Below are positions 1 to 64,000 of a DNA stretch of 64,000 nt, piece by piece (position 1 is the stretch's first letter; each line of letters opens with the position of its first letter). Source of the stretch: Coleofasciculaceae cyanobacterium (GTDB lineage: Bacteria; Cyanobacteriota; Cyanobacteriia; Cyanobacteriales; Xenococcaceae); the NCBI GenBank assembly GCA_036703275.1, contig DATNPK010000089.1, forward strand, positions 186,001-250,000. Direction: 5' to 3'. The notes under the pieces are model-generated. The model saw only the letters and a list, made by a program, of their open reading frames with translations. It was not told the DNA's origin and did not search any database. A program made the translations under genes and the position numbers.

Positions 1-1
1 A

Positions 2-124
2 ACTATCTGGATGGAGCAGGGACGAATCAAAATGATTGGGGCAGCCGATAATGTAGTAGATGAATACTTAAGATGCGTTGCTCCAGATGCAGAAATTCCT
101 CAGTCAGTAATGACTTCGGGTTAA
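2..124 (+). CDS. C-terminal end of a polysaccharide-export type ABC transporter ATPase (partial)
   Basis: Only the last 40 codons lie in the window; the gene begins before base 1 and ends with TAA at 122-124. The tail contains WMEQGRIKMIGAADNVVDEYL. This resembles the segment after the Walker B and H-loop region in Wzt/TagH-type ATPases that export O-antigen or other surface polysaccharides, where a line like 'GRI...G....VV..Y' precedes the carbohydrate-binding tail or the stop. It ends soon after, so no long Wzt-type sugar-binding extension is present. The catalytic motifs are outside the window, so the family call rests on this short tail. Confidence 0.55.
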   Translation, partial: TIWMEQGRIKMIGAADNVVDEYLRCVAPDAEIPQSVMTSG

Positions 125-228
125 CTATCAGCAAACCCAAACAGTTTAATCTAAAAGATAAAATCAAAGCATTTCTCTAACTTGCCGGTGGAGGGGATGC
201 TTTTTCTAAATTTAATTAAATTTTAGCA

Positions 229-511
229 ATGGACAACCCAACCAATTCAAACTAATCTAGCTCAGATATTAAATAAGCTAGACGGCAAATTAGACAAGCT
301 AGAGACTAAATTTAATGACAAATTAGACAAACTAGACGAAAAAATCGACAAGTTAGCAATAGCTCAAGCTGAAATCAAAGGCGATGTTAAAGCTTTAGAT
401 GTCAAAACAGAACAACTGAATACCAGAGTCGGTAACGTAAAGTTTGCCGTCCGAGGGATTTTAATCGGTTTGGCTGTAGTAGTACTCGGCGGATTTGCCA
501 TGTTTTTCTAG
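229..511 (+). pseudogene. Small coiled-coil, single-TM protein with a frameshift at its start codon
   Basis: From base 230 to the TAG at 509-511 one frame is open for 93 codons. It encodes a charged coiled coil rich in KLD/KLE heptads (about residues 10-45), an EIKGDVKALDVKTEQLNTRVGNV segment, and a C-terminal hydrophobic helix (about 75-92, GILIGLAVVVLGGFAMFF). This layout is typical of small cyanobacterial coiled-coil membrane proteins of unknown function. The frame has no start: TAG lies two codons upstream, and the only ATG (229-231) is in another frame that stops at 253. Removing one G of the GG at 231-232 would give a normal beginning, MTTQPIQTNLAQ. The gene is therefore either a one-base-insertion pseudogene or carries a sequencing error. 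Confidence 0.6.
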
Positions 512-767
512 ATGTCGAGTATTTAACTCAACTCCATTCAAACCCTCCACCCTCTACATTTAAACAATCATTTGAGGAATATCGCTAAAAAAAAATTGCT
601 TCTTCTTAAGCAGATCGTTATAAATTGCTTTTAGCCGTACTAGAAAATACTAAATTTAGGGACTCTAGTCTCTAATTTAGCAAACACTTAAGATCTATAC
701 TCAGGCTGAACTATTACAATAAATGTATAAAATATAGACAAAATAGACAAAACATTTTTTAGATAGT

Positions 768-1787
768 ATGGCTGCTGCCGTTTTAATCGAAAACCTACAA
801 AAAAGCTATGGCGATATCCAAGCGGTAAAAGATATTTCTTTTACAGTTGAGCCAGGCGAGATCTTCGGTCTATTAGGCCCAAACGGTGCGGGCAAAACCA
901 CCATTATTCGCTGTTTGTGTACACTTGCTAAACCTGACAATGGCAAAATTGAGGTAGGGGGAATTAGCGCGATCGCATCGCCGAAAGCGGTACGGCAAAG
1001 GCTAGGTTATGTGGCTCAGGAAGTAGCGATTGATAAGGTATTGACGGGAAGAGAATTATTGAAGCTACAGGCAGCACTATATCATCTACCTAAATCAACA
1101 ATTAGCGATCGCACAGAGCAGCTAATCGAAGTGTTAGGACTCCAGGAATATGCGGATAAGAAAACAGGCACGTATTCTGGGGGAATTCGTAAACGTCTAG
1201 ATTTAGCAGCAGGATTACTACATCAGCCTGAGGTATTAGTTTTAGACGAGCCTACTGTTGGTCTAGATATCGAAAGCCGTATGGTAGTGTGGAAGTTTTT
1301 ACGAGAGTTGCAAGCCGCAGGGACAACTGTACTGATTACCAGCCATTACCTAGAAGAAATTGATGCTCTAGCCGATCGCCTGGCAATTATCGATCGAGGA
1401 GTAGTAATTGATGAGGGAACACCATCGCAATTGAAAGACAAGCTGGGGGGCGATCGGGTAACTTTAAGGATTCGAGAATTCACCTCAGAGGTCGAAGCAG
1501 ATAAAGCCAAACATATTTTAGAATCTTTACCTTTTGTCGAAGAAGTAATTATTAACTCTGTTCAGGGCAATTCCCTTAACTTAATTGTCAAATCTGGTCA
1601 GAGTTCACTCAGTCAAATTGAGCAGTCCTTGGCAGAAGTCGAGCTACCTACCTTTAGTCTAGCGCAGTCTCGTCCAAGCCTTGATGATGTATATCTGGCA
1701 GCAACAGGGCAAACCATTATGGATGCACAATTAGCAGCAGCTAGCACCAGAGATCTCAAAAAAGAGAAAAAACAGCAAATGAAATAA
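768..1787 (+). CDS. ABC transporter ATP-binding protein, DrrA family
   Basis: 339 aa cytoplasmic ATPase that powers an ABC-2 type exporter. It has Walker A GPNGAGKTT (about residues 37-45), a Q-loop in GYVAQE, the signature YSGGIRKRLDLA, Walker B LVLDEP and the H-loop in ITSHYLEE. A C-terminal extension of about 100 residues beyond the ATPase core matches the DrrA (daunorubicin-resistance) subgroup. The permease at 1901 follows 113 bp downstream on the same strand and is the obvious partner. The substrate cannot be read from the sequence; lipids, drugs or glycans are exported by relatives. An AT-rich stretch with TATAAA-like hexamers precedes the ATG. Confidence 0.9.
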   Translation: MAAAVLIENLQKSYGDIQAVKDISFTVEPGEIFGLLGPNGAGKTTIIRCLCTLAKPDNGKIEVGGISAIASPKAVRQRLGYVAQEVAIDKVLTGRELLKLQAALYHLPKSTISDRTEQLIEVLGLQEYADKKTGTYSGGIRKRLDLAAGLLHQPEVLVLDEPTVGLDIESRMVVWKFLRELQAAGTTVLITSHYLEEIDALADRLAIIDRGVVIDEGTPSQLKDKLGGDRVTLRIREFTSEVEADKAKHILESLPFVEEVIINSVQGNSLNLIVKSGQSSLSQIEQSLAEVELPTFSLAQSRPSLDDVYLAATGQTIMDAQLAAASTRDLKKEKKQQMK

Positions 1788-1900
1788 CCGTTGTTTATTA
1801 GAGCGGCAATATTTTCAAAAATATCTTTAAATTGGTCTTTTGGTAGCTATCAGCTTTAAAGACAAGTTTTTTTCCCAAAGTTTATCATTGTAAAAAAATT

Positions 1901-2794
1901 ATGAGTCAGTCTATTTCCAGTGGCAAAATTAAATCTGCATTAGCCCCTAATCCTAGTATTAGCAGACACAACGAGCAAAGCAGTTCCTTGAGTGATTTTA
2001 TTCAAGAAACATTAGCCCTTACTCAACGTCTATTTATTCAACTGCAACGTCGTCCTTCGACTTTGGTTGCGGGAGTAATTCAGCCATTTATGTGGCTAAT
2101 TCTTTTTGGCGCACTGTTTAGCAAAGCACCAGCCAATTTATTTGGTAACGATTTAAGCTACGCCAAATTTCTGGCACCAGGCTTGATTGTATTTGCAGCT
2201 TTTTCTGGGGCTTTAAATGCAGGACTACCCGTAATGTTTGACCGTGAATTTGGTTTTTTGAACCGTTTACTAGTTGCGCCATTATCATCTCGCTACTCAA
2301 TTGTCGCAGCTTCGACAATTTATATTATTGCTTTGAGCTTTATTCAAACCGCAGTGATTGTCTTGGCTAGTGCTATTTTAGGAGCAGGATTACCAGGAAT
2401 TATTGGCATAAGCGCGATCGCTTTAATTGTCTTTTTAATTGTTTTAGGAGTTACCGCCTTAAGTCTAGGCTTGGCTTTTGCCTTACCTGGTCATATTGAA
2501 CTAATTGCGGTAATTTTTGTGACTAACCTGCCTCTGCTATTTGCTAGTACTGCCCTGGCACCGCTTAGCTTTATGGCCGGATGGCTACAGGTAATTGCTA
2601 GTCTTAATCCTTTAACCTATGCGATCGAACCAATTCGCTATATCTATGGTCATGGAGATTGGGCAATTAATAGTATCGTGTTTAATACTCCCTGGTTTGG
2701 TTTTAGTTTTGGTGCTGTTATCTTAGTATTACTGGCTTTCGATGCTTTAGTCTTACTGACAATTCAGCCACTATTACGTCGCCGTTTTGCCTAA
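1901..2794 (+). CDS. ABC-2 type transporter permease
   Basis: 297 aa membrane protein, partner of the DrrA-like ATPase upstream. A polar N-terminus of about 45 residues is followed by roughly six hydrophobic segments. It includes the ABC-2 hallmark near FGALFS and the conserved FDREFGFLNRLLVAPLSSRYSIVAAS loop, the coupling segment typical of DrrB/NodJ-type permeases, and LNPLTYAIEPIRYI near the end. The C-terminal tail RRRF is positively charged, as expected on the cytoplasmic side. Together the two genes form a minimal exporter of unknown substrate. A small secreted protein gene starts 34 bp downstream and may be cotranscribed. Confidence 0.88.
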   Translation: MSQSISSGKIKSALAPNPSISRHNEQSSSLSDFIQETLALTQRLFIQLQRRPSTLVAGVIQPFMWLILFGALFSKAPANLFGNDLSYAKFLAPGLIVFAAFSGALNAGLPVMFDREFGFLNRLLVAPLSSRYSIVAASTIYIIALSFIQTAVIVLASAILGAGLPGIIGISAIALIVFLIVLGVTALSLGLAFALPGHIELIAVIFVTNLPLLFASTALAPLSFMAGWLQVIASLNPLTYAIEPIRYIYGHGDWAINSIVFNTPWFGFSFGAVILVLLAFDALVLLTIQPLLRRRFA

Positions 2795-2828
2795 AAAGTA
2801 ACTTTAATTTTTATTTTGAGGTGTAACT

Positions 2829-3194
2829 ATGTTTAAGAATAATCGACGCAACCAACTTAGTCTAAGTTTATCTTTGGGTATGGCTTTGACTTTAATGGCA
2901 GGATTGTATTCATCTGCTGTTGCTCAGTCTCGAACTGACGAACAGGGTTATCAATCCAACGAAAAAGATTCCCTTTATGGCGATGCACCTGGGGGATTAA
3001 ATCCTTTAGATTTGATGCACCGCGCCCAACAATTGAATGGACGTAGCACCGCCGAGTTTAATCAAGAGTCTCAAGTGCAGCTCAATAATTCAGTCTCTGA
3101 TTTTAAGCGGCTTCAGCAACAGAGGCTTTTAGAACAACAATCGACAACAACTACAGAACCAGCAGAAAGAGAAACAAGGCAAATAGAACAATAG
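2829..3194 (+). CDS. Small secreted protein of unknown function
   Basis: 121 aa. The N-terminus is a signal peptide: NNRRNQ, a hydrophobic stretch LSLSLSLGMALTLMAGLYSSAVA, and a likely cut after AVA-Q near residue 33. The mature part is hydrophilic, rich in Gln, Glu and Arg, with no cysteines, and ends in a Q/T/E-rich tail. A good ribosome site (GAGGTG) lies 6 bases before the ATG. It follows the ABC-2 permease by 34 bp, so it may be a periplasmic companion of the exporter, but that rests on position alone. I recognise no family. Confidence 0.7.
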   Translation: MFKNNRRNQLSLSLSLGMALTLMAGLYSSAVAQSRTDEQGYQSNEKDSLYGDAPGGLNPLDLMHRAQQLNGRSTAEFNQESQVQLNNSVSDFKRLQQQRLLEQQSTTTTEPAERETRQIEQ

Positions 3195-3452
3195 AGTATA
3201 GCAGCTATTTAATTATTTATTAGGATGGTTTGGCGATCGCCGAACCTGTCTTTTTATGATTAAAATTAAGGCGAGCGTAATTATGGTTGGATTAACGGCA
3301 TCTACTTTTAATCTAAAACCTCAATAATTGTCTGGTTTATCTCCTGCTCTTTTTTGATTTCCTCATACTCATATTGTCATAAGATATCTATAATATTTGT
3401 TGACAATTAATCAGCTTTGCTTTTCGTTAAAACAATTTATGATTTATTTTTA

Positions 3453-4451
3453 ATGACATTAATTCGTATTCCAGAATCGTGGTCAATATCAGAAAATCAG
3501 ATTACTCCTTCCAGACTTTATTACAGTCGCCGTAGCTTTATTAAAACTCTGATTGGTGCAGGTATAGGTGCTAATTTATTACCTTTGGCTGGATGTCGTT
3601 CGGGAATAGGCAAATCTGCCTCACAGACGGAATTAGAAAAAAGTATTAATTTGCCAGAAATAGACTCATTTAGCCAAAATTCCAATTTTCGTAAGGTAGG
3701 TCGCCCTATTGCCGACGAAAAAGTTGCAGCCCAATACAACAATTTCTATGAGTATGGCGGTACGAAAAGAATTTGGTTAGACGCGCAGAAGTTACCTACA
3801 GAAAACTGGAAAGTGGAAGTTGCTGGGTTAGTAAAAAACCCCCGTACTTACGATCTAGACGATTTAAAACAAAAGTTTCCTTTAGAAGAGAGAATATATC
3901 GATTTCGCTGTGTAGAAGCTTGGTCAATGGTATTACCCTGGATCGGTTTTCCCATGAATGCCCTGCTGCAAGACGTTGAACCAACTACTAAGGCTAAATA
4001 TGTTAGCTTTACCTCTTTTTACGACCCTGAAATTACTACAGGACCTAATTTTCATCTTGGTGGTTCACTACCTTGGCCTTACACTGAAGGATTAAGAATT
4101 GAAGAGATGGCTAACGATTTGGCTTTCTTCGCTGTAGGGATATACGGTCATGATTTGCCCAAGCAACATGGCGCACCTCTGCGGATGGTGACTCCTTGGA
4201 AATATGGTTTTAAGGGTGCAAAATCGATTGTCAAAATCGAATTCTTGGCAGAACAACCAGCTACCTATTGGAATACTCTCGCTCCCAATGAGTATAAGTT
4301 TGAAGCTAACGTTGAACCTAATGTACCTCATCCGAGATGGTCACAAGCTACAGAGAAGTTTATTAGTAGTGGCCCTGGCTTATCTTGGGAAATCAAGGAA
4401 ACTTTGCCCTATAACGGTTATGGAGATTACGTAGCTAATTTGTACGCCTAA
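3453..4451 (+). CDS. msrP: Protein-methionine-sulfoxide reductase catalytic subunit MsrP (YedY-like molybdoenzyme)
   Basis: Periplasmic molybdopterin enzyme of the sulfite-oxidase fold that repairs oxidised methionines in envelope proteins. A twin-arginine motif SRRSFIK (Arg at residues 26-27) followed by a hydrophobic stretch and ALAGC-like end marks Tat export. The molybdenum ligand is the cysteine in YRFRCVEAW; the downstream KQHGAPLRMVTPWKYGFKGAKSI block is also conserved in MsrP. At 332 aa it matches E. coli MsrP (about 334). A TTG at 3417 would add 12 residues, but the ATG at 3453 is the better start. The membrane heme partner MsrQ is not next to it in this window. Confidence 0.88.
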   Translation: MTLIRIPESWSISENQITPSRLYYSRRSFIKTLIGAGIGANLLPLAGCRSGIGKSASQTELEKSINLPEIDSFSQNSNFRKVGRPIADEKVAAQYNNFYEYGGTKRIWLDAQKLPTENWKVEVAGLVKNPRTYDLDDLKQKFPLEERIYRFRCVEAWSMVLPWIGFPMNALLQDVEPTTKAKYVSFTSFYDPEITTGPNFHLGGSLPWPYTEGLRIEEMANDLAFFAVGIYGHDLPKQHGAPLRMVTPWKYGFKGAKSIVKIEFLAEQPATYWNTLAPNEYKFEANVEPNVPHPRWSQATEKFISSGPGLSWEIKETLPYNGYGDYVANLYA

Positions 4452-4531
4452 AATTGGTTTGGCTTTAGACAATTGTGAGGTTAGGATAGCTTTTAAAATA
4501 TTTTCCCTAAACCTCTAAAAAAAAGACAGCC

Positions 4532-5776
4532 ATGAAAAAATCAATTTTGATCTTGGGTTTGAGTTTAGGTATGGTCGCCGTTAACTCTTGGGGGCAAGTA
4601 GCTGCTGTTCCCCTGCGCCAAATTTCACCAGAAAAACTCAAATATGTTGGCTTAGATGATCGATTGGGCGACAACCAGGCTGATTTAGAAAAACGTACTT
4701 TATGTCACTGGCAGAGCGATCCTAACTGTCCTGCGCTTAAACCAATCAAAACCTCAGGTTGGGACGAGTCTCAACGTCAGGCTTTACTAAAGGCGGTAGA
4801 TTATAGTCTTGATTATTTAATTACGCCAAAGGCAGTTGAAAGCTATCATCAACAAGCTAGTACTGAATTTAATTTAAAGCGGGTTAAGCGATCGCTTCTA
4901 CGATTCAAAGAGTTGTTATTAACTACTGAGTCTCCCGCAGCATTAGAACAAGCGGTTAAACAAGAATTTGCCTTTTATCAATCTGTAGGCAAAGATGGAC
5001 AAGGCAAAGTGGAGTTTACGGGTTACTTTGAACCGACCTACAGGGCTAGTCGGGTTCGTACTGCCCAATACCGCTATCCTCTGTATCGTAAACCAGCTAG
5101 CTTTAATCGTTGGTCACATCCTCATCCTACCCGCGCTCAGTTAGAAGGTAATGATGGTTTAAATGGCAATAAAAGCATTTTAAAGGGTCATCAGCTGGTT
5201 TGGTTAAGCGATCGCTTAGAAGCTTTTTTAGTTCAGGTACAGGGGTCAGCTAGGCTAAAAATGACTGATGGTACAACGATGACCGTAGGCTACGATGGTA
5301 CAACTAATTATCCTTATGTCAGTATTGGTGGTGAACTAGTAAAAGATGGTGTGTTTGAGCCAGAAGAATTGAGCTTACCGAAACTACTAAACTATTTTGT
5401 AGTCAATCCTCAACAGTTAGACAAGTATCTGACTCGCAACAACCGATTTATTTTCTTCCGCGAAACCGCTGGTAAACCGCCCACTGGTAGTTTGGGTGTT
5501 CCCGTTACAGGCGATCGCTCGATTGCTACGGATAAATCGATCATGCCCCCTGGTGCATTAGCTTTGATTGTTGCTTCTATTCCCGATGTCGAGACAACAG
5601 GCGAAATTGATTCTCAAGTAAAAGTAGTCAGTCGCTATGTCTTAGATCAGGATACAGGAAGCGCCATTAAAGGTGCAGGCAGAGTCGATCTTTTCTTGGG
5701 GAGTGGAGAGGTTGCTGGAGCAAGAGCAGGACTACTTAATTGTAGTGGTAATTTATTCTATTTGTTGCTCAAGTAG
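4532..5776 (+). CDS. mltA: Membrane-bound lytic murein transglycosylase A family protein (MltA, 3D domain)
   Basis: 414 aa. It cuts the MurNAc-GlcNAc bond of peptidoglycan, releasing 1,6-anhydromuropeptides. A signal peptide covers about residues 1-27. The MltA domain shows GYFEPTYRASR and YPLYRKP, with VQVQGSARLKMTDGT in the middle. The C-terminal 3D region, VVSRYVLDQDTGSAIKGAGRVDLFLGSGEVAGARAGLLN, holds the catalytic aspartate in GRVDLF. It ends LFYLLLK as in the family. It is exported, but I see no clear lipobox cysteine at the cleavage site, so anchoring to the membrane is uncertain. It stands alone after msrP on the same strand. Confidence 0.88.
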   Translation: MKKSILILGLSLGMVAVNSWGQVAAVPLRQISPEKLKYVGLDDRLGDNQADLEKRTLCHWQSDPNCPALKPIKTSGWDESQRQALLKAVDYSLDYLITPKAVESYHQQASTEFNLKRVKRSLLRFKELLLTTESPAALEQAVKQEFAFYQSVGKDGQGKVEFTGYFEPTYRASRVRTAQYRYPLYRKPASFNRWSHPHPTRAQLEGNDGLNGNKSILKGHQLVWLSDRLEAFLVQVQGSARLKMTDGTTMTVGYDGTTNYPYVSIGGELVKDGVFEPEELSLPKLLNYFVVNPQQLDKYLTRNNRFIFFRETAGKPPTGSLGVPVTGDRSIATDKSIMPPGALALIVASIPDVETTGEIDSQVKVVSRYVLDQDTGSAIKGAGRVDLFLGSGEVAGARAGLLNCSGNLFYLLLK

Positions 5777-6083
5777 AATGAGACGCGATCGCGCTGTGGC
5801 AGAAAAATGCCGAAATTTTAGCTTTATTTTAAACTTTACAATGGCTACAAGTTAATGATTTTCTACAACTCTAGAGATCATTATTTTCAACTGCGGAACA
5901 TCTTCCCAAAAGGACAAACACAAGTTAGGGAGAGATATTGCTCTGGCTTCGTAACTGTTAAAAAACGCACGTATGACAGAGAAATTACAAAAATTAATTG
6001 GATTTTGACAATCAAATGTTTCGATTTGATTATCGAGTTGCTTTGTCCCTAACAAAGTGCCTTTTACCCAAGGCGTGGGTATC
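5777..6083. other. Gene-free stretch between mltA and the tRNA-like gene
   Basis: About 300 bases, AT-rich. The only local structure seen is a very short GGCA-loop-TGCC hairpin near 5796 followed by AT-rich sequence, too weak to call a terminator. Short open frames on both strands here lack coding character. Confidence 0.4.
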
Positions 6084-6161
6084 TGGTGAAAAGTATAGGA
6101 ATCGAACCTATTACACATCGATTATGAGTCGAGCGCTCTCTACCTACTGAGCTAATCAAAC
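6084..6161 (-). tRNA. tRNA-like gene with CAU anticodon; acceptor stem does not pair
   Basis: On the minus strand a 78-nt unit has most tRNA parts: TA then GCTC with a 10-nt D-loop (AGTAGGTAGA) and GAGC. It has an anticodon arm CTCGA/CTCATAA/TCGAT giving anticodon CAU (Met or lysidine-Ile), with one mismatched closing pair. A 5-nt variable loop precedes a perfect T arm ATAGG-TTCGATT-CCTAT, and CCA is encoded. The acceptor stem fails: 5' GTTTGAT against 3' ACTTTTC gives only the two terminal pairs. I therefore read it as a degenerate or rearranged tRNA-CAU rather than a working one. Confidence 0.5.
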
Positions 6162-6364
6162 GCTGAGATAGTGATTAAGTACTCGGTGGTATGTATTTAT
6201 ACTATTATATCCTACAAGTAGGCGCACCAGTTAGGCATATAGAACCCAAACTACAATTTTGTAATTTTAATTACTACTTGCCATCTAATTTAGCACGAGA
6301 AATTAGGAAATTGGGCGCAAGTAATAGGTAATAAGTAATTAAAAAGAAAAAGAAAGAAGGCTAT

Positions 6365-6395
6365 AAAAAAATGAGCAGTTGAAACAACCACTCAT
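6365..6395 (-). terminator. Rho-independent terminator of fbaA
   Basis: On the minus strand ATGAGTGGTTG, loop TTT, CAACTGCTCAT forms an 11-bp stem (two G-T pairs), followed directly by TTTTTT. It sits about 45 bp after the aldolase stop codon. Confidence 0.85.
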
Positions 6396-6440
6396 TGCTG
6401 AATTTATTTTATTTGTTAACCCAACAAAACAGAAACAAGT

Positions 6441-7520
6441 TTATACAGAAACAGTTGTTTTAGAGCTAGTAGACAATTCACCTTTAGCGTATTTAGCAGC
6501 ATAATCGTCTAGAGAAACCTGCTTGATTTTGCTAGCGTTACCAGCAGTGCCAAAAGCTTCATAACGTCTGAGACATACTTTTTTCATGTATTCAATAGAA
6601 GGCTTGAGGAAGTGGCGAGGGTCAAAATTAGAAGGATCTTTAAAAGCCGCTTCGCGAATAGCAGCAGTAATTGCCAAGCGGTTGTCAGTATCGATGTTAA
6701 CTTTACGCACACCACTCTTAATACCTTTTTGAATTTCTTCTACGGGTACACCATAAGTTTCAGGAATTTTACCACCGTTGGCGTTAATGATATCAATCCA
6801 CTCTTGGGGTACAGAAGATGAACCGTGCATTACCAAGTGAACGTTAGGTAGACGACGGTTAATTTCTTCAATTCTGCTAATAGCTAAAATTTCGCCAGTA
6901 GGTTTGCGAGTAAACTTGTAAGCACCGTGGCTTGTTCCAATCGCTACAGCCAAAGCGTCTACTTGAGTACGTTCGACAAATTCAACTGCTTCATCGGGGT
7001 CAGTCAATAGTTGCTCTTTACTAAGACTACCTTCAAAACCATGACCATCTTCTGCTTCACCCTGACCAGTTTCTAGAGAACCTAGACAACCAAGTTCACC
7101 TTCAACACTAGCACCAACAGAGTGAGCTACTTTAACTACTTCTGCTGTTACGTTAACGTTATATTCAAAGCTAGCAGGAGTTTTCGCATCTGCTTCTAAA
7201 GAGCCATCCATCATGACGCTAGTAAAACCATTGCGAATTGCCGAGTAGCAAGTCGCAGGGCTATTTCCATGATCCTGGTGCATTGCGATCGGAAGATGAG
7301 GATAGCTTTCTGCTGCGGCTAATACTAGGTGACGCAGAAAATTTTCTCCTGCATATTTGCGTGCGCCACGAGAAGCTTGTAAGATAACAGGGCTGTCAGC
7401 TTCGTTAGCAGCATCCATAATGGAGATAATCTGCTCCATATTGTTAACGTTATACGCAGGAATACCATAACTATTTTCAGCAGCGTGTTCTAAAAGCAAA
7501 CGCATTGGGACGAGCGCCAT
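6441..7520 (-). CDS. fbaA: Fructose-bisphosphate aldolase, class II (Calvin cycle subtype)
   Basis: Zinc-dependent aldolase that joins glyceraldehyde-3-phosphate and dihydroxyacetone phosphate (and erythrose-4-phosphate to give sedoheptulose bisphosphate). In cyanobacteria it serves the Calvin cycle and gluconeogenesis. Zinc and active-site motifs are [25 protein letters not shown] and MHGSSSVP. The start is set by sequence: ATG at 7520 gives [12 protein letters not shown], the usual N-terminus, with GGGAGA 8 bases upstream. Reading further up to 7592 would add 24 basic residues not typical of the family. Length is 359 aa. It is monocistronic with its own terminator at 6365-6395. Confidence 0.95.
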
Positions 7521-7713
7521 ATATATTCTCCCTAAATTTATATTTTTGTAAAATAGTAAGTTTTTAAGAAAGTTAAACTTCTTACTTGTCAATCTTAAGA
7601 TATTTTTTACATCTAGACGAATCTAATTTGTAAATTGCTCTAAATAAAATCGGTTTTAATTATATTTTTGGCTCGATCTTGCTTGGCGAAAAATTATAAA
7701 TTTTAGAGATTAG

Positions 7714-8586
7714 CTATTTTTTTGATTGATTTACCCCAGCCAGATAAATATTATTAACGCAAATCGAGTTATCCTCTTCGATCGAGATTATTCCCTGGCG
7801 ACGGAGCTTACCCATTAGTCTAGTAACAGTAACTCTGGTAGAGCCGATCGCACTGCCAATTTGGGCATGGGTTAAACTATAGGGTAAACAGCAATTTTGC
7901 CCCTGAGCAATACCATATTCTTCTACTAATAAAGTCAGAAAGCTAGTTAGGCGATCTATGGTTTTTCTTTGTCCTAAAGCACTAAGCCACAGTAACTTTC
8001 TTTGATGCTGATAGCGGAAAGCTTCGTATAGCTGTTGACGAAAATTTGGCCAATTTTCCAAATCTTGCCAATATAGCCAAACTACCTGAGTTCGATCAAC
8101 ATGAGCATAGGCATTAACGCTAAATGAAGATTGGGCGACAATTTCAAAAGGCTTTTCTGCTCCGACAAAACCTAAAAATGACTCCTCTAGTCGATCTAAT
8201 TCCAATTTTTCTGATTCGCTAAAATGACCAACGGTTCGTGTCGTTTCCGTCGTTTCATCTCGTAGCGAAGTACGCGATGCGCGATCGCGCTGTCCTTTAG
8301 GCTGATTCTGCCTGCTAGGATGGCCCAGTTCCGTCAGGGGGGAGCGAGATAATTTCTGACTTTCGGCTTGATTTTGGCTCTGGCTTACTAAGCGTACCGC
8401 TCCTTGATTGACTAAATAAATTAGCTGAGGACGCGTAGGAATTTGTTCATCTTTGCGAAAAATGCGATCGCGGTAATGAATTTGCCCCCAGTCAATAATA
8501 TTTTGCCAGGTAAAAGTTGGGCTACATTCCTCGGGCGAGTTTTCGGAAAATTGCATAGTGACAAGCAAAATAATAGATCGACGCAT
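7714..8586 (-). CDS. Crp/Fnr-family transcriptional regulator (NtcA-like DNA-binding domain)
   Basis: 290 aa. The C-terminal winged helix (about residues 220-280) has LTHAQIGSAIGSTRVTVTRLMGKLRRQGII, nearly the NtcA recognition helix, so it probably binds a GTA-N8-TAC-like site. The N-terminal cyclic-nucleotide-type barrel is diverged. It is interrupted at about residues 77-125 by a low-complexity, Arg/Thr/Ser-rich stretch encoded by repeat-like DNA around 8215-8345. A second ATG at 8556 (MQFSENSPEE) is an equally good start and would leave 43 rather than 12 bp to the divergent gene at 8599. The two genes probably share a control region. The effector is unknown. Confidence 0.8.
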   Translation of the reverse strand: MRRSIILLVTMQFSENSPEECSPTFTWQNIIDWGQIHYRDRIFRKDEQIPTRPQLIYLVNQGAVRLVSQSQNQAESQKLSRSPLTELGHPSRQNQPKGQRDRASRTSLRDETTETTRTVGHFSESEKLELDRLEESFLGFVGAEKPFEIVAQSSFSVNAYAHVDRTQVVWLYWQDLENWPNFRQQLYEAFRYQHQRKLLWLSALGQRKTIDRLTSFLTLLVEEYGIAQGQNCCLPYSLTHAQIGSAIGSTRVTVTRLMGKLRRQGIISIEEDNSICVNNIYLAGVNQSKK

Positions 8587-8598
8587 ATTTGATTCTAC

Positions 8599-9603
8599 AT
8601 GGATAGCAATGTATCAAAAAATACTATTTCACATAAGTTTTTTAAACTACGACTTAATCAAGAAAAACCAGCTATTTTCGTAAAGAATTTATTAAAAAAA
8701 CGGTTACTGATGAGCCTCAATTTATATCAACAAGAATTAAATAGACAAATCGATCTTGGGTTGATGGCTGCTACCCTTGAACGTAAAATCGTTCTTTCAA
8801 TCTTTGAACTGAGACATTTATCTACCGAAATCAAGACTGAGCAAATTTTGTCTAATGCGAAATTTGCGCCGATTGTTTATAGCTGCCCAATTGGTTTGTG
8901 TCTGGCTTCAGCTCTGCAAATGTCACCATCAATAATTGTCGAGCAATTAGGACATTTACTTACTGTAAAACCAGATAATATTGCTGCTGAATCAGAGTTG
9001 GATTTGCTAATAGAAATAGTCTCATCGGGTTGGATTAACTTTTACTTAGACTCGGAGGCAATAGCAGGTTGGCTAGAGCGATCGCAATTAGTAATTACTA
9101 ACCAAACTACGGCTCGAAGCTACTCAGCAACTGCGGGTATTTTGCTTGATGCTGGCAGTCGGACTTTAGACAAGCTATTTGTGATGCAGTATATTCATGC
9201 TCGCTGCTGTAGTTTGTTACAGCTGGGGGCAAGGGAAAAAGCGATCGCCATACAGGATAACTTCGACTACATCGGCTGGCAGATCGTCGAGCCACAGTTA
9301 ATCTCATGGGCAGATGAGGAACATAATTTATGGTTTAGCAAATTATCAGAACACAATTTACTTTGTCGGCTGCTATCGGTAACAGACTCTTTTGCCAGTA
9401 ATTCAAACGATTGGCTCAAGTTATCTTGGAACTTGAGTTGCGACACGGCAATTTTTTTGGCTGATTGCCGTTTTTTAGGAGAGGTGAAGCAGCGATGTCC
9501 TCAAAAAGCGATCGCGCGTCTGGGATTAATCGCTTTAGTTCAATATTGGCTGCAAAAAATACTGGTGGAAAAACTTAAGGTAGCAGCACCGAAGACGCTT
9601 TGA
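8599..9603 (+). CDS. Free-standing DALR anticodon-binding-domain protein (ArgS-like, no catalytic core)
   Basis: 334 aa from the first ATG; ATG at 8710 (MSLNLYQQELNRQI) gives 297 aa and may be the true start. The C-terminal half (ARCCSLLQLGAREKA... LLCRLLSVTDSF... NLSCDTAIFLADCRF... ARLGLIALVQYWLQKILV) looks like the all-alpha DALR anticodon-binding domain of arginyl-tRNA synthetase. There is no HIGH or KMSKS motif and no room for a Rossmann catalytic domain, so it cannot charge tRNA. Such stand-alone proteins exist in cyanobacteria, with no function known to me. It is divergent from the Crp-like regulator, which is likely to control it. Confidence 0.65.
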   Translation: MDSNVSKNTISHKFFKLRLNQEKPAIFVKNLLKKRLLMSLNLYQQELNRQIDLGLMAATLERKIVLSIFELRHLSTEIKTEQILSNAKFAPIVYSCPIGLCLASALQMSPSIIVEQLGHLLTVKPDNIAAESELDLLIEIVSSGWINFYLDSEAIAGWLERSQLVITNQTTARSYSATAGILLDAGSRTLDKLFVMQYIHARCCSLLQLGAREKAIAIQDNFDYIGWQIVEPQLISWADEEHNLWFSKLSEHNLLCRLLSVTDSFASNSNDWLKLSWNLSCDTAIFLADCRFLGEVKQRCPQKAIARLGLIALVQYWLQKILVEKLKVAAPKTL

Positions 9604-9762
9604 AGGTTAAATGTTAATCTAAGCAGTTAACGATTTGGCGACTCGTCGAGAGAAAGCAAAAACTCAAGCGTTACCGCTAAAAATTTATTACTTATTACTT
9701 ATCTAAGATTAAAGTTAAAATAGACCAGCAATTAAAGTGAGTAACTAACGATTAAAACCTCA

Positions 9763-10782
9763 ATGATGGATGCCAATGCCGAACCCAATGTTGGCGTAAT
9801 TATTCCCACTTATAATTGCGATCGCTATATTGTCCAAGCGGTTGAAAGCGTACTGCAACAAGAAGAATGTACCTACGAAATAATTGTTATTGATGATGGT
9901 TCAACTGACTCGACAGAGCAAGTATTAGAGCCATATAGCGATCGCATTCGCTATCTTAAACAAAATAATTCAGGTGTAGCAGCAGCTCGCAATCATGGCA
10001 TAGCAGAAGCCAAAGCTAATTTAATTGCCTTTTTAGATGCTGACGATTATTTTTTACCGGGAAAATTAGCTCGCCAAGCAGAAATTTTACTCAAGCGTCC
10101 CGATTTAGGTATGGTTCATAGCGGTTGGCAGCGAGTAGACGAGCGCGGCAACAAACTATTAGATGTATGTCCTTGGGAGCAAATTCCCGAACTAAATCTA
10201 GAAACCTGGCTACGTTGGAAGCCTGTTTTACCCAGTGCCATGATGTTTCGTCGAGAATGGTTGCAGTATGTTGGCGGATTCGATTCTCGTTTTCCTCCTG
10301 CTGAAGATACTAATTTGGTCTTAAAACTAGCTTTGAAAGGATGTAAAACAGCTTGGCTACGGGAAATAACAGTTTGCTACCGTCAGCATGAATCAAGTGC
10401 GATGCAAAAGGGGTTGCCTCAGGCTCGTTCTTTGTTAGCAGTTACTGATGACTTTTTTAATCAACCAAACTTACCACCAGAAATTAGATTAATGGAGCAA
10501 TCTGTACGTCATGGTACATTAGTTTGGATTGCTTGGTATCTTTATTACACAAAACATCAGGCAGAAATGATTGAGTATCTCCAACAGGCTTGGGATTACC
10601 GTACTAGTTCTGGGAGCGAAACTTTAATAACCTGGATCGAAAGTTTTGCTGAATTTGCGCGCAATTGGGGAGTTAATTTCAACGTTAATGATTTGACCAG
10701 CTCAAAAGAATGGCAAGAGCTGGTTCAGTGGATGTGTAAGAACACTAGCCCAATTAACCAAACAACGATTCATTATTCATGA
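9763..10782 (+). CDS. Glycosyltransferase family 2 protein
   Basis: 339 aa, GT-A fold. The N-terminus VGVIIPTYNCDRYIVQAVESVLQQ, IVIDDGSTDSTEQV, and the metal-binding FLDADDYFLPGKL give a standard GT2 catalytic domain. PAEDTNLVLKLALKG carries the likely catalytic base region. No membrane segments are visible, so it is probably soluble or peripheral. It ends 28 bp before ktrB on the same strand and may be cotranscribed. Sugar donor and acceptor are unknown; a role in cell-surface or secreted glycans is the default guess. HIP1 sites lie inside the gene, so it looks native. Confidence 0.88.
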   Translation: MMDANAEPNVGVIIPTYNCDRYIVQAVESVLQQEECTYEIIVIDDGSTDSTEQVLEPYSDRIRYLKQNNSGVAAARNHGIAEAKANLIAFLDADDYFLPGKLARQAEILLKRPDLGMVHSGWQRVDERGNKLLDVCPWEQIPELNLETWLRWKPVLPSAMMFRREWLQYVGGFDSRFPPAEDTNLVLKLALKGCKTAWLREITVCYRQHESSAMQKGLPQARSLLAVTDDFFNQPNLPPEIRLMEQSVRHGTLVWIAWYLYYTKHQAEMIEYLQQAWDYRTSSGSETLITWIESFAEFARNWGVNFNVNDLTSSKEWQELVQWMCKNTSPINQTTIHYS

Positions 10783-10810
10783 TCGCTAATCAGTAACTGT
10801 ATATTTTGCT

Positions 10811-12151
10811 ATGACTATTGCTCGTACAATTTGTCTGGGGTTTCTCGCTCTAATTGTAATTGGAACGCTGCTGCTGATGATGCCTTTTACTACCGTTACC
10901 GATGCGGGAATTGGGAACAGCTTTATTGTGGCTCTGTTTACTTCCGCCTCCGCAGTATGTGTAACTGGTTTAGCAGTGGTAGATACGGGCAGCTATTTTT
11001 CTTTTTGGGGACAGTTAACCATCTTATTTTTGGTTCAAGTAGGTGGTTTGGGCTACATGACGACCACTACTTTCTTAATTTTACTTTTGGGGAGAAAATT
11101 TGATCTTAGACAAAAGTTTGCGATTCAAGAATCTTTTGATCGCCCTTTTTTACAAGGCAGCAGTAATTTAGTGCGATCGATTCTTGCCACCACCATGATT
11201 TTTGAAATTACGGGAATTTTTTTGCTACTGTTGGTTTTTGTTCCGCGGTTAGGTTGGTCTCCAGGTTTATGGTATGCAATTTTTCATAGCATTAGTGCTT
11301 GGAACAATGCAGGATTTGGTCTTTTTTCTGATAATTTCATTAGTTATAGTTCTGATTGGATCATTAATTTAGTTATTCCTGGTTTGATAATTTTTGGCGG
11401 TATTGGCTATCAGGTAATTATCGAAATGTATCTATACTTAAATAATGTAATTAAGCGCAAGCCTGAAAGATTTTGCTTTTCACTCAATTTTAAGGTGGTA
11501 GTCAGTACCACTATTTTGCTGTTGATTGTTGGTACCGTTGCGATTTTCTTCACAGAATTAAATAATATTGAAACCCTTGCGCCCTTTAGCTTTAAAGATA
11601 AATTATGGGCAGCCTGGTTTCAGTCTGTGGTCGCCAGAACGGCTGGATTTAATAGTATTGACTTAGGTGACATGACCACGGCGGGTTTGTTTATCATCAT
11701 GGGATTAATGTTTATTGGTGCTAGTCCTAGCGGTACGGGAGGAGGCATCAAAACAACAACCTTCAGAATTATGTACAACAGTACTAAATCAGTTTTGCAA
11801 GGAAAAAACCAAGTAGTTTTATATCAAAGAGAAGTACCTAGTACCCTAATTTTAAAAGCGGTAGCAGTAGTATTTGGTTCAGCAGCATCAATTGTATTTA
11901 TAACAATTTTGATCGCTTCAATTGAGACAGAGTTTAATTTTTTACCAATTTTGTTTGAGGTAATTTCTGCTTATGCAACGGTAGGTTTATCAACTGGCAT
12001 CACATCAAGTTTTGGTGTCGCTTCTAAAATAATTCTGGTATTTACAATGTATATTGGCAGAGTCAATATTCTGCTTTTGATTGCTGCTATTATTGGCGAT
12101 CCGAGTCCTAGTAGCCTGCAATATCCAGAAGAAAATTTACTTGTAGGCTAA
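10811..12151 (+). CDS. ktrB: Potassium uptake channel subunit, KtrB/TrkH family
   Basis: 446 aa membrane protein that conducts K+ (often Na+-dependent) with a cytoplasmic KtrA ring. Four pore-like repeats are visible: SASAVCVTGLAVVDT, HSISAWNNAGFGLFSDN, SVVARTAGFNSIDLGDM and ISAYATVGLSTGITSSF, each with the selectivity-filter glycine. The intramembrane gate region GASPSGTGGGIKTTTFRI is classical for KtrB. No ktrA lies beside it in the window; in cyanobacteria ktrA is often unlinked. The first gene of the apparent pair is a glycosyltransferase. The Synechocystis ktrB neighbourhood also holds a glycosyltransferase (slr1508), but of a different family. Confidence 0.9.
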   Translation: MTIARTICLGFLALIVIGTLLLMMPFTTVTDAGIGNSFIVALFTSASAVCVTGLAVVDTGSYFSFWGQLTILFLVQVGGLGYMTTTTFLILLLGRKFDLRQKFAIQESFDRPFLQGSSNLVRSILATTMIFEITGIFLLLLVFVPRLGWSPGLWYAIFHSISAWNNAGFGLFSDNFISYSSDWIINLVIPGLIIFGGIGYQVIIEMYLYLNNVIKRKPERFCFSLNFKVVVSTTILLLIVGTVAIFFTELNNIETLAPFSFKDKLWAAWFQSVVARTAGFNSIDLGDMTTAGLFIIMGLMFIGASPSGTGGGIKTTTFRIMYNSTKSVLQGKNQVVLYQREVPSTLILKAVAVVFGSAASIVFITILIASIETEFNFLPILFEVISAYATVGLSTGITSSFGVASKIILVFTMYIGRVNILLLIAAIIGDPSPSSLQYPEENLLVG

Positions 12152-12336
12152 TCAATCCACAAATTAGCAGCCGCTGGCTGCATCGCTTGGGACTTTAGCT
12201 CCTTTAGAGCGGTAATTAATTTACCTTCATACCTCGATTCAGCAACAGCGAAAAAAGATTGGTGACCTATTACAAATGCTTTAAGTAATTGACATAATTG
12301 TGATATAAATATTAAGGATTGTGAAATAAAAGCCAT
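12148..12336 (-). CDS. Possible small protein, convergent with ktrB
   Basis: 62 codons from ATG at 12336 to TAG, overlapping the last bases of ktrB. A hydrophobic N-terminus is followed by FAVAESRYEGKLITALKELKSQAMQPAAANLWID, which has plausible amino-acid use. I see no convincing ribosome site and know no family. It could equally be chance or the relic of a longer gene. Confidence 0.25.
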   Translation of the reverse strand: MAFISQSLIFISQLCQLLKAFVIGHQSFFAVAESRYEGKLITALKELKSQAMQPAAANLWID

Positions 12337-12348
12337 ATTCTTTCGTAT

Positions 12349-12590
12349 TTCTGCGATAGTCGCGGGCTAACTGCCTGTTGCGGTCAAGAATTCAATCTTT
12401 GCCCGCGGTTACAGCAGAATTCGTCAGGTCTTGATGCGTGTTCCTTTACTAGGACAGTATTCCTGGGCAGAAAAATACGGTCTTGGCGAGAGGAAATACT
12501 AATTCGCCTGAATATTCGGGGGAGTAGTAGGGGTGGGTTGCTGCGCCCTTTGTGAACCTCGTTGCAGGCACTAACAATAGTCGTGGCAGA
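12349..12590 (+). ncRNA. Candidate structured RNA or leader between ktrB and desA
   Basis: This stretch is visibly richer in G and C than its surroundings and has no good open frame. Helices that can be read include CGCGGGC (12361-12367) with GCCCGCG (12401-12407), CTAGGA/TCCTGG, GGCGA/TCGCC and CCTGA/TCGGG. Two nested long-range pairings also exist: TCTGC (12349) with GCAGA (12586), and TGCCTG (12371) with CAGGCA (12565). The TGCCTG strand lies in the loop of the first hairpin, so alternative folds are possible. I compared it by eye with RNase P RNA, tmRNA and SRP RNA and saw no match. A 6S-like RNA or a desA leader are both possible. Strand and ends are inferred. Confidence 0.3.
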
Positions 12591-12749
12591 GTCTCAAGCA
12601 GGATCGAGATAATATGTAACTTTTCTACCTATATATTTTGTGTGTGGAAAGGTTCTTATAACCATAATTGTGCATCCTTGAATAACAATTTGTTCGGCAA
12701 TAACGTCCAAAACTCTCAATAAATAATATTTGATTTGCTAAATAATTTT

Positions 12750-13802
12750 ATGACAGCAGTATCCCCAAAGAATTTTAAGTCTTCTCAGTCTCCACAATTG
12801 TCTGACAGCATTAAGCTCAGAGACATTATCAATACCTTACCTAAAGAAGTTTTTGTTAAAAATCCCCGCAAAGCTTGGACCAAACTATTCATCAATATTT
12901 TATGTGTTGCTTTGGGTTATTGGGTTGTTGCAGTTTCTCCATGGTACTTGCTACCTTTGGCTTGGGTATTTTTAGGAACGGGTTTACAAGGCTTTTTCGT
13001 CATTGCTCACGACTGCGGTCATCGTTCCTTCTCTAATCGCATCTGGGTTAATGACCTGGTAGGACACATTATGACTCTACCTCTTATGTATCCTTATCAT
13101 GCTTGGCGCATCTTACATAATTATCATCACAAGCACACGAATAAACTTGATGTAGACAACGCCTGGGCTCCTTTTACGACCGAAACTTTTGATCGTTCTT
13201 CTACTACTTTACAGTGGCTCTATCGTAGAATGCGCGGTTGGTTCTGGTGGATGGGTTCAATTATACACTGGGCAAAACTTCACTTTAACTGGCAGAAATT
13301 TGCAGGAAAGCAAAGGGAACAGGTTCGTTTTTCAGTACTGTTAGTTTTAATCGGTGGCGGTTTTGCTTATTCGGCCTTGCTATTTGCTACTGGAATCGCT
13401 GGCTTAATCAAGTTTTGGCTGATGCCTTGGCTGGTGTACCATTTCTGGATGAGTACCTTTACTATGTTTCATCATACTATGCCTGAAATTCCTTTCAAAC
13501 CAGAGGAAGAGTGGAACGAAGCTCGCGCTCAACTATCAGGTACGGTAAACTGTAAATATCCTGGGTGGGTGGAATTTCTTTGCCACGACATCAACGTGCA
13601 TATCCCTCATCACCTAACTACAGCTATTCCCTGGTACAATCTGCGTCAGGCTCATCAAAGTCTGGTAGAAAATTGGGGCGAATATCTCTATCAAGACTGT
13701 ACTTTTAACTGGGAGTTAGTTCAGAAGGTAACTAAAGTTTGTCATCTTTACGAAGCGCAAAACAACTATCAAAGTGTTGAAGAATATCGTCGATTTAACT
13801 AA
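12750..13802 (+). CDS. desA: Acyl-lipid delta-12 (omega-6) fatty acid desaturase
   Basis: 350 aa integral membrane di-iron enzyme. It adds the delta-12 double bond to oleoyl chains on glycerolipids using reduced ferredoxin, and is important for membrane fluidity in the cold. The three histidine boxes are HDCGHRSF, HNYHHKHTN and HIPHH near the C-terminus. Two pairs of hydrophobic segments flank them. ATG at 12750 (MTAVSPKNF) is preferred over a TTG at 12735; the length matches known DesA (about 350). A G+C-rich, structured stretch lies 150-400 bp upstream and a strong terminator at 13958 follows, so the gene is likely monocistronic. Confidence 0.92.
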   Translation: MTAVSPKNFKSSQSPQLSDSIKLRDIINTLPKEVFVKNPRKAWTKLFINILCVALGYWVVAVSPWYLLPLAWVFLGTGLQGFFVIAHDCGHRSFSNRIWVNDLVGHIMTLPLMYPYHAWRILHNYHHKHTNKLDVDNAWAPFTTETFDRSSTTLQWLYRRMRGWFWWMGSIIHWAKLHFNWQKFAGKQREQVRFSVLLVLIGGGFAYSALLFATGIAGLIKFWLMPWLVYHFWMSTFTMFHHTMPEIPFKPEEEWNEARAQLSGTVNCKYPGWVEFLCHDINVHIPHHLTTAIPWYNLRQAHQSLVENWGEYLYQDCTFNWELVQKVTKVCHLYEAQNNYQSVEEYRRFN

Positions 13803-13957
13803 ACTTGCGTAGCCAAGTAAGTTTAGCACTCGAAGCAAAGGTTCAGATACGTCGCTCAATAGCTAATAGCTATTAGCTCGTTTTATAACTAACGTCCTAA
13901 TCTATAGTTCACTTGCTATAAAACAGATTGTTATATAGCTTTAAAGCAATTTTATTT

Positions 13958-13999
13958 AAAGGGATATGGCTACTCACCATATCCCTTTATCGTCTTTTT
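13958..13999 (+). terminator. Rho-independent terminator downstream of desA
   Basis: AAAGGGATATGG, loop CTACTCA, CCATATCCCTTT is a perfect 12-bp stem, followed by ATCGTCTTTTT. The rest of the 13803-14181 gap holds an inverted AGCTAATAGCTATTAGCT motif near 13861 and a HIP1 site; I see no gene there. Confidence 0.85.
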
Positions 14000-14181
14000 A
14001 GCTGCATTTGTAATGCGATCGCTTAGTGTGATTTTGTAGCTACTTGCTTAACATGAAACTTTGAGATTTTATTGTGGCTAATTTATCAACATCAGTCTTC
14101 GATCGCTTCTAGGTCTGTATAATTACCACAAGATAGTTGAGGCAAGAAAACTATTTTGGCATCGCATAAATAGGGTAAGAA

Positions 14182-17100
14182 ATGGCTAGATTTTGGGGCA
14201 ATAATACTCAGGTTACAATAACATCTTTAGCAATAGCCGATCGCGATCGCCAAATCAAAAAGCGATCGCACTATAATTCACTCAAATTATGGGGTAGTTT
14301 AACAGGCTGGTGTCTATTTAGCAGTCCTCTCGCGGCGCAGATTACCCCTGACGGCACTTCAGGTACAGAAGTCAATACTACTGATAACGTCGCCGAAATT
14401 ACTGGAGGAACAGAAGCAGGCAGCAATTTATTTCATAGTTTTCAAGACTTTTCCGTCCAGACAGGCAATAGCGCTTTTTTCAATAATGCTTCAGAAATAA
14501 GTAACATTATCGGTCGAGTCACGGGCAATAATATTTCCAATCTTGACGGTTTGATTAGAGCTAATGGTAATGCAAATTTAATTCTGATTAATCCTAGCGG
14601 AATTAACTTTGGTGACAATGCCAGTTTAGATATCGGCGGCTCATTTTTAGGTAGTCCCGCAGCTAGCGTAATCTTTGAAGACGGTACTGTTTTTAATGCT
14701 GATATCAGCGAACCTTTTCTAACCATCAGCGCACCTATTGGCCTACAAATGGGTCAAAATTCTCAAGCAATCCAAGTATCAGGTGGAAATAACGCTGAGG
14801 CAAATTTAAGCGTAACTTCTGGCAATACTTTTGCCTTAGTCGCAAACGGAATTACTTTTAACGGTGGCGTAGTAACAGCCGAATCAGGATGAATCGATCT
14901 TGGCAGCATTGCCCAAGGACAAGTAAATATTAGTAATTTAGCTGCGGGTTGGCAATTAGGATACGAAGGGGTGACGCAGTTTGCCGAGCTTCAACTGTTG
15001 GCAGGATCGTCTTTGCTTAATCCGAACTCGGTGGCCAATCCAGATGGGGGAATACAGGTAAAGGGGAGTCAGATTACTTTAGAGCGATCGCAAATATCAG
15101 CTCCAACTTTGGCAAATAGTTTAGGGGCAGATATTACCATTGGTGCAAGCGAATCCTTATCGCTTCAGGGAACTACAGCAAACGACGTAACATCAGGCTC
15201 GCAAATTAAGAGTGAAGTAAGTCCTGGCGCTAGTGGTGCTGGTGGAGCAGTCAACATCGAGACAGATACCTTGAATATCGGCGATCGCTCTTTTATCAGC
15301 ACCATGACTTTTGGTGCCGGAGATGGCGGAAATATCAATATTTTGGCTGGGAACATAAATATTATTGGTACGGGATTTAGCGAATTTCAACAAGATTTTC
15401 AAAGTGCTGGTTTTATAGGAACATTATTACCAAGCGATCGCACTACGGGCATTTTTACTGGCACGGTTGCAGCAGGGACTTCAGGCAATTTAACTATTGA
15501 TGCTAGTTCGCTAAATCTCAACAACGGGGCGGTTATTTTTAGTCCTGTATTTACCGCAGGCAGAGGTGATCTTAATATCGCTGCTCCTGAAATTAACATT
15601 AACGCTTCGGCCATACAGATAGGAACGAGAGGTAATCTAGAATCTGCTGCTGGAGACATTAACCTAGAAACCCAACGCTTTAAAATCCAAGATGGCGGAA
15701 TGATATTGAACATTACTTTTGGTGATGCTGCCGCTGGAGATATCAACCTCACTGCTACTGAGTCAATAGAACTATCAAACACGCCGCCCGAAGCCTTGTT
15801 GGTAAAAGGCATTTACGCTAACAGCAGTTTTGGTTCGGGAACTGCAGGAAATATCAATATTGAGACCAATCAGCTCAAGATGAACAATGGGTTGATTGTC
15901 AGCAATAGTGGATCGGTACTGTCAAATGGCACGATCATTGGCGCTGGAGGCAAGGGAGGAAGCATTAATATTCAGGCAAATCGAAAGTATTGAAGCAGCA
16001 GGAGTTCCCTCAAACCCAGCCTTTACTAGTGGCATTGGCACGTCTACCTATAGCGCGTCAGATGCTGGCGATCTGACTATCTCGACTGGCAGGTTAACTA
16101 TCCGAGATGGAGCAGACTTGGCTTCGGCAACAGTAGGATCGGGAAGAGGAGGACAGTTAAAGATCAACGCTACTGATTCAGTAGAGTTAATTGGCATAAC
16201 TACTGTTGCAGGAACAAATCGAGGCGGTTTATTAGCAACTTCTGGTAGAAGAGAGTTTCCTAGGGTAGAAGCCACTGGTGCTTCAGGCAATATTAGGATT
16301 ACTACTCCAGAACTATCTGTACGAGACGGAGCTAGCATTGACGTGCAAAGTCTTGGCAGTGGAGATGCTGGGAATTTAGATATCACTGCTGATTCAATTT
16401 TGCTGGATAACAAAGGGAATATGTCTGCTTCTACCATATTTGGCGTAGGGGAAGGTATTACTATCAACACGAATACCTTACGACTCGATCGCGGACTGAT
16501 TAATGCCTCGGTATTTGGTTCGGGAACGGGAGGAAACATTGAGATCATAGCCGGAGATTCTGTAGAAGTAATTGGTTCGGGCTTTGAATTTCTTCAAGCA
16601 TTATTTTTCGACCCCAGTTTTCTTAGTCCTGAATCTTTAGCCAATCTCAAAGTCGATTTAATTAAAGAAGGTATTTTAGCTGCGACTATAGGTGATGGTG
16701 CAGCTGGCACAATTGATATTCAAACCGCTAATTTGCAAATTAGTGAAGGTGGTTTAATCGCGACTGCAACCGTTGGAGATGGGGCAGCAGGCTCTATTTT
16801 TCTCAATGCTTCAGAATCTTTGAGGTTAGATGCTTCTATTGTCACTGCTAGTACTGTATTTGCTGGACAGGGTGGTGATATTACGATTAATAGCGATCGA
16901 TTAGAGGTTCTAGCAGGAGGACAGATAACTAGCTCTACATTGGGATCGGGAAATAGTGGCAACTTAACTATCAACGCCGCCGAATCAGTAACCGTATCAG
17001 GAGCATCATTCAACGATGTTTTGCGAAGCAATGTTGCGGTGGGAGTGCAACCCATAACCACAACTACAGGAGGAAATGGAGGCGATTTAACAATTACGAC

Positions 17101-17875
17101 TCCTAAACTAAAGCTTGACGATCGAGGTGAAATTTCTATTGGTTCTACGGGTACGGGCAATGCAGGAAGCCTTCAGGTAGATGCTGAGTCTATTTTTCTA
17201 GATGGTCAAAGCTCGATCTTCGCAGCTACCCAATCTGGTGGTGGAGGTAACGTTTTTCTTAATGCTGACAATATTATTTGGCGAGGCGGTAGTTTTACCA
17301 CGGCAACGGCAGGAGGAACGGGAAACGGCGGTAATATAAGCATTGATGCTAATATTCTTGTGGCTCTTGAAGCTAGTCAGATTACTGCTGATGCTTTCAT
17401 CGGCATGGGGGGCAATATTCAAATCAATGCTCAAAACCTATTTGTTTGCGGTGAATGTAAAATTAGTGCTAGTTCTCAGTTGGGAGTAGATGGAGTGGTT
17501 GAGATCGAAACTTTAGAACCGAATACTTTAGATTCATTTGATATACCTCAAAAGCTAACTCAGCCACAAGAATCAGTAGCGGTGGCTTGTCCCTCCCAAA
17601 GACGAGCTAATATTAGTCAACTTACTATTACAGGAAGAGGCGGTTTACCCCGTCGCCCTCAAGAGCTACTGAATGCCGAATCTCTCATCGAATTTGATGA
17701 TTCTGCTGCCCAAGCAGAGCGATCGCCCTCGGTTAGCCAAACGACCCTTCCAGCCCCCGCCCGTAGCTGGTACAAAGACGCTCAAGGTACTGTAGTTCTA
17801 ACTGCTCGAGCTGCTGGTGCTGTACCTAATAATTCAGTTTCAAATCCAGTCGATTGTCGCGTTCGTCTTCCTTAA
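14182..17875 (+). pseudogene. Two-partner-secretion filamentous-haemagglutinin-like adhesin, broken by a stop and a frameshift
   Basis: About 1230 codons of a secreted TpsA exoprotein in three pieces. Residues 1-236 hold a long signal region ending LAAQ and the haemagglutination-activity (TPS) domain with NLFHSFQDFSV, NIIGRVTGNNISNLDGLI, NANLILINPSGINFG and FNGGVVTAESG. A TGA at 14890-14892 then sits where homologues read AESGRI, consistent with CGA to TGA. The same frame continues to 15993 with beta-helix repeats (AGNINIET, GGNINI, DGGMI). A shift near 15977-15983 moves the frame: SINIQA is followed by IESIEAAGVPSNPAF in the next frame. This runs to the normal C-terminus ending VDCRVRLP. No TpsB transporter is adjacent. 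Barring recoding, only the TPS domain would be made. Confidence 0.85.
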
Positions 17876-17911
17876 ATAAAATAGAGATTAAAAATAATCG
17901 AAGAACAACTC

Positions 17912-18883
17912 ATGAGCGACATTCTATATAGTGAAGTACCTGCTGTAGACCTTAAGGACTTTACTTCCCATGACTCTGTGCTTAGAGATAACTTTGTGCA
18001 AACTCTGGGTGATGCCTTTGAGAACATTGGTTTTGTGGCGGTAAAAAATCATGGCTTGTCTGATGGCATGACAGAAAACCTATATCGCTCAGTCAAACAG
18101 TTTTTTGCTCTACCTGAAGCAATCAAGCTAACCTATGAATTAGAAAACATTGGCGGACAAAGAGGCTATACCGCCAAAGGTAAAGAACACGCCAAAGGGC
18201 GTAGTGTAGGAGACTTAAAAGAGTTTTACCACATAGGACAAGAAATAACCGACGCAGACATAGCTCGTCTGGGATACCCCAAAAATATATTTCCGTTAGA
18301 GATACCCGAATTTGAAGCCGCCACTGTTACAGCCTACCGCACTTTAGAAACAGCAGGAGTAGAAATACTTAGAGCGATCGCAATTTACTTAGACTTAAAC
18401 GAGTTTTATTTTGACGAGCGGATAAAATTTGGCAACAGCATCCTCCGCCCGATCCATTATTTTCCGATTAGCAACCCCCAAGATATTCCAGCAGATGCAG
18501 TACGGGCTGCTGCCCACGGTGATATCAACCTAATTACTCTACTGATGGGTGCAAGTGCCGAAGGGTTACAAATTTTACGTCAGGATGGGAAATGGATTCG
18601 GGTTACTGCTGTGAGCGAACAAATAGTGGTTAACGTAGGAGATATGCTGGAAAGACTGACCAATAAAAAACTCAAATCAACTATTCATCGGGTAGTCAAC
18701 CCACCAGAGAAATTAGCTCACACGCCACGATACTCTATTCCTTTTTTTCTGCATCCAGTCTCGGATATGAATCTTAGCTGTTTATCTTCTTGCATTGATG
18801 AACATCATCCCAAGCAGTTTGCTGACATTACCGCAGGAGAATTTCTTAACCAACGTCTACGAGAAATTGGCTTAATTAATTAA
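17912..18883 (+). CDS. 2-oxoglutarate/Fe(II)-dependent oxygenase, isopenicillin-N-synthase-like family
   Basis: 323 aa soluble non-haem iron enzyme. The N-terminal DIOX_N part has VPAVDLKDF and FENIGFVAVKNHGLS. The catalytic core shows the iron ligands HGDINLITLL (His-x-Asp) and the distal His in TIHRVVNPP. The co-substrate-binding Arg-x-Ser is in TPRYSIPFF. Relatives act on gibberellins, flavonoids, ethylene precursors or beta-lactams. The bacterial members of this generic subgroup mostly have unknown substrates, and nothing here narrows it. It follows the broken adhesin by 36 bp but is unlikely to depend on it. Confidence 0.85.
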   Translation: MSDILYSEVPAVDLKDFTSHDSVLRDNFVQTLGDAFENIGFVAVKNHGLSDGMTENLYRSVKQFFALPEAIKLTYELENIGGQRGYTAKGKEHAKGRSVGDLKEFYHIGQEITDADIARLGYPKNIFPLEIPEFEAATVTAYRTLETAGVEILRAIAIYLDLNEFYFDERIKFGNSILRPIHYFPISNPQDIPADAVRAAAHGDINLITLLMGASAEGLQILRQDGKWIRVTAVSEQIVVNVGDMLERLTNKKLKSTIHRVVNPPEKLAHTPRYSIPFFLHPVSDMNLSCLSSCIDEHHPKQFADITAGEFLNQRLREIGLIN

Positions 18884-18900
18884 AGTGTTAAGACACAAAA

Positions 18901-18932
18901 AACGATCGCCCTTTAGTAGAAGAGCGATCGTT
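18901..18932 (-). terminator. Terminator of ndhF built from two HIP1-like arms
   Basis: Read on the minus strand, AACGATCGC, a 14-nt loop and GCGATCGTT give a 9-bp stem followed by TTTTTG. It lies about 30 bp past the ndhF stop. The stem arms carry the CGATCG core of the genome-wide HIP1 motif. Confidence 0.7.
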
Positions 18933-18940
18933 GAAAAGCT

Positions 18941-18961
18941 AATAGCTAATAGCTAATAGCT
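18941..18961. repeat. Heptamer tandem repeat (AATAGCT)3
   Basis: Three exact AATAGCT units, preceded by AGCT, lie between the ndhF terminator and stop codon. The same heptamer occurs three times at 50767-50787. Such short tandem heptamers are common in some cyanobacterial genomes. Confidence 0.8.
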
Positions 18962-18963
18962 AA

Positions 18964-20988
18964 TTAAGCCACGCTAAACACTAAAACAAACCCCAAGACT
19001 GCGCCAAACACAATTAGGGCATAGAATTGGGCTCGACCATTTTCGAGGTATTTTAAGCCTTCTCCACTAAGGACAGCAGCCAAACCAGTTAGGTTAACTG
19101 CACCGTCTACGACGCGGTAATCTACCTCCATGATTTGTCTGGCGATACGACGTATACCCATGACAAATACTTTGTCGTAAAGGTCATCGAAATACCACTT
19201 GTTAAGAGAGAAACGGTATAGGGTAGGAACTTTTTTGGCGATCGCACCAGGATTGATAGTTTTAGTACGATACATTAATGCTGCCACAATTATTCCCGTT
19301 ACGGCGATCGCTACTGATAATCCAGCCATGATCAAAAATTCATTCCAATCAAAAGCGTGTTCAGTCGCTGAAGCGACAATTTCGCCTGGGGCATGAATAA
19401 ACTCTTCAAAGTAATTTTCCCAAGGACGACCAAGTAAACCAATACCAATCGAAGGTACGGCTAATAATAATAAAGGTAGCGCCATAGTTAAAGGAGACTC
19501 ATGAGGATATTCGCTGTGACCATGATTGCCTTCTTTAGCATCCATTGCACCAGGACCAAAAGCCAATCCTGCTTCACTCATTAACTGTTGCTTAACTGCT
19601 GTATCGTTCCCGCGAAACTGACCCTCGAAAGTCATAAAGTACATACGGAACATATAAAAGGCGGTTAAACCAGCAGTTGCCCAACCAATAAACCAGAGAG
19701 CGGGATTAGCTGCCATAGCCTGTCCCAATATTTCGTCTTTGGACCAAAAACCCGCAAAGGGAGGTATCCCACAGATTGCTAAATTACCGACAAAGAAAGC
19801 ACCAGCAGTAATCGGCATATACTTCCTCAAGCCACCCATCAGACGCATATCCTGTGCTATTAGAGGGTTATGTCCTACTACCCCTTCCATGCCGTGAATT
19901 ACTGACCCAGAACAGAGGAACAGCATGGCTTTAAAATAAGCGTGGGTCGTTAGATGGAACAAACCAGCACTGTATGAACCAATACCCATTGCCATTACCA
20001 TGTAGCCCAGTTGAGAAACGGTCGAGTATGCTAGACCCTTTTTAATATCATTTTGGGTTAGGGCTATACTCGCACCGAGGAAAGCGGTAAAAGCACCAGT
20101 CCAGGCAATAACTGACATTGCCAAAGGTACATTTTCAAACACGGGATACATCCGCGCAATCAAGAATACTCCCGCAGCTACCATAGTGGCAGCATGAATT
20201 AAGGCTGAAATTGGAGTAGGTCCTTCCATTGCGTCTGGTAGCCATACATGGAGGGGAAATTGAGCCGATTTGGCTGCTGGCCCTAAAAAGACCAGAATGG
20301 CAAATAAGGTAGCTAAAAATGCGCTGATAGCCCCAGAAGAAACAAGCTCTCCCAGGCGATCGCCCATCACGCTAAATTCAAAACTGCCAGTTGCCCAATA
20401 TAGCCCCAACATCCCCAAAAGTAGACCAAAGTCACCGACGCGGTTCGCGACAAATGCTTTTTGACAGGCATCGGCAGCAGCTTGGCGATCGTACCAAAAA
20501 CCAATTAGGAGATAGGAACACATCCCTACCAATTCCCAGAAAATATAGATCTGTACCAAATTAGGGCTAATTACCAACCCCAACATCGAAGAGCTAAATA
20601 TACTTAAGTAGGCATAAAAACGGACATAGCCAGGATCGTGTGCCATATAGCCATCGGTATAAATCATCACCAAAAAAGCTACCGTGGTCACAATCACCAG
20701 CATCATTGTACTGAGATGATCGATAGTGTAGCCCATTGAAAGATGAAAATCTCCTGCCGAAGCCCACTCAATTGTGCGAGTCACAGTTTCATGCCCGTGA
20801 ATTTGACTCCACAAAAGAGCAAATGACAGCACCATTGTGGCACCAATGATGGACACGATAAATACGGCAATTATCTGACGTAAATTGTTTGTTGCCTTGT
20901 TTACAGAAATTAAGCCAATTCCTACTAACATTGCTCCTAGTAAAGGTAGCACGGGAATTAGCCAAGCATATTGATAAAGCGGTTCCAT
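18964..20988 (-). CDS. ndhF: NAD(P)H-quinone oxidoreductase subunit 5 (NdhF, NDH-1)
   Basis: 674 aa, about 16 membrane segments. It is the distal antiporter-like proton-pumping subunit of thylakoid NDH-1, used in cyclic electron flow around photosystem I and respiration. The conserved core is present: TIDHLSTMMLVIVT, YIFWELVGMCSYLLIGFWY (charged Glu), FLGPAAKSAQFPLHVWLPDAMEGPTPISALIHAATMVAAGV, and the long C-terminal lateral helix region. The FxFWELVG and KSAQFPLHVWLPDAM motifs and the length fit the NdhF1 (respiratory/cyclic) type, though NdhF1 versus NdhF3/F4 needs an alignment. ndhD is not adjacent. Terminator at 18901-18932. Confidence 0.95.
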   Translation of the reverse strand: MEPLYQYAWLIPVLPLLGAMLVGIGLISVNKATNNLRQIIAVFIVSIIGATMVLSFALLWSQIHGHETVTRTIEWASAGDFHLSMGYTIDHLSTMMLVIVTTVAFLVMIYTDGYMAHDPGYVRFYAYLSIFSSSMLGLVISPNLVQIYIFWELVGMCSYLLIGFWYDRQAAADACQKAFVANRVGDFGLLLGMLGLYWATGSFEFSVMGDRLGELVSSGAISAFLATLFAILVFLGPAAKSAQFPLHVWLPDAMEGPTPISALIHAATMVAAGVFLIARMYPVFENVPLAMSVIAWTGAFTAFLGASIALTQNDIKKGLAYSTVSQLGYMVMAMGIGSYSAGLFHLTTHAYFKAMLFLCSGSVIHGMEGVVGHNPLIAQDMRLMGGLRKYMPITAGAFFVGNLAICGIPPFAGFWSKDEILGQAMAANPALWFIGWATAGLTAFYMFRMYFMTFEGQFRGNDTAVKQQLMSEAGLAFGPGAMDAKEGNHGHSEYPHESPLTMALPLLLLAVPSIGIGLLGRPWENYFEEFIHAPGEIVASATEHAFDWNEFLIMAGLSVAIAVTGIIVAALMYRTKTINPGAIAKKVPTLYRFSLNKWYFDDLYDKVFVMGIRRIARQIMEVDYRVVDGAVNLTGLAAVLSGEGLKYLENGRAQFYALIVFGAVLGFVLVFSVA

Positions 20989-21139
20989 GTTTAGCTCTAA
21001 ATATAAATTGCTTAACTACAAGAGATGATTAACGTTAATTATTGTTACATATACGATTCCTTAAGGATATATTTAGAGATGGATATTTTGTCTTGAGAAG
21101 TATATTTATTAAGCTCGATCGCAATAGAAAAAAAATTGA

Positions 21140-21829
21140 CTAGCTGTACCCGTGTTCGGTTAAAAACGAGAGGCTAATTGCTTCTGGTTGGGATTCGTTA
21201 GGTAGACGATGAGCAATTAGGCGATCGACGTATTTACCTAAAATATCGCTTTCGAGATTAACTAAATCTCCTGTTTGTAGATAGCTTAAATTAGTTTCGG
21301 CATAGGAATGAGGAATTACGGCTGCGCTAAACCAACTGCCATCAGGAGCGCATTCAGCGACTGTCAGGCTAATCCCGTTAACGGCAATACTTCCTTTTGA
21401 TACCAAATAACGACCTATTTTTGATTGCCACTGTTCGTCCATTCCCGCAGGTATACCAAAGCTAATTGACCAGGAAGTGGCAGTAGATACTGCTTCAAGT
21501 AGGCAACCGATCCCGTCGATGTGTCCTGTGACAAAGTGTCCGCCAATTTTGCTTCCCATACGTAAAGAAGTTTCTAAATTGACATATTTAGCAGCACGCT
21601 CGCGATCGCCCAAAGTAGTCCTGGCTAAAGTTTCAGGAGAAGCAGTGGCAATAAAACCTCGCTCTTTAATTGTTTCTACCGTTAAACACACCCCATCAAC
21701 GGCTACACTATCACCAATTGACAAATCAGACGTAATTGCAGCGTAATTGGGGTTAATGACCGATATTTCAAAGGTATCTTGACCATGGCTCTCAATTGAA
21801 CCCAAAGACTGTACCAGACCTGTAAACAT
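21140..21829 (-). CDS. ribE: Riboflavin synthase, alpha chain
   Basis: 229 aa trimeric enzyme that dismutates two 6,7-dimethyl-8-ribityllumazines to riboflavin and a pyrimidinedione. The N-terminus MFTGLVQSLGSI is diagnostic. The two lumazine-binding repeats are visible: GDSVAVDGVCLTV ... GGHFVTGHIDGIG in the first and GSIAVNGISLTVAE ... GDLVNLESDILGKYVDRL in the second. Length is slightly above the usual 200-220 because of the C-terminal tail. It starts about 250 bp from the divergent gene at 22078 and is not clustered with other rib genes. Confidence 0.93.
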   Translation of the reverse strand: MFTGLVQSLGSIESHGQDTFEISVINPNYAAITSDLSIGDSVAVDGVCLTVETIKERGFIATASPETLARTTLGDRERAAKYVNLETSLRMGSKIGGHFVTGHIDGIGCLLEAVSTATSWSISFGIPAGMDEQWQSKIGRYLVSKGSIAVNGISLTVAECAPDGSWFSAAVIPHSYAETNLSYLQTGDLVNLESDILGKYVDRLIAHRLPNESQPEAISLSFLTEHGYS

Positions 21830-22077
21830 GATCGTATTTCTTTGACTGGAGTAATTTAAGTGTTATTTTTTCTTGAATAGTACAGGCAACAGCGAAAAAC
21901 TGAGGCATACTGTGATTAAACAGTAACATTTAGAACAGCTTCGTTCTAGTTTTCAACCATATTTGAGGTTGAAAGATGCCAAAAACATATTTACATTTAT
22001 TTAAGGGTAGATACGTTTAAATTTTGCTACCTATCGCTCTTATAATCTCAAGCCTAATTACTTCAGAGGTTAAATCA

Positions 22078-22578
22078 ATGATTGAAATGAAAATTGCAGG
22101 CATTGTCTTAAATGCTGCTAGTCGCAGTCCGATGATTTTACTCAAGGACAGTTCAGAGCGTAGAGCCTTACCAATTTTTGTTGGTCAAGACCAAGCTGAC
22201 GCTATTATTAAAGCCCTAGAAGGGCATCGTCCATCTCGTCCTCTAACTCACGATTTGATTGTTAATATCTTTAATGACTGCAATATTACCCTAGAACGAA
22301 TTATTATTCACTCTCTAATCGATGATATTTTTTATGCAGTACTTTGTATTGACTCAAACGGAGTCAAAAAAGAAATTGATTGTCGTCCTAGTGACGCAGT
22401 TGCGGTTGCTATACGTACTGAAAGTTCTATTTGGGTACTAGAAGAAGTCGTTGCTGATGCTTCAATTCCTGTAGATCGTGATGCTGATATTGCCGAAAGA
22501 GAAGCATTTAGAGAATTTATCTCTAGCCTCAGCCCTGATCAGCTAATTAACAAGGGAGGCTACAGGGAACAGCATTAG
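22078..22578 (+). CDS. Bifunctional nuclease family protein (DUF151)
   Basis: 166 aa. The family is called bifunctional nuclease after a plant member with RNase and DNase activity; bacterial roles are unclear. Core features are MIEMKIAGIVLNAASRSPMILLKD, LPIFVGQDQADAIIKALEGHRPSRPLTHDLI and CRPSDAVAVAIRTESSI. The ATG at 22078 is chosen over a TTG at 22024. The shorter form begins like its relatives and has AGAGG about 8 bases upstream. The C-terminal part EREAFREFISSLSPDQL is the usual acidic tail. It ends 31 bp before the aldo/keto reductase gene, likely an operon. Confidence 0.88.
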   Translation: MIEMKIAGIVLNAASRSPMILLKDSSERRALPIFVGQDQADAIIKALEGHRPSRPLTHDLIVNIFNDCNITLERIIIHSLIDDIFYAVLCIDSNGVKKEIDCRPSDAVAVAIRTESSIWVLEEVVADASIPVDRDADIAEREAFREFISSLSPDQLINKGGYREQH

Positions 22579-22609
22579 TATTGCTAATTTAGCATAGCGA
22601 GTAAGATAA

Positions 22610-23740
22610 ATGCGTCAGAGGCGGTTTGGTAAAACTAATCTCAATTTATCGGTATTTTCTTTGGGGACAATGCGTTGTTTGGCTTCTCCCCAAATCTGTC
22701 GTCAAACTATCAAAGATGCGATCGCTCTAGGGATCGATCATTTGGAAACTGCCAGAGGCTATGGTCAGAGTGAGCGTTATATAGGACAGGCATTACAAGA
22801 TTTGGCAATCCCACGTTCGCAAATTTACCTCACTACTAAGCTATCTCCTACTCCAAATAAGCAGCAAATGAGCAAATGGATTGATGAATCTTTGGCTCGA
22901 CTGCAAGTAGATTATCTTGACTGTCTAGCAATCCATGGGATTAATACCTGGGAACATCTGGAATGGGTAACTAACTCCAATGGATGTCTGGCTGCGATCC
23001 AAACTGCAATCGAACAAGGAAAGATTAGGCATTTAGGTTTTTCGACTCACGGCAGCCTGGAATTGATCTTGGCAGCCATTAAGACGGATTTATTTGAATT
23101 TGTTAATTTACACTATTATTATTTTTTTCAGCGTAACTATTCGGCGATCGCTCTAGCAGCAGAAAAAGACCTGGGAATCTTGATTATTTCTCCTGCGGAT
23201 AAAGGAGGCAAACTATACACCCCTCCAGCCAAGCTAGAAGAATTATGCGCTCCTGTTTCTCCCTTAGAATTAAACTATCGTTTTTTGTTGAGCGATCCGC
23301 GTATTACTACTCTTAGTGTCGGTGCTGCCAATCCAGAAGAATTAACTACTCCCCTACAGGTAGCCGATAAAGTTCATCCTTTGAGCAGCGAAGAACAGGA
23401 AATATTTAAAAGATTAGAAAAACAGTTAGAAAATAGTTTAGCTACAGATCTTTGTCGCCAATGCGATCGATGTCTTCCCTGTCCCGAACAAATTAATATT
23501 CCCGAAATTCTTAGGTTGCGCAACCTAACTCTTGCCTACGAAATGCAGGATTATGGACAGTACCGATACGGAATGCTCGAAAACGCAGGACATTGGTTTC
23601 CCGGTAAAAAAGGCGATAAATGTAGCGACTGTGGGGACTGCTTACCTCGCTGTCCAGAAGAATTAGCAATTCCTGCTTTATTGCGAGATGCTCATCAACG
23701 CCTTAAGGGTAAAGAACGTCGCCGATTATGGTCGGAGTAA
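22610..23740 (+). CDS. Aldo/keto reductase with C-terminal 4Fe-4S domain
   Basis: 376 aa. The N-terminal 260 residues form an AKR barrel: RRFGKTNLNLSVFSLGTM, the catalytic-type Asp and Tyr region in GIDHLETARGYGQSERYIGQAL, and DYLDCLAIHGI. The C-terminus has two cysteine clusters, LCRQCDRCLPCP and CSDCGDCLPRCP. These look like 4Fe-4S ligand sets and define a known AKR subgroup that may couple NAD(P)H chemistry to ferredoxin-type electron transfer. Substrate unknown. It ends right before the repeat-rich accessory region, and its 3' end is intact. Confidence 0.88.
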   Translation: MRQRRFGKTNLNLSVFSLGTMRCLASPQICRQTIKDAIALGIDHLETARGYGQSERYIGQALQDLAIPRSQIYLTTKLSPTPNKQQMSKWIDESLARLQVDYLDCLAIHGINTWEHLEWVTNSNGCLAAIQTAIEQGKIRHLGFSTHGSLELILAAIKTDLFEFVNLHYYYFFQRNYSAIALAAEKDLGILIISPADKGGKLYTPPAKLEELCAPVSPLELNYRFLLSDPRITTLSVGAANPEELTTPLQVADKVHPLSSEEQEIFKRLEKQLENSLATDLCRQCDRCLPCPEQINIPEILRLRNLTLAYEMQDYGQYRYGMLENAGHWFPGKKGDKCSDCGDCLPRCPEELAIPALLRDAHQRLKGKERRRLWSE

Positions 23741-23788
23741 TTATTAGTATATTTATTCAAGTGTGTAAAAGCTAAAAGTGAGACAGTT

Positions 23789-24336
23789 GCGTCCTAAAGG
23801 ACGACGCGAAGCTAGTCCTAAAGGATACCGCTTCGCATATGCTTTAGCATACCGCTCCGCATATTGTGGGGGTTCCCCCCATTGAGCCCTAAAGGACTAG
23901 CGGCGGTTTTTGGGACAGAATCTTCTGACCCAAAACGCGCCTTAGCTCCGCGTCGCAAACTGTCGAACCCGAAGGGCTAAGAGCTTATAAGATATATAGA
24001 TTGACAGTCCAATATTTTACCAAGCGTGGAGCGTAAAGCCGTGTGGCTTTAGCCCACGGATATAAGCAAGCAACAGATTTAGAAGCTGTTGAGTCAAATT
24101 TATTTGGCAGTCCTAAAGGATTAGAAGTTCGCGTCACGCGGAGCTATATGCGAAGCGGTATGCTAAAGCCCGTGCATGATTCACGGATAAACCGCACTCC
24201 GCCCTTCGGTCACATTTGCCCGTGCATGATTCACGGATAAACCGCACTCCGCCCTTCGGTCTCGAAGCTTATCCGTGATAGACTAGCCCTAAAGGATTAG
24301 CGCCTGGAGGCGCGTCCTTTAGGAGTCCTTTAGGGC
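23789..24336. repeat. Cluster of short palindromic interspersed repeats
   Basis: About 550 bases built from recurring blocks: TCCTAAAGGA and its variants, GACGCGAAGC, GCATATGCTTTAGCATACCGC, GGGGGTTCCCCCC, ACGCGGAGC and CCTTTAGGGCATATG. Many are palindromic or occur in both orientations. The same blocks recur at 25620, 37355, 42530, 46690 and 54921. Near 24039-24059 is a CCGTG...CACGG hairpin like the end hairpins of IS200/IS605 elements. A short open frame next to it (around 24043-24110, AHGYKQATDLEAVESNLFGSP) may be the relic of a gene. I see no intact gene in the block. Confidence 0.85.
24168..24261 (+). repeat. Two-copy direct repeat, 50-bp period
   Basis: The unit starting GCCCGTGCATGATTCACGG and running through ACCGCACTCCGCCCTTCGGTC occurs at 24168-24211 and again, identical by eye, at 24218-24261, separated by ACATTT. 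A copy in the opposite orientation lies at about 54966-55008. Confidence 0.9.
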
Positions 24337-24384
24337 ATATGAAATATTTATCGATACACTTTCGACCTCAAATCTTTATATATT

Positions 24385-24796
24385 AATGGCTAGAGCCATT
24401 GTAAAATAGAATTGTCTTCAGGTTGGGATGCCGTCGCACCGAAGTGAAAATTCTAGATGAAACAAGCTAGCACTTTTGAGGGGAAAATAGAGAGACAAGA
24501 GGTAGCGATAACTCTTTAAACAGCACAGTAACCGATTAAAGTCGGCGAATGAATTAGTCAACATAGCGTTGTAAACAGTAATTGGGAGTAATCCCCGTAA
24601 GGTAGGGCATACCTAAACTCTAGTTGCAATATACTAGTACGCTTGGAGAGCTATCCATGCATTGGACAACTAGATAGCAAGTGATATTCTAGTACGTTCG
24701 GATAGGACATAATCGTGTAAGACGTGATTAGATTTAGGTCGAAAGTGCAGTGATTAGCTCAAGAATCCCCGTTGTTTTTAACACGGCGAGTGTCAA
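24385..24796 (+). mobile_element. Internally deleted IS200/IS605-like element, no tnpA, tnpB reduced to its 3' end
   Basis: The left part has a perfect hairpin AATGGCT-AG-AGCCATT (24385-24400). It is followed by a short frame ending NCLQVGMPSHRSENSR and TGA at 24458, which reads like the C-terminus of a cyanobacterial TnpB. About 340 bases of untranslated sequence follow, ending in a hairpin CCGT(T)GTT/AACACGG and GAGTGTCAA at 24788-24796. GAATCCCC-hairpin-GAGTGTCAA is, from memory, the right-end form of one IS200/IS605 (TnpB) group in cyanobacteria. No transposase is encoded, so it would be a non-autonomous derivative. Its right end touches the gene starting at 24799. Confidence 0.55.
24461..24796 (+). 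ncRNA. Possible orphan TnpB guide-RNA (omega-RNA) scaffold
   Basis: In TnpB elements the RNA that guides the nuclease is made from the 3' end of tnpB through the right end; the guide is the flanking DNA just past it. Here that region is kept without the protein. It contains several possible helices: GGGAGTAATCCCC around 24584, AGTACG/CGTACT-like pairs around 24636 and 24691, and the terminal hairpin at 24769-24787. If transcribed, its guide would be the first bases of the following gene, AAATGGATACATACTC. Expression and any partner protein are unproven. The solitary tnpB at 47016 has a different right end. Confidence 0.4.
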
Positions 24797-24798
24797 AA

Positions 24799-25563
24799 AT
24801 GGATACATACTCTATTCTTAATCAAACCCAGCGTCAGCTTGTTAGTGACGGTGAAGTCAAGCCGATATTAGCAGATCTTACTGGCAAAACCTTAGTTTTA
24901 CTTTGGTCGCAGCTGGGAGACTTTGATAATTTAGAATATGCGTGGTGGCTCAAACGAGAGTCAGCAAAACTTGAAGCTAAAAAAATTGCGGTTAAAGCTG
25001 TGGGAATTGGCGATCGCAATTCGGGATTAAAATTCTGTGAATACACGGGTTTTCCCCCAGAGTGTTTGTCTGTCGATCCTACCGCCGAGATTCATCGACA
25101 ATTAGGGCTTTATCAGGGATTAACCAGCAAAATTCCGCTTTTATCTGCAAAATATAGTGCTTTTTTGAATTTAATGCTGATGTGTGCGGGTATTGGTAGT
25201 CCAGGAACGCTATCTGAGGTGTTTCGGGGTTACACAGGCGATCGCGCTGCGCCACAGTTGATTCAAAATGAAGAAATTATTAAAAATACTCCCCTGCCAA
25301 ATTTTAAAGGCTCGATATTTAAGCTGGCAGGCGGAGAAAACTTTCAACGTCCATTTGAACTTGCTACCCTCAGACTGCGAAACATGACGGAGGTGTTGAG
25401 TAACTGGAATACTTATGTTCCTGATGCGACTTATCTAACTCAGCGTGGCGGTACTTTTTTATTTAATGCTGATGGGAAATTACTTTATGAACATCGCGAT
25501 CGCCATATTCTCGGTTTTGCTGCTAACATGAGCAATCCCTTGTCATTTATCAATGAATATTAA
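24799..25563 (+). CDS. Peroxiredoxin-like (AhpC/TSA family 2) protein
   Basis: 254 aa, thioredoxin-fold protein. VKPILADLTGKTLVLLWSQLGDFDNLEYAWWLKRESAKLEAKKIAVKAVGIGD follows the AhpC-TSA_2 pattern. In this copy the usual CxxC after the second strand is absent (LWSQLGDFDNLEY). Cysteines occur later, at LKFCEYTGFPPEC, so peroxidase activity is doubtful. The second half (GGTFLFNADGKLLYEHRDRHILGFAAN) is the conserved C-terminal strand pair. ATG at 24799 is the natural start; the open frame upstream lies inside the right end of a mini-element. The native promoter therefore seems replaced, and the gene may be read from RNA initiated within the element. Confidence 0.8.
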   Translation: MDTYSILNQTQRQLVSDGEVKPILADLTGKTLVLLWSQLGDFDNLEYAWWLKRESAKLEAKKIAVKAVGIGDRNSGLKFCEYTGFPPECLSVDPTAEIHRQLGLYQGLTSKIPLLSAKYSAFLNLMLMCAGIGSPGTLSEVFRGYTGDRAAPQLIQNEEIIKNTPLPNFKGSIFKLAGGENFQRPFELATLRLRNMTEVLSNWNTYVPDATYLTQRGGTFLFNADGKLLYEHRDRHILGFAANMSNPLSFINEY

Positions 25564-25619
25564 ACAACTGGCGTTGCTGATTCATGTAATGAGGTACAAA
25601 ATGCTACTGTTTTTAGTGA

Positions 25620-25661
25620 AGCACTTTCGTTGCGGGGGTTCCCCCCGTTGAGAAAAGTGCT
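25620..25661. repeat. Nested hairpin repeat with GGGGGTTCCCCC core
   Basis: AGCACTTT at the left pairs with AAAGTGCT at the right, enclosing GGGGG-TT-CCCCC. The same core and the following GAACCC(A/G)AAGGGCT tail occur at 23867-23980. It lies 60 bp past the peroxiredoxin-like gene and may also act as a transcript end. Confidence 0.7.
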
Positions 25662-25744
25662 GAACCCAAAGGGCTCTTAGCTTTTAATTTTTAAGTAGTT
25701 TTATGTTTTCAGTAGATAAGTAAAATAATTATTTAGCATTACAA

Positions 25745-26209
25745 TTAAGCAATGCCAAACAATTTAGCCAGCTCAGATAGAAATTGTTTTTGAGCATCTC
25801 TTAATTCGGCGGTAGGACGCGCTTGTTGAACCAGTGCGATCGCTTTTTCTGGGTCTTCTTCTTCAGCAACCAAGTAAGCAGCAAGTAACGTTCCTGTCCT
25901 GCGATTGCCACTGGTACAGTGAACTACTACTGGTTGATTATCTTCTATTAATAGCTCGGCAAATTGAACAAACTGCTTGACCTGATCTACAGTCGGCGGT
26001 TTACCTCCTGTAATGGGTAGCCAAAGAACTTGAAATCCAGCCTCTTTATATTCTTCAATTCCTGAAGGTTCATCCATTACCGAAACAATACCTCGCATTC
26101 CTGCTTGATAAAGTTGGGGTAAATCTTCTAAAGGAGGTCGAGACATCCCTGCTAGTTTTTCTGGTACGAGCCACCAAACATAATCGGGATATGGTACTGA
26201 AACTGACAT
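25745..26209 (-). CDS. Protein tyrosine / dual-specificity phosphatase family protein
   Basis: 154 aa. The active-site loop VHCTSGNRRTGT fits the HCx5R(T/S) signature, with Cys as the nucleophile. A candidate general-acid Asp or Glu lies in the upstream IEEYKEAGFQVLWLPITGGKPP stretch. The start is set by GGAGA about 10 bases before ATG at 26209 (MSVSVPYPDYVWW); an ATG at 26233 would add eight residues without a better site. Small phosphatases of this type are common in cyanobacteria. The substrate (phosphotyrosine, nucleotide or lipid) cannot be told. It stands alone at the edge of the metal-resistance region. Confidence 0.82.
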   Translation of the reverse strand: MSVSVPYPDYVWWLVPEKLAGMSRPPLEDLPQLYQAGMRGIVSVMDEPSGIEEYKEAGFQVLWLPITGGKPPTVDQVKQFVQFAELLIEDNQPVVVHCTSGNRRTGTLLAAYLVAEEEDPEKAIALVQQARPTAELRDAQKQFLSELAKLFGIA

Positions 26210-26340
26210 CGATATATTCTCCACAAGAGTCATTACATTATTTGATAAAAGAAAAAATCTTTTAAGAAATTTGCTGAAGATAGGAAAAAATATTTACTAA
26301 ACAGCAACTAGCTTGAGGATTGTTAACATCACATCCACAT

Positions 26341-26570
26341 CTAATGTTTACAGTCATGACGATACCGCTAATAAGAAAGCATCGTTAGCCCTATCATGAC
26401 CCCTAAGCTGGCAATAGAACGTAGTTGAGATAACTAACCAATGCATTTAAACTGACTGCTCCAAATAGAACGATCGATACTGGTGTAAGACAGCAAAGAG
26501 CAGCGATCGCAGTTCCTAATAAGCTAGTAATCAGTGCTATTTTTGGTTTTATTTTTGTTATCCCGTTCAA
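26341..26570 (-). pseudogene. Broken mercuric-transport-like membrane protein (MerF/MerT type)
   Basis: Starting at a TTG overlapping the merR-like gene, the frame reads NGITKIKPKIALITSLLGTAIAALCCLTPVSIVLFGAVSLNALVSYLNYVLLPA and stops (TAG at 26403-26405). A one-base shift continues LGVMIGLTMLSY, a second TAG at 26368-26370 (likely once TGG), then RYRHDCKH and TAG. The vicinal Cys-Cys in the first helix, ALCCLTPV, and the two-helix layout match small Hg(II) uptake proteins such as MerF or the start of MerT. Two lesions make it non-functional unless assembly errors are involved. It is the third gene of the thioredoxin-like/merR operon. Confidence 0.7.
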
Positions 26571-26988
26571 TTATTCCGCAGATTTTACCCTGACAAATTT
26601 CTGTAGCTACAGCCGATGAATCGGGTATTATGGTTTCAATTTGCTCGTACCGTTCGGAAAGTTCTTGGCGAAATGCCAACATTTCTTGAATTCGCTGTTC
26701 TAAATCATTAAGATGTTTCTCGACCATAGCTTTTAGATTGGCACAGGGAGCAACGCCTTTAGCCCTAATCTCAATCAGACTCTTAATTTCTTCAAGAGAT
26801 AGTCCAAAATGTTTGGCTTTTTGAATAAACTGCAACCGTTGTTCGGCTTCTTCTGAATAAATACGATAATGTGCAGTATTGCGCTCAGGTTCATTTAACA
26901 ATCCTAAACGTTCGTAATATCGAATTGTTTGAGTTGAAATCCTCATTTTGTGACTCAGTTCGCCAATAAGAAATCCTTTTTGGCTCAT
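26524..26988 (-). CDS. merR: MerR-family metal-responsive regulator
   Basis: 154 aa. The N-terminal winged helix is IGELSHKMRISTQTIRYYERLGLLNEPERNTAHYRIYSEE, followed by the long dimer helix. Three cysteines sit where metal-sensing MerR proteins hold theirs: one in GVAPCANLK (about residue 81) and two in ICQGKIC (about 133-138). That resembles the Hg(II) or other soft-metal site, though spacing of the last pair differs from classical MerR. Its ATG overlaps the stop of the thioredoxin-like gene upstream (ATGA type), so they are one operon. It probably controls the 20-bp-spacer promoter at 27291-27322. The transporter behind it is broken. Confidence 0.8.
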   Translation of the reverse strand: MSQKGFLIGELSHKMRISTQTIRYYERLGLLNEPERNTAHYRIYSEEAEQRLQFIQKAKHFGLSLEEIKSLIEIRAKGVAPCANLKAMVEKHLNDLEQRIQEMLAFRQELSERYEQIETIIPDSSAVATEICQGKICGIIERDNKNKTKNSTDY

Positions 26989-27260
26989 TATTGCCCTATT
27001 CCAGCAGCTATCAGCATTTCACGAGATACAGGCTTTTGATTCTGACAGCATTCAGCCAGTTGACCATTAACAACTACAGCAGGAATTCGATGAATTCCAT
27101 AGTTCGCTTTTTTTTCAAGACAATTATCAGTGGTATATTCCTCACGCAAATCGTAGATTTTCACTTCACAATTAGAGCAAGCTAAATCTCTGACCAGTTT
27201 GACGGTTTCATCACATAGAGGACAACCAGCAGTAAATACTTCAACTAAATTCTTGGACAT
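26988..27260 (-). CDS. Thioredoxin-like protein of a mercury-type cluster
   Basis: 90 aa, single thioredoxin/glutaredoxin fold. The redox motif is CPLC in VEVFTAGCPLCDETVKLV. A second cysteine set, LACSNCEVKIYDLREEY, and a C-terminal AECCQNQ give it an unusually high cysteine count for its size. The cis-Pro is in IHRIPAVVVNGQL. Proteins of this type accompany merR and mer transport genes and may shuttle or reduce metal-thiol complexes; that role is inferred. It is the first gene after the MerR-type promoter. Confidence 0.78.
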   Translation of the reverse strand: MSKNLVEVFTAGCPLCDETVKLVRDLACSNCEVKIYDLREEYTTDNCLEKKANYGIHRIPAVVVNGQLAECCQNQKPVSREMLIAAGIGQ

Positions 27261-27290
27261 TTTAGACCTCTGTTTAAATCTTCCAAGATT

Positions 27291-27322
27291 AGTCTAAACT
27301 TTATACCTAACTATAATGTCAA
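27291..27322 (-). promoter_or_regulatory. MerR-type promoter with operator dyad in an overlong spacer
   Basis: On the minus strand TTGACA (-35) is followed, after 20 bases, by TAGACT (-10). The spacer holds an imperfect dyad ACATTATA-GTTAGG-TATAAAGT. A 19-20 bp spacer with a central dyad is the hallmark of promoters that MerR-family activators untwist. It lies about 30 bp before the thioredoxin-like gene start. Confidence 0.65.
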
Positions 27323-27643
27323 GGGTTTATTCCTAACTTTTCTGTGAGCAACTTGACAAAAAAGCGATCGCCTCTTCAGTATGAAGACGAATCTGGGGGA
27401 CATCCCCAACTGATAAAATCCACCTATCTTCAATTTGTTCTAATTTCCAATTCCGATCTGATCGTTGGGACAGAATTAGCCAGTAGTTTGATTCCTGGCA
27501 CCGAGATAAAACCCAACGTTCTGGCTTGACTAACTACTGGATCGAGCAATTTGAAATCTAAAGCTGAATTTACCACCGTCATTAAAACTTTAAATTAACC
27601 TCATTAAAACTAGCTTAAGCGAGATACATTTTCTCCAGAGGCG
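27323..27643. other. Gene-poor gap between the mer-like and ars operons
   Basis: About 320 bases. Short frames exist on both strands. The minus-strand one (ATG near 27572, reading NSALDFKLLDPVVSQARTLGFISVPGIKLLANS before a stop) has some protein-like character and could be a relic, but I do not recognise it. No terminator is visible after arsC. Confidence 0.35.
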
Positions 27644-28039
27644 CTAACTAAATTGGTCAATTAATCTAGCCACTCGCTCTTTAATTTCATCTCTGACACG
27701 GTGAAACGTTTCAATAGGCTGTCTGTCTGGGTCATCTAATTCCCAATCTTCAAATACTGACTGTGTTACCCATTCAGCAGGTAAACCAGTACCACAGCCA
27801 CACATGGAAATAACGGCATCGTAATCATCAGCCTTAAAATTACTCAAAGGATCTGAGGTTTGCTTACTAATATCGATGCCAATTTCTGACATCACCTCAA
27901 TAGCCGTAGGGTGTACTCGACTGGCTTCTAAACCAGAAGATGTTACTTCTATTTTGCCCTCTCCTAATGCTCTGGGGAAACCTTCAGCCATTTGAGAACG
28001 ACAGGAATTACGACGACAGACAAACATAACTTTTTTCAT
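27644..28039 (-). CDS. arsC: Arsenate reductase, low-molecular-weight phosphatase type
   Basis: 131 aa. It reduces As(V) to As(III). The P-loop CRRNSCRSQMAEG (Cx5R) holds the nucleophilic cysteine, and a second thiol pair appears in ISMCGCGTGLP; the DPDR segment carries the conserved Asp. This layout matches the Synechocystis ArsC, which has the phosphatase fold but uses glutathione and glutaredoxin. It is the last gene of the run pstS-acr3-arsH-arsC, 11 bp after arsH, the same acr3-arsH-arsC order as the Synechocystis arsBHC operon. Confidence 0.93.
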   Translation of the reverse strand: MKKVMFVCRRNSCRSQMAEGFPRALGEGKIEVTSSGLEASRVHPTAIEVMSEIGIDISKQTSDPLSNFKADDYDAVISMCGCGTGLPAEWVTQSVFEDWELDDPDRQPIETFHRVRDEIKERVARLIDQFS

Positions 28040-28050
28040 GGTTTTTAAAA

Positions 28051-28674
28051 CTATTTATTGGCTGTTAATTCTTGGGCTTTTCTCTCGCTGTAACGGTCGG
28101 TCAAATAATCTACCCGATCTCGTAGTAGTAAGGTAAATTTATATAATTCCTCCATCACGTCTACTACCCTGTCTCGGTAAGCAGAATCTTTCATCGTGCC
28201 GTCTTCATGGAACTCTTGATAGGCTTTAGCTACCGAGGATTGATTGGGAATAGTAAACATCCGCATCCACCGTCCTAATATCCGCAGAGTATTAACGGCA
28301 TTAAACGACTGCGAACCACCGCTAACCTGCATCACTGCTAAAGTTTTGCCCTGAGTTGGACGTACCGAGCCAATAGTTAGAGGTATCCAGTCGATCTGAT
28401 TTTTGAGAATACCCGTAACATTGCCGTGCATCTCGGGAGAAGACCACACCTGACCTTCGGACCATAGGCTCAAGTCTCTCAACTCTTGCACTTTGGGATG
28501 GGTTTCTGCTACCTGTCCTCGTAGTGGTAGTTCTTGGGGATGAAAGAATTTAACTTCTGCCCCCATATCGGTAATAATTCGGGCTGCTTCTTCTGCTACG
28601 AGACGACTATAAGAACGCTCTCTTAAAGAGCCATATAAAAATAGAATTCTCGGTGGATGGTCGAAATTGGTCAT
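28051..28674 (-). CDS. arsH: ArsH, NADPH-dependent FMN reductase / organoarsenical oxidase
   Basis: 207 aa flavodoxin-fold protein. [27 protein letters not shown] is the FMN phosphate-binding start. [23 protein letters not shown] and [32 protein letters not shown] are ArsH signatures. ArsH oxidises trivalent methylarsenicals and phenylarsenicals to less toxic pentavalent forms and can reduce quinones or Cr(VI). Middle gene of the arsenic operon, 24 bp after acr3 and 11 bp before arsC. Confidence 0.94.
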
Positions 28675-28698
28675 GGTTAAATCTGTACTACAGCAAAG

Positions 28699-29853
28699 TT
28701 ATCGATAAGGACTTGCACAGCGAGGGTCGAGTAAGGTCGCTTTTTCGGGTTGTCTGGGAAACCAATTAGCTGTGCGCTTACAGAATTCCACCAGCATCAA
28801 CATTACCGGTACTTCAATCAGTACTCCTACAACTGTTGCTAAAGCTGCACCAGAATTAAGACCGAATAAAATAACTGCCGTCGCGATCGCAACTTCAAAA
28901 TGGTTACTTGCCCCAATTAAGGCAGCGGGGGCTGCATCTTCGTAATGAAACCCTAATTTCAAGGCTGCAACGTAGGTAATAAAGAAGATAAAGTTAGTCT
29001 GTAGAAATAACGGTACGGCAATTAAAAGAATATGTAGAGGATTATTGACAATTAATTCCCCTTTAAAAGCAAACAGCAGAACTAGAGTTAAAAGTAATGC
29101 TGCGATCGCCACTGGAGAAAGATAGTGCAAAAACTTCTCTTCAAACCAACGTCTTCCTTGATGGTGAAAAATCCAGTAACGGCTGAAAACTCCTGCTGCT
29201 AGAGGTAAACCGACATAAATCAAAACTGATAAAACAATCGTTTCCCAAGGTACAGTAAGATTATTAGCTGAAAGCAACCATTTACCCAGAGGTGCATAGA
29301 GAAACAGCATCGCTAGGGAGTTAACTGCTACCATTACCAAAGTATGTCCTTGGTTACTGTAGGATAAATAGCCCCACATCAGTACCATTGCCGTACAGGG
29401 AGCAATCCCTAGTAAAATCGTCCCTGCTATATAGGAATTAGCCAGGGTAACTTCTACACCCCGTATTAATTCTGTTTCTGATAACCAAGATTGAAATAGC
29501 CAACCGAGGAAAAACTGAGAAAACGCCACCATTGTAAAGGGTTTAATCAGCCAGTTGATTACCAAAGTTAATAATACTGGTTTCGGAGATTTTGCGGCTT
29601 TTTTCGCTTGGGAAAAGTCAATTTTCACCATGATCGGATACATCATGAAAAATAGACAGATAGCAATAGGAATTGAAACGTTATAAACGCTCATCGCATC
29701 CAAGGATTGAGCCACCCCAGGGAAAAGTTTGCCTAAAGCAATCCCCGCAACAATACACAGAGCTACCCAAAGAGTAAGATATTTCTCAAAGAAACTAAGC
29801 TGACTGCCAGCTTTAACAGCTTTAGCGTTGATTTGTGAGTTTTCTGGGTTCAT
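28699..29853 (-). CDS. acr3: Arsenite efflux transporter, ACR3 family
   Basis: 384 aa, ten hydrophobic segments. It exports As(III) across the plasma membrane with proton antiport. Family blocks are [24 protein letters not shown] (the conserved arsenite-binding Cys in APCTAMV) and [42 protein letters not shown]. In Synechocystis the same protein is named ArsB, but it is of the ACR3 rather than E. coli ArsB type. It starts 20 bp after pstS and precedes arsH and arsC, so it shares the ArsR-controlled promoter. Confidence 0.95.
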
Positions 29854-29873
29854 AGAAATTACTTGTTTAAGAA

Positions 29874-30896
29874 TTAATATTGGGCTTGTCTCCGCAAGAG
29901 TTCGGGTATGCTTACATTGAACTGAGATTGACCATCAAAAACAGTTCCTACTTCACCTCTGTAAAAGGTAACTTCATTGATTTGATAAGCTTCATCAGGT
30001 AGGGGAACATAGCCTACTTGACTAACAATCTTTGAAGCATTTTCGAGATAGAATTCTGTAAATCTAACCAATGCCTCATTTTCTCTAGCAGCAGCGTTGA
30101 CGTAGACAAATAGAGGACGAGCTAAAGGTTGATACTGAGATTGCTCGACTGTTTCTACTGAGGGTAAAACTGCTCCTTCCCCGCTATCAACAGCTACAGC
30201 TTTCATTTCAGCAGCACGTTGTTCGTAGTAAGCTAAACCAAAGTAACCCAAAGCATTAGGATCTTGGCTTACTCCTTTTACTAAGACATCATCATCTTCA
30301 CTCTTGGTAACATCGCTACGACTTGCCCCTGCTTCTCCGACTATAGCTTCGGTAAAATAATCAAAAGTCCCTGAATCTTCACCAGGAGCATAGAAATTAA
30401 GCGGTGTATCGGGAAAACTCGGTCTTACCTGATTCCAACGAGTAATTTTTCCTTGAGCGTCGGGCGACCAAATTTTAGCCAACTCTTCGGTGGTAATCGA
30501 ACTAAGCCAATTGTTAGCTGGATTAACAACTACAGTCAGCGCATCAAAAGCTACGGGTAACTCTATGTATGCCACCCCTGCTTCTCGGCAGGCTTCCATT
30601 TCTTTTAGTTGGATTGGACGAGAAGCATTATTAATCTCGGTTTCTCCACTACAGAATTTATCAAAACCACCACCAGTCCCCGAAAAATTGACCTCAATAT
30701 CTACTGGTTTCTTTCGACTGGCTTGATAATCTTCGACAATTTTCTGAGTGATGGGATAGACGGTACTAGACCCATCAATCTTTATTGATTGGTTTTCTTG
30801 AGCAGTTAGAGAGTTAGTAAAACTCAGCCAAGCTACTGTTAACCCTAAACTAACAACCAGAATTGAGGTTAATTGTGTTTTGTCTCGAGCATTCAT
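29874..30896 (-). CDS. pstS: PstS-family phosphate-binding protein in the arsenic operon
   Basis: 340 aa periplasmic binding protein with an N-terminal signal region (about residues 1-32, ending SLTAQ). Anion-binding blocks are [41 protein letters not shown] and the SGTFDYF loop, as in PstS/SphX. It opens the operon 20 bp ahead of acr3 and lies behind an ArsR-type operator (30937-30960). Expression should therefore follow arsenite rather than phosphate starvation. No pstCAB is nearby. Possible roles are binding arsenate or protecting phosphate uptake under arsenate; neither is shown by sequence. Confidence 0.88.
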
Positions 30897-30936
30897 TTTT
30901 ACTTACTCCACTAGAAATCGCAGGAGTAGTTTTATC

Positions 30937-30960
30937 ATATATCAAGTTTAGTTGATATAT
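30937..30960. promoter_or_regulatory. ArsR operator upstream of the pstS-acr3-arsH-arsC operon
   Basis: ATATATCAA-GTTTAG-TTGATATAT is a perfect 9-bp dyad with a 6-bp spacer. It contains ATCAA-N6-TTGAT, the form described for Synechocystis ArsR. It ends about 40 bp before the pstS start, where it could cover the promoter. Confidence 0.85.
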
Positions 30961-31062
30961 AAAAAAATGTTGATGCGTTAGATTCTAAGGTGTAGAGTTT
31001 TAATTTAAACAGCACCAACTATGACTATATGCGTTTATACGCTCGATAAAAGCCTTAAAAAA

Positions 31063-31383
31063 TTACTTACAGCTTCTCGCTGGTAATATGTCGCCCAAAC
31101 GTCGATATTCAGCCAAATACTGTTCGAGAATGACAAATTGAGCCAAATTAAGACTATAGTACATCCAACGACCTTCTTGACGAGAACGAATTAAGTTAGC
31201 TTCTTTGAGATTTTTGAGATGAAAAGATAATTTGGATTGGCTAACCTCAAGTTTTTCGCATAGTTCACACACACAAAGTTCTTGAGAACGCAGTAGTTCA
31301 ATGATTTGTATTCTCAAAGGATCCGAAAGCGCGCGAAAACCTGCCCAAACCAAAGTAGAGTCTTGAGTAGTAACTTGTTGCAT
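31063..31383 (-). CDS. arsR: ArsR/SmtB-family arsenic-responsive repressor
   Basis: 106 aa from ATG at 31383 (MQQVTTQDSTLVWAGF); a TTG at 31419 would add 12 residues. The winged helix is ALSDPLRIQIIELLRSQELCVCELCEKLEVSQSKLSFHLKNLKEANLI. The ELCVCELC motif in helix 3 supplies the As(III)/Sb(III) cysteines. Binding releases the repressor from DNA. A further Cys lies near the C-terminus (ARSCK). Operators lie at its own start (31382-31397) and before pstS (30937-30960), so it represses itself and the operon. It is just upstream, on the same strand. Confidence 0.92.
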   Translation of the reverse strand: MQQVTTQDSTLVWAGFRALSDPLRIQIIELLRSQELCVCELCEKLEVSQSKLSFHLKNLKEANLIRSRQEGRWMYYSLNLAQFVILEQYLAEYRRLGDILPARSCK

Positions 31384-31397
31384 CAAAGTTTGTTGAT
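31382..31397. promoter_or_regulatory. ArsR operator overlapping the arsR start codon
   Basis: On the minus strand ATCAA-CAAACT-TTGAT runs straight into the G of the arsR ATG. It matches ATCAA-N6-TTGAT exactly. The position implies tight autoregulation. It also means the mRNA leader is very short, or that the operator acts as a roadblock just inside the transcript. Confidence 0.75.
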
Positions 31398-31445
31398 ATG
31401 TTTTTTTTATTCTAATCAATTATTAATTGACCAGCTATCCGAAGT

Positions 31446-32054
31446 CTAGTTATCAAATGTTTTTTTCCGACGCTTAATTATCCAGTAAATAGAAGTTATG
31501 AGAACTAAGGTTAAAACGATCCAAGAAAATGGTTTGAGATATATACTAATCCGTTCGTAATTTTCACCCAAAATATAGCCTGAATACGTAAGTAATATTA
31601 CCCAAACAATTGAGCCTGCTGTTGAATAAATCAAAAAAGACAGCAAAGGCATTTTGCTAATCCCTGCGGGAATAGAAATGTAAGTTCTGATTCCTGGTAC
31701 TAAACGACCGATCGCAGTTGCTGCATAACCTCGGCGATCGAACCAGCGTTTTGCTTTCTCTACATCTTCTCCAGATACTGTTAACCATTTGCCATGCTTA
31801 TCGGCAATTTTTTTGGTTCGCTTTAAGCCCCAGTACTTGCCTAAAAAATACCAGGGAGTCGCTCCAAGTACCGATCCGATCGTTCCAGCCATGACTACAA
31901 ATATAAACTCTAGTTTTCCTTGAGTTACAGTGAAACCAGCCAAAGGCATAATCAATTCAGAAGGAATTGGCGGAAATATATTTTCTAATGCCATTAATAA
32001 AGCAATTCCTATATAACCGAGAGAATTAATTGTATTAATAATAGATTCAAACAT
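31446..32054 (-). CDS. DedA-family membrane protein
   Basis: 202 aa with about five hydrophobic segments. FPPIPSELIMPLAGF and the F/Y-x(3)-GR-(L/F)-VPGIRTYISIPAGISKM stretch, here AIGRLVPGIRTYISIPAG, are the DedA/VTT hallmarks. The family flips lipid carriers such as undecaprenyl phosphate or supports membrane homeostasis and drug or selenite tolerance. It lies directly upstream of arsR on the same strand (62 bp gap with the 31383 start). Any link to arsenic is positional only. Confidence 0.9.
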   Translation of the reverse strand: MFESIINTINSLGYIGIALLMALENIFPPIPSELIMPLAGFTVTQGKLEFIFVVMAGTIGSVLGATPWYFLGKYWGLKRTKKIADKHGKWLTVSGEDVEKAKRWFDRRGYAATAIGRLVPGIRTYISIPAGISKMPLLSFLIYSTAGSIVWVILLTYSGYILGENYERISIYLKPFSWIVLTLVLITSIYWIIKRRKKTFDN

Positions 32055-32856
32055 TTAATTATTATTTGATAACTTTAATTGAGTCAGGTTTTTCAAGATC
32101 TCAATAATTATTGTTAGAAAATTGAAAATTTTTCTGATTCGCAATTTATATTCGATCGCTCAAACATAAATTTAGTCTGTCTTTGCCCAGGGTACTCAAG
32201 AACTTGATTTGAGCGTGAAGAGAATTTAGAATAAACAAAATTTATTGACAACTCGAGTTTCTTGGTTTTTCAGCTAAAGAACAACGTCACTTTTAATAAA
32301 TTCCCACAATTTAATTGGTTGAAGTTTATTGAAAGTTGATTAAAATATTAGCTTTTAAACAAACAATTACATTCTTATATTTTTAATATGTACAGTAATA
32401 AGTGCATCCCACTCTGGATGTAGATCGATCTAGCGGTTTAGTGAATTACCAAAGCATGATTAGTTTATTTCAGGCAAAAAATAATAGTGCTTATGAAGTA
32501 TATTTGAACTATTATTAGAAAATATACGTAAATAGACTGCAAATCAAATTGAATTAAGTAGGATCACGGTTGATTTTGCTCTAAATAAAAAGCCTAATAT
32601 AGGTTATAGCTCGAAATAAAACAAAGCTATTGCAGTAAGAATGCATTAAAAACCAGTCTTTAAGTGATTAGGAAATATTACTCAGCCATGAGATAAAGCA
32701 AATAATCACCCGATCTGGAAAATATTCATTTTTACATTTTCAATCATTTTAGTAAATCTGCAAGTATTACATAATTCAAACTTCTTGAGAGTATTTACTA
32801 ATAATCACCATCCAAAACAATAGTGTTAAATAATTATTTCTACCCAGGAGTCCACC
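32055..32856. other. Long AT-rich intergenic region
   Basis: About 800 bases with no open frame of coding character and no strong hairpin followed by a T-run. It separates the dedA promoter side (minus strand) from a small plus-strand gene. It may hold promoters for both; I cannot pick one out with confidence. Confidence 0.5.
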
Positions 32857-33057
32857 ATGAAAATTCAGAATGTAATCGGAATTGATGGCTATACTTTATT
32901 GATTTATCGTTCTTTGGATCAGCTTTATCGTTTTAGTATTATTGACTTCTCAGGAATTGCATTTAACTTCGACAGCATCTTTCTAACCGCAGAAGAGGCA
33001 AATGTCAAAGGACGCGCAGCGGTAGAAATTGCCTGTGAATTTGATGGTAATCTTTAA
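32857..33057 (+). CDS. Small conserved-looking protein of unknown function
   Basis: 66 aa, MKIQNVIGIDGYTLLIYRSLDQLYRFSIIDFSG... ending EIACEFDGNL. A strong ribosome site (CCAGGAG) lies 7 bases upstream of the ATG. The composition is that of a real soluble protein: balanced charges, a hydrophobic strand pattern, one Cys. No signal or membrane segment. It stands alone between two long non-coding gaps. I do not recognise a named family. Confidence 0.65.
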   Translation: MKIQNVIGIDGYTLLIYRSLDQLYRFSIIDFSGIAFNFDSIFLTAEEANVKGRAAVEIACEFDGNL

Positions 33058-33453
33058 TAAGCTTGAGACATAATCAGAGCCAAAGCTTCGGTGCGATCGC
33101 TTAGGTAGATTGACGATTAAATGGTAACTTGTGCTACGAACAATAAAAGATTAAGTTTTTTAAATGAGCATTTTACCTATAATTAATGAATAAACTTCAC
33201 CAGGTCTTAGTTAAACCCGAAGCTTGCTTCTATGGCTATCTAAAGTTTCTTTACTTGTCTGCTACATAAGTCTTTACCATTAATATTACCATTAATCATA
33301 GTGCGGCATTAATGAAAGGAGAAATAACCAGAACTCTATAGCTATCGAAATTGATTACTCATTTAGTTCCCTATGGCATTACTATTGATGGTCAACATAC
33401 AGGTCGTTCTCGCAGTTGCGATTGAGAACTAATTAAATACTACGTTTTAAAAC
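33058..33453. other. Gap with a possible gene relic
   Basis: About 400 bases. Between 33313 and 33460 the plus strand reads MKGEITRTL, stop, LSKLITHLVPYGITIDGQHTGRSRSCD, stop, ELIKYYVLKHGFYGKRG, with GGAG ahead of the ATG. The pieces in one frame, broken by TAG and TGA, look like a decayed gene that I cannot identify. Nothing else is seen. Confidence 0.3.
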
Positions 33454-34668
33454 ATGGTTTTTACGGTAAAAGAGGCTAAATCAGTTAATTTTGGTCAAAT
33501 ACGATTAGAAATACGCAATTTGCAGCAGAGTTTGGTAGAGTGGCGACGCAGACTGCATCAAAAACCCGAATTAGCTTTTGAAGAGCAGATTACGGCCGAG
33601 TTTATTCGGCAAAAACTTGAAGAATGGGATATTCCTCACCAAACCGAGATTGCCAAAACAGGCATTACTGCTACTATTTCCAGCAACCGTTCTGGAAAAG
33701 TTTTAGCAATTCGTGCTGATATGGATGCTTTACCAATTCAAGAGGCCAATGAAGTAGCTTATCGATCGCAACACGAGGGCAAAATGCACGCCTGCGGACA
33801 TGATGGACATACAGCGATCGCTCTGGGTACAGCGTACTATCTCAATCAGCACAAAGCCGACTGGCAGGGAACGGTAAAAATTATCTTTCAGCCAGCGGAA
33901 GAAGGGCCTGGGGGAGCTAAACCCATGATTGAAGCAGGAGTCTTACGTAACCCCGATGTTGATGCCATTATTGGCTTACACCTGTGGAATAATCTGCCTT
34001 TGGGAACTATAGGAGTTCGCCCTGGAGCATTTATGGCTGCGGTGGAATGCTTTCGCTGCCAGGTTTTCGGGAAGGGTGGTCATGGAGCAATGCCCGATCA
34101 AACCGTAGATTCAATTGTAGTAGCCAGTCAGATCGTTAATGCCCTACAAACAATTGTGGCGCGGAATGTTAAGCCTTTGGATGCTGCTGTAGTTACCGTA
34201 GGAGAATTACACGCAGGCACAGCTTTGAATGTAATTGCGGATACCGCTAAAATGAGTGGTACGATTCGCTATTTTAATCCAGAATTAGAAAGCCTGATTC
34301 GAGATCGGCTAGAGGCAATTATTTCTGGTGTTTGTCAAATGCACGATGCAAAATATGAACTCAACCATTGGCAACTGTATCCCCCGACGGTTAATGACAA
34401 TGCGATCGCTGAATTAGTTCGCTCGGTAGCAGTGGAAGTAGTAGAAACTCCTTTAGGAGTAGTGCCAGAGTGTCAAACTATGGGTGGAGAAGATATGTCC
34501 TTCTTTTTAAATGAAGTACCTGGATGCTATTTCTTTTTAGGTTCGGCTAATCCAGCCAAGGGTTTGGCATATCCACACCATCATCCCCGCTTTGATTTTG
34601 ATGAGACTGCTCTGAGCATGGGAGTAGAAATGTTTGTCCGTTGTGTAGAAAAGTTTTTGAATGATTGA
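33454..34668 (+). CDS. M20-family amidohydrolase (IAA-amino-acid/hippurate hydrolase type)
   Basis: 404 aa soluble metallopeptidase that cleaves N-acyl or amide-linked amino acids. Metal-site motifs are HACGHDGHTAIALG, QPAEEGPGGAKPMIEAG (catalytic Glu-Glu), IGLHLWNNLPLGTIGVRPG and the final His in AYPHHHPRFDFDE. The lid/dimer domain follows FGKGGHGAMPDQTVDSI. Relatives release auxin from conjugates in plants, or act on N-acetyl amino acids. In cyanobacteria the natural substrate is uncertain. ATG at 33454 fits the family N-terminus (LVEWRRRLHQKPELAFEE). Confidence 0.93.
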   Translation: MVFTVKEAKSVNFGQIRLEIRNLQQSLVEWRRRLHQKPELAFEEQITAEFIRQKLEEWDIPHQTEIAKTGITATISSNRSGKVLAIRADMDALPIQEANEVAYRSQHEGKMHACGHDGHTAIALGTAYYLNQHKADWQGTVKIIFQPAEEGPGGAKPMIEAGVLRNPDVDAIIGLHLWNNLPLGTIGVRPGAFMAAVECFRCQVFGKGGHGAMPDQTVDSIVVASQIVNALQTIVARNVKPLDAAVVTVGELHAGTALNVIADTAKMSGTIRYFNPELESLIRDRLEAIISGVCQMHDAKYELNHWQLYPPTVNDNAIAELVRSVAVEVVETPLGVVPECQTMGGEDMSFFLNEVPGCYFFLGSANPAKGLAYPHHHPRFDFDETALSMGVEMFVRCVEKFLND

Positions 34669-34698
34669 AAAATCGCTATCGCTGTGATCGAGGGATAA

Positions 34699-34718
34699 TT
34701 TGACCGTGAACGGTCAAA
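34699..34718. terminator. Small hairpin between convergent genes, possible terminator
   Basis: TTTGACCGT-GA-ACGGTCAAA is a perfect 9-bp stem between the convergent amidohydrolase and serine hydrolase genes. No long T-run follows on either strand, so termination would be weak. A similar TTTTGACC/GGTCAAAA hairpin lies at 36283-36309. Confidence 0.4.
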
Positions 34719-34732
34719 AGTATTATCTTGGC

Positions 34733-36010
34733 TTATCTATCTACAGTAAAAGAACTCGTTTGAGAATTTTTAAAATACTGATAGGTAGTGCGGGATGCCT
34801 CCTGGATAAATTCTTTAGCCTCAAGAGAATTATCTGGACGTTTAACTAACATAGAAGCTATGTAGCGTTTCCCGCTGGGCATATCAATAATGCCAACATC
34901 TCCCAACACAGGCTTGATATCTCCTGTTTTATGAGCAATAATTGCGTTTGATTCTAAACCTTCGGGTAGCAAAGTATTTCTGACGATATTACGCATAATA
35001 TATAAAAGCCGATCGCGCGATCGCGAAGAAATTATATTTCCATTGTCAATCTTGACTAGTATATTGCCTAAATCTTCAGGGGTAGTGGTGTTAGTTCCAG
35101 TTAAATCTGGCAAGGGATTTCGCAATCTAGTTGCTTTTAAACCCATTTTGTCAAATCGCTGGTTTAATTGCTCCATTCCCCCTAAGCGTTTAATTAGCAT
35201 ATTAGTAGCAGTATTGTCACTAATCGTCATCATTTTATCGGCAGTCTCTAAGGCAGAAAACTTAGTTCCTGCTTTTTCGTACTGCATATTGCCAGAGCCT
35301 TCAGCAATAACATCTTCAGTAATGGTCAAGGGTTCTTCTAGCTTAATTTTGCCTTGGTCTACATCCTGAAAAAATGCTACCAAAATAGGCAGTTTGATCG
35401 TGCTGGCAGCAGCAATTATTGCGTCTCCTTTAATACTGACAAAACCTTTAGTATCTAGATCCACGATAAAAATTTCAGGCTCAAGGTCAGGATAGCGGGC
35501 GGCTAACTGCTGTAAATTAGATTTGAGAGTAATTAGTTCTTTGCCTAGTGATGCGATCGCAAATAAGTCATCCAATTTACTCTTAGTCTGGGAATTTGCT
35601 GCTACTGCGGTAAGAATATGAGAATTGTCTGGAGCGGCAGTTTTGAACGAGCCTGCTATAGAAACTAATGTCCCCAAAATTGTACTTAATCCCACGGCAA
35701 TTGTTATGGCATAGATAGCCGAACGTAAAGCCAATCGAGGTTTTTTTGGTTGGATAAGTGAATTTTTTTTAGCACTACCAGATTTAGCAACAGGATTTTT
35801 TTTAGCAGCTAAGCTTGGCTTTAGTCGCGGATTATTATCTACTATTGCTTTGGCTTGAGCTTTTTTGCGCTTAGATTTAACTAAATTCTTAGCTCCAGCA
35901 GAATCACCTTTAAAATTGAATAAGCCGCGACCTTTTTGATTGACTTGACGCTTAGATCCAGCTTTAGCACCTATAGCTCTGGTAAGAGGATTTTTGCCTT
36001 TGCGATTCAC
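34733..36010 (-). CDS. Serine hydrolase of the class A beta-lactamase family, membrane-anchored
   Basis: 425 aa. The start is GTG at 36010, with CAGGAG six bases upstream; a TTG at 36016 touches that site and is unlikely. Residues 1-95 are extremely Lys/Arg-rich, followed by one membrane segment (about 97-120), so a basic cytoplasmic tail and a periplasmic enzyme are predicted. Catalytic motifs are AASTIKLP (SxxK), ISDNTATNM (SDN) and AHKTGDIKP (KTG). The ExxLN glutamate of true class A beta-lactamases is not visible where expected (RLRNPLPDLTGTNTTTPEDL). A peptidoglycan peptidase role is at least as likely as resistance. Confidence 0.85.
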   Translation of the reverse strand: MNRKGKNPLTRAIGAKAGSKRQVNQKGRGLFNFKGDSAGAKNLVKSKRKKAQAKAIVDNNPRLKPSLAAKKNPVAKSGSAKKNSLIQPKKPRLALRSAIYAITIAVGLSTILGTLVSIAGSFKTAAPDNSHILTAVAANSQTKSKLDDLFAIASLGKELITLKSNLQQLAARYPDLEPEIFIVDLDTKGFVSIKGDAIIAAASTIKLPILVAFFQDVDQGKIKLEEPLTITEDVIAEGSGNMQYEKAGTKFSALETADKMMTISDNTATNMLIKRLGGMEQLNQRFDKMGLKATRLRNPLPDLTGTNTTTPEDLGNILVKIDNGNIISSRSRDRLLYIMRNIVRNTLLPEGLESNAIIAHKTGDIKPVLGDVGIIDMPSGKRYIASMLVKRPDNSLEAKEFIQEASRTTYQYFKNSQTSSFTVDR

Positions 36011-36502
36011 TCTCAACTCCTGGAAAACAATTACAAATTAACGAAGTCAGAGATTACTCTGGCTATAGATCACGAGGGTAAAAAGGTTTGAAGTAAACTT
36101 GCTAGCGCAACCACTTTGAAGCCCGATTAACGACGAAACAAGATCCGCTTTGATCGCCGCTGTCATCTCATACTAATCCATTCCAATGGTAAGCAAAAAA
36201 GATGCAAGCTTCTACCGCTTAGTAATTCCGTATTCTCAGAAAACTTAAAACTTTTATGGTATGTGTAACTTTTAGGCAGCATTTTTGACCCGCTCTTTAA
36301 AGGTCAAAACTTAGCTTACTATTTTTCTATTGCTTTATTTTGTCCCACCCTAACTTTTACAGATATCCACGTTGTTCTTTAAGTCATTAACGGTATGATT
36401 TGCAGTCATAAAACAGTATGTGATGTTTCCCAAATAAATTACATTGATAAAATTACTGATTTATCCAAAAAAATCATGTATCAATATCAGTATCATCATT
36501 AA
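36011..36502. other. Intergenic region with one hairpin
   Basis: About 490 AT-rich bases between two minus-strand genes. The hairpin TTTTGACC/GGTCAAAA at 36283-36309 is the only structure seen and resembles the one at 34699. I see no gene. Confidence 0.5.
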
Positions 36503-37288
36503 TTAATCATCGGGTGACTTTGATTGATTGCGGTTTGCCCAGCGAATTTGACGCAAAATGCCCCTTAGCATAGCTACCTCTTCTGTCTGTAAATTAGCCT
36601 TATTGTATAAGCGACGAAACTTTTCCATTTTGATAGAAGCAGTATGAGAATATAAATAGCCAATTTCCAAAAGCAACGCCTCCAAATCCTGATAATAACC
36701 TTCTAATACTTCAATTGGCGCGTTAGTAGTTAGCGTAGACTCGATCGCTGGCTGGGGTGGAGGTAAGACTAATGGTTGAGAACTACGCTCAATTTTTAGC
36801 CAGGCTTGATAAAGTTCATAGGCGCAAACAGCTACCGCTTGAGCCAAATTTAGCGAGGGATAATCAGGGTTTGACTCGATGCAAACAAACCTTTGGGCAT
36901 ATTTTAGTTCATCATTACTTAAACCTCTCTCTTCTGCACCAAATATCAAAGCAGATTGAAGACCAGGCGTGAGTAACTGGGGAAGTACTATCGAAGGAGA
37001 TTCCAGCTTAATTGGCACACTGCGAGAACGAACAGTAGTAGCGATCGCTTGATGACATCCAGCTAATGCAGCAGGTAAACTACTAGCAATTTGGGCGTTG
37101 CCTAAAATATCCACCGCATGAACCGCCATCAGCCTGGCTGATTCAGAATCACGATCGCACTTAGGATTGACTAGCACCAGTTTAGTCAACCCCATATTTT
37201 TCATAATTCTTGCGATCGAACCTACGTTCAACGCCCCCGCCGGTTCGACTAAAACAATTCTAATATTCGCTAACAAGTTTTGATTCAT
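36503..37288 (-). CDS. trmJ: tRNA 2'-O-methyltransferase, TrmJ-like SPOUT family
   Basis: 261 aa. It methylates the 2'-O of nucleotide 32 in tRNA anticodon loops using S-adenosylmethionine. The SpoU/TrmJ core is present: IRIVLVEPAGALNVGSIARIMKNMGLTKLVLVNP (motif 1 Asn/Arg), ALIFGAEERGLSNDEL (motif 2), and YPSLNLAQAVAVCAYELYQAWL (motif 3 of the knot). The C-terminal extension of about 90 residues (LLEIGYLYSHTASIKMEKFRRLYNKANL... EVAMLRGILRQIRWANRN) is typical of TrmJ and distinguishes it from the shorter TrmL. Confidence 0.9.
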   Translation of the reverse strand: MNQNLLANIRIVLVEPAGALNVGSIARIMKNMGLTKLVLVNPKCDRDSESARLMAVHAVDILGNAQIASSLPAALAGCHQAIATTVRSRSVPIKLESPSIVLPQLLTPGLQSALIFGAEERGLSNDELKYAQRFVCIESNPDYPSLNLAQAVAVCAYELYQAWLKIERSSQPLVLPPPQPAIESTLTTNAPIEVLEGYYQDLEALLLEIGYLYSHTASIKMEKFRRLYNKANLQTEEVAMLRGILRQIRWANRNQSKSPDD

Positions 37289-37354
37289 TTGTTTAAATTA
37301 CACCTGATTTGAGTTAGCTTCGTTGGTATTAAACTTTTCTTAGCTGTTAGCTTT

Positions 37355-37462
37355 TCCTAAAGGACGACGCGAAGGACGCGCCTCCAGGCGCTAATCCTTT
37401 AGGGCTAGTCCTAAAGGATACCGGTCCGCATATGCTTTAGCATACCGCTACGCATATAGCTT
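37355..37462. repeat. Copy of the short palindromic repeat family
   Basis: Blocks CCTAAAGGACGACGCGAAG, GACGCGCCTCCAGGCGC, CTAATCCTTTAGGG, TCCTAAAGGATACCG and GCATATGCTTTAGCATACCGC are shared with 23789-24336, in part with the same order. It lies between the divergent trmJ and DUF2256 genes. Confidence 0.85.
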
Positions 37463-37568
37463 CTTGCTCAAAAGTAACTTTTGATTCTCACTAGACATGG
37501 TTTATGAGGAATAATGAAATGATGTTATGTTCGTGATCCTCGACCTTTTATTTTTTATCCTTTAAGAC

Positions 37569-37730
37569 ATGGCTCGACAGCGCAATAAATCAGATCTGCC
37601 GACTAAAATTTGCCCTGTATGCGATCGCCCCTTTACTTGGCGTAAAAAGTGGGAGAAATGCTGGGATGATGTCAAATATTGTTCGGATCGTTGTCGCCGT
37701 CGTAAGCAGTCTGTCGATAGCGAATCGTAA
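37569..37730 (+). CDS. DUF2256 zinc-ribbon-like small protein
   Basis: 53 aa: after a basic start it reads [34 protein letters not shown]. The four cysteines (CPVC ... YCSDRC), plus Cys in EKCW, and the [12 protein letters not shown] core are the DUF2256 signature, a short metal-binding fold. In other bacteria such genes often sit next to photolyase/cryptochrome genes; here the next gene is an isoaspartyl peptidase (64 bp). Function unknown. Confidence 0.88.
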
Positions 37731-37794
37731 ACGAAAATACTCTCAGACTCAAAGACCTAAAAATATTAATTAAGTAACCGTCAATAACACTATT

Positions 37795-38754
37795 ATGTCT
37801 GTTAACCAAGTACAGCCCAAGTTAATCATTCACGGTGGCGCAGGAGGGCATTTAAGAAGCGAAAAAGGAGAAGCCAAAGTTCGACAAGCACTTCATTTGA
37901 TTATTGAAGAAGTTTACGATCTGCTGGCTTATGGAGGTAGTGCTATTGATGCTGTGGTTATGGGATGTCGGCTATTAGAAAATCAGCCGACTTTTAATGC
38001 GGGTACGGGTTCGGTTCTACAGTCCGATGGTCAAATTCGCATGAGTGCTGCTTTGATGGATGGTGTCAGACAACGCTTTAGCGGCATAATTAATGTTTCT
38101 CGCGTCAGACATCCAATTGAACTAGCGGAGTTTTTGCAGGGAGAAGACGATCGCGTGATCTCAGATTATGGTTCAGGAGAACTAGTGCGGGAATTGAATG
38201 TACCTGTATACGATCCGCTGATCGAAATCCGCCTCCAAGAATGGATACAGGAACGAGATGAAAATTTTGATAAGGATACGGCGGGAGTAATTGCCGAACA
38301 GGCATTAATTCATGAACCCCGCAAAGGCACAATCGGCGTTGTAGCACTAGACTGCAACGGTAAGATTGCAGCAGGAACGTCTACGGGGGGGAAAGGTTTG
38401 GAAAGAATTGGTCGAGTTAGCGATTCAGCAATGCCCGCTGGTAATTATGCCGATGCTTCTGCTGGAGTAAGCTGTACGGGTATCGGCGAAGATATTATGG
38501 ACGAATGTTTAGCTGCCAAGATTGTAATCCGCGTTACCGACGGAATGTCCTTAGCCGATGCGATGCAAAAGTCGATGAGCGAATCTCGTAGCCGTAAACG
38601 AGATTTGGGGGCAATTGCGATCGCTGCCGACGGCACTATTTCTTGGGGTAAAACTAGCGAGGTGATCTTAGCTGCCTATCATGATGGCAAAAAGATTGGC
38701 GATACACTCAACTGGAATAATTCAGATCTAAGCGGCTATCAATCAGGTAATTAG
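37795..38754 (+). CDS. iaaA: Isoaspartyl peptidase / plant-type L-asparaginase
   Basis: 319 aa Ntn-hydrolase made as a precursor that cuts itself before the catalytic threonine in RKGTIGVVALDCNGKIAAGTSTGGKGLERIGRVSDSAMPAGNYAD. The alpha subunit holds IIHGGAG and FNAGTGSVLQ. It removes isoaspartyl dipeptides from damaged proteins and can hydrolyse asparagine. It also could handle beta-aspartyl dipeptides released from cyanophycin (aspartate-arginine), as known for the cyanobacterial enzyme. Linker region before Thr is of normal length. It converges on the gene at 38758 with only 3 bp between them. Confidence 0.93.
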   Translation: MSVNQVQPKLIIHGGAGGHLRSEKGEAKVRQALHLIIEEVYDLLAYGGSAIDAVVMGCRLLENQPTFNAGTGSVLQSDGQIRMSAALMDGVRQRFSGIINVSRVRHPIELAEFLQGEDDRVISDYGSGELVRELNVPVYDPLIEIRLQEWIQERDENFDKDTAGVIAEQALIHEPRKGTIGVVALDCNGKIAAGTSTGGKGLERIGRVSDSAMPAGNYADASAGVSCTGIGEDIMDECLAAKIVIRVTDGMSLADAMQKSMSESRSRKRDLGAIAIAADGTISWGKTSEVILAAYHDGKKIGDTLNWNNSDLSGYQSGN

Positions 38755-38757
38755 CAA

Positions 38758-39504
38758 TCATCTACGTAATACTGCTCCATCTTGCTGCATTGTGCTAAGT
38801 AATGAAGGGGATAATTTACTTAAATCGACATCTAAATCTACAAGCGATGCTTGGCTGAAATTGGGATAGGGATTGGTAAGTTTCCAGCGAAAAGTGTACA
38901 AAATTTCCCATTCTGCTGTCTGCTTTGTGGGGTCATATTGTTTGACTCCAACCAAGTTAGTCACAAAGTCGATCGCTTCTCCTGGTTGCAGGCGATAATC
39001 TACGGGAGAATCTTGAAAGACTAGTTCAAATTGCCCTAGGTTATTGGGATTTTGAAAATGATGACGAGGTTGACAGCGATCGCACTGGACTAAATCCCAG
39101 TAAAAAGGTAGCTCGTCTGCTGAATCATAATTATATCCACCTTTTGGTGGATCGTTGTATGGTGTATGTACTACCTGCCCCGCTTTGTTGGTAATGCCAT
39201 AGGGGTCTTTTTCTACATAGTTCACCCAGTTAAAATGGTCATAGTTTAAACTTGAGGCTAATTTATTAAGATCGATGTTTTGACCTTGGCTATTTTTAGG
39301 CGTAAATTGAGTAATTATTTTCGGACCAATAAATTGATGCGTAATATCTTGAGCGTAAGCAAAGCTGTGGTTTTTTCTCAAAAATTTATCACGTTCGACT
39401 GAGGCATTTTTTCCAGGTTCACTTACACTTACTTTGGTGTCTAAAAACGGGGAAAATATGACGCAAATAGTAAAAATACTTAAAGACAAATTTTTAAACT
39501 TCAT
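38758..39504 (-). CDS. Secreted protein of unknown function
   Basis: 248 aa. The N-terminal 22 or so residues (MKFKNLSLSIFTICVIFSPFLD) are a plausible signal peptide. The mature part has a Trp/Tyr-rich core (YDHFNWVNYVEKDPYG, PFYWDLVQCDRCQPRHHFQNP) with a CxxC, then a beta-rich domain (FELVFQDSPVDYRLQPGEAIDFVTNLVGV, EWEILYTFRWKLTNPY). The final part is SLVDLDVDLSKLSPSLLSTMQQDGAVLRR. I do not recognise the family. Export and a possible disulfide or metal site at CDRC are what can be said. Confidence 0.7.
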   Translation of the reverse strand: MKFKNLSLSIFTICVIFSPFLDTKVSVSEPGKNASVERDKFLRKNHSFAYAQDITHQFIGPKIITQFTPKNSQGQNIDLNKLASSLNYDHFNWVNYVEKDPYGITNKAGQVVHTPYNDPPKGGYNYDSADELPFYWDLVQCDRCQPRHHFQNPNNLGQFELVFQDSPVDYRLQPGEAIDFVTNLVGVKQYDPTKQTAEWEILYTFRWKLTNPYPNFSQASLVDLDVDLSKLSPSLLSTMQQDGAVLRR

Positions 39505-39681
39505 TTAGGTCGATCAATTGAAACTTGGTTAATACACCCATGCTATTACGCATTTTTACTTAAGGCATTACACTGAGCTTTAATTGATGAAATCTTGATA
39601 CGGATCGCTTGATGCTTGATATTTCCTTAATGAAAAAGCGAAAAAGAACGTACTTTAGGTTATTAAAAATCTCAAAAATCA

Positions 39682-40554
39682 ATGAACTTACGTAAAGTCG
39701 GGAGATTACTCCGAGAAACTTTTAAACAGTGGCAGGAAGACAAAGCATCTCGGATCGCAGCAGCTTTAGCCTATTACACGGTTTTTTCTATTTCACCTTT
39801 ACTGGTAATTGCGATCGCGATCGCGGGGGCGTTTTTTGGGCAGCAAACGGCACAGGATCAAATTATCGCTCAGGCAACCGATTTAGTCGGAAAAGATGCA
39901 GTTAAACCAATTTTGTTGGCGCTAGATAATATAAGTCAGCCAGAAATTAGGGGAATAGCGTCTTTAATTAGTATTGGAGTTTTGCTACTTGGTGCTTCAG
40001 GAATTTTTGCTCAACTGCAAGATGCTTTAAATACGGTTTGGAAAGTTAAACCACAGCCAGGGCAGGGCGTTGGCATATTTATTCGCAAGCGCATATCTTC
40101 TTTTTTGATGGTGTTAGCGATCGGTTTTTTGTTGATTCTGTCTTTGATACTTAGTGCTATTGTCTCTGCCTTGAGTAAGTATCGAACCGACTTTCTCCCT
40201 GGTTCGGCAATTCTTTGGGAAAACTTGGATTTTATCGTCTCTCTGGGCTTAATGACTTTTTTATTCTGCCTAATGTTCAAATATGTTCCAGATGTTAAAA
40301 TTGCCTGGAAAGATGTGGTGGTTGGCTCAGTAATTACCGCCCTGTTGTTTTTGTTCGGTAAATTCTTATTAGGCGTATATATTAGTAAGGGCAGTCTGGG
40401 TTCAGCCTATGGTGCTGCTGGCTCTTTAATTGTCTTTCTTGCTTGGGTATATTATTCAGCCCAAATTGTTTTGCTGGGGGCAGAATTTACTCAAGTTTAT
40501 ACGCGGATGTATGGTTCAAAAGTACGGGCAAGAAAATATTCCCAGATTGATTAA
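39682..40554 (+). CDS. YihY/BrkB-family inner membrane protein
   Basis: 290 aa, six hydrophobic segments. The N-terminus ETFKQWQEDKASRIAAALAYYTVFSISPLLVIAIAIAG is the family hallmark. Further blocks are GIFAQLQDALNTVWKV and the C-terminal YGAAGSLIVFLAWVYYSAQIVLLGAEFTQVY. The family was once annotated as ribonuclease BN in error; it is a polytopic membrane protein of unclear transport or lipid-related role. Stands alone. Confidence 0.92.
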   Translation: MNLRKVGRLLRETFKQWQEDKASRIAAALAYYTVFSISPLLVIAIAIAGAFFGQQTAQDQIIAQATDLVGKDAVKPILLALDNISQPEIRGIASLISIGVLLLGASGIFAQLQDALNTVWKVKPQPGQGVGIFIRKRISSFLMVLAIGFLLILSLILSAIVSALSKYRTDFLPGSAILWENLDFIVSLGLMTFLFCLMFKYVPDVKIAWKDVVVGSVITALLFLFGKFLLGVYISKGSLGSAYGAAGSLIVFLAWVYYSAQIVLLGAEFTQVYTRMYGSKVRARKYSQID

Positions 40555-40641
40555 GTTATCAAGTTATAGTCTGTCAATCAGGTTGAAATAGCTGTTGAAG
40601 TAGTTATAGCTGTCATTTGTTATTTGTCAGGTGATTGAAAA

Positions 40642-41619
40642 TTAATTAGATTGCTCTAGTGCTGAAGATTCGCTGGATTTTGCCAGATAAATGCCAACTA
40701 AAATTAAAACTAAAGCAATACCGTTAGTAATGCTGATTTGTTCGGCAAATATAATCCAAGCTAGTAGAGCAGTAATTAAAGGTTTTAGCAGGGCAAATAT
40801 GCCTACAAAACTCGAAGAGAAGCGTTTGAGACTGTAGACAAGTAAACCCTGTCCAAAAGTCTGGCAAATAACTGCCAAGGCAATTATAATTAACCAACCT
40901 GACCAGGAAATAGGTAAAATTTGAGTATCTGTGAGGCAAACCACGGGCAAAACCATCAAAGTACCGCAACCACATCGCCAGAACAGCACTTTGTCAGTAG
41001 TACAATCGCGATCGCGTAGGTAGCCGACAATCAAAATATTTGCTCCATGCAGGGCAGCAGAAAATAGAGCCATACCATCACCCAGCAAATGAGCTGTACC
41101 CAACTGTAAATCATCCCAGCCAATTGCCATTCCCCCAATCGTTGATAACATCATGCCCAAAATAAATTGGCGATCGAAGCTTTGTTTTAAAATTAACCAT
41201 GCCCCTAAACTAATAAACAAAGGAGTAAGACTACGCAGTACAGTTGAACTAGCAACACTGGTCTGAGTTAGAGATATTGCCCATAAGACGGCAGAAAAAG
41301 TGGCGCAAAGACTAGCCAAAATCAATAAACTTGCTTGTTTATTCTCAAAAAAAGCTACTTTTGCGGGAATTTGCGGAAATTTGGGGTCAGTTTTAGTTAG
41401 TTGCCAACAACCCGTAATAATAGTGGCGATCCAGAGACGATTGAAGATGGTTGCAGTAGGGCTAAGTTCTATCTCGCTGAGTTTAGTAAATATAGGCGAG
41501 AAAGCCAAAGCAATGACGGCTATAGTTAAAACTCCCAAACTTAAAACATCTTTAATTAGCTTGCTTTGAGATGAATAATTGATTTCATCAGGAGAGGTTA
41601 ATAAAATATTTTTATTCAA
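40642..41619 (-). CDS. EamA/DMT-family transporter
   Basis: 325 aa, about ten hydrophobic segments in two EamA repeats (about residues 25-160 and 175-310). SPIFTKLSEIELSPTATIFNRLWIATII starts the first, LAVICQTFGQGLLVYSLKRFSSSFVGIFALLKPLITALLAWIIFAEQIS is in the second. A metabolite or drug exporter of unknown substrate. Divergent from the broken MATE gene at 41744. Confidence 0.88.
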   Translation of the reverse strand: MNKNILLTSPDEINYSSQSKLIKDVLSLGVLTIAVIALAFSPIFTKLSEIELSPTATIFNRLWIATIITGCWQLTKTDPKFPQIPAKVAFFENKQASLLILASLCATFSAVLWAISLTQTSVASSTVLRSLTPLFISLGAWLILKQSFDRQFILGMMLSTIGGMAIGWDDLQLGTAHLLGDGMALFSAALHGANILIVGYLRDRDCTTDKVLFWRCGCGTLMVLPVVCLTDTQILPISWSGWLIIIALAVICQTFGQGLLVYSLKRFSSSFVGIFALLKPLITALLAWIIFAEQISITNGIALVLILVGIYLAKSSESSALEQSN

Positions 41620-41743
41620 GTTAATTTGATGTTAATCAGATATTGATAGTTGCTTAATTCGATCTTAACCATAGCATCTGAAAGTAAAATATAATTGCTG
41701 CTTCAACTAGCCTTTAACTATGTATCTGAGCATCTGACTATTC

Positions 41744-43206
41744 ATGTCTGCTATAAATCAGAATCAACTCCGTAGCCTTTTACCCCGCTTCTATCGATTG
41801 GCTACCGTAAGCGTTTTATCTAATATGATGGTTCCTTTAGCTGGATTATGTGATACAGCTTTTTTGGGACATTTACAAGATTTGAAACACTTGGCTGGAG
41901 TAATTTTGGCAAGTATTTTGTTTGACTACCTTTATCGTATTCTTAAGTTTCTACGTAATAGTACTAATGCCATGACGGCACAAGCAGTAGGAGAAGAAGA
42001 TCGCGACGGGGTTTTGTTAGCAGGTTTACGCAGTGGCTTAATTGCCATAGCGATCGCCTTACTGATTCTAATTTTGCAATATCCGATTCAAAAGCTAGGA
42101 TTTTTACTTTTGTCTGGCACACAGGATATTGAACTGACTGGGGTGGAATACTTTAACGCGAGGATTTGGGGCGCACCGGCAGTATTGCTCAACTTTGTGC
42201 TGATTGGGTGGTTTTTAGGCAGAGAAAAAAATGGTACTGTACTGTTGATTTCAGCGATCGCCAATGGCTCAAATGTCTTGTTAGACTACCTAATGATCTC
42301 TCGCTGGGGTTGGGAGAGTATGGGGGCAGGTTTGGCTACCGCCCTTAGTCAATATTTAGCTTTATCAATCGGTTTAATCGCGATCGCGATAACGTTCAAC
42401 TGGCAAGATTTCAAACAGTTATTACCACAAGTTTTAGAACCTCAGGCATTACAGAGTGCTGTTACTCTCAAGGCAAATATTCTGATCCGTTTTTTAAGTT
42501 TAATTTCTGCTTACGCAATTTTTACCAACGGTCCGTGCCGTCTCCGTCGTTTTATATGCCCTAAAGGACTAGCTTCGCGTCGCGGAGCGGTATCCGTGAT
42601 AGACGGCGGAGTAATCTGTGACTAACCTTAGTGCTGGTATTAGCACCGAGTTGCTAGCAGAGAATGGATTGTTGTTGCAAATTGCGCTGTTGAGTCAGTT
42701 TACGATTCAAGGAATTGGCATGACGACTCAAACTTTAATTGGCAATTTCCAAGGCAAAAGCGATATTACCAAACTAATGCCGCTGATGGCGATCGCAATT
42801 ATTAATAGCTTACCTATTGCCCTAATGTTCGCGCTGGTATGTTGTCTTTTCCCGCACACATTGTTTGGCTTGTTAACCAGTCACAACGAAATCAACCAGG
42901 GAATTACTCAATATACCGTTTGGTTGTTGCCTCTTTTAAGCTTTACCGCGATCGCATTTATGCTAGAAGCTTATTTTATTGGTTTAAAAGCAGGCGCGGT
43001 ATTACGTAACGCTTCCTTGATTGCTTTCTTATCTGGCTTTTCTTCCTGTTGTTACTTCTGTCTGGTATTTTGGTAGCGTCGATCTATTGTGGTTTTCTCT
43101 CACTGTCTATATGTTTGCCTTGGTAATTTATCTCGGTTGGCAGATGTTAAAAATGCAGCGCAGTTTAACCCAACAAATAATTACATCCCTAGAAACCGTG
43201 CAGTAA
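41744..43206 (+). pseudogene. MATE-family efflux transporter, broken by a repeat insertion and a frameshift
   Basis: The first piece (41744-42529) covers the first seven or so helices (RLATVSVLSNMMVPLAGLCDTAFLGHLQ...). A 97-bp repeat (42530-42626) interrupts between IFTN and LSAGISTELLAENGLLLQIALLSQF and shifts the frame. The second piece runs on to about 43041. There an extra T in GGCTTTTCTT moves the reading to a third frame, FLPVVTSVWYFGSVDLLWFSLTVYMFALVIYLGWQM. Repairing both lesions would give a protein of about 455 aa, normal for NorM/DinF-type transporters. As written it makes only a truncated product. Confidence 0.85.
42530..42626. mobile_element. 97-bp repeat-element insertion inside the MATE gene
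   Basis: The insertion carries repeat-family blocks (CCCTAAAGGACTAGC, TTCGCGTCGCGGAGCGGTATCCG). Its ends form an imperfect dyad: CCGTCTCCGTCG near the left and AGACGGCGGAG near the right. ACCAAC on the left and ACTAAC on the right flank it and may be an imperfect target duplication. Because the host protein is well conserved here, the inserted length can be read directly. No transposase; presumably MITE-like. Confidence 0.7.
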
Positions 43207-43218
43207 TTAGCTTAAATT

Positions 43219-44262
43219 TTAACTAACTTGTTGCACTTGTTCGGCACTTTCTAGCAAAATTTGCGGATTTGCTTGTTCGGGAGAAACAATACTGCCTAAA
43301 CCAGTAGCTTCAATCGTAACTTCGGGATTAATCAGCATATTTCTGCCAGATATGGCGGTTGCTGCGTTTTTATCCCAAATGTTAGCCAGCTTTTGGCGAA
43401 TATTATCAAATTCTGCCATATTTTCAAAATTAATCAAGGTGAAGTAGCGTTTGATTCCTTTGGTATCTACTTCCATCGCATAGACATCAAATTTAAGCTG
43501 GGGACTTTGGGGAAACTTGACTAAATTCCCTGATAAAGTTTTAGGCTGACCATTCCAGGCGGCGATCGCATCTATTACTTCTATGGGTTGTCCTACTGTA
43601 GTATCTAATTGAAGATGTAATGGTCTTTGAGGATATTGTTGAATTTGATAGGTAAGTTTAATGATATCTCCCCGATATAAACCCTGGGTATATTCTGTTG
43701 CGGAGACAAAAATCGGGATTACCGCATCCTGATATTCGATCACTAAGATTTTGCCAGCTTCGCCAATGGCGTGTACTGTAGCGACAATGCTGGTTTGCTT
43801 CTTTAATTCAGCGGCGATATTTGTCTGTCTTTCATAAGGCGCAAAACCTTTTGGCTGCGCCCAAGGTTCAATAACTTGAATCGAATTTAAGGCAATATGT
43901 TTTTGTGGACTAGGATTGGCGATAAACTCACCCTGAATACAGACAAGATCGTGACGATTAAGTCGGTTTAGCGTCTCTTTGGTTTCCCGCTCTTTGGTTA
44001 TTAAAGAAAATTCTCGATGACTAAAAAAATCAGTTGGTTCACGCACAGCCATGACATACATCTGAGACTCTTCGGCTGCACCATGAATTCTGCCTAACAA
44101 TCCTGTATTGGTTAATTCCTGAGATAAGCGTGCCATTGACAAACCTTGATAGGCTTCGGGATTGTAGGTACAAGTATCAGCAGGAGAACTGAGAACTTGA
44201 GGCACAATTATTGCAATTAGGGAAAAGCAGATTAGCAGCGCGTATAAATGTTTTTTAGTCAT
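43219..44262 (-). CDS. Exported protein of unknown function with OB-like repeats
   Basis: 347 aa. Signal peptide in residues 1-26 (LYALLICFSLIAIIVPQVLSSPADT). The mature part seems to repeat a beta-rich unit: LLGRIHGAAEESQMYVMAVREPT...HDLVCIQGEF, SIVATVHAIGEAGKILVIEYQDAVIPIFVS...GDIIKLTYQI, and TLSGNLVKFPQSPQLKFDVYAMEV. This is reminiscent of OB-fold periplasmic domains. No catalytic motif is visible. It is the last of three consecutive minus-strand genes for exported proteins. Confidence 0.75.
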   Translation of the reverse strand: MTKKHLYALLICFSLIAIIVPQVLSSPADTCTYNPEAYQGLSMARLSQELTNTGLLGRIHGAAEESQMYVMAVREPTDFFSHREFSLITKERETKETLNRLNRHDLVCIQGEFIANPSPQKHIALNSIQVIEPWAQPKGFAPYERQTNIAAELKKQTSIVATVHAIGEAGKILVIEYQDAVIPIFVSATEYTQGLYRGDIIKLTYQIQQYPQRPLHLQLDTTVGQPIEVIDAIAAWNGQPKTLSGNLVKFPQSPQLKFDVYAMEVDTKGIKRYFTLINFENMAEFDNIRQKLANIWDKNAATAISGRNMLINPEVTIEATGLGSIVSPEQANPQILLESAEQVQQVS

Positions 44263-44326
44263 TTACGATGTTGGAAAGTTAGACAAATACAAATAAATGT
44301 ATATCAAAGATATCAGGCGATAATAA

Positions 44327-44758
44327 TTAAGGCACTACATTAACGACATACGTTAGTTTAAAGGGTGTAAAGCTGTCGTTTTTGGCTGTACCGCTTATTT
44401 CTAGCTCATAAGCACCTGCTTGGGGAAAAATAATTTCTGCCCCAGGTATCTCTTGGTATTTTTCGACATCGATCGCCATCAATTCTGGTTTTAAAATTGG
44501 TTCTGCTGACTCTGTACGAGGAACAGCATATACCTTTAGAGCGCAGTTACATTCAGATAAAGGGATGCTATTACCACCGCGACTAGTTAAGGCAAACCAA
44601 GCTCTACTTGTCTTGCCTGCATTGGGGTTGTGGTTTGGTTCAATGTGAAATGTAGCAGCTACTTCATTAGATATTTCAACATTATGAGCAATTACAGGTA
44701 CAGATATAATAGTTGCGAAAAAAAATATGCTGGCAGTTTTGAACAGTTTAAAAACCAT
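44327..44758 (-). CDS. Small secreted beta-rich protein of unknown function
   Basis: 143 aa. Signal peptide (FKTASIFFFATIISVPVIA, cut before HNVEI). The mature domain, ATFHIEPNHNPNAGKTSRAWFALTSRGGNSIPLSECNCALKVYAVPR... AGAYELEISGTAKNDSFTPFKLTYVVNVVP, looks like an immunoglobulin-like fold similar in outline to YtkA/FixH-type periplasmic proteins. It has one CxC. Lies 16 bp after the DUF4399-like fragment and 64 bp before the next secreted-protein gene, probably one operon. Confidence 0.7.
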   Translation of the reverse strand: MVFKLFKTASIFFFATIISVPVIAHNVEISNEVAATFHIEPNHNPNAGKTSRAWFALTSRGGNSIPLSECNCALKVYAVPRTESAEPILKPELMAIDVEKYQEIPGAEIIFPQAGAYELEISGTAKNDSFTPFKLTYVVNVVP

Positions 44759-44774
44759 AGATGATGCTTGATAA

Positions 44775-45011
44775 TCAATTAATTATCCACCTACTGTACG
44801 GTAATTTTGATTGGTAAGGAACAAGTTCCATTCCCGATTGGCCAAATTTTACCTTAAATGTTTCCGATACAGTAGCACCGTCTGTTGGTTCGACAATATT
44901 TACCATAGCATCGATTGGAGCATGAGAAACTATAGCGGCGATCGCCTTTGATGGTGCAAATAAAAGTAACAAGGCACAAATAAGGCTGGCAAAGATAACT
45001 TTTAAGTTCAT
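44775..45011 (-). CDS. Short DUF4399-like exported protein, probably truncated
   Basis: 78 aa. Signal peptide (IFASLICALLLLFAPSKAIA), then VNIVEPTDGATVSETFKVKFGQSGMELVP, which matches the opening of DUF4399-type periplasmic domains. Their conserved later part with the His-rich GHHHLLID block is missing. The frame instead runs into YQSKLPYSRWIIN and stops. Only 16 bases separate the stop from the next gene, so the missing part is not further downstream. A deletion or shift has probably removed it. Confidence 0.55.
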   Translation of the reverse strand: MNLKVIFASLICALLLLFAPSKAIAAIVSHAPIDAMVNIVEPTDGATVSETFKVKFGQSGMELVPYQSKLPYSRWIIN

Positions 45012-45180
45012 CTCATCTAGTATTTACCGCAATATTAATGAATTCTTAATGCTTTTCATCATATCAAAGTACAGCATGGAACTGCTCGAAGATTGTTTTT
45101 AATGTCGTTTATTATTCTAGTAAGCTAGTTTAGTCTTGCCAATTAACCAAGCATAATGATTTAAGCCAAAAAAACTATTC

Positions 45181-46662
45181 ATGACTATCCAAAACAAATT
45201 CAATAATAGCCTTTGGTTTCAATTTATTCTGTCTCTGTTTTTTCTCTGGTGGGGATTAAACACGATCTACTCCTATGGTTGCTGGGAATTCGATCCTGAT
45301 GAAGGAATCAATTTGATGAAAGCTTTTATGCTCAATGATGGCTATCAGCTGTATCAAGAAATTTGGAACGATCAGCCGCCAATACTAACTCATTTATTGG
45401 CATCAATCTTTAGTGTTTTTGAGCCAAAAGTTGAGCTTGGCCGTAGCTTTATTTTAATATTTTCTACGATTATCTTGTGGCAAACTTGGCTTGTTTTATA
45501 TTTGTTTGGCGGAATTTTGCACGCTTGCATTGGCATACTATTTTTACTAATATCACCTAACTATTTAAAGTTAAGTATTTCGGTAATGGTAGGACTACCC
45601 TGCATAGCTCTAGGAATGGGAGCAATATTGAGCATTATTTGGTGGCATTCAACTCATAAGACTATTTGGTTGATTATTTCTGCTTTACTGTTGAGCTTAT
45701 CAATCTTAACTAAATTATTTACATTTTTTCTAGCTCCAATTATTGTTATCGGTATTGCTTTAGATCGGGCTGAAAATATCAAAAAAACAAGTTGGCAAGA
45801 AAAACTGCGATCGCCAGCCTTATGGATAATTATCTTATTTAGTTTTAGTTTACTAATCTTGCTATCGCTTGTCGGTATCGATAATATTCATCTTTTGCTG
45901 GAAAATCATACTAGTGCGCGAAATATCGACGCTTTTCAAGATATGACGTTAAGGCATTCTCTAAGGAATGATTACAGGCTATTTTTAGGCGGATTTACAA
46001 TTTGGGGAATTTTAATTGCTTATCAGCGTCAACAATGGCAAATATTTTATTTTGCAGCTTGGTCAATAACCGCCTATTTACTGCTAATCGACCATAAACC
46101 TATATGGTATCACCAAGTACTGTTGTTACATATTCCAGCAATTATTATGGTGGGATATGCTATGGGAGAAATAATCAGCAGAGCATTGCCAAGGGGTTTG
46201 TATTTAAGACCGAATCGCCGAATTATCTCGTTGTTTTTAGGTGTTGCGATAATTATTAGTTCGATACTCCTCGTGGGTGAACAAACAAAAACTACTTGGC
46301 GAGCAATTAAATCTTGGCAGAAAAATTGTAGTCACCAAACAATTTTTGTCAGTTTAGAAGCTGAATTTTTAGCTGAAATAGCTCAATTTAAATCCCAAAC
46401 TAACTGGATGGTAACAGATTCACCGATCTTTGCTTTTCGTGCAGGTATTCCTGTTCCTCCCTCTACTGCCGTTCTCTCGATGAAACAAGTGGAAACAGGA
46501 AATATGAGCGATCGCCAGCTAATCGACATTATCAATCAATATAAGCCAGAACAGGTGTTCTTAAAACGCTTTAGTTGGACTGAAGTAACTAATTTTCTCA
46601 AGCAAAACTATCAGTTGCAAAAGCAAGAAGCTGATTTTAGGCTCTATATTAGGATTAAATAA
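45181..46662 (+). CDS. Polytopic glycosyltransferase-like membrane protein (GT39/ArnT-like)
   Basis: 493 aa, about ten membrane segments. The N-terminal loop contains CWEFDPDEGINLMKAFMLNDGYQLYQEIWNDQPPILTHLLA. The Asp-Glu after the first helix and the NDQPP segment are typical of lipid-linked-sugar-dependent GT-C enzymes of the PMT/ArnT type. A C-terminal soluble part (about residues 390-493) ends the protein. It likely transfers a sugar from a polyprenyl phosphate to lipid or protein on the outer face of the membrane. Acceptor unknown. Confidence 0.8.
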   Translation: MTIQNKFNNSLWFQFILSLFFLWWGLNTIYSYGCWEFDPDEGINLMKAFMLNDGYQLYQEIWNDQPPILTHLLASIFSVFEPKVELGRSFILIFSTIILWQTWLVLYLFGGILHACIGILFLLISPNYLKLSISVMVGLPCIALGMGAILSIIWWHSTHKTIWLIISALLLSLSILTKLFTFFLAPIIVIGIALDRAENIKKTSWQEKLRSPALWIIILFSFSLLILLSLVGIDNIHLLLENHTSARNIDAFQDMTLRHSLRNDYRLFLGGFTIWGILIAYQRQQWQIFYFAAWSITAYLLLIDHKPIWYHQVLLLHIPAIIMVGYAMGEIISRALPRGLYLRPNRRIISLFLGVAIIISSILLVGEQTKTTWRAIKSWQKNCSHQTIFVSLEAEFLAEIAQFKSQTNWMVTDSPIFAFRAGIPVPPSTAVLSMKQVETGNMSDRQLIDIINQYKPEQVFLKRFSWTEVTNFLKQNYQLQKQEADFRLYIRIK

Positions 46663-46689
46663 TTAGAACCTTATTGTTTGAAACATACA

Positions 46690-46880
46690 AAAGATTGAGC
46701 TAAAAGCGGTGCATCGGACGCGACGTAAGGAGCTAATCATGCACGGGCTAATCATGCACGGGCGGTCTTGTTGGTTTCCAACAAAGAGCGAATCCTAAAG
46801 GACGACGCGGAGCTAGTCCTAAAGGATTAGCTAGCGCGTCACGCGAAGCTAGTCCTTTAGGGCATATGCGCCAAGAAGCT
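46690..46880. repeat. Repeat-family cluster next to the tnpB element
   Basis: Contains GCTAATCATGCACGGGC twice, TCCTAAAGGACGACGCGGAG, TCCTAAAGGATTAGC, GCGCGTCACGCGAAGC and TCCTTTAGGGCATATGCG. These are blocks shared with 23789-24336 and 54921-55010. A GTTGG-TTTCC-AACAA-type hairpin lies at about 46770-46785. Confidence 0.85.
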
Positions 46881-46924
46881 AAAAACTAAACTATTGTAAA
46901 ATTTAGCCATTTAAAACGAGAATC

Positions 46925-48239
46925 CTACGCCTTGTAATTTATAAATAAGAGCGTAGATGAATCGTTCTACTGTTTTCAGGTTATTATAGTTTATAGCAAA
47001 TTAAATTCACTATAAATGTTAAGAGTAGTCAAGGTAAGACTTTATCCAAATAGCCAGCAGCAAGAAGCCTTGAGTCAGTCTTTTGGCAATTGTCGCTGGT
47101 TGTGGAATTATTGTCTTAATTTGATGAATGAAACTTACAAAGAAACAGGCAAAGGCTTATCTGGGTATGCGATTAAAAAACAAATACCGCAACTAAAAAA
47201 GGAACAAGAGTGGTTGAAGTTGACCTACTCTCAGTGCTTACAATCTGTTTGCTTGAATCTAGGAGTAGCTTTTAATAATTTTTTTGAACGTAGAGCTGAA
47301 TATCCTCGCTTTAAGTCCAAGCACGGCAAGCAATCAATTCAATATCCTCAAAATGTAAAGAGGATATTGAATTGTTTAAGGCTACCAATGATCGGTGATG
47401 TTAAAGCAGTATTTCATCGTGAGATTGCGGGTAAATTTAAAACTGTAACTGTTTCTAAAAACTGTTCTAATCAATATTACGCTGCTATTTTATTTGATGA
47501 TGGTAAGGATAAACCAGTCTCATCATCTGAAGGAAAGGCGATCGGAATCGACCTTGGTTTGTCTAATTTCGCTATTACAAGCGAGGGAAGCAAGTTTGAT
47601 AACCCTAAATGGTTTAAAAAACACGAGCGTAATTTAAAACTAAAACAACAGCAATTATCTAGGAAGCAAAAAGGTTCTAATAACCACAACAAATCTAGAT
47701 TGAAAGTTGCCAAAGTTCATAACAAAATTGCTAGATGCAGAGAAGATTTTCATCACAAGCTATCGCGCTCGATAGTTAACGAGAGTCAAGTTATATGTGT
47801 TGAAAGTCTTGCACTGGCTAACATGGTTAAAAACCCCAAGTTATCAGAAGCTATTTCTCAGGTTGGGTGGGGTCAGTTTTGTACAATGCTTAAGTACAAG
47901 GCAGAGCAATCCGGCAAGATTTATCAAGAAGTTGATAGATTCTTTGCCAGCTCTAAGACCTGTAATAACTGTTTGAATCGAGTAGATAGCTTAGATTTGA
48001 ACATCAGATTCTGGGATTGTTCTAGCTGTAAGACTAAGCATATTGACCGTGATGTCAATGCAGCTAGAAACATCCGTGATGAGGGACTGCGAATTTTAAA
48101 TTTGACCTCTGGAACGGGGGATAAAGCCTATTGTCAAACTGTAAGACGTAGTAATAGAGGACGCAAGAAATCTACTACTACGCAGGTTTCTGGATAGGAA
48201 GCTACTTTTGTAATCTCTGATTCAAAAGTAGTAGTTCAC
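46925..48239 (+). mobile_element. TnpB-only IS200/IS605-family element
   Basis: Left hairpin CTACGC/GCGTAG (46925-46956, 20-nt loop), one gene (tnpB), right hairpin CTACTTTTG/CAAAAGTAG (48202-48231) and the end TAGTTCAC at 48239. Subterminal hairpins without inverted terminal repeats or target duplication are the mark of this family. No tnpA Y1 transposase is present, so movement would need one elsewhere. The precise left tip is not determined; it should lie between about 46880 and 46925. Confidence 0.75.
47016..48197 (+). CDS. tnpB: TnpB, RNA-guided nuclease of an IS200/IS605 element
   Basis: 393 aa, full length. N-terminal helix-turn-helix and wedge region VVKVRLYPNSQQQEALSQSFGNCRWLWNYCL. 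The RuvC-type triad is intact: Asp179 (IGIDLGLSNFAIT), Glu263 (ICVESLALANM) and Asp346 (HIDRDVNAARNI). The zinc ribbon is CNNC (316-319) and CSSC (335-338). It should cut DNA matched by an RNA made from its own 3' end and the element's right end. With catalytic residues and both end hairpins present it may still be active. The guide would be the bases after 48239, TCTTTGACTACTTTAGC, which run into the 3' end of the M16 gene. Confidence 0.93.
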   Translation: MLRVVKVRLYPNSQQQEALSQSFGNCRWLWNYCLNLMNETYKETGKGLSGYAIKKQIPQLKKEQEWLKLTYSQCLQSVCLNLGVAFNNFFERRAEYPRFKSKHGKQSIQYPQNVKRILNCLRLPMIGDVKAVFHREIAGKFKTVTVSKNCSNQYYAAILFDDGKDKPVSSSEGKAIGIDLGLSNFAITSEGSKFDNPKWFKKHERNLKLKQQQLSRKQKGSNNHNKSRLKVAKVHNKIARCREDFHHKLSRSIVNESQVICVESLALANMVKNPKLSEAISQVGWGQFCTMLKYKAEQSGKIYQEVDRFFASSKTCNNCLNRVDSLDLNIRFWDCSSCKTKHIDRDVNAARNIRDEGLRILNLTSGTGDKAYCQTVRRSNRGRKKSTTTQVSG

Positions 48240-48251
48240 TCTTTGACTACT

Positions 48252-49847
48252 TTAGCTGGGAGGAAGTAAACGTCCAATAGTACGATTTTCTTCAGTAAAG
48301 CTCTGTTGAGCTACTCGCTGTATATCTTCTGGAGTAATTGTTTCTAATCTCGCTAATTCCGCAAAAATATTGCGCCAGCTACCTGTTTTTGCTTCATATT
48401 CGGCAAGTATTTGTGCCATACCCATATTGGAATCAAGAGTACGTAATAAGCCTGCTTTTAATTGAGTTTTTACCCGTTCTAATTCCATCGGTTTAACTGG
48501 TTCAGTTTTCAGGCGTTCAATTTCTGCTCTAACGGCAGTCTCTAGTTGATCGATACTAGTTCCAGGGGAGGTCAGGGCGTAAACTAGCATCAGGTTAGGA
48601 TATTTATCTCCTGGAAAGCCGCTGAAGCCTTGGGCGGAGAGAGCCACCTGTTTTTCTTCCACTAAAGATTGATAAAGACGAGACGTTCTACCACTGCTAA
48701 GCAGTTCAGAAATGACTTCATATACTGGATAGTCAGGATCGCTTAGAGCAGGTATATGGTAGCCTTCTAAATACCAGGGTTGAGAAGGAAAATTCACTGT
48801 AACTTCTCTGGTTTCAGCTTGAGGTGGTTCAACCTTAGTTACTGCTTGAGGTTGAGGTTGAGACTTAAACCTGCCAAAATAAGTTTTAGCTAGTTGCTTA
48901 ACTTCTTGAGGATCGACATCTCCAGCGATCGCCATGGTTAAGTTATTTGGTGCGTAATATGCCTGGAAAAACTGTTCGACGTTGTCGCGGGTTAGGTTGT
49001 TAATATCCTCGGTATAGCCAATTACAGGTCGTTTATAGGGATGGGTAGTGTAGGCAGTATCCAGAAACTCCTCGATCATTTTGCCAATCGGAGAATTATC
49101 GGTACGCAAGCGTCTTTCTTCCAAAATAACCTGCTTTTCTTTATAAAATTCGCGAAATACGGGTTCTAAAAATCTCTCTGATTCCAATGACATCCATAGC
49201 TCTAATTTGTTGGCAGGAAAGCTATAGAAGTAATTAGTATAGTCGGCTGAAGTTGCTGCGTTCATACCGACTCCCCCCGCCGTATCAACAATTTCACCAT
49301 ATTTGTTTTGCTTGACATACCTGCTAGCAGCAGATTGAGTAGCAATAAATTCGTCGGTTAGTTGGGCAAGTTTTGCTTCGTCTCCCGACTCTTGCGCCTG
49401 TTTGATTTGGGCAAATAAAGCGTCGAGTTTATCCAAGACTTTGGCTTCAGCACGATAGTCAGTCGTACCGATTTGTTTAGTACCTTTAAAAGCTAGATGT
49501 TCCAAAAAATGCGCTACTCCAGTTTGACCATCTGGTTCATCTACACCACCAACGTTGGCATAAGTGACAAATGAAACTAGAGGAGCTTCATGATTTTCTA
49601 GGACGATAAACTTTAAACCATTGTCGAGAGTAAACTCTGTAATCTGCGACTTTACCCGATCTAGATAAGGCTGAATTGTCGTATTGCGCTGCGTATCCTG
49701 GGGCGCTGCCAAAACAGACAAACCAGAGTAGTTCCACCATAAAATAGCGATCGCCAGCAGCATAATCCACCGCTGTTTGCTAAATATACCCAAGCAAGTT
49801 AGTTTGCTCGATCTCATTAAGTCTTCCCAATTTCTCAATTTTGTCAT
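48252..49847 (-). CDS. M16-family zinc metallopeptidase (pitrilysin/insulinase-like), exported
   Basis: 531 aa. The inverted zinc motif HFLEH is in GVAHFLEHLAFKGTK, with the distal Glu in the EERRLRTDNSPIGKMIEEFLDTAY region (VILEERR). The inactive C-terminal M16 half follows (PEDIQRVAQQSFTEENRTIGRLLPPS at the end). A signal anchor lies at about residues 22-45 (IFSKQRWIMLLAIAILWWNYSGLSVLAAPQ), so it works in the periplasm. ATG at 49817 (MRSSKLTCLGIF), with GGGAAG 6 bases upstream, is an alternative start. Usually such genes come in pairs of active and inactive partners; no second M16 gene is beside it here. Confidence 0.9.
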   Translation of the reverse strand: MTKLRNWEDLMRSSKLTCLGIFSKQRWIMLLAIAILWWNYSGLSVLAAPQDTQRNTTIQPYLDRVKSQITEFTLDNGLKFIVLENHEAPLVSFVTYANVGGVDEPDGQTGVAHFLEHLAFKGTKQIGTTDYRAEAKVLDKLDALFAQIKQAQESGDEAKLAQLTDEFIATQSAASRYVKQNKYGEIVDTAGGVGMNAATSADYTNYFYSFPANKLELWMSLESERFLEPVFREFYKEKQVILEERRLRTDNSPIGKMIEEFLDTAYTTHPYKRPVIGYTEDINNLTRDNVEQFFQAYYAPNNLTMAIAGDVDPQEVKQLAKTYFGRFKSQPQPQAVTKVEPPQAETREVTVNFPSQPWYLEGYHIPALSDPDYPVYEVISELLSSGRTSRLYQSLVEEKQVALSAQGFSGFPGDKYPNLMLVYALTSPGTSIDQLETAVRAEIERLKTEPVKPMELERVKTQLKAGLLRTLDSNMGMAQILAEYEAKTGSWRNIFAELARLETITPEDIQRVAQQSFTEENRTIGRLLPPS

Positions 49848-50108
49848 CCACTTATTACTGCGGTTTTACTGCGGTTATATTTTACTCAGATTTTTAGGCT
49901 GGCTGTTGTTGAACTATTGTCTAATTACCGTCGATAATATCCTTGCCCAGGGAATTACCCTAAATAACAATCTGTAAAGAATTGAGCTAAAAAAGAATTA
50001 CACAGACCAAATACAATTATTGTGAAATACTAGACGATTAAACTAAACTTAAAGTTCTCAAGTTTTCAACTCCACTCTAACTTTTAATCAATTACAACCA
50101 CTATTACT

Positions 50109-50750
50109 ATGCAAATATTTTCTCAGCAAGTCTGGAAAGAGATGCGTAAAACTCCTCAGACAGAAGAAGATACGCGCACTAAAATTTTACAGGCAGCACT
50201 GCAACTATTTGCAAAACGTGGCTATGATGGCACGACCACTAAAGATTTAGCTAAGTTAGCAGGAGTAGCTGAAGGCACTCTATTCCGCTATTTTGCCACT
50301 AAAAAAGCCATTTTAATTGAGGTAGCTACTGCGGGATGGGTTGATATTCTCACTGATTTGTTGACTGAACTTAGCGAAATGGGCAGCTATAAAGCAGTAT
50401 CTCAAGTGATGCGGCGAAGAATGCTTAATATGCGCCAAAATAAAGATTTAATGCGCGTTTGCTTCATTGAAGCTCAATATCATCCAGAACTAAAGGAAAG
50501 CATTCAAACCGAGGTAATCACGAAAATGACCGATGTGGCAGAAGCTTTTTTTGAAACTGCGATGGAAAAAGGAATATACCGCAAAATCGACCCCAAAATA
50601 GTAGCTAAAGTATTTTTGGGTATCTTTGCGATCGCTGGTTTTTCAGAGCAAACCATTATCGATCCTGATGCCTCACCTCAAGCTATGCAGGAAATGGCAG
50701 AGGGGATTTCTGATATTTTCCTTCGAGGAGTTTTGAACAATGAACCGTAA
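50109..50750 (+). CDS. TetR/AcrR-family transcriptional regulator
   Basis: 213 aa. N-terminal helix-turn-helix (about residues 22-65): DTRTKILQAALQLFAKRGYDGTTTKDLAKLAGVAEGTLFRYFATKKAI. The C-terminal ligand domain is all-helical and unassigned. The first gene of a possible pair with the membrane protein at 50836, 85 bp downstream, with heptamer repeats in between; it may regulate that gene. The ligand is unknown. Confidence 0.9.
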   Translation: MQIFSQQVWKEMRKTPQTEEDTRTKILQAALQLFAKRGYDGTTTKDLAKLAGVAEGTLFRYFATKKAILIEVATAGWVDILTDLLTELSEMGSYKAVSQVMRRRMLNMRQNKDLMRVCFIEAQYHPELKESIQTEVITKMTDVAEAFFETAMEKGIYRKIDPKIVAKVFLGIFAIAGFSEQTIIDPDASPQAMQEMAEGISDIFLRGVLNNEP

Positions 50751-50766
50751 GCAGTGATCCAAATAA

Positions 50767-50787
50767 AATAGCTAATAGCTAATAGCT
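50767..50787. repeat. Heptamer tandem repeat (AATAGCT)3
   Basis: Three exact AATAGCT units between the TetR gene and the membrane-protein gene, the same unit as at 18941-18961. Confidence 0.8.
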
Positions 50788-50835
50788 TTCAACAGTCTAA
50801 GTTATAGCTTAATACGATAAATCAACAACGTCCGC

Positions 50836-52338
50836 ATGACTATTTTTACCAGAGCGAGAGTTCCGAGAAAAGTTAGAAGATATCGACCTAATCTTTGGCT
50901 AGAAAGATTGATGGCTTTAATAGCTGTAATCAACCTGACGATTGTTGCTTTCGATCTTAGCTATATTCCTCTGAGGGATTTCTGGCTAACTGGTGAAGTT
51001 ACGCTAGGGGGAATTAATACTGCATACATCAAGTTTGCAGGTATTGAGTTAGATTTATTGACTCAAGATATGTCTGAGTTTATTACTCAATACGATGTGG
51101 TCAAAGGAATAATTCCGAATCGGGATACGGAAGAGTATTTGGATAAGGTAGAACAGCTAAGACAGGAATTGACAATTAATCGGGTTGATTCACCTGGAGC
51201 AAATGCTCTTTTAGGAGATTTACGCCGTCGCAGTCTCGAAATAATTCAGACTAATGCTTTTTCAGAAGCTAACAAAACTGGTAACTTAGAAAGAATTAAA
51301 AGCAAAATGCGATCGCATCTTTTTAACAGAGATAACTCAGCGAAGTCGGCATTTTGGCAGTTTTGGACTCCAGCCAACTTTGAGGGGAAGGTGACTCAAG
51401 AATTAGCGTTTTTTGACACTGAGATTCAACCCCTGATCGAGACTAATTACTATCGTGTCATTGGTGAGAATGGAGGTTATGTAGACTATTTCGGCTTGAT
51501 TGACTTTCCTTTTGGCGTACTGTTTGCTCTAGAATTTTTAGCACGAAGTTGGTTTATTAGTCGGCGGCGGGTAGGAGTAAGCTGGTTAGACGCTATGTTC
51601 TGGCGTTGGTATGATATTTTTTTCCTGCTTCCTTTCTGGCGATGGCTGAGGGTTATACCTGTAACGGTTCGTCTGACTCAAGCGCAAATTATCAATTTGA
51701 TGTCAATTCAAAAGCAGATTAGTCAAGGGTTGGTAGCAGGAATTGCCGAAGATGTGACTGAAGTTGTAATTATTCGACTGATTAACCAGATGCAGGCTTC
51801 AATCCGCAATGGTGACGTGAGCCGATTGCTTTCACAACAAACTATTAATTCCTATATTGATATTAATGACACTAACGAAATTGCGGAAATAGTCAGAATT
51901 TTTGCTAAAGTACTGGCAGATCGAGTCTTACCCGCAATTCAACCAGAAGCCGAAACTTTGCTGCAATACAGTATAGACAAAGCCTTGAAGCAAAGCCAGG
52001 CCTATCAAGGAATTAAACTTTTCCCTGGTGGCGAGCGCACTATCACGACACTTAGTCATCAGCTAGTATCTCAAAGCTATAGTGCTTTTAGCGCCACTCT
52101 TCAGGCAGCTCTAGCAGAGGATGAGCAGTTTGATCGCTTATTAGAGAGTTTAATTAGCAATGTTGGCAAGACGGTTTCTAGCGAACTACAAGCACAGCAA
52201 AGCATGAACAAAATAGAGCTGTTATTAATCGATCTACTAGAGGAGATCAAAATTAATTACGTTGAACGCTTGTCTCAAGAAGATATTGAAGACATCCTCG
52301 AACAAACTCGTACCTTACGCAATCTAGCTCATAAGTAA
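50836..52338 (+). CDS. Large membrane protein of unknown function
   Basis: 500 aa. One hydrophobic helix near residues 28-48 (LMALIAVINLTIVAFDLSYIPL), then a soluble loop of about 170 residues. Two or three membrane-associated segments follow around 218-275 (YFGLIDFPFGVLFALEFLARSWF, FWRWYDIFFLLPFWRWLRVIPV, ion-channel-like in look). The last 230 residues are helical and likely cytoplasmic, ending in a coiled-coil-like region LLIDLLEEIKINYVERLSQEDIEDILEQTRTL. The RVIPV-containing segment recalls voltage-sensor-like channel pieces, but no selectivity filter is seen. Probably a conserved cyanobacterial protein. Confidence 0.75.
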   Translation: MTIFTRARVPRKVRRYRPNLWLERLMALIAVINLTIVAFDLSYIPLRDFWLTGEVTLGGINTAYIKFAGIELDLLTQDMSEFITQYDVVKGIIPNRDTEEYLDKVEQLRQELTINRVDSPGANALLGDLRRRSLEIIQTNAFSEANKTGNLERIKSKMRSHLFNRDNSAKSAFWQFWTPANFEGKVTQELAFFDTEIQPLIETNYYRVIGENGGYVDYFGLIDFPFGVLFALEFLARSWFISRRRVGVSWLDAMFWRWYDIFFLLPFWRWLRVIPVTVRLTQAQIINLMSIQKQISQGLVAGIAEDVTEVVIIRLINQMQASIRNGDVSRLLSQQTINSYIDINDTNEIAEIVRIFAKVLADRVLPAIQPEAETLLQYSIDKALKQSQAYQGIKLFPGGERTITTLSHQLVSQSYSAFSATLQAALAEDEQFDRLLESLISNVGKTVSSELQAQQSMNKIELLLIDLLEEIKINYVERLSQEDIEDILEQTRTLRNLAHK

Positions 52339-52376
52339 TGATGCTAATCTTATTCAACCTTGGGATCCGCGCATGA

Positions 52377-53606
52377 CTAGTTAACTGAGTAATCAATAAT
52401 CCTCTGTGTATGTTTTTGAGCCAAAGTTAGTAATTCAGTTGACTCGAGTGGCTGATTAATAAAATCTGACACTCCAGCCATTTTGCCTCGGACAAGATCG
52501 ATCATGTTTTCTCCTTTACGAGAGATAACGAGCGGAATATTTTTAAAATCTGGCATTTTTTTGATTTGAGCGCAGAGTTCATAACCATTAGCATCAGGCA
52601 TTACTGCATTTAAAAAGATTAAGCTGGGCTTATTTTCTAGTAATACCATCAAAGTTTTAACCGCATCGTTAACAAGAATAATACGATAGCCTACAGGATT
52701 CAAAATTTGAGCAGCTTGTTGGCAGGTATGAGGATTATCATCAACATAGATAATTAAAGGTAGCTCTAGTTCTTGAATATATTCTCTGGGCTGGTTATGA
52801 TTCTGGTTGTAATATTTACCGTCAGCAGGGGCGAAATATAGATTAGTCAACTGTCGATCTCCAACTTGCTGCATCGCGATCGCCTTACTTTTAAGATGAG
52901 GAGCAAAAGAGCGAGCAATTTCTAAAATATCTTTTGGGGATGCGATCGCTAAATCTCTGATCGTTTTTTCACCATTAATATAAATAAATAACTTTTGATA
53001 AGCTTGTACAGCTACAGCTTGCTTTAGTTTGTTGATATTTTTGATTACAGGAGCAAAATTGGGCGTACAATCGAGACTTAATGCTTTCCAATCGATAATA
53101 CGAGATTTGAGACGCTCAATAGTTTTCTTATAATCAATTTGAATAACTGGCTGCATGAATAAAGAGCTTCTTAAAATAGCTCCCATGCTGTTTGCTTGGG
53201 TTTCAAAAATTGTTTTAACTTGATTAATTTGATTACCAGCTATCAAACAATCAAATAAAACTTCTTGAACTATTGCTTGAATTACTTGTTGAGCTTGAAT
53301 GATGGTAATCTGCACTCGTTTGAATAAAACAGCAATTAGCAAATATTCCCATAATTCGGAAATTTGTTGTTCTCTTAACCTAATGTCTTGGCAATTAATC
53401 TCAGGACAAATTTGATTCGTTAAACGGTACAATCTTCTGAAACGATGCATACTGCTGCTTGCCCAAATCAAATAACCTTTTTTAAAATAAAAACTCCAGC
53501 TATCATTCTGAGCAGTTGTCACGTAAATTTTACAGCTTTGTTTCAAATCGACGGCATTCTGGAATTGTAATTTAATTTTTTTAATTTGGTCATTGTTAGC
53601 TTTCAT
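52377..53606 (-). CDS. PatA-like response regulator with a degenerate receiver domain
   Basis: 409 aa. The N-terminal 270 or so residues resemble the PatA/DUF4388-type domain of cyanobacterial regulators (SWSFYFKKGYLIWASSSMHRFRRLYR, GEKTIRDLAIASP). The C-terminal receiver starts LPLIIYVDDNPHTCQQAAQIL (acidic pair present). The phospho-acceptor Asp is Asn333 (LIFLNAVMPDANGYEL, codon AAT), and the conserved Lys before Pro is Gln385 (DFINQPLES). It therefore cannot be phosphorylated in the usual way. PatA-type proteins act in motility, phototaxis and heterocyst patterning. No histidine kinase is adjacent. Confidence 0.85.
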   Translation of the reverse strand: MKANNDQIKKIKLQFQNAVDLKQSCKIYVTTAQNDSWSFYFKKGYLIWASSSMHRFRRLYRLTNQICPEINCQDIRLREQQISELWEYLLIAVLFKRVQITIIQAQQVIQAIVQEVLFDCLIAGNQINQVKTIFETQANSMGAILRSSLFMQPVIQIDYKKTIERLKSRIIDWKALSLDCTPNFAPVIKNINKLKQAVAVQAYQKLFIYINGEKTIRDLAIASPKDILEIARSFAPHLKSKAIAMQQVGDRQLTNLYFAPADGKYYNQNHNQPREYIQELELPLIIYVDDNPHTCQQAAQILNPVGYRIILVNDAVKTLMVLLENKPSLIFLNAVMPDANGYELCAQIKKMPDFKNIPLVISRKGENMIDLVRGKMAGVSDFINQPLESTELLTLAQKHTQRIIDYSVN

Positions 53607-53753
53607 GTTTTGGCGCAGCAGTAAATTAGGCTAGTTAAAATCTCGAACTTTTTGATTCGATCCTCACAAGAGAAAAAATTGCTGCAAGCAGTATAATTAC
53701 TATGCTTTTCGTAAAAACATATCGTTATTGTTAAAATTTTTGCTGTATATTCA

Positions 53754-54503
53754 ATGGTGGATTTAGACTTTTGGGATAAAACTAGTGGTACTTGGATTAA
53801 TGTTTTTACGGTTATTTTAGGAACAAGCATAGGTTTACTGCTCAAAGATCGTCTCTCCCCAAAAATACAAACTATTATTACTCAAGGGATTGGCTTGCTC
53901 ACCTTGTGGATCGGCTTGAGCATGGCAAACAGTATGGGACAAGTCCAAGCAGGGGGAATTGACGGCGCAGTTTTGGGACTATTAGCAATAGTGTTCGGGG
54001 GAGTAACAGGAGAGTGGTTACAGATTGAGTTAAAGTTGACGATAATAGGCGATTGGCTCAAGCAAAAGTTTAAAGGTAAAGGTTTATTTACCGAGGGGTT
54101 TGTTGCCAGCAGCTTGTTGTTTTGTGTTGGTCCAATGACTTTAATTGGTAGCTTTAATAACGGGGTGAACGGAGATAATACTTTGCTAACTTTGAAAGCA
54201 ACTATGGATGGTGTAATTTCTATTGCTTTGGCTAATATTTATGGTATTGGAGTTGGGTTTTCGACTCTAGTTATTTTAATTTACCAAGGAGGACTATCAT
54301 TGATCGTTGGTTTAATTGCTAACACTGTTCCTCAAGCCGATAATAATCCTTATCTTTTAATTATTACTGGTATTGGAGGACTAATGATTATGGCAATTGG
54401 CTGTAATTTATTAGAAATAGCTAAGATACGAGTTGCTTCTTTTCTGCCTGCGATCGCTTTTGCCCCTTTAATTTATTGGTCTGCTAGTTATTTGAACAAC
54501 TAA
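53754..54503 (+). CDS. DUF554 membrane protein
   Basis: 249 aa, about seven hydrophobic segments. GTWINVFTVILGTSIGLLLKDRL at the N-terminus, EGFVASSLLFCVGPMTLIGSFNNGVNGDNTLLTLKATMDGVISIALANIYGIGVGFS in the middle and GGLMIMAIGCNLLEI near the end are DUF554 landmarks. The N-terminal GTW/GTSIG and central C-V-G-P-M stretch are well kept. It is probably a small-molecule transporter; the substrate is unknown. Strong terminator at 54653-54683. Confidence 0.92.
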   Translation: MVDLDFWDKTSGTWINVFTVILGTSIGLLLKDRLSPKIQTIITQGIGLLTLWIGLSMANSMGQVQAGGIDGAVLGLLAIVFGGVTGEWLQIELKLTIIGDWLKQKFKGKGLFTEGFVASSLLFCVGPMTLIGSFNNGVNGDNTLLTLKATMDGVISIALANIYGIGVGFSTLVILIYQGGLSLIVGLIANTVPQADNNPYLLIITGIGGLMIMAIGCNLLEIAKIRVASFLPAIAFAPLIYWSASYLNN

Positions 54504-54652
54504 ATTTTACCGTGTGTGTTCAAGATCACTGCATCATCTATTTAACTGAAGGTATGATTTAAAACATAAATACGATTATAAATACCGCCAGCTAAATGTT
54601 TGATAAAATTGCTGGCAAATAAAATTACTTTTAATTACCTGATATATATTTT

Positions 54653-54683
54653 AAAAAGGATGCTCGCGATGAACATCCTTTTT
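54653..54683 (+). terminator. Rho-independent terminator downstream of the DUF554 gene
   Basis: AAAAAGGATG, 11-nt loop, CATCCTTTTT is a perfect 10-bp stem ending in a T-run. The symmetric A- and T-runs mean it could work on both strands. The region from here to 54920 shows no gene. Confidence 0.8.
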
Positions 54684-54920
54684 ATTTGGTAAATTATTAT
54701 GCCATAAATTAAGGCGATCGCTTTTGGGCAGATGTTAAAAGTGCTACCAGCCGAATATTTAGGCAATGTGTCAAATGCTAGCTATCAATTTAACTCCTCG
54801 CTAAATTCATTTTGGATAGTTAAAATATCTTCACTAAATCCTCGACTGATATATTAGACCTCTTGCATGAATCAGGCGATCTCCAAACTTAATCCACAAT
54901 TATATAAATCAGCCGGTGCA

Positions 54921-55010
54921 TGATTCACTAAAGTACTAGCCCGTGCATGATACACCTTCGGATAAGCGGAGCAAATGTGACCGAAGGGCGGAGTGCGGTT
55001 TATCCGTGAA
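54921..55010. repeat. Repeat-family copy, inverted relative to 24168-24261
   Basis: Contains GTGCATGATTCAC, CCCGTGCATGATACACC and, at about 54966-55008, the reverse complement of the CACGGATAAACCGCACTCC...CCGAAGG-type unit of 24168-24211. This shows the unit is dispersed and found in both orientations. Confidence 0.85.
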
Positions 55011-55104
55011 TCCGCGATTGGCTTTAGTATAAGCGGAGCGTCACAATAAGATTAAAACGTAACCCAACAAGTCGATTCTGTATGCCGAAATAAATTCGGC
55101 ACAT

Positions 55105-55197
55105 CTAGACTTCAAATCGGCGACGGCGATTACGATACGGCTGAGCTAAAATCCGAAAAATCTTTAAGGAACGAATAACGTGTTCTATCCACTGTAA
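55105..55197 (-). pseudogene. Relic of an IS5-type transposase C-terminus
   Basis: Minus-strand reading QWIEHVIRSLKIFRILAQPYRNRRRRFEV then TAG matches the usual end of IS5-like DDE transposases (ER/EH-x(4)-LK-x-FRIL-x(4)-YRNRRKRF). Only about 30 codons survive, joined in frame to a devC fragment upstream. No terminal inverted repeats were found. Confidence 0.5.
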
Positions 55198-55438
55198 TAA
55201 CTGCATGGACAGGATAATTGCTTCTTCAAACACTGCACAGAGTAAATAGAAGTTTTTATGACCCATTGCCTTGAAAGTGGCATATTCTGCCATGCGATCG
55301 TTAACATTGGCTATTAACCTTTGGCAGATCAAAAGCAGATTTGGGTGGATCAAAAGCGATCGCCGTCATCGAGGTTTTTTCTTTAGTTTGTGGATTGCGC
55401 CAATCAAAAGAACCAATATATAGCAGGTTTAGCAGACT
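55198..55438 (-). pseudogene. Relic of a DevC-type ABC transporter permease
   Basis: Two fragments on the minus strand. The first, LLYIGSFDWRNPQTKEKTSMTAIAFDPPKSAFDLPKV, resembles the periplasmic part of DevC. After a short jump and frame change comes NVNDRMAEYATFKAMGHKNFYLLCAVFEEAIILS, the membrane-proximal block with the conserved EYAT-KAMGY element. The middle of the protein is deleted. DevC works with DevA/DevB as an MacB-like exporter (glycolipid in heterocyst formers); neither partner is present here. The scar sits beside a transposase relic, pointing to IS-driven decay. Confidence 0.6.
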
Positions 55439-55543
55439 CTACTCCTGGTACAATCGTGGGCGCGCAAAAGTATATTGAGCGAATCCTAGCGAAGTGAGAA
55501 TCCGCCGATTTATACCACAAGGGTACAATATCGGAGAGAGTCG

Positions 55544-56260
55544 TCAAACGTTATCATCTTCAAACTTGTAGCCAACACCGACGACAGTTTTAATAAATGT
55601 AGGATTAGCTGAATCTGGCTCTATTTTCTTGCGGAGTCTTCTAATGTGCGTATCGACTACTCGTTCATCGCCAAAAAAGTCATTACCCCAAAGTTTATCG
55701 ATTAGCTGGGTACGACTCCAAACCCGCCCAGGATAACTAAGAAAGGTAGAAAGAAGATTAAATTCGAGGGTAGTAAGATCTAATTCTTCAGGAGTTTGGA
55801 AGTCTAGCTGTCTGGTTGCTATATGTTGCTCTAAATCCACGGAAAAATGTTTAGTACGATAGATTTGAGAGTTGTCTTCCTGTACACCATGACGCAGGCT
55901 GCGTCGCAATAGGGCGCGAACTCTAGCAACTAATTCTCTGGGGCTAAAGGGTTTTACTAAATAATCATCTGCCCCTGTAGAGAGTCCAATTACTCGATCT
56001 ATTTCTTCACCTCTGGCGGTAAGCATCAAGATATAAGGATCTTTGTTATAAGGTTGCTGACGAATACGCGTACAAACCTCAAGTCCATCCAAACCAGGAA
56101 GCATTAAATCGAGAATAACTACATCTGGTTGTTGCTGTTTAAAGATATCTAATGCTGTTAATCCATCATTGGCAACGCGACACAAAAAGCACTCTTTGGT
56201 TAAAGTTTGTTCGATTAATTGAGCGATTTCTTGTTCGTCTTCAACAATAAGAATTTTCAT
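55544..56260 (-). CDS. OmpR/PhoB-family response regulator
   Basis: 238 aa. An intact receiver: VEDEQ acidic pair, phospho-acceptor in VVILDLMLPGLDGLEVC, Thr in LMLTARGEE, Lys in DDYLVKPFSPRELVARVRALLRR. The C-terminal winged helix is LTTLEFNLLSTFLSYPGRVWSRTQLIDKLWG ... VVDTHIRRLRKKIEPDSANPTFIKTVVGVGYKF, with the normal recognition helix. No sensor kinase gene is adjacent, so the partner is elsewhere. It is not obviously RpaA or RpaB by its receiver sequence. Confidence 0.92.
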   Translation of the reverse strand: MKILIVEDEQEIAQLIEQTLTKECFLCRVANDGLTALDIFKQQQPDVVILDLMLPGLDGLEVCTRIRQQPYNKDPYILMLTARGEEIDRVIGLSTGADDYLVKPFSPRELVARVRALLRRSLRHGVQEDNSQIYRTKHFSVDLEQHIATRQLDFQTPEELDLTTLEFNLLSTFLSYPGRVWSRTQLIDKLWGNDFFGDERVVDTHIRRLRKKIEPDSANPTFIKTVVGVGYKFEDDNV

Positions 56261-56394
56261 TTGATATCACAATAAATGATTTTAGATGTTGCTTTACTGG
56301 AGTATAAGTTGTCTCATCATTTGCTTGCATGATGTCAGCTAAAAAAAAACTGAAAGCTAAAATAATTAGGTTTTAATCTTAATAATATAATTAA

Positions 56395-57669
56395 CTAGAT
56401 TTTTTGAGATTCTTTTCTGACTACACCACTAATTGCAGCCAAAAGTATCCAGGCAAATGTATTCACGCGCAAATCGAAAATAGTGACATCTGTAAGATTA
56501 AAGATAATGTAGGAAGTAAAGGCAAGCAAATAGCTAAAAAAGATTAGTTGAAAATTTTTGCCAGACAAGTCTAAGAAAAACCTGACTGCTTGAAACATAA
56601 CCAAAGCAACAACTGCAATTAATAACATTGCAGCAATAATTCCTGTCTCAGCACTCAACATTAGGAACAAATTGTGAGGATGTCCGAACCAATAATTCAT
56701 TTTGGCTTCGTAAAGAGGAGTAAAGTTACGTAGTCCCCAACCAAATAAAGGACGCTCTCTAATTAGATCCCAGCAAAACTGCCATTGAGTGATGCGCAGA
56801 GTTTCTACAGGCCGCTCATACATTTGGTCTGATAGTCTAGCCCAAATAAAGGCAGGAACAACTTGGCGTAATTGTGTGCCACCCAAGTTAGGGACAAAAG
56901 AAGCCCAAAGGATTGCCGTAGCAGCACCAATAACTCCCCATACTAACCAACGCCAACCCATATAAACGGCATAAGCTATAAAGCAAAATATAGCTAGCCC
57001 CCAAGCATTGCGAGAACTAGTCAAAACCAATCCGCTGATATCTACTATTAAAATCAGCGTTAGTAAAAGTAAGGTTTGAATTTGTAGTTTAGTAGATTTT
57101 CGTTGCCAAACCTGCCAAGTTTCTAACCATAATCCTAATGTTAGGATAAAAGCGATCGCCAAATAAATCGCCAGAAAATTAGTGTAGATGAATACTGATG
57201 ACATTCTCCCAGTTGGTACTCCTTGGGGAACTAGCTGCCAGCCTAAAATAGCTTCTATAAATGTAGGAGTATCCCACGCTGCAAACATTTGTCCCCAACC
57301 TAAAATCACTATTGGCAATGAGGGAAGTATTAGTAACCACGATAATTCTCTGAGTTGAACAGGCTTTGTAATTAAATACCTTAAGGCAATAAACAAAGCA
57401 AAAAAAGGTAAGAAATTAGCTAACCCTAACCAGGCTTCTTGAGAATGCTCTGCTAGTGCTGAACTAATAATTAAAAAACAGGCTAGTACTGCCAATCCTT
57501 GATTCAGAGGACTTGTAATTATCTTGCCGTAGTTATTGAGCCAAACCGTAACTAAAACTACGATTAATCCCAATGTTCCTATCGCGGGAAACAACGGCAA
57601 GATAAAGATGCTGACGCTAAAACAGAACCATGTCCAATTTTTAGCAGTTTTTAATTCACTAAACCACAT
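56395..57669 (-). CDS. O-antigen-ligase-like membrane protein (Wzy_C family)
   Basis: 424 aa from ATG at 57669 (MWFSELKTAKN); a TTG at 57717 would add 16 residues. About ten to twelve membrane segments. The Wzy_C/WaaL signature is in the periplasmic loop LRITQWQFCWDLIRERPLFGWGLRNFTPLYEAKMNYWFGHPHNLFLMLSAETGI, with the GWG and H-x-HN motifs. Members ligate or polymerise lipid-linked glycans, or transfer bicarbonate-unrelated cargo such as in the IctB group. The exact role is open. Divergent from nothing; the tolC-like gene lies just downstream of its start side (57770). Confidence 0.8.
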   Translation of the reverse strand: MWFSELKTAKNWTWFCFSVSIFILPLFPAIGTLGLIVVLVTVWLNNYGKIITSPLNQGLAVLACFLIISSALAEHSQEAWLGLANFLPFFALFIALRYLITKPVQLRELSWLLILPSLPIVILGWGQMFAAWDTPTFIEAILGWQLVPQGVPTGRMSSVFIYTNFLAIYLAIAFILTLGLWLETWQVWQRKSTKLQIQTLLLLTLILIVDISGLVLTSSRNAWGLAIFCFIAYAVYMGWRWLVWGVIGAATAILWASFVPNLGGTQLRQVVPAFIWARLSDQMYERPVETLRITQWQFCWDLIRERPLFGWGLRNFTPLYEAKMNYWFGHPHNLFLMLSAETGIIAAMLLIAVVALVMFQAVRFFLDLSGKNFQLIFFSYLLAFTSYIIFNLTDVTIFDLRVNTFAWILLAAISGVVRKESQKI

Positions 57670-57769
57670 TAATTTTGATCGCGATCGTTGCCTAAAAAAT
57701 AAAGCGAGTTCCCACAATTAAAAGCTATTAGCCAATAAATCTGACCGCAGCTAGTCCAAACTAAACCAA

Positions 57770-59509
57770 TTAAGGTAAATCCTGCAAACCATTATCAGGA
57801 GTGTTAGAAACTTGTCTTTGTAAATCAACGTAAGACTGATTGTAATCAGTGATTGAAGAAAGTAAGTTCCCCCTTGCCGTAGTCAGCTGAGTCTGAGCAT
57901 CAATTACGTCGGTTTGAGTACCTACTCCCGCCTGAAAACGCAATCTAGCTAAACGTAAACTTTCTTCTGCTAATTCCACCTCTTTGGTTGCAGTACCAAT
58001 ATTATTTTGATTAGACTCAAGTTGAAAATAGGCTTGTTCTACGGCAAAACGAATCTGATTGCGCTGGTTAGCAAATTGAGTTTCCGCAATTTCAGCATCT
58101 CTTTCCGCTTGGTCTGCACCTGCACGAGCAGAGCCTGCATCATATAATCTCCACTGGAAATTTAGACCAACGCTATATTGATCGCTAACATCAAAATCAT
58201 CTTCAAAGTCATCGTTTAGCGTGTAATTAGCATTAGCACTTAGTGCTGGTCTAGCATTTGATGAAGCAATGGTCCGTTGCTCTTGAGCAATCTCCCTTTG
58301 CAGCAAGAACTGCTCTAGTTCAGCACGATTCTTAAAAGCTTGTACGATAGTTTCTGCCAAAGCTAAATTCCAGATACCAGCTTCTTCAATAGCATCGGCT
58401 GTAGAAAGATCGGTACTATGGGCGACGCTTAAAGTTTCTGCTAATTGTCGGCGGGCAATGTTTTGCTCGGCTCTAGCAGTGGTTAATCTTTGTTGTGCCT
58501 GAGCTAATTCTACCTCTGCCCGTAAAACGTCAAATCTGGTACCTAATCCTGCTTGTTCTAAAAGTTGGGCATCTTTTAAAGTTTGTGAAGCATCTTCCAC
58601 CGCAGCTAGTTGAATTTCTACTTGAGCATCGCTATTCTGCAAATTATAGTAATCTCTGGCAGTTTCAAATCGAGCTTGCTCGACAGTTGCTTCCAAATTT
58701 AACTCATCGATCCGCAGTTGGTTTTCGGCAGCGCGAATGCTTGCTCCTCTTCGACCACCATTGTAAATATCGTAATTGATGCCCAAACCCCCATTCAAAG
58801 TAAAACTGCTGGAGCTTGCATTGGTAAATTGATCTTCTGCTGCCTGTCTGACATCTTCTTCGGCAAGATTAGGATCATTTTCCAAGGCTGTTTCTACTTG
58901 CTGATCGATATTTTGCTCGATAGTACTATCGAGAAAAGCACTATTACCATAACTCAATCCGTTAGTCAGATCTAAAGTAGGATAAAGCGCCGATCTTTCC
59001 TGTCTTAATACAGCTTCGCCACGTTCTACCCGTATTCTAGCTTCTTCAATTTCTTTATTGTTTTTGAGCGATAATTCTACCGCCTGTTCTAAGGTAATTG
59101 GTTTTTGACTATCAACTTCAACTTCATTAGGTTGAGTGGGAAACGACAGAGGATTGCCACTAGGATTTAGCTGCTCTGTATTAGGAATTGGCTGTTGTGC
59201 TGGTTGGATAATGTCTTGCGTGTTTTGCTGAGTAGAGTCGCTTGTCTGAGCCACTTTTTCCGAAACTAACCGAGAAAAATTAATTTGAGAATTTAGCTGT
59301 GGTTTATTTTGCGCGGTAGATAATAATAATGAACCAGCTGTGGATGTAGCCTGCTTAATATCTAGCTGCAAATTACTCGCTTTGACCAAATGAGCGTAAT
59401 TGTTTAAACCAGAATTAGGTGTATTTTCAGCAGTAGCTGAGATTACATTGCCGATTACTATAGCCGTACTGATACCAAATACCTGGATCAATTGATTCTT
59501 CTTACCCAC
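57770..59509 (-). CDS. TolC-family outer membrane efflux protein
   Basis: 579 aa. Signal peptide at about 1-27 (IQVFGISTAIVIGNVISATA), a low-complexity Gln/Asn/Pro-rich linker of about 110 residues, then two OEP repeats. The first begins PITLEQAVELSLKNNKEIEEARI and the second AIVQ-like ETIVQAFKNRAELEQF. Long alpha-barrel helices (LAQAQQRLTTARAEQNIARRQLAETL; LARLRFQAGVGTQTDVIDAQTQLTTARGNLL) carry the GxxT/D-V-x-A-x-x-L motif. It forms the outer membrane exit duct for exporters, including type I secretion. Start is GTG at 59509, with GAGGA immediately before it. Confidence 0.92.
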   Translation of the reverse strand: MGKKNQLIQVFGISTAIVIGNVISATAENTPNSGLNNYAHLVKASNLQLDIKQATSTAGSLLLSTAQNKPQLNSQINFSRLVSEKVAQTSDSTQQNTQDIIQPAQQPIPNTEQLNPSGNPLSFPTQPNEVEVDSQKPITLEQAVELSLKNNKEIEEARIRVERGEAVLRQERSALYPTLDLTNGLSYGNSAFLDSTIEQNIDQQVETALENDPNLAEEDVRQAAEDQFTNASSSSFTLNGGLGINYDIYNGGRRGASIRAAENQLRIDELNLEATVEQARFETARDYYNLQNSDAQVEIQLAAVEDASQTLKDAQLLEQAGLGTRFDVLRAEVELAQAQQRLTTARAEQNIARRQLAETLSVAHSTDLSTADAIEEAGIWNLALAETIVQAFKNRAELEQFLLQREIAQEQRTIASSNARPALSANANYTLNDDFEDDFDVSDQYSVGLNFQWRLYDAGSARAGADQAERDAEIAETQFANQRNQIRFAVEQAYFQLESNQNNIGTATKEVELAEESLRLARLRFQAGVGTQTDVIDAQTQLTTARGNLLSSITDYNQSYVDLQRQVSNTPDNGLQDLP

Positions 59510-59714
59510 TCCTCACTCCTTTGTTGATTAAGATATCTGTGCGTCAAACCTAGACAATTTTATACTTGCTATCGTGTTTATGGCATTAATCTTGTCAATT
59601 CCAACATTTAATATAAAGTAGTATATTGCTTCACCATCAGATTACAATCGAACGGTTAAAATTTTGAAATTAATTGCTTTTTAATATTTCATAATAATTT
59701 ACTACAGCAATCAA

Positions 59715-60233
59715 TTAGTATTTAACTAAACTAATTAGCGGTACGTTGGGTAGTTTCTCTTTTCCTTTTAAAGCCAGCAGTTCAATCACAAAAGCAAAAC
59801 CAATCACTTCCGCTTTCATCTGAGACAGTAATTCGGCAGTAGCTTTGGCTGTTCCCCCAGTAGCTAATAAGTCATCGACAATCAAAACTTTGGCATTAGG
59901 AGCGATCGCATCTTGATGAATTTCTAGCCGATCTATGCCGTATTCTAGTTCATAAGCCACGGAATGTATTGGGGCGGGTAATTTTCCAGGTTTCCGCACG
60001 GGAACAAAACCCGCCTTGAGTTGATAAGCCAGAGGTGTCGCAAAAATAAACCCCCTCGATTCCATACCCACAACATAATCTGGGGCTAAATTTGCCGTTT
60101 GGCACTGCTCTGTCAATCGGTCAATTGTATATTGCAGACCTTGAGGATTATTTAATAAAGTCGTTATGTCTCGATACAAAATTCCTGGTTGAGGAAAATC
60201 AGCAATATCGCGAATTAAAGATTTGAGTTCCAT
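59715..60233 (-). CDS. apt: Adenine phosphoribosyltransferase
   Basis: 172 aa. It salvages adenine with PRPP to give AMP. The type I PRTase motif is [51 protein letters not shown] and AYELEYG are the adenine-specific flanks. The N-terminus [22 protein letters not shown] is complete. Normal length. Monocistronic and divergent from the DUF3038 gene at 60366. Confidence 0.96.
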
Positions 60234-60365
60234 AAATAAACGTCAATAAATTAGATTAGACTGGTTTTTGAGTAAGATAGCTATGGCATCATAGCACCAG
60301 AGATTTATTTGTTATCCTCGACAAAGAACAATCATCGATAACTATAATTTGGACTGAGTTTTACC

Positions 60366-60995
60366 ATGAGCCAATCTGCAAGTTTAGAATCCGATTTTGC
60401 TGACTCTATAAATAGCCCCGCCTCGATTTTAAATACTTTACCAGACATATCTCTCCCTTCTAAGGGTTGTTCTCCTCATACTCAACAACAAATTGATTTG
60501 CTGCTGCTTGCTCTAGAAGCTTTAGAACTAGGGGCATCAGAACAAATGCTGGCAACGGCAAGACAACTAGGCATAGAGCCAATTATTAAACATCGTGTTA
60601 ATCTGTGGCGTTTGCGCTGTAGCAATCCCTGGAGACGTTCTTATACTAGAGATTATTTGAGTTTAGATCAGGCCAAAGCATTGGTTATTATTGCAGCCTA
60701 TCGAGCCAAAGACTTGATGGTAGTTATCAGACAGCTATTAGTAGCAGAACAGCAAATGCGAGAGAAAAATCTTCCTTTAGATAATCACTTTCGACTTTCA
60801 GAATATTTAGAACGATTTCGCGCTCATTTTCGTAGTCGAATGAACTCGCGCCGTGCTAAGGTATCAGCCTATATTGCCTCAGAAGAACAGCTCAATGAAT
60901 TAGCCTTGTCTTTATTAAATAAGCTATTATTTTGTACTGGAACCAAAGGAATGCAGCGGGTTTGGTTTAGTTTGTTTGATGGAGAAGTGGCTTAA
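60366..60995 (+). CDS. DUF3038 protein
   Basis: 209 aa, soluble, helical. The core QQQIDLLLLALEALELGASEQMLATARQLGI ... HRVNLWRLRCSNPWRRS fits DUF3038, a family confined to cyanobacteria as far as I know. C-terminal half RLSEYLERFRAHFRSRMNSRRA is basic. It is followed after 3 bp by the DUF4335 gene, then by an FtsH-like gene; the three probably form one transcript. Function unknown. Confidence 0.8.
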   Translation: MSQSASLESDFADSINSPASILNTLPDISLPSKGCSPHTQQQIDLLLLALEALELGASEQMLATARQLGIEPIIKHRVNLWRLRCSNPWRRSYTRDYLSLDQAKALVIIAAYRAKDLMVVIRQLLVAEQQMREKNLPLDNHFRLSEYLERFRAHFRSRMNSRRAKVSAYIASEEQLNELALSLLNKLLFCTGTKGMQRVWFSLFDGEVA

Positions 60996-60998
60996 AAA

Positions 60999-61661
60999 AT
61001 GAATACGAAACGACAGTATAGTTTGCCTAACTGTAATCTAATTTTGGAAGGTTTAGAAGATACCGATACCGAAAACGTTGATATTTTAGATGGAAAACCC
61101 CCGATGTCTATTTTGATTAATGCTGAGTGTCACTTGCTTGGCTCTAATCAAAAGTTGAGTGGTGGCAGCGTGTTCTTAAAAAATCTCTCCTATGCCGTAA
61201 GTAATTATGCTCAAGGGTTGCTTAGTGGGTTACCTCAAACCGCTCGCCACGCTGCCGAATATCCTCAGGTATCGATGACTAATCTAGCCGAACAACATCT
61301 TCATCGTTTAACTTTCGAGCCTGAGCCTGAGGGTGAAGAGATTAAAACCGAGATCGATTTAACTACGGTAGAGCTATTTGATTTAGTTGATGCGATCGAC
61401 CAGTTTTATGCGGATCGTTCTACCTTACCTAATATGACCCTTGATTTGCAGTCCGTCAGCAGACGCTATCGTAAACCAGAACAGCCTCTAGCAGAAAGAT
61501 TAACTCCTGTGGCAATTGGTTTTACTGGTTTGGCGATCGCAGCGGGAGCATTTTTTGTGATTCCTCCACCAGAAATTAGGCCGCCAGAATCGACTCCAAT
61601 TAACCAAACAAATCAAACGAAGCCTTCTACTACAGAAACTACCCCTCTCAATGAAGAATAA
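60999..61661 (+). CDS. DUF4335 protein
   Basis: 220 aa. KRQYSLPNCNLILEGLEDT and INAECHLLGSNQKLSGGSVFLKNLSYAVSNYAQGLLSGLPQ mark DUF4335. Near the C-terminus a single membrane segment (about 177-195, VAIGFTGLAIAAGAFFVIPP) is followed by a Pro/Thr/Asn-rich tail. It is thus membrane-anchored with a large cytoplasmic N-domain. Gene spacing (3 bp from DUF3038) suggests translational coupling and a shared complex. Confidence 0.82.
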   Translation: MNTKRQYSLPNCNLILEGLEDTDTENVDILDGKPPMSILINAECHLLGSNQKLSGGSVFLKNLSYAVSNYAQGLLSGLPQTARHAAEYPQVSMTNLAEQHLHRLTFEPEPEGEEIKTEIDLTTVELFDLVDAIDQFYADRSTLPNMTLDLQSVSRRYRKPEQPLAERLTPVAIGFTGLAIAAGAFFVIPPPEIRPPESTPINQTNQTKPSTTETTPLNEE

Positions 61662-61700
61662 AAACGATAAATCTAAAAATTGAAATAAATATTATTTATA

Positions 61701-62405
61701 ATGCCTCAAACTGCTTTAAATTTAATTGCGGTAGGAATCTTCTTGATGACTATGACATCTTTACTAGGACCAATTTTTCAGATTCCTCCTGTTGTTCCCG
61801 CTGCCGTCACCTTTGGCATCTTAAGTTTAGCTACAGTAGACACCTTAAGTTGGAATAGTAGAGGCGTTTCGCTTTTGCTAGACTTGTTTGCCTCACAAGA
61901 ACAACGTCAACGTATTATTAACCATGAAGCAGGACATTTTTTGACCGCTTATTTTTTAGGAATACCGATTACGGGCTATACCCTAACTGCTTGGGAAGTT
62001 TTAAAACAGGGGCGCTTAGGTAGCGGTGGGGTAAGCTTTGATACAGAAGCCTTAACAGCGAGACCATTTCAATTTGAGGCTATGCGTTTAACTTTAGAGC
62101 GTTTTAGCACCGTTTGGATGGCAGGGATAGCTGCGGAGACAATAGTCTATGGCGATGCACAAGGTGGTGCTGAAGATCGACAGCAGTTACGACAAGCTTT
62201 AGTAATGGCTGGTCTTCCAGAAGTAGGCTATCCTCAGAAAGAACGCTGGGCTAAGCTACAGGCAACTAACTTATTGACCAGGCATCAGCAATCTTATGAA
62301 GCTTTGGTAGAGGCAATGAAACAAAGAGCTTCTGTAGCCGAATGCTATGCAGTAATACAGCAATATTGTGATGCTGACAGTGAACAACTAGCTGCCAGTA
62401 ATTAA
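61701..62405 (+). CDS. FtsH-like metallopeptidase domain without an AAA ATPase
   Basis: 234 aa. Two N-terminal membrane segments (about 5-30 and 33-52), then a zinc-peptidase domain with HEAGH (INHEAGHFLTAYFLGI) and the downstream acidic ligand region GGAEDRQQLRQALVMAG, which in FtsH provides the third zinc ligand. The AAA+ module of FtsH is absent, so unfolding would need a partner. Relatives are found in cyanobacteria and plastids. It closes the DUF3038-DUF4335 operon, 39 bp after DUF4335. Confidence 0.85.
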   Translation: MPQTALNLIAVGIFLMTMTSLLGPIFQIPPVVPAAVTFGILSLATVDTLSWNSRGVSLLLDLFASQEQRQRIINHEAGHFLTAYFLGIPITGYTLTAWEVLKQGRLGSGGVSFDTEALTARPFQFEAMRLTLERFSTVWMAGIAAETIVYGDAQGGAEDRQQLRQALVMAGLPEVGYPQKERWAKLQATNLLTRHQQSYEALVEAMKQRASVAECYAVIQQYCDADSEQLAASN

Positions 62406-62442
62406 GATTCAAATCAGATCTCAATCCACTGAATGCAAATCC

Positions 62443-63246
62443 TCAAAGATGAGGCTGTTGGAATTTATAGATATCTTGAATTACTTGCACCCAACCACCA
62501 GCGACAGATTGCAAAATGCGATCGCCTTTTTCTTTCGTAGCAATAGTTGCGTCTCCCATTACTCCGCTTTTACTTAATTCTTTGGTTAGCCAAGCAAAAG
62601 GTAATTTTCCTTCCATGTCTAACAAGCTATTTTCTGGTAAGCCTTGAGGATATTCTTTTACTGCCTGATTCATCTGAACCTGTTTGGGTAATAAAGACAG
62701 CATGAGACTAGTTTCTGCATCTCCTGCATGAATGCCATATTCTTGTTCTTTGGGTGTGAGTAAATCAGCAGCATTATGAGGCACGCGCCAGGTAAACAAA
62801 GGAAACACTGCAAAATCTGGATGTTTTTGATGAACATCTCTGGCTGCTATTTCCATAATTTGTGGCTGTCCTCCGTGAGAATTCATCAATACCAGTTTGC
62901 GAAAACCTGAGCGATAGATGCTCATAGCCATTTCGGTGATTACAGACAATAAGGTGTTGGCACTAAGAGTAATAGTCCCTGGGAAACCAGAATGTTCGTT
63001 AGATTTACCATAATAAAGACAGGGTAAAGCATAGGCAGGAATATCTTTTTCTAATTGCCCTAACGCTTTACCTAACACTCCCAAACTAATGGCAGAATCC
63101 ACCGCAATAGGTAAATGAGGACCATGTTGTTCGATCGCGCCTATAGGTTGGATAATTACCACATTTTCCTTGTCTGGCATTTGCTCAATTTCTTTCCAGG
63201 TGAGATAAGGAAAGTAACGTTGAGGAGGAATAAAACCGTGCATCAT
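62443..63246 (-). CDS. Creatininase-family amidohydrolase
   Basis: 267 aa. Metal-site motifs IQPIGAIEQHGPHLPIAVDSAI (Glu/His/Asp) and LVLMNSHGGQPQIMEIAARD, with GIHAGDAETSLML supplying the distal His and Glu, define the creatininase/MftE fold. Family members hydrolyse cyclic amides such as creatinine, act in riboflavin/F420 synthesis (ArfB) or peptide trimming (MftE). No context here fixes the substrate. Start MMHGFIPPQRYF could be either of two adjacent ATGs (63246 or 63243). Confidence 0.9.
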   Translation of the reverse strand: MMHGFIPPQRYFPYLTWKEIEQMPDKENVVIIQPIGAIEQHGPHLPIAVDSAISLGVLGKALGQLEKDIPAYALPCLYYGKSNEHSGFPGTITLSANTLLSVITEMAMSIYRSGFRKLVLMNSHGGQPQIMEIAARDVHQKHPDFAVFPLFTWRVPHNAADLLTPKEQEYGIHAGDAETSLMLSLLPKQVQMNQAVKEYPQGLPENSLLDMEGKLPFAWLTKELSKSGVMGDATIATKEKGDRILQSVAGGWVQVIQDIYKFQQPHL

Positions 63247-63509
63247 AAAATTACTCTGAGTCTTTGATTAGTGAAGCCAACAATGTTTTTTGAGAAAGTT
63301 TCAAGGGTCGATCGCAGCCACCCCTCTGGACAAAGCTCAGGTTGAACTACATCAACTACATCATCCAAGCTTAAATGTTATTAGTCCCTCTCTGCAATTA
63401 TTAGTACTCAAGACATTAACTAGACTAGTAGCCAGATTAGAACCAAGAACTAACATAGTGCCAGTAGCGATCGCTCTTTATATTTAACTCAAAGGCTGAA
63501 AAAAAGAAT

Positions 63510-63537
63510 CAGCCCTGGTTGATATCAACCAGGGCTG
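63510..63537 (-). terminator. Strong palindromic terminator of the curlin-like gene
   Basis: CAGCCCTGGTTGAT and ATCAACCAGGGCTG form a perfect 14-bp inverted repeat with almost no loop. On the minus strand it is followed by TTCTTTTTTT. It lies about 37 bp after the stop of the gene at 63574. Confidence 0.85.
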
Positions 63538-63573
63538 TATTATTGAGTCTAGAAAGCAATAATGGTATGAATC

Positions 63574-63957
63574 TTAGTGGCCGTAAGGCAGGTACTGATT
63601 TACATCAACTTGACCTTGAACATTAGTTTGATTGGCATCTTGAATAATTGCGTTACCATGACCGACACCAGCAGCTTCGTTGGCGTTTAATTGGACTGAA
63701 GTTTGAGCATCGGGAGTGGAATAACCACCTAAGTCTAGTTGGTTTTGGTAATTAGTTTGGTCGGTGTTTTGGTGGATGAAATTACTAGTACCGACAGCAG
63801 CCCCCGAGTTTGTATTGTTTTGAATGCTAGTCTGAGCGTCTTGAGCTTGGGCTACGCTTGGGTTTCCCGAGCTTGTAGAACCAAGCTGTTGAGCAAAAGC
63901 AGTTAAAGGAGCGAAAGCGATAATTGCAGTTAGAATACCTAGTGTAGATTTTTTCAT
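63574..63957 (-). CDS. Small secreted Gln/Asn-rich protein with two curlin-like repeats
   Basis: 127 aa. Signal peptide 1-22 (STLGILTAIIAFAPLTAFA-Q). The mature protein holds two related units of about 37 residues: DAQTSIQNNTNSGAAVGTS...FIHQNTDQTNYQNQLD and DAQTSVQLNANEAAGVGHG...AIIQDANQTNVQGQVD. The pattern of regularly spaced Gln, Asn and Gly, Q-x(n)-N-x-x-GxxVG-x-x-N-x-I-x-Q...QTN-x-Q-x-Q, resembles CsgA/B curlin repeats in outline, though the spacing is not classical. A GAGG ribosome site lies 9 bases upstream. An amyloid or surface role is inference. Confidence 0.7.
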   Translation of the reverse strand: MKKSTLGILTAIIAFAPLTAFAQQLGSTSSGNPSVAQAQDAQTSIQNNTNSGAAVGTSNFIHQNTDQTNYQNQLDLGGYSTPDAQTSVQLNANEAAGVGHGNAIIQDANQTNVQGQVDVNQYLPYGH

Positions 63958-64000
63958 TTTAGACCTCGTAAAAGTAAGATTTAGTATGTGTGTTTTGCTT

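Follow-up and report, generated by a model that had tools for sequence, protein, structure and literature searches.

An IS200/IS605-type element upstream of a peroxiredoxin-like gene

The stretch of DNA analysed here (the window) comprises 64,000 nucleotides of the genome of a Coleofasciculaceae cyanobacterium (assembly GCA_036703275.1, contig DATNPK010000089.1, forward-strand positions 186,001 to 250,000). In it a gene for a peroxiredoxin-like protein is preceded by a compact unit with ends of the IS200/IS605 type, hereafter the mini element. The features of the unit and its flanks are the following.

24017..24020, + strand: TTAC target and predicted TAM in the left flank; TTAC also precedes the left ends of L130 and L003
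24021..24796, + strand: mini IS200/IS605-type element of about 776 bases without a transposase or tnpB gene (ends common to relatives; join at L092)
24021..24106, + strand: left end with subterminal hairpins (GGAGCGTAAAGCC..GGATATAAGC..CAAATTTATTTGGCAGT; alignment to L130 and L003)
24107..24335, no strand: repeat-rich stretch between the left end and the putative promoter (read in the sequence; partly common to L003)
24385..24400, + strand: hairpin AATGGCTAGAGCCATT upstream of the RNA (sequence and fold; several relatives have other hairpins there)
24764..24796, + strand: right-end hairpin and terminal GAGTGTCAA (sequence, relatives and alignment)
24797..24816, + strand: predicted guide, i.e., the right flank and start of the peroxiredoxin-like gene (from the general TnpB layout)
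24799..25563, + strand: peroxiredoxin-like gene (AhpC/TSA, PF13911; Pfam E = 4.8e-22)

Three loci served to delimit the unit: a tnpB element of the same genome (L130), a second copy of the mini element in this genome (L003), and the closest relative of the peroxiredoxin-like gene (L092, protein 92% identical), which is without the element at this locus. From position 24017 the window reads TTAC followed by CAAGCGTGGAGCGTAAAGCC..CACGGATATAAGC..CAAATTTATTTGGCAGT; the corresponding left end of L130 is TTAC followed by GGAAAAGGAGCGTAAAGCC..GGTGGATATAAGC..CAAATTTATTTGGCAGT, and that of L003 is TTAC followed by CTTAGTGGAGTGTAATGCC. When the left end of the window copy was aligned with that of L130, 64 of 83 bases were identical (score 98, against no more than 55 in 500 shuffles); with L003 it was 65 of 80. 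The window flanks, joined as 24021/24797 (after 24021, one base inside the element limit), aligned through the L092 site with a score of 163. The old target has diverged in L092, which has TTTTGCTC in place of the window's TTTTACC. Because the left ends match L130 and L003 and the flank join fits L092, we set the length of the unit at about 776 bases. The same left ends, together with the lower score of a cut at 24351 (126), led us to drop 24352 as a candidate left end.

An earlier note on this DNA, made from the sequence alone, had let the element begin at 24385. The comparisons with L130, L003 and L092 move this boundary to 24021, adjoining the TTAC at 24017-24020; the hairpin at 24385-24400 does exist, not as the outer end hairpin of the element, and sits just upstream of a -10-like box. 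The right end proposed in that note is real, with GAGTGTCAA at 24788-24796, two bases before the ATG at 24799. Its view that the element lacks a protein agrees with the list of open reading frames, in which 24021-24796 contains only a mechanical 65-codon frame (24043-24240) and no transposase or tnpB frame, so that the unit does not qualify as an autonomous IS605 element. Relatives of the mini element have right ends alike, mostly AGCTCAAGAATCC, a hairpin and GGAGTGTCAA, while the flanks beyond are unrelated. Behind some resident tnpB genes, where the note had proposed to look for such ends, the same kind of end (AAGAATCCC, hairpin, GGGAGTGTCAA) is found, e.g., at L116, L120 and L124. Subterminal hairpins lie at both ends of the mini element, both of them common to L130 (the right end via the covariance model), and a fixed short target flanks the left end: TTAC in the window, L130 and L003, and TTAT in all seven copies of genome G060 described below.

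The interval 24107-24335 is densely packed with short repeats, comprising CCTAAAGG-type palindromes and two direct copies of about 50 bases near 24170-24265, and similar repeats occur at 23790-23930 and in L003. In the window copy a right-end pair is broken and the left end is filled with repeats, so it may no longer move; with L003 (contig C108) truncated as well, both copies of this genome may be dying.

A predicted structured RNA behind a promoter-like box

The interior of the element holds the following features.

24400..24407, + strand: -10-like box TGTAAAAT (TTGTAAAAT at 24399-24407, 6 of 8 positions; box test on relatives)
24414..24796, + strand: omega-RNA-like structured RNA, its 5' limit estimated from the -10-like box (alignment and covariation of 24619-24796)
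24600..24614, + strand: core hairpin AGGT-AGGGCAT-ACCT, homologous to tnpB codons for (T)VGHT (mini elements and tnpB-type 3' ends)
24642..24763, + strand: closing helix CTTGG (24642-24646) / TCAAG (24759-24763) (pair tables)
24651-24656 / 24700-24705, + strand: covarying helix CTATCC/GGATAG inside the closing helix (pair tables)
24670-24674 / 24688-24692, + strand: helix CTAGA/TCTAG inside the closing helix (pair tables)

Judging by an alignment of 23 members, all of them TnpB-less copies, the 3' 177 nt of the mini element are part of a structured RNA family. The conserved, RNA-like stretch reaching 24796 that had been noticed earlier is thus borne out by relatives and alignment. In 12 of the 32 predicted pairs both sides change while the pair is kept. 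Overall, 98.0% of the cells pair compared to 89.3% in shuffles, none of 500 shuffles reaching 98.0%; this control does not preserve relatedness, and several rows of the alignment are close copies. When partners were slid by one column, pairing fell below 48%, in a control that favours the structure, which had itself been obtained from this alignment. The most clear-cut helix reads CTATCC/GGATAG in the window and TGAACC/GGTTCA, CCATCC/GGATGG and TAGTCC/GGACTA in other members. The window copy retains the modelled helices except for the one broken pair in the right-end stem, and its single-sequence fold was no better than that of shuffles (z = -0.33). At gathering thresholds, Rfam gave no match at the element in the window (one tRNA elsewhere) and none in 16 related loci; in a permissive scan of 24300-24900 the sole match, to Histone3 on the opposite strand (E = 4.4), is put down to chance.

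A -10-like box, matching TGnTATAAT at no fewer than 6 of 8 positions, precedes the RNA anchor by 13-23 nt in 26 of 32 copies. These copies are not independent, since close strains contributed several near-identical rows. Among mononucleotide shuffles of these stretches the rate was 12%. The test started from 37 rows, of which five without the anchor were left out, while four probably mis-anchored rows (L188, L236, L246 and L252) were kept among the 32 as misses.

Distribution and a second subfamily

DNA relatives of the mini element were detected in 20 of 100 kin genomes (E 0.001) and, across the order, in 79 of 388 genomes (E 1e-5; two candidates per genome scored). These counts and the element-free L092 show that the leader is not the conserved single-copy region that the earlier note had named as a refutation. 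A covariance model built from the 23-member alignment (R1) matched 8 of 146 genomes in a phylum-wide draw at E 1e-6, all eight in the same order, and a DNA search of plasmids for the mini element gave no match.

In the frames read around 36 mini loci, no tnpB frame runs into the RNA. A tblastn search of 15 TnpBs against 56 loci, i.e., those 36 and 20 loci scoring 45-80 bits, found TnpB only in L179, where it is separate and lies beyond the right end. L183 and L193 contain a TnpB in an IS607-type insertion inside the RNA, which in L183 was not picked up by this search. L180, L193 and L194 were considered as an autonomous, HEARO-like form with a gene inserted in the RNA; their reading suggested nested insertions. 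By eye, group II intron-like sequence lies upstream of and inside the mini RNA in L180/L194 and L193 (G299, G214), and the mini RNA of G214 also contains a nested IS607-type TnpA/TnpB element. Other mobile elements thus land in the mini element itself. About 300 bases before the right end of L187 there is a small palindromic insert (CATCTGAGGTTTCCTCAGATG), and related palindromes are present in L006, L170 and L189.

None of the 20 loci of 45-80 bits (type-B) contains a tnpB frame (reading and tblastn), and several of them have the left end TTATCGAAAATTTGGG or a near variant together with a 5' half of another kind. Among the aligned copies of the window's own type (type-A), too, the 5' halves are of two or more distinct kinds. 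Genome G060 carries seven copies (L256-L262) of this second TnpB-less subfamily, six of 72.9 bits and one of 71.3 bits; all seven lie at TTAT and have the same left end and seven different flanks. They would be a good system for excision tests.

The mini element might be a plain non-autonomous relic, MITE- or PATE-like, whose ends are moved by TnpA in trans and whose interior is a functionless fossil of the 3' end of a deleted tnpB. Ends-only IS605 elements are known (excerpt of PMC7290912), and the state of the two copies of this genome would fit, one being truncated and the other showing the broken right-end pair and repeat-filled left end. Selection on the RNA is nevertheless indicated by the pair-keeping double changes in 12 of 32 pairs across 23 members, by the conserved -10-like box and by the G060 copies, and even the window copy has kept its modelled helices save for that one pair. 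We therefore consider a relic unlikely.

The RNA is related to the 3' ends of resident tnpB genes

R1 was run on the window and on 37 loci of the same genome (28 TnpB and 9 TnpA matches). While the window scored 170.9 bits, the best resident loci were L130 (34.6 bits, E = 3.3e-7) and L119 (26.7 bits, E = 4.1e-5), which answers the objection, foreseen in the earlier note, that no likeness to tnpB right ends might exist. They were followed by L139 and L205 (20.8 bits, same place), L121 and L118 (20.1 and 19.8 bits, E 0.002-0.003), L124 and L120 (19.6 bits) and L116 (17.0 bits). Weak matches of 6.7-14.7 bits were obtained in L131/L204, L117, L123/L198, L127/L200, L133, L134 and L114, and at E 10 there was none in 13 of the 28 tnpB loci (L112, L113, L115, L122, L125, L126, L128, L129, L132 and L135-L138). 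Plain blastn of the mini element against the resident tnpB loci stayed at chance level (E 0.25 and 0.67); the link was revealed by the covariance model.

The matches in L130, L119, L121 and L118 span the last tnpB codons and the right end, a region that we take, from known TnpB biology, to be that of the omega-RNA. Where an alignment was shown, the remaining resident matches rest mainly on the right-end hairpin. The four tnpB ends follow the pattern GTAGGGCATAC...AACGCTTGGGGAG...CCAAGAATCC, hairpin, GGAGTGTCAA or close variants; in tnpB these bases encode '(T)VGHTG...NAWGE'-like tails, whereas the same bases are non-coding in the mini element. The last dozen codons of a tnpB frame had earlier been placed at 24412-24447, wrongly, as relatives do not keep that frame and the homologous stretch is 24600-24650. 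Of the earlier description, then, the TnpB-less IS200/IS605-type element with a guide-RNA-like right region stands, its omega-RNA idea being largely supported, while the tnpB codons at that place and the left boundary have to be given up. In L130 and further tnpB 3' ends the bases of the covarying core hairpin also encode the C-terminal tail of TnpB (VGHTG..NAWGE-like) and are thus constrained by both protein and RNA. Two matches at contig ends (G000:C16:13-138 and G000:C22:9593-9718) equal L130 in R1 score, which suggests further copies of the L130 element lost to assembly breaks.

Of the minis, all 22 of type-A and 13 of 15 of type-B have the core hairpin with its AGGGCAT-like loop, as do all 16 tnpB-type 3' ends, and across these groups it retains four pairs through differing letters. 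Since the script selects the candidate that pairs best within 420 bases, a single row may match by chance, but the position and the loop are consistent. Left out of the counts were L007, L012, L179 and L182 of 26 type-A rows (interrupted or truncated), L237, L238, L242, L251 and L255 of the 20 loci of 45-80 bits, and L269, L274, L275, L279, L280 and L281 of 18 matches of 30-40 bits. The 16 tnpB-type ends comprise four resident loci (L119 being a broken gene) and 12 from other genomes, seven of these with an open tnpB-type frame.

Among the 18 matches of 30-40 bits in other genomes, these seven open frames (L267, L268, L270, L271, L277, L278 and L283) end 15-39 nt before the right end. Five further loci carry tnpB remnants by reading (L272, L273, L274, L276 and L284), L269 and L282 are cut by contig ends, and L275, L279, L280 and L281 are without a tnpB frame. 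The TnpBs of L267, L268, L271, L277 and L283 are 49-77% identical to those of the resident L130, L118 and L121 (for L268 over only 120-140 residues), and that of L278 is about 31% identical to them.

Candidate partner proteins

The genome of the window contains 28 matches to the TnpB TNB domain and 14 Y1 TnpA matches, and the TnpB of L130 has the Pfam domains OrfB_IS605 and TNB. Relatives of this TnpB (E 1e-60) occurred in 39 of 41 genomes with type-A minis compared to 28 of 39 others (Fisher p = 0.006), a hint and not a test, since the genomes were chosen by hand and are related, and the others include type-B carriers such as G060. The mini element is present without a clade TnpB at E 1e-60 in G001 (81% complete) and G071, and many genomes without type-A minis have a clade TnpB. 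Between the strands of the closing helix the mini RNA has 112 nt and the resident tnpB genes have 59-61, and the same TnpB might therefore not accept the mini RNA. Among resident tnpA elements, the search for ends like those of the mini element yielded one RE-like end (L205) and no matching left end.

A structured RNA with another job, e.g., as a cofactor of TnpA or a regulator, could share only its ancestry with omega-RNA. This would account for a 5' half without counterpart in the tnpB 3' ends read, for an RNA longer than the tnpB-linked core, and for the two or more 5' halves among type-A copies. It fits poorly with a core hairpin, closing helix and right-end hairpin that are all common to tnpB 3' ends and with a clade TnpB that nearly always accompanies the mini element (39 of 41), and we regard it as distinctly unlikely.

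The peroxiredoxin-like gene was found in none of the 56 loci carrying the RNA family (tblastn, loci read). Conversely, 80 loci that contain a relative of the gene, a few of them with little upstream sequence, gave no match to the covariance model up to E 0.05; the single match up to E 0.1 was weak and lay inside the gene of L083. That the element is a domesticated promoter and leader kept for expression of the host gene is hence very improbable, even though it stops two bases before the ATG and its -10-like box points towards the gene, as the RNA family is not kept at this locus among the 80 gene relatives and the 56 RNA loci are without the gene.

A proposed omega-RNA used in trans

A protein-less unit of the IS200/IS605 type thus lies at the locus, with conserved ends, an RNA homologous to the omega-RNA region of tnpB and a promoter-like box. 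In TnpB systems the TAM lies to the left and the guide to the right, and the tnpB transcript is the usual source of the omega-RNA. That TnpB itself processes this mRNA to yield omega-RNA is reported in an excerpt of PMC10278001. We read the mini element as a TnpA- and TnpB-less IS200/IS605 element carrying an omega-RNA that is used in trans by a resident TnpB, with a probability of roughly two in three. The omega-RNA-like RNA would be transcribed from the -10-like box and read past the right end, whereby the right flank would become the guide; at this locus the guide would consist of the first codons of the peroxiredoxin-like gene. A resident TnpB of the L130/L118/L121 clade might load this RNA in trans. 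The complex would then cut copies of the locus without the element (TTAC then AAATGG), and repair would restore the element; the predicted target, TTAC followed by AAATGGATACATACTC, would be the empty locus. A resident Y1 TnpA would move the mini element, and readthrough may also supply the 5' leader of the peroxiredoxin-like gene.

Several known systems resemble the mini element in part. HEARO and IscB omega-RNAs are likewise guide RNAs of mobile elements; the mini RNA differs from them in having no Rfam match at gathering thresholds and in its guide, which would lie on the 3' side as it does for TnpB. Those IS200/IS605 elements that have TnpB and an omega-RNA share the subterminal hairpins, the TTAC/TTAT target, the right-end hairpin ending GTGTCAA and the homology of the 3' RNA core, whereas the mini element lacks tnpA and tnpB, has a -10-like box directly before the RNA and carries a longer RNA. 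PATEs, which are IS605 ends-only elements, are also protein-less, have IS605-type ends and are movable only in trans (excerpt of PMC7290912). In contrast to this description, the interior of the mini element is a conserved structured RNA, covarying in its 3' part, so that it is not an ends-only element. The RAGATH-18-derived reRNAs of IS607 TnpBs are structured RNAs behind tnpB as well (excerpt of PMC11061315); compared with what is described there, the mini RNA has no Rfam match and its element has ends of the IS200/IS605 type. In the titles and abstract starts of open-licence papers, a scope that makes an absence weak, we found none on TnpB-less elements with omega-RNA, and the excerpt of PMC11870625 contains nothing on elements of this kind; papers on OMEGA systems and the selfish spread of TnpB may mention orphan guides.

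More broadly, the order might hold a whole class of protein-less transposons whose cargo is only a promoter and a guide RNA, which would parasitise the TnpB of other IS elements in trans for a flank-guided defence of their sites. These would be mobile, natural single-guide RNA genes, old enough to have formed at least two structural subfamilies; we judge the chances for and against this wider view to be about even. TnpB is the presumed ancestor of Cas12. If our reading is right, a stand-alone guide-RNA family without a nuclease gene would be a natural case of the separation of guide and nuclease. The tracrRNA and crRNA have been proposed to stem from a split omega-RNA, and such a separation is the kind of step proposed between omega-RNA and CRISPR guides (excerpt of PMC10097598). 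The mini elements would also allow the sharing of one RNA-guided nuclease among selfish elements to be tested, and could give ready-made guides for cyanobacterial TnpBs.
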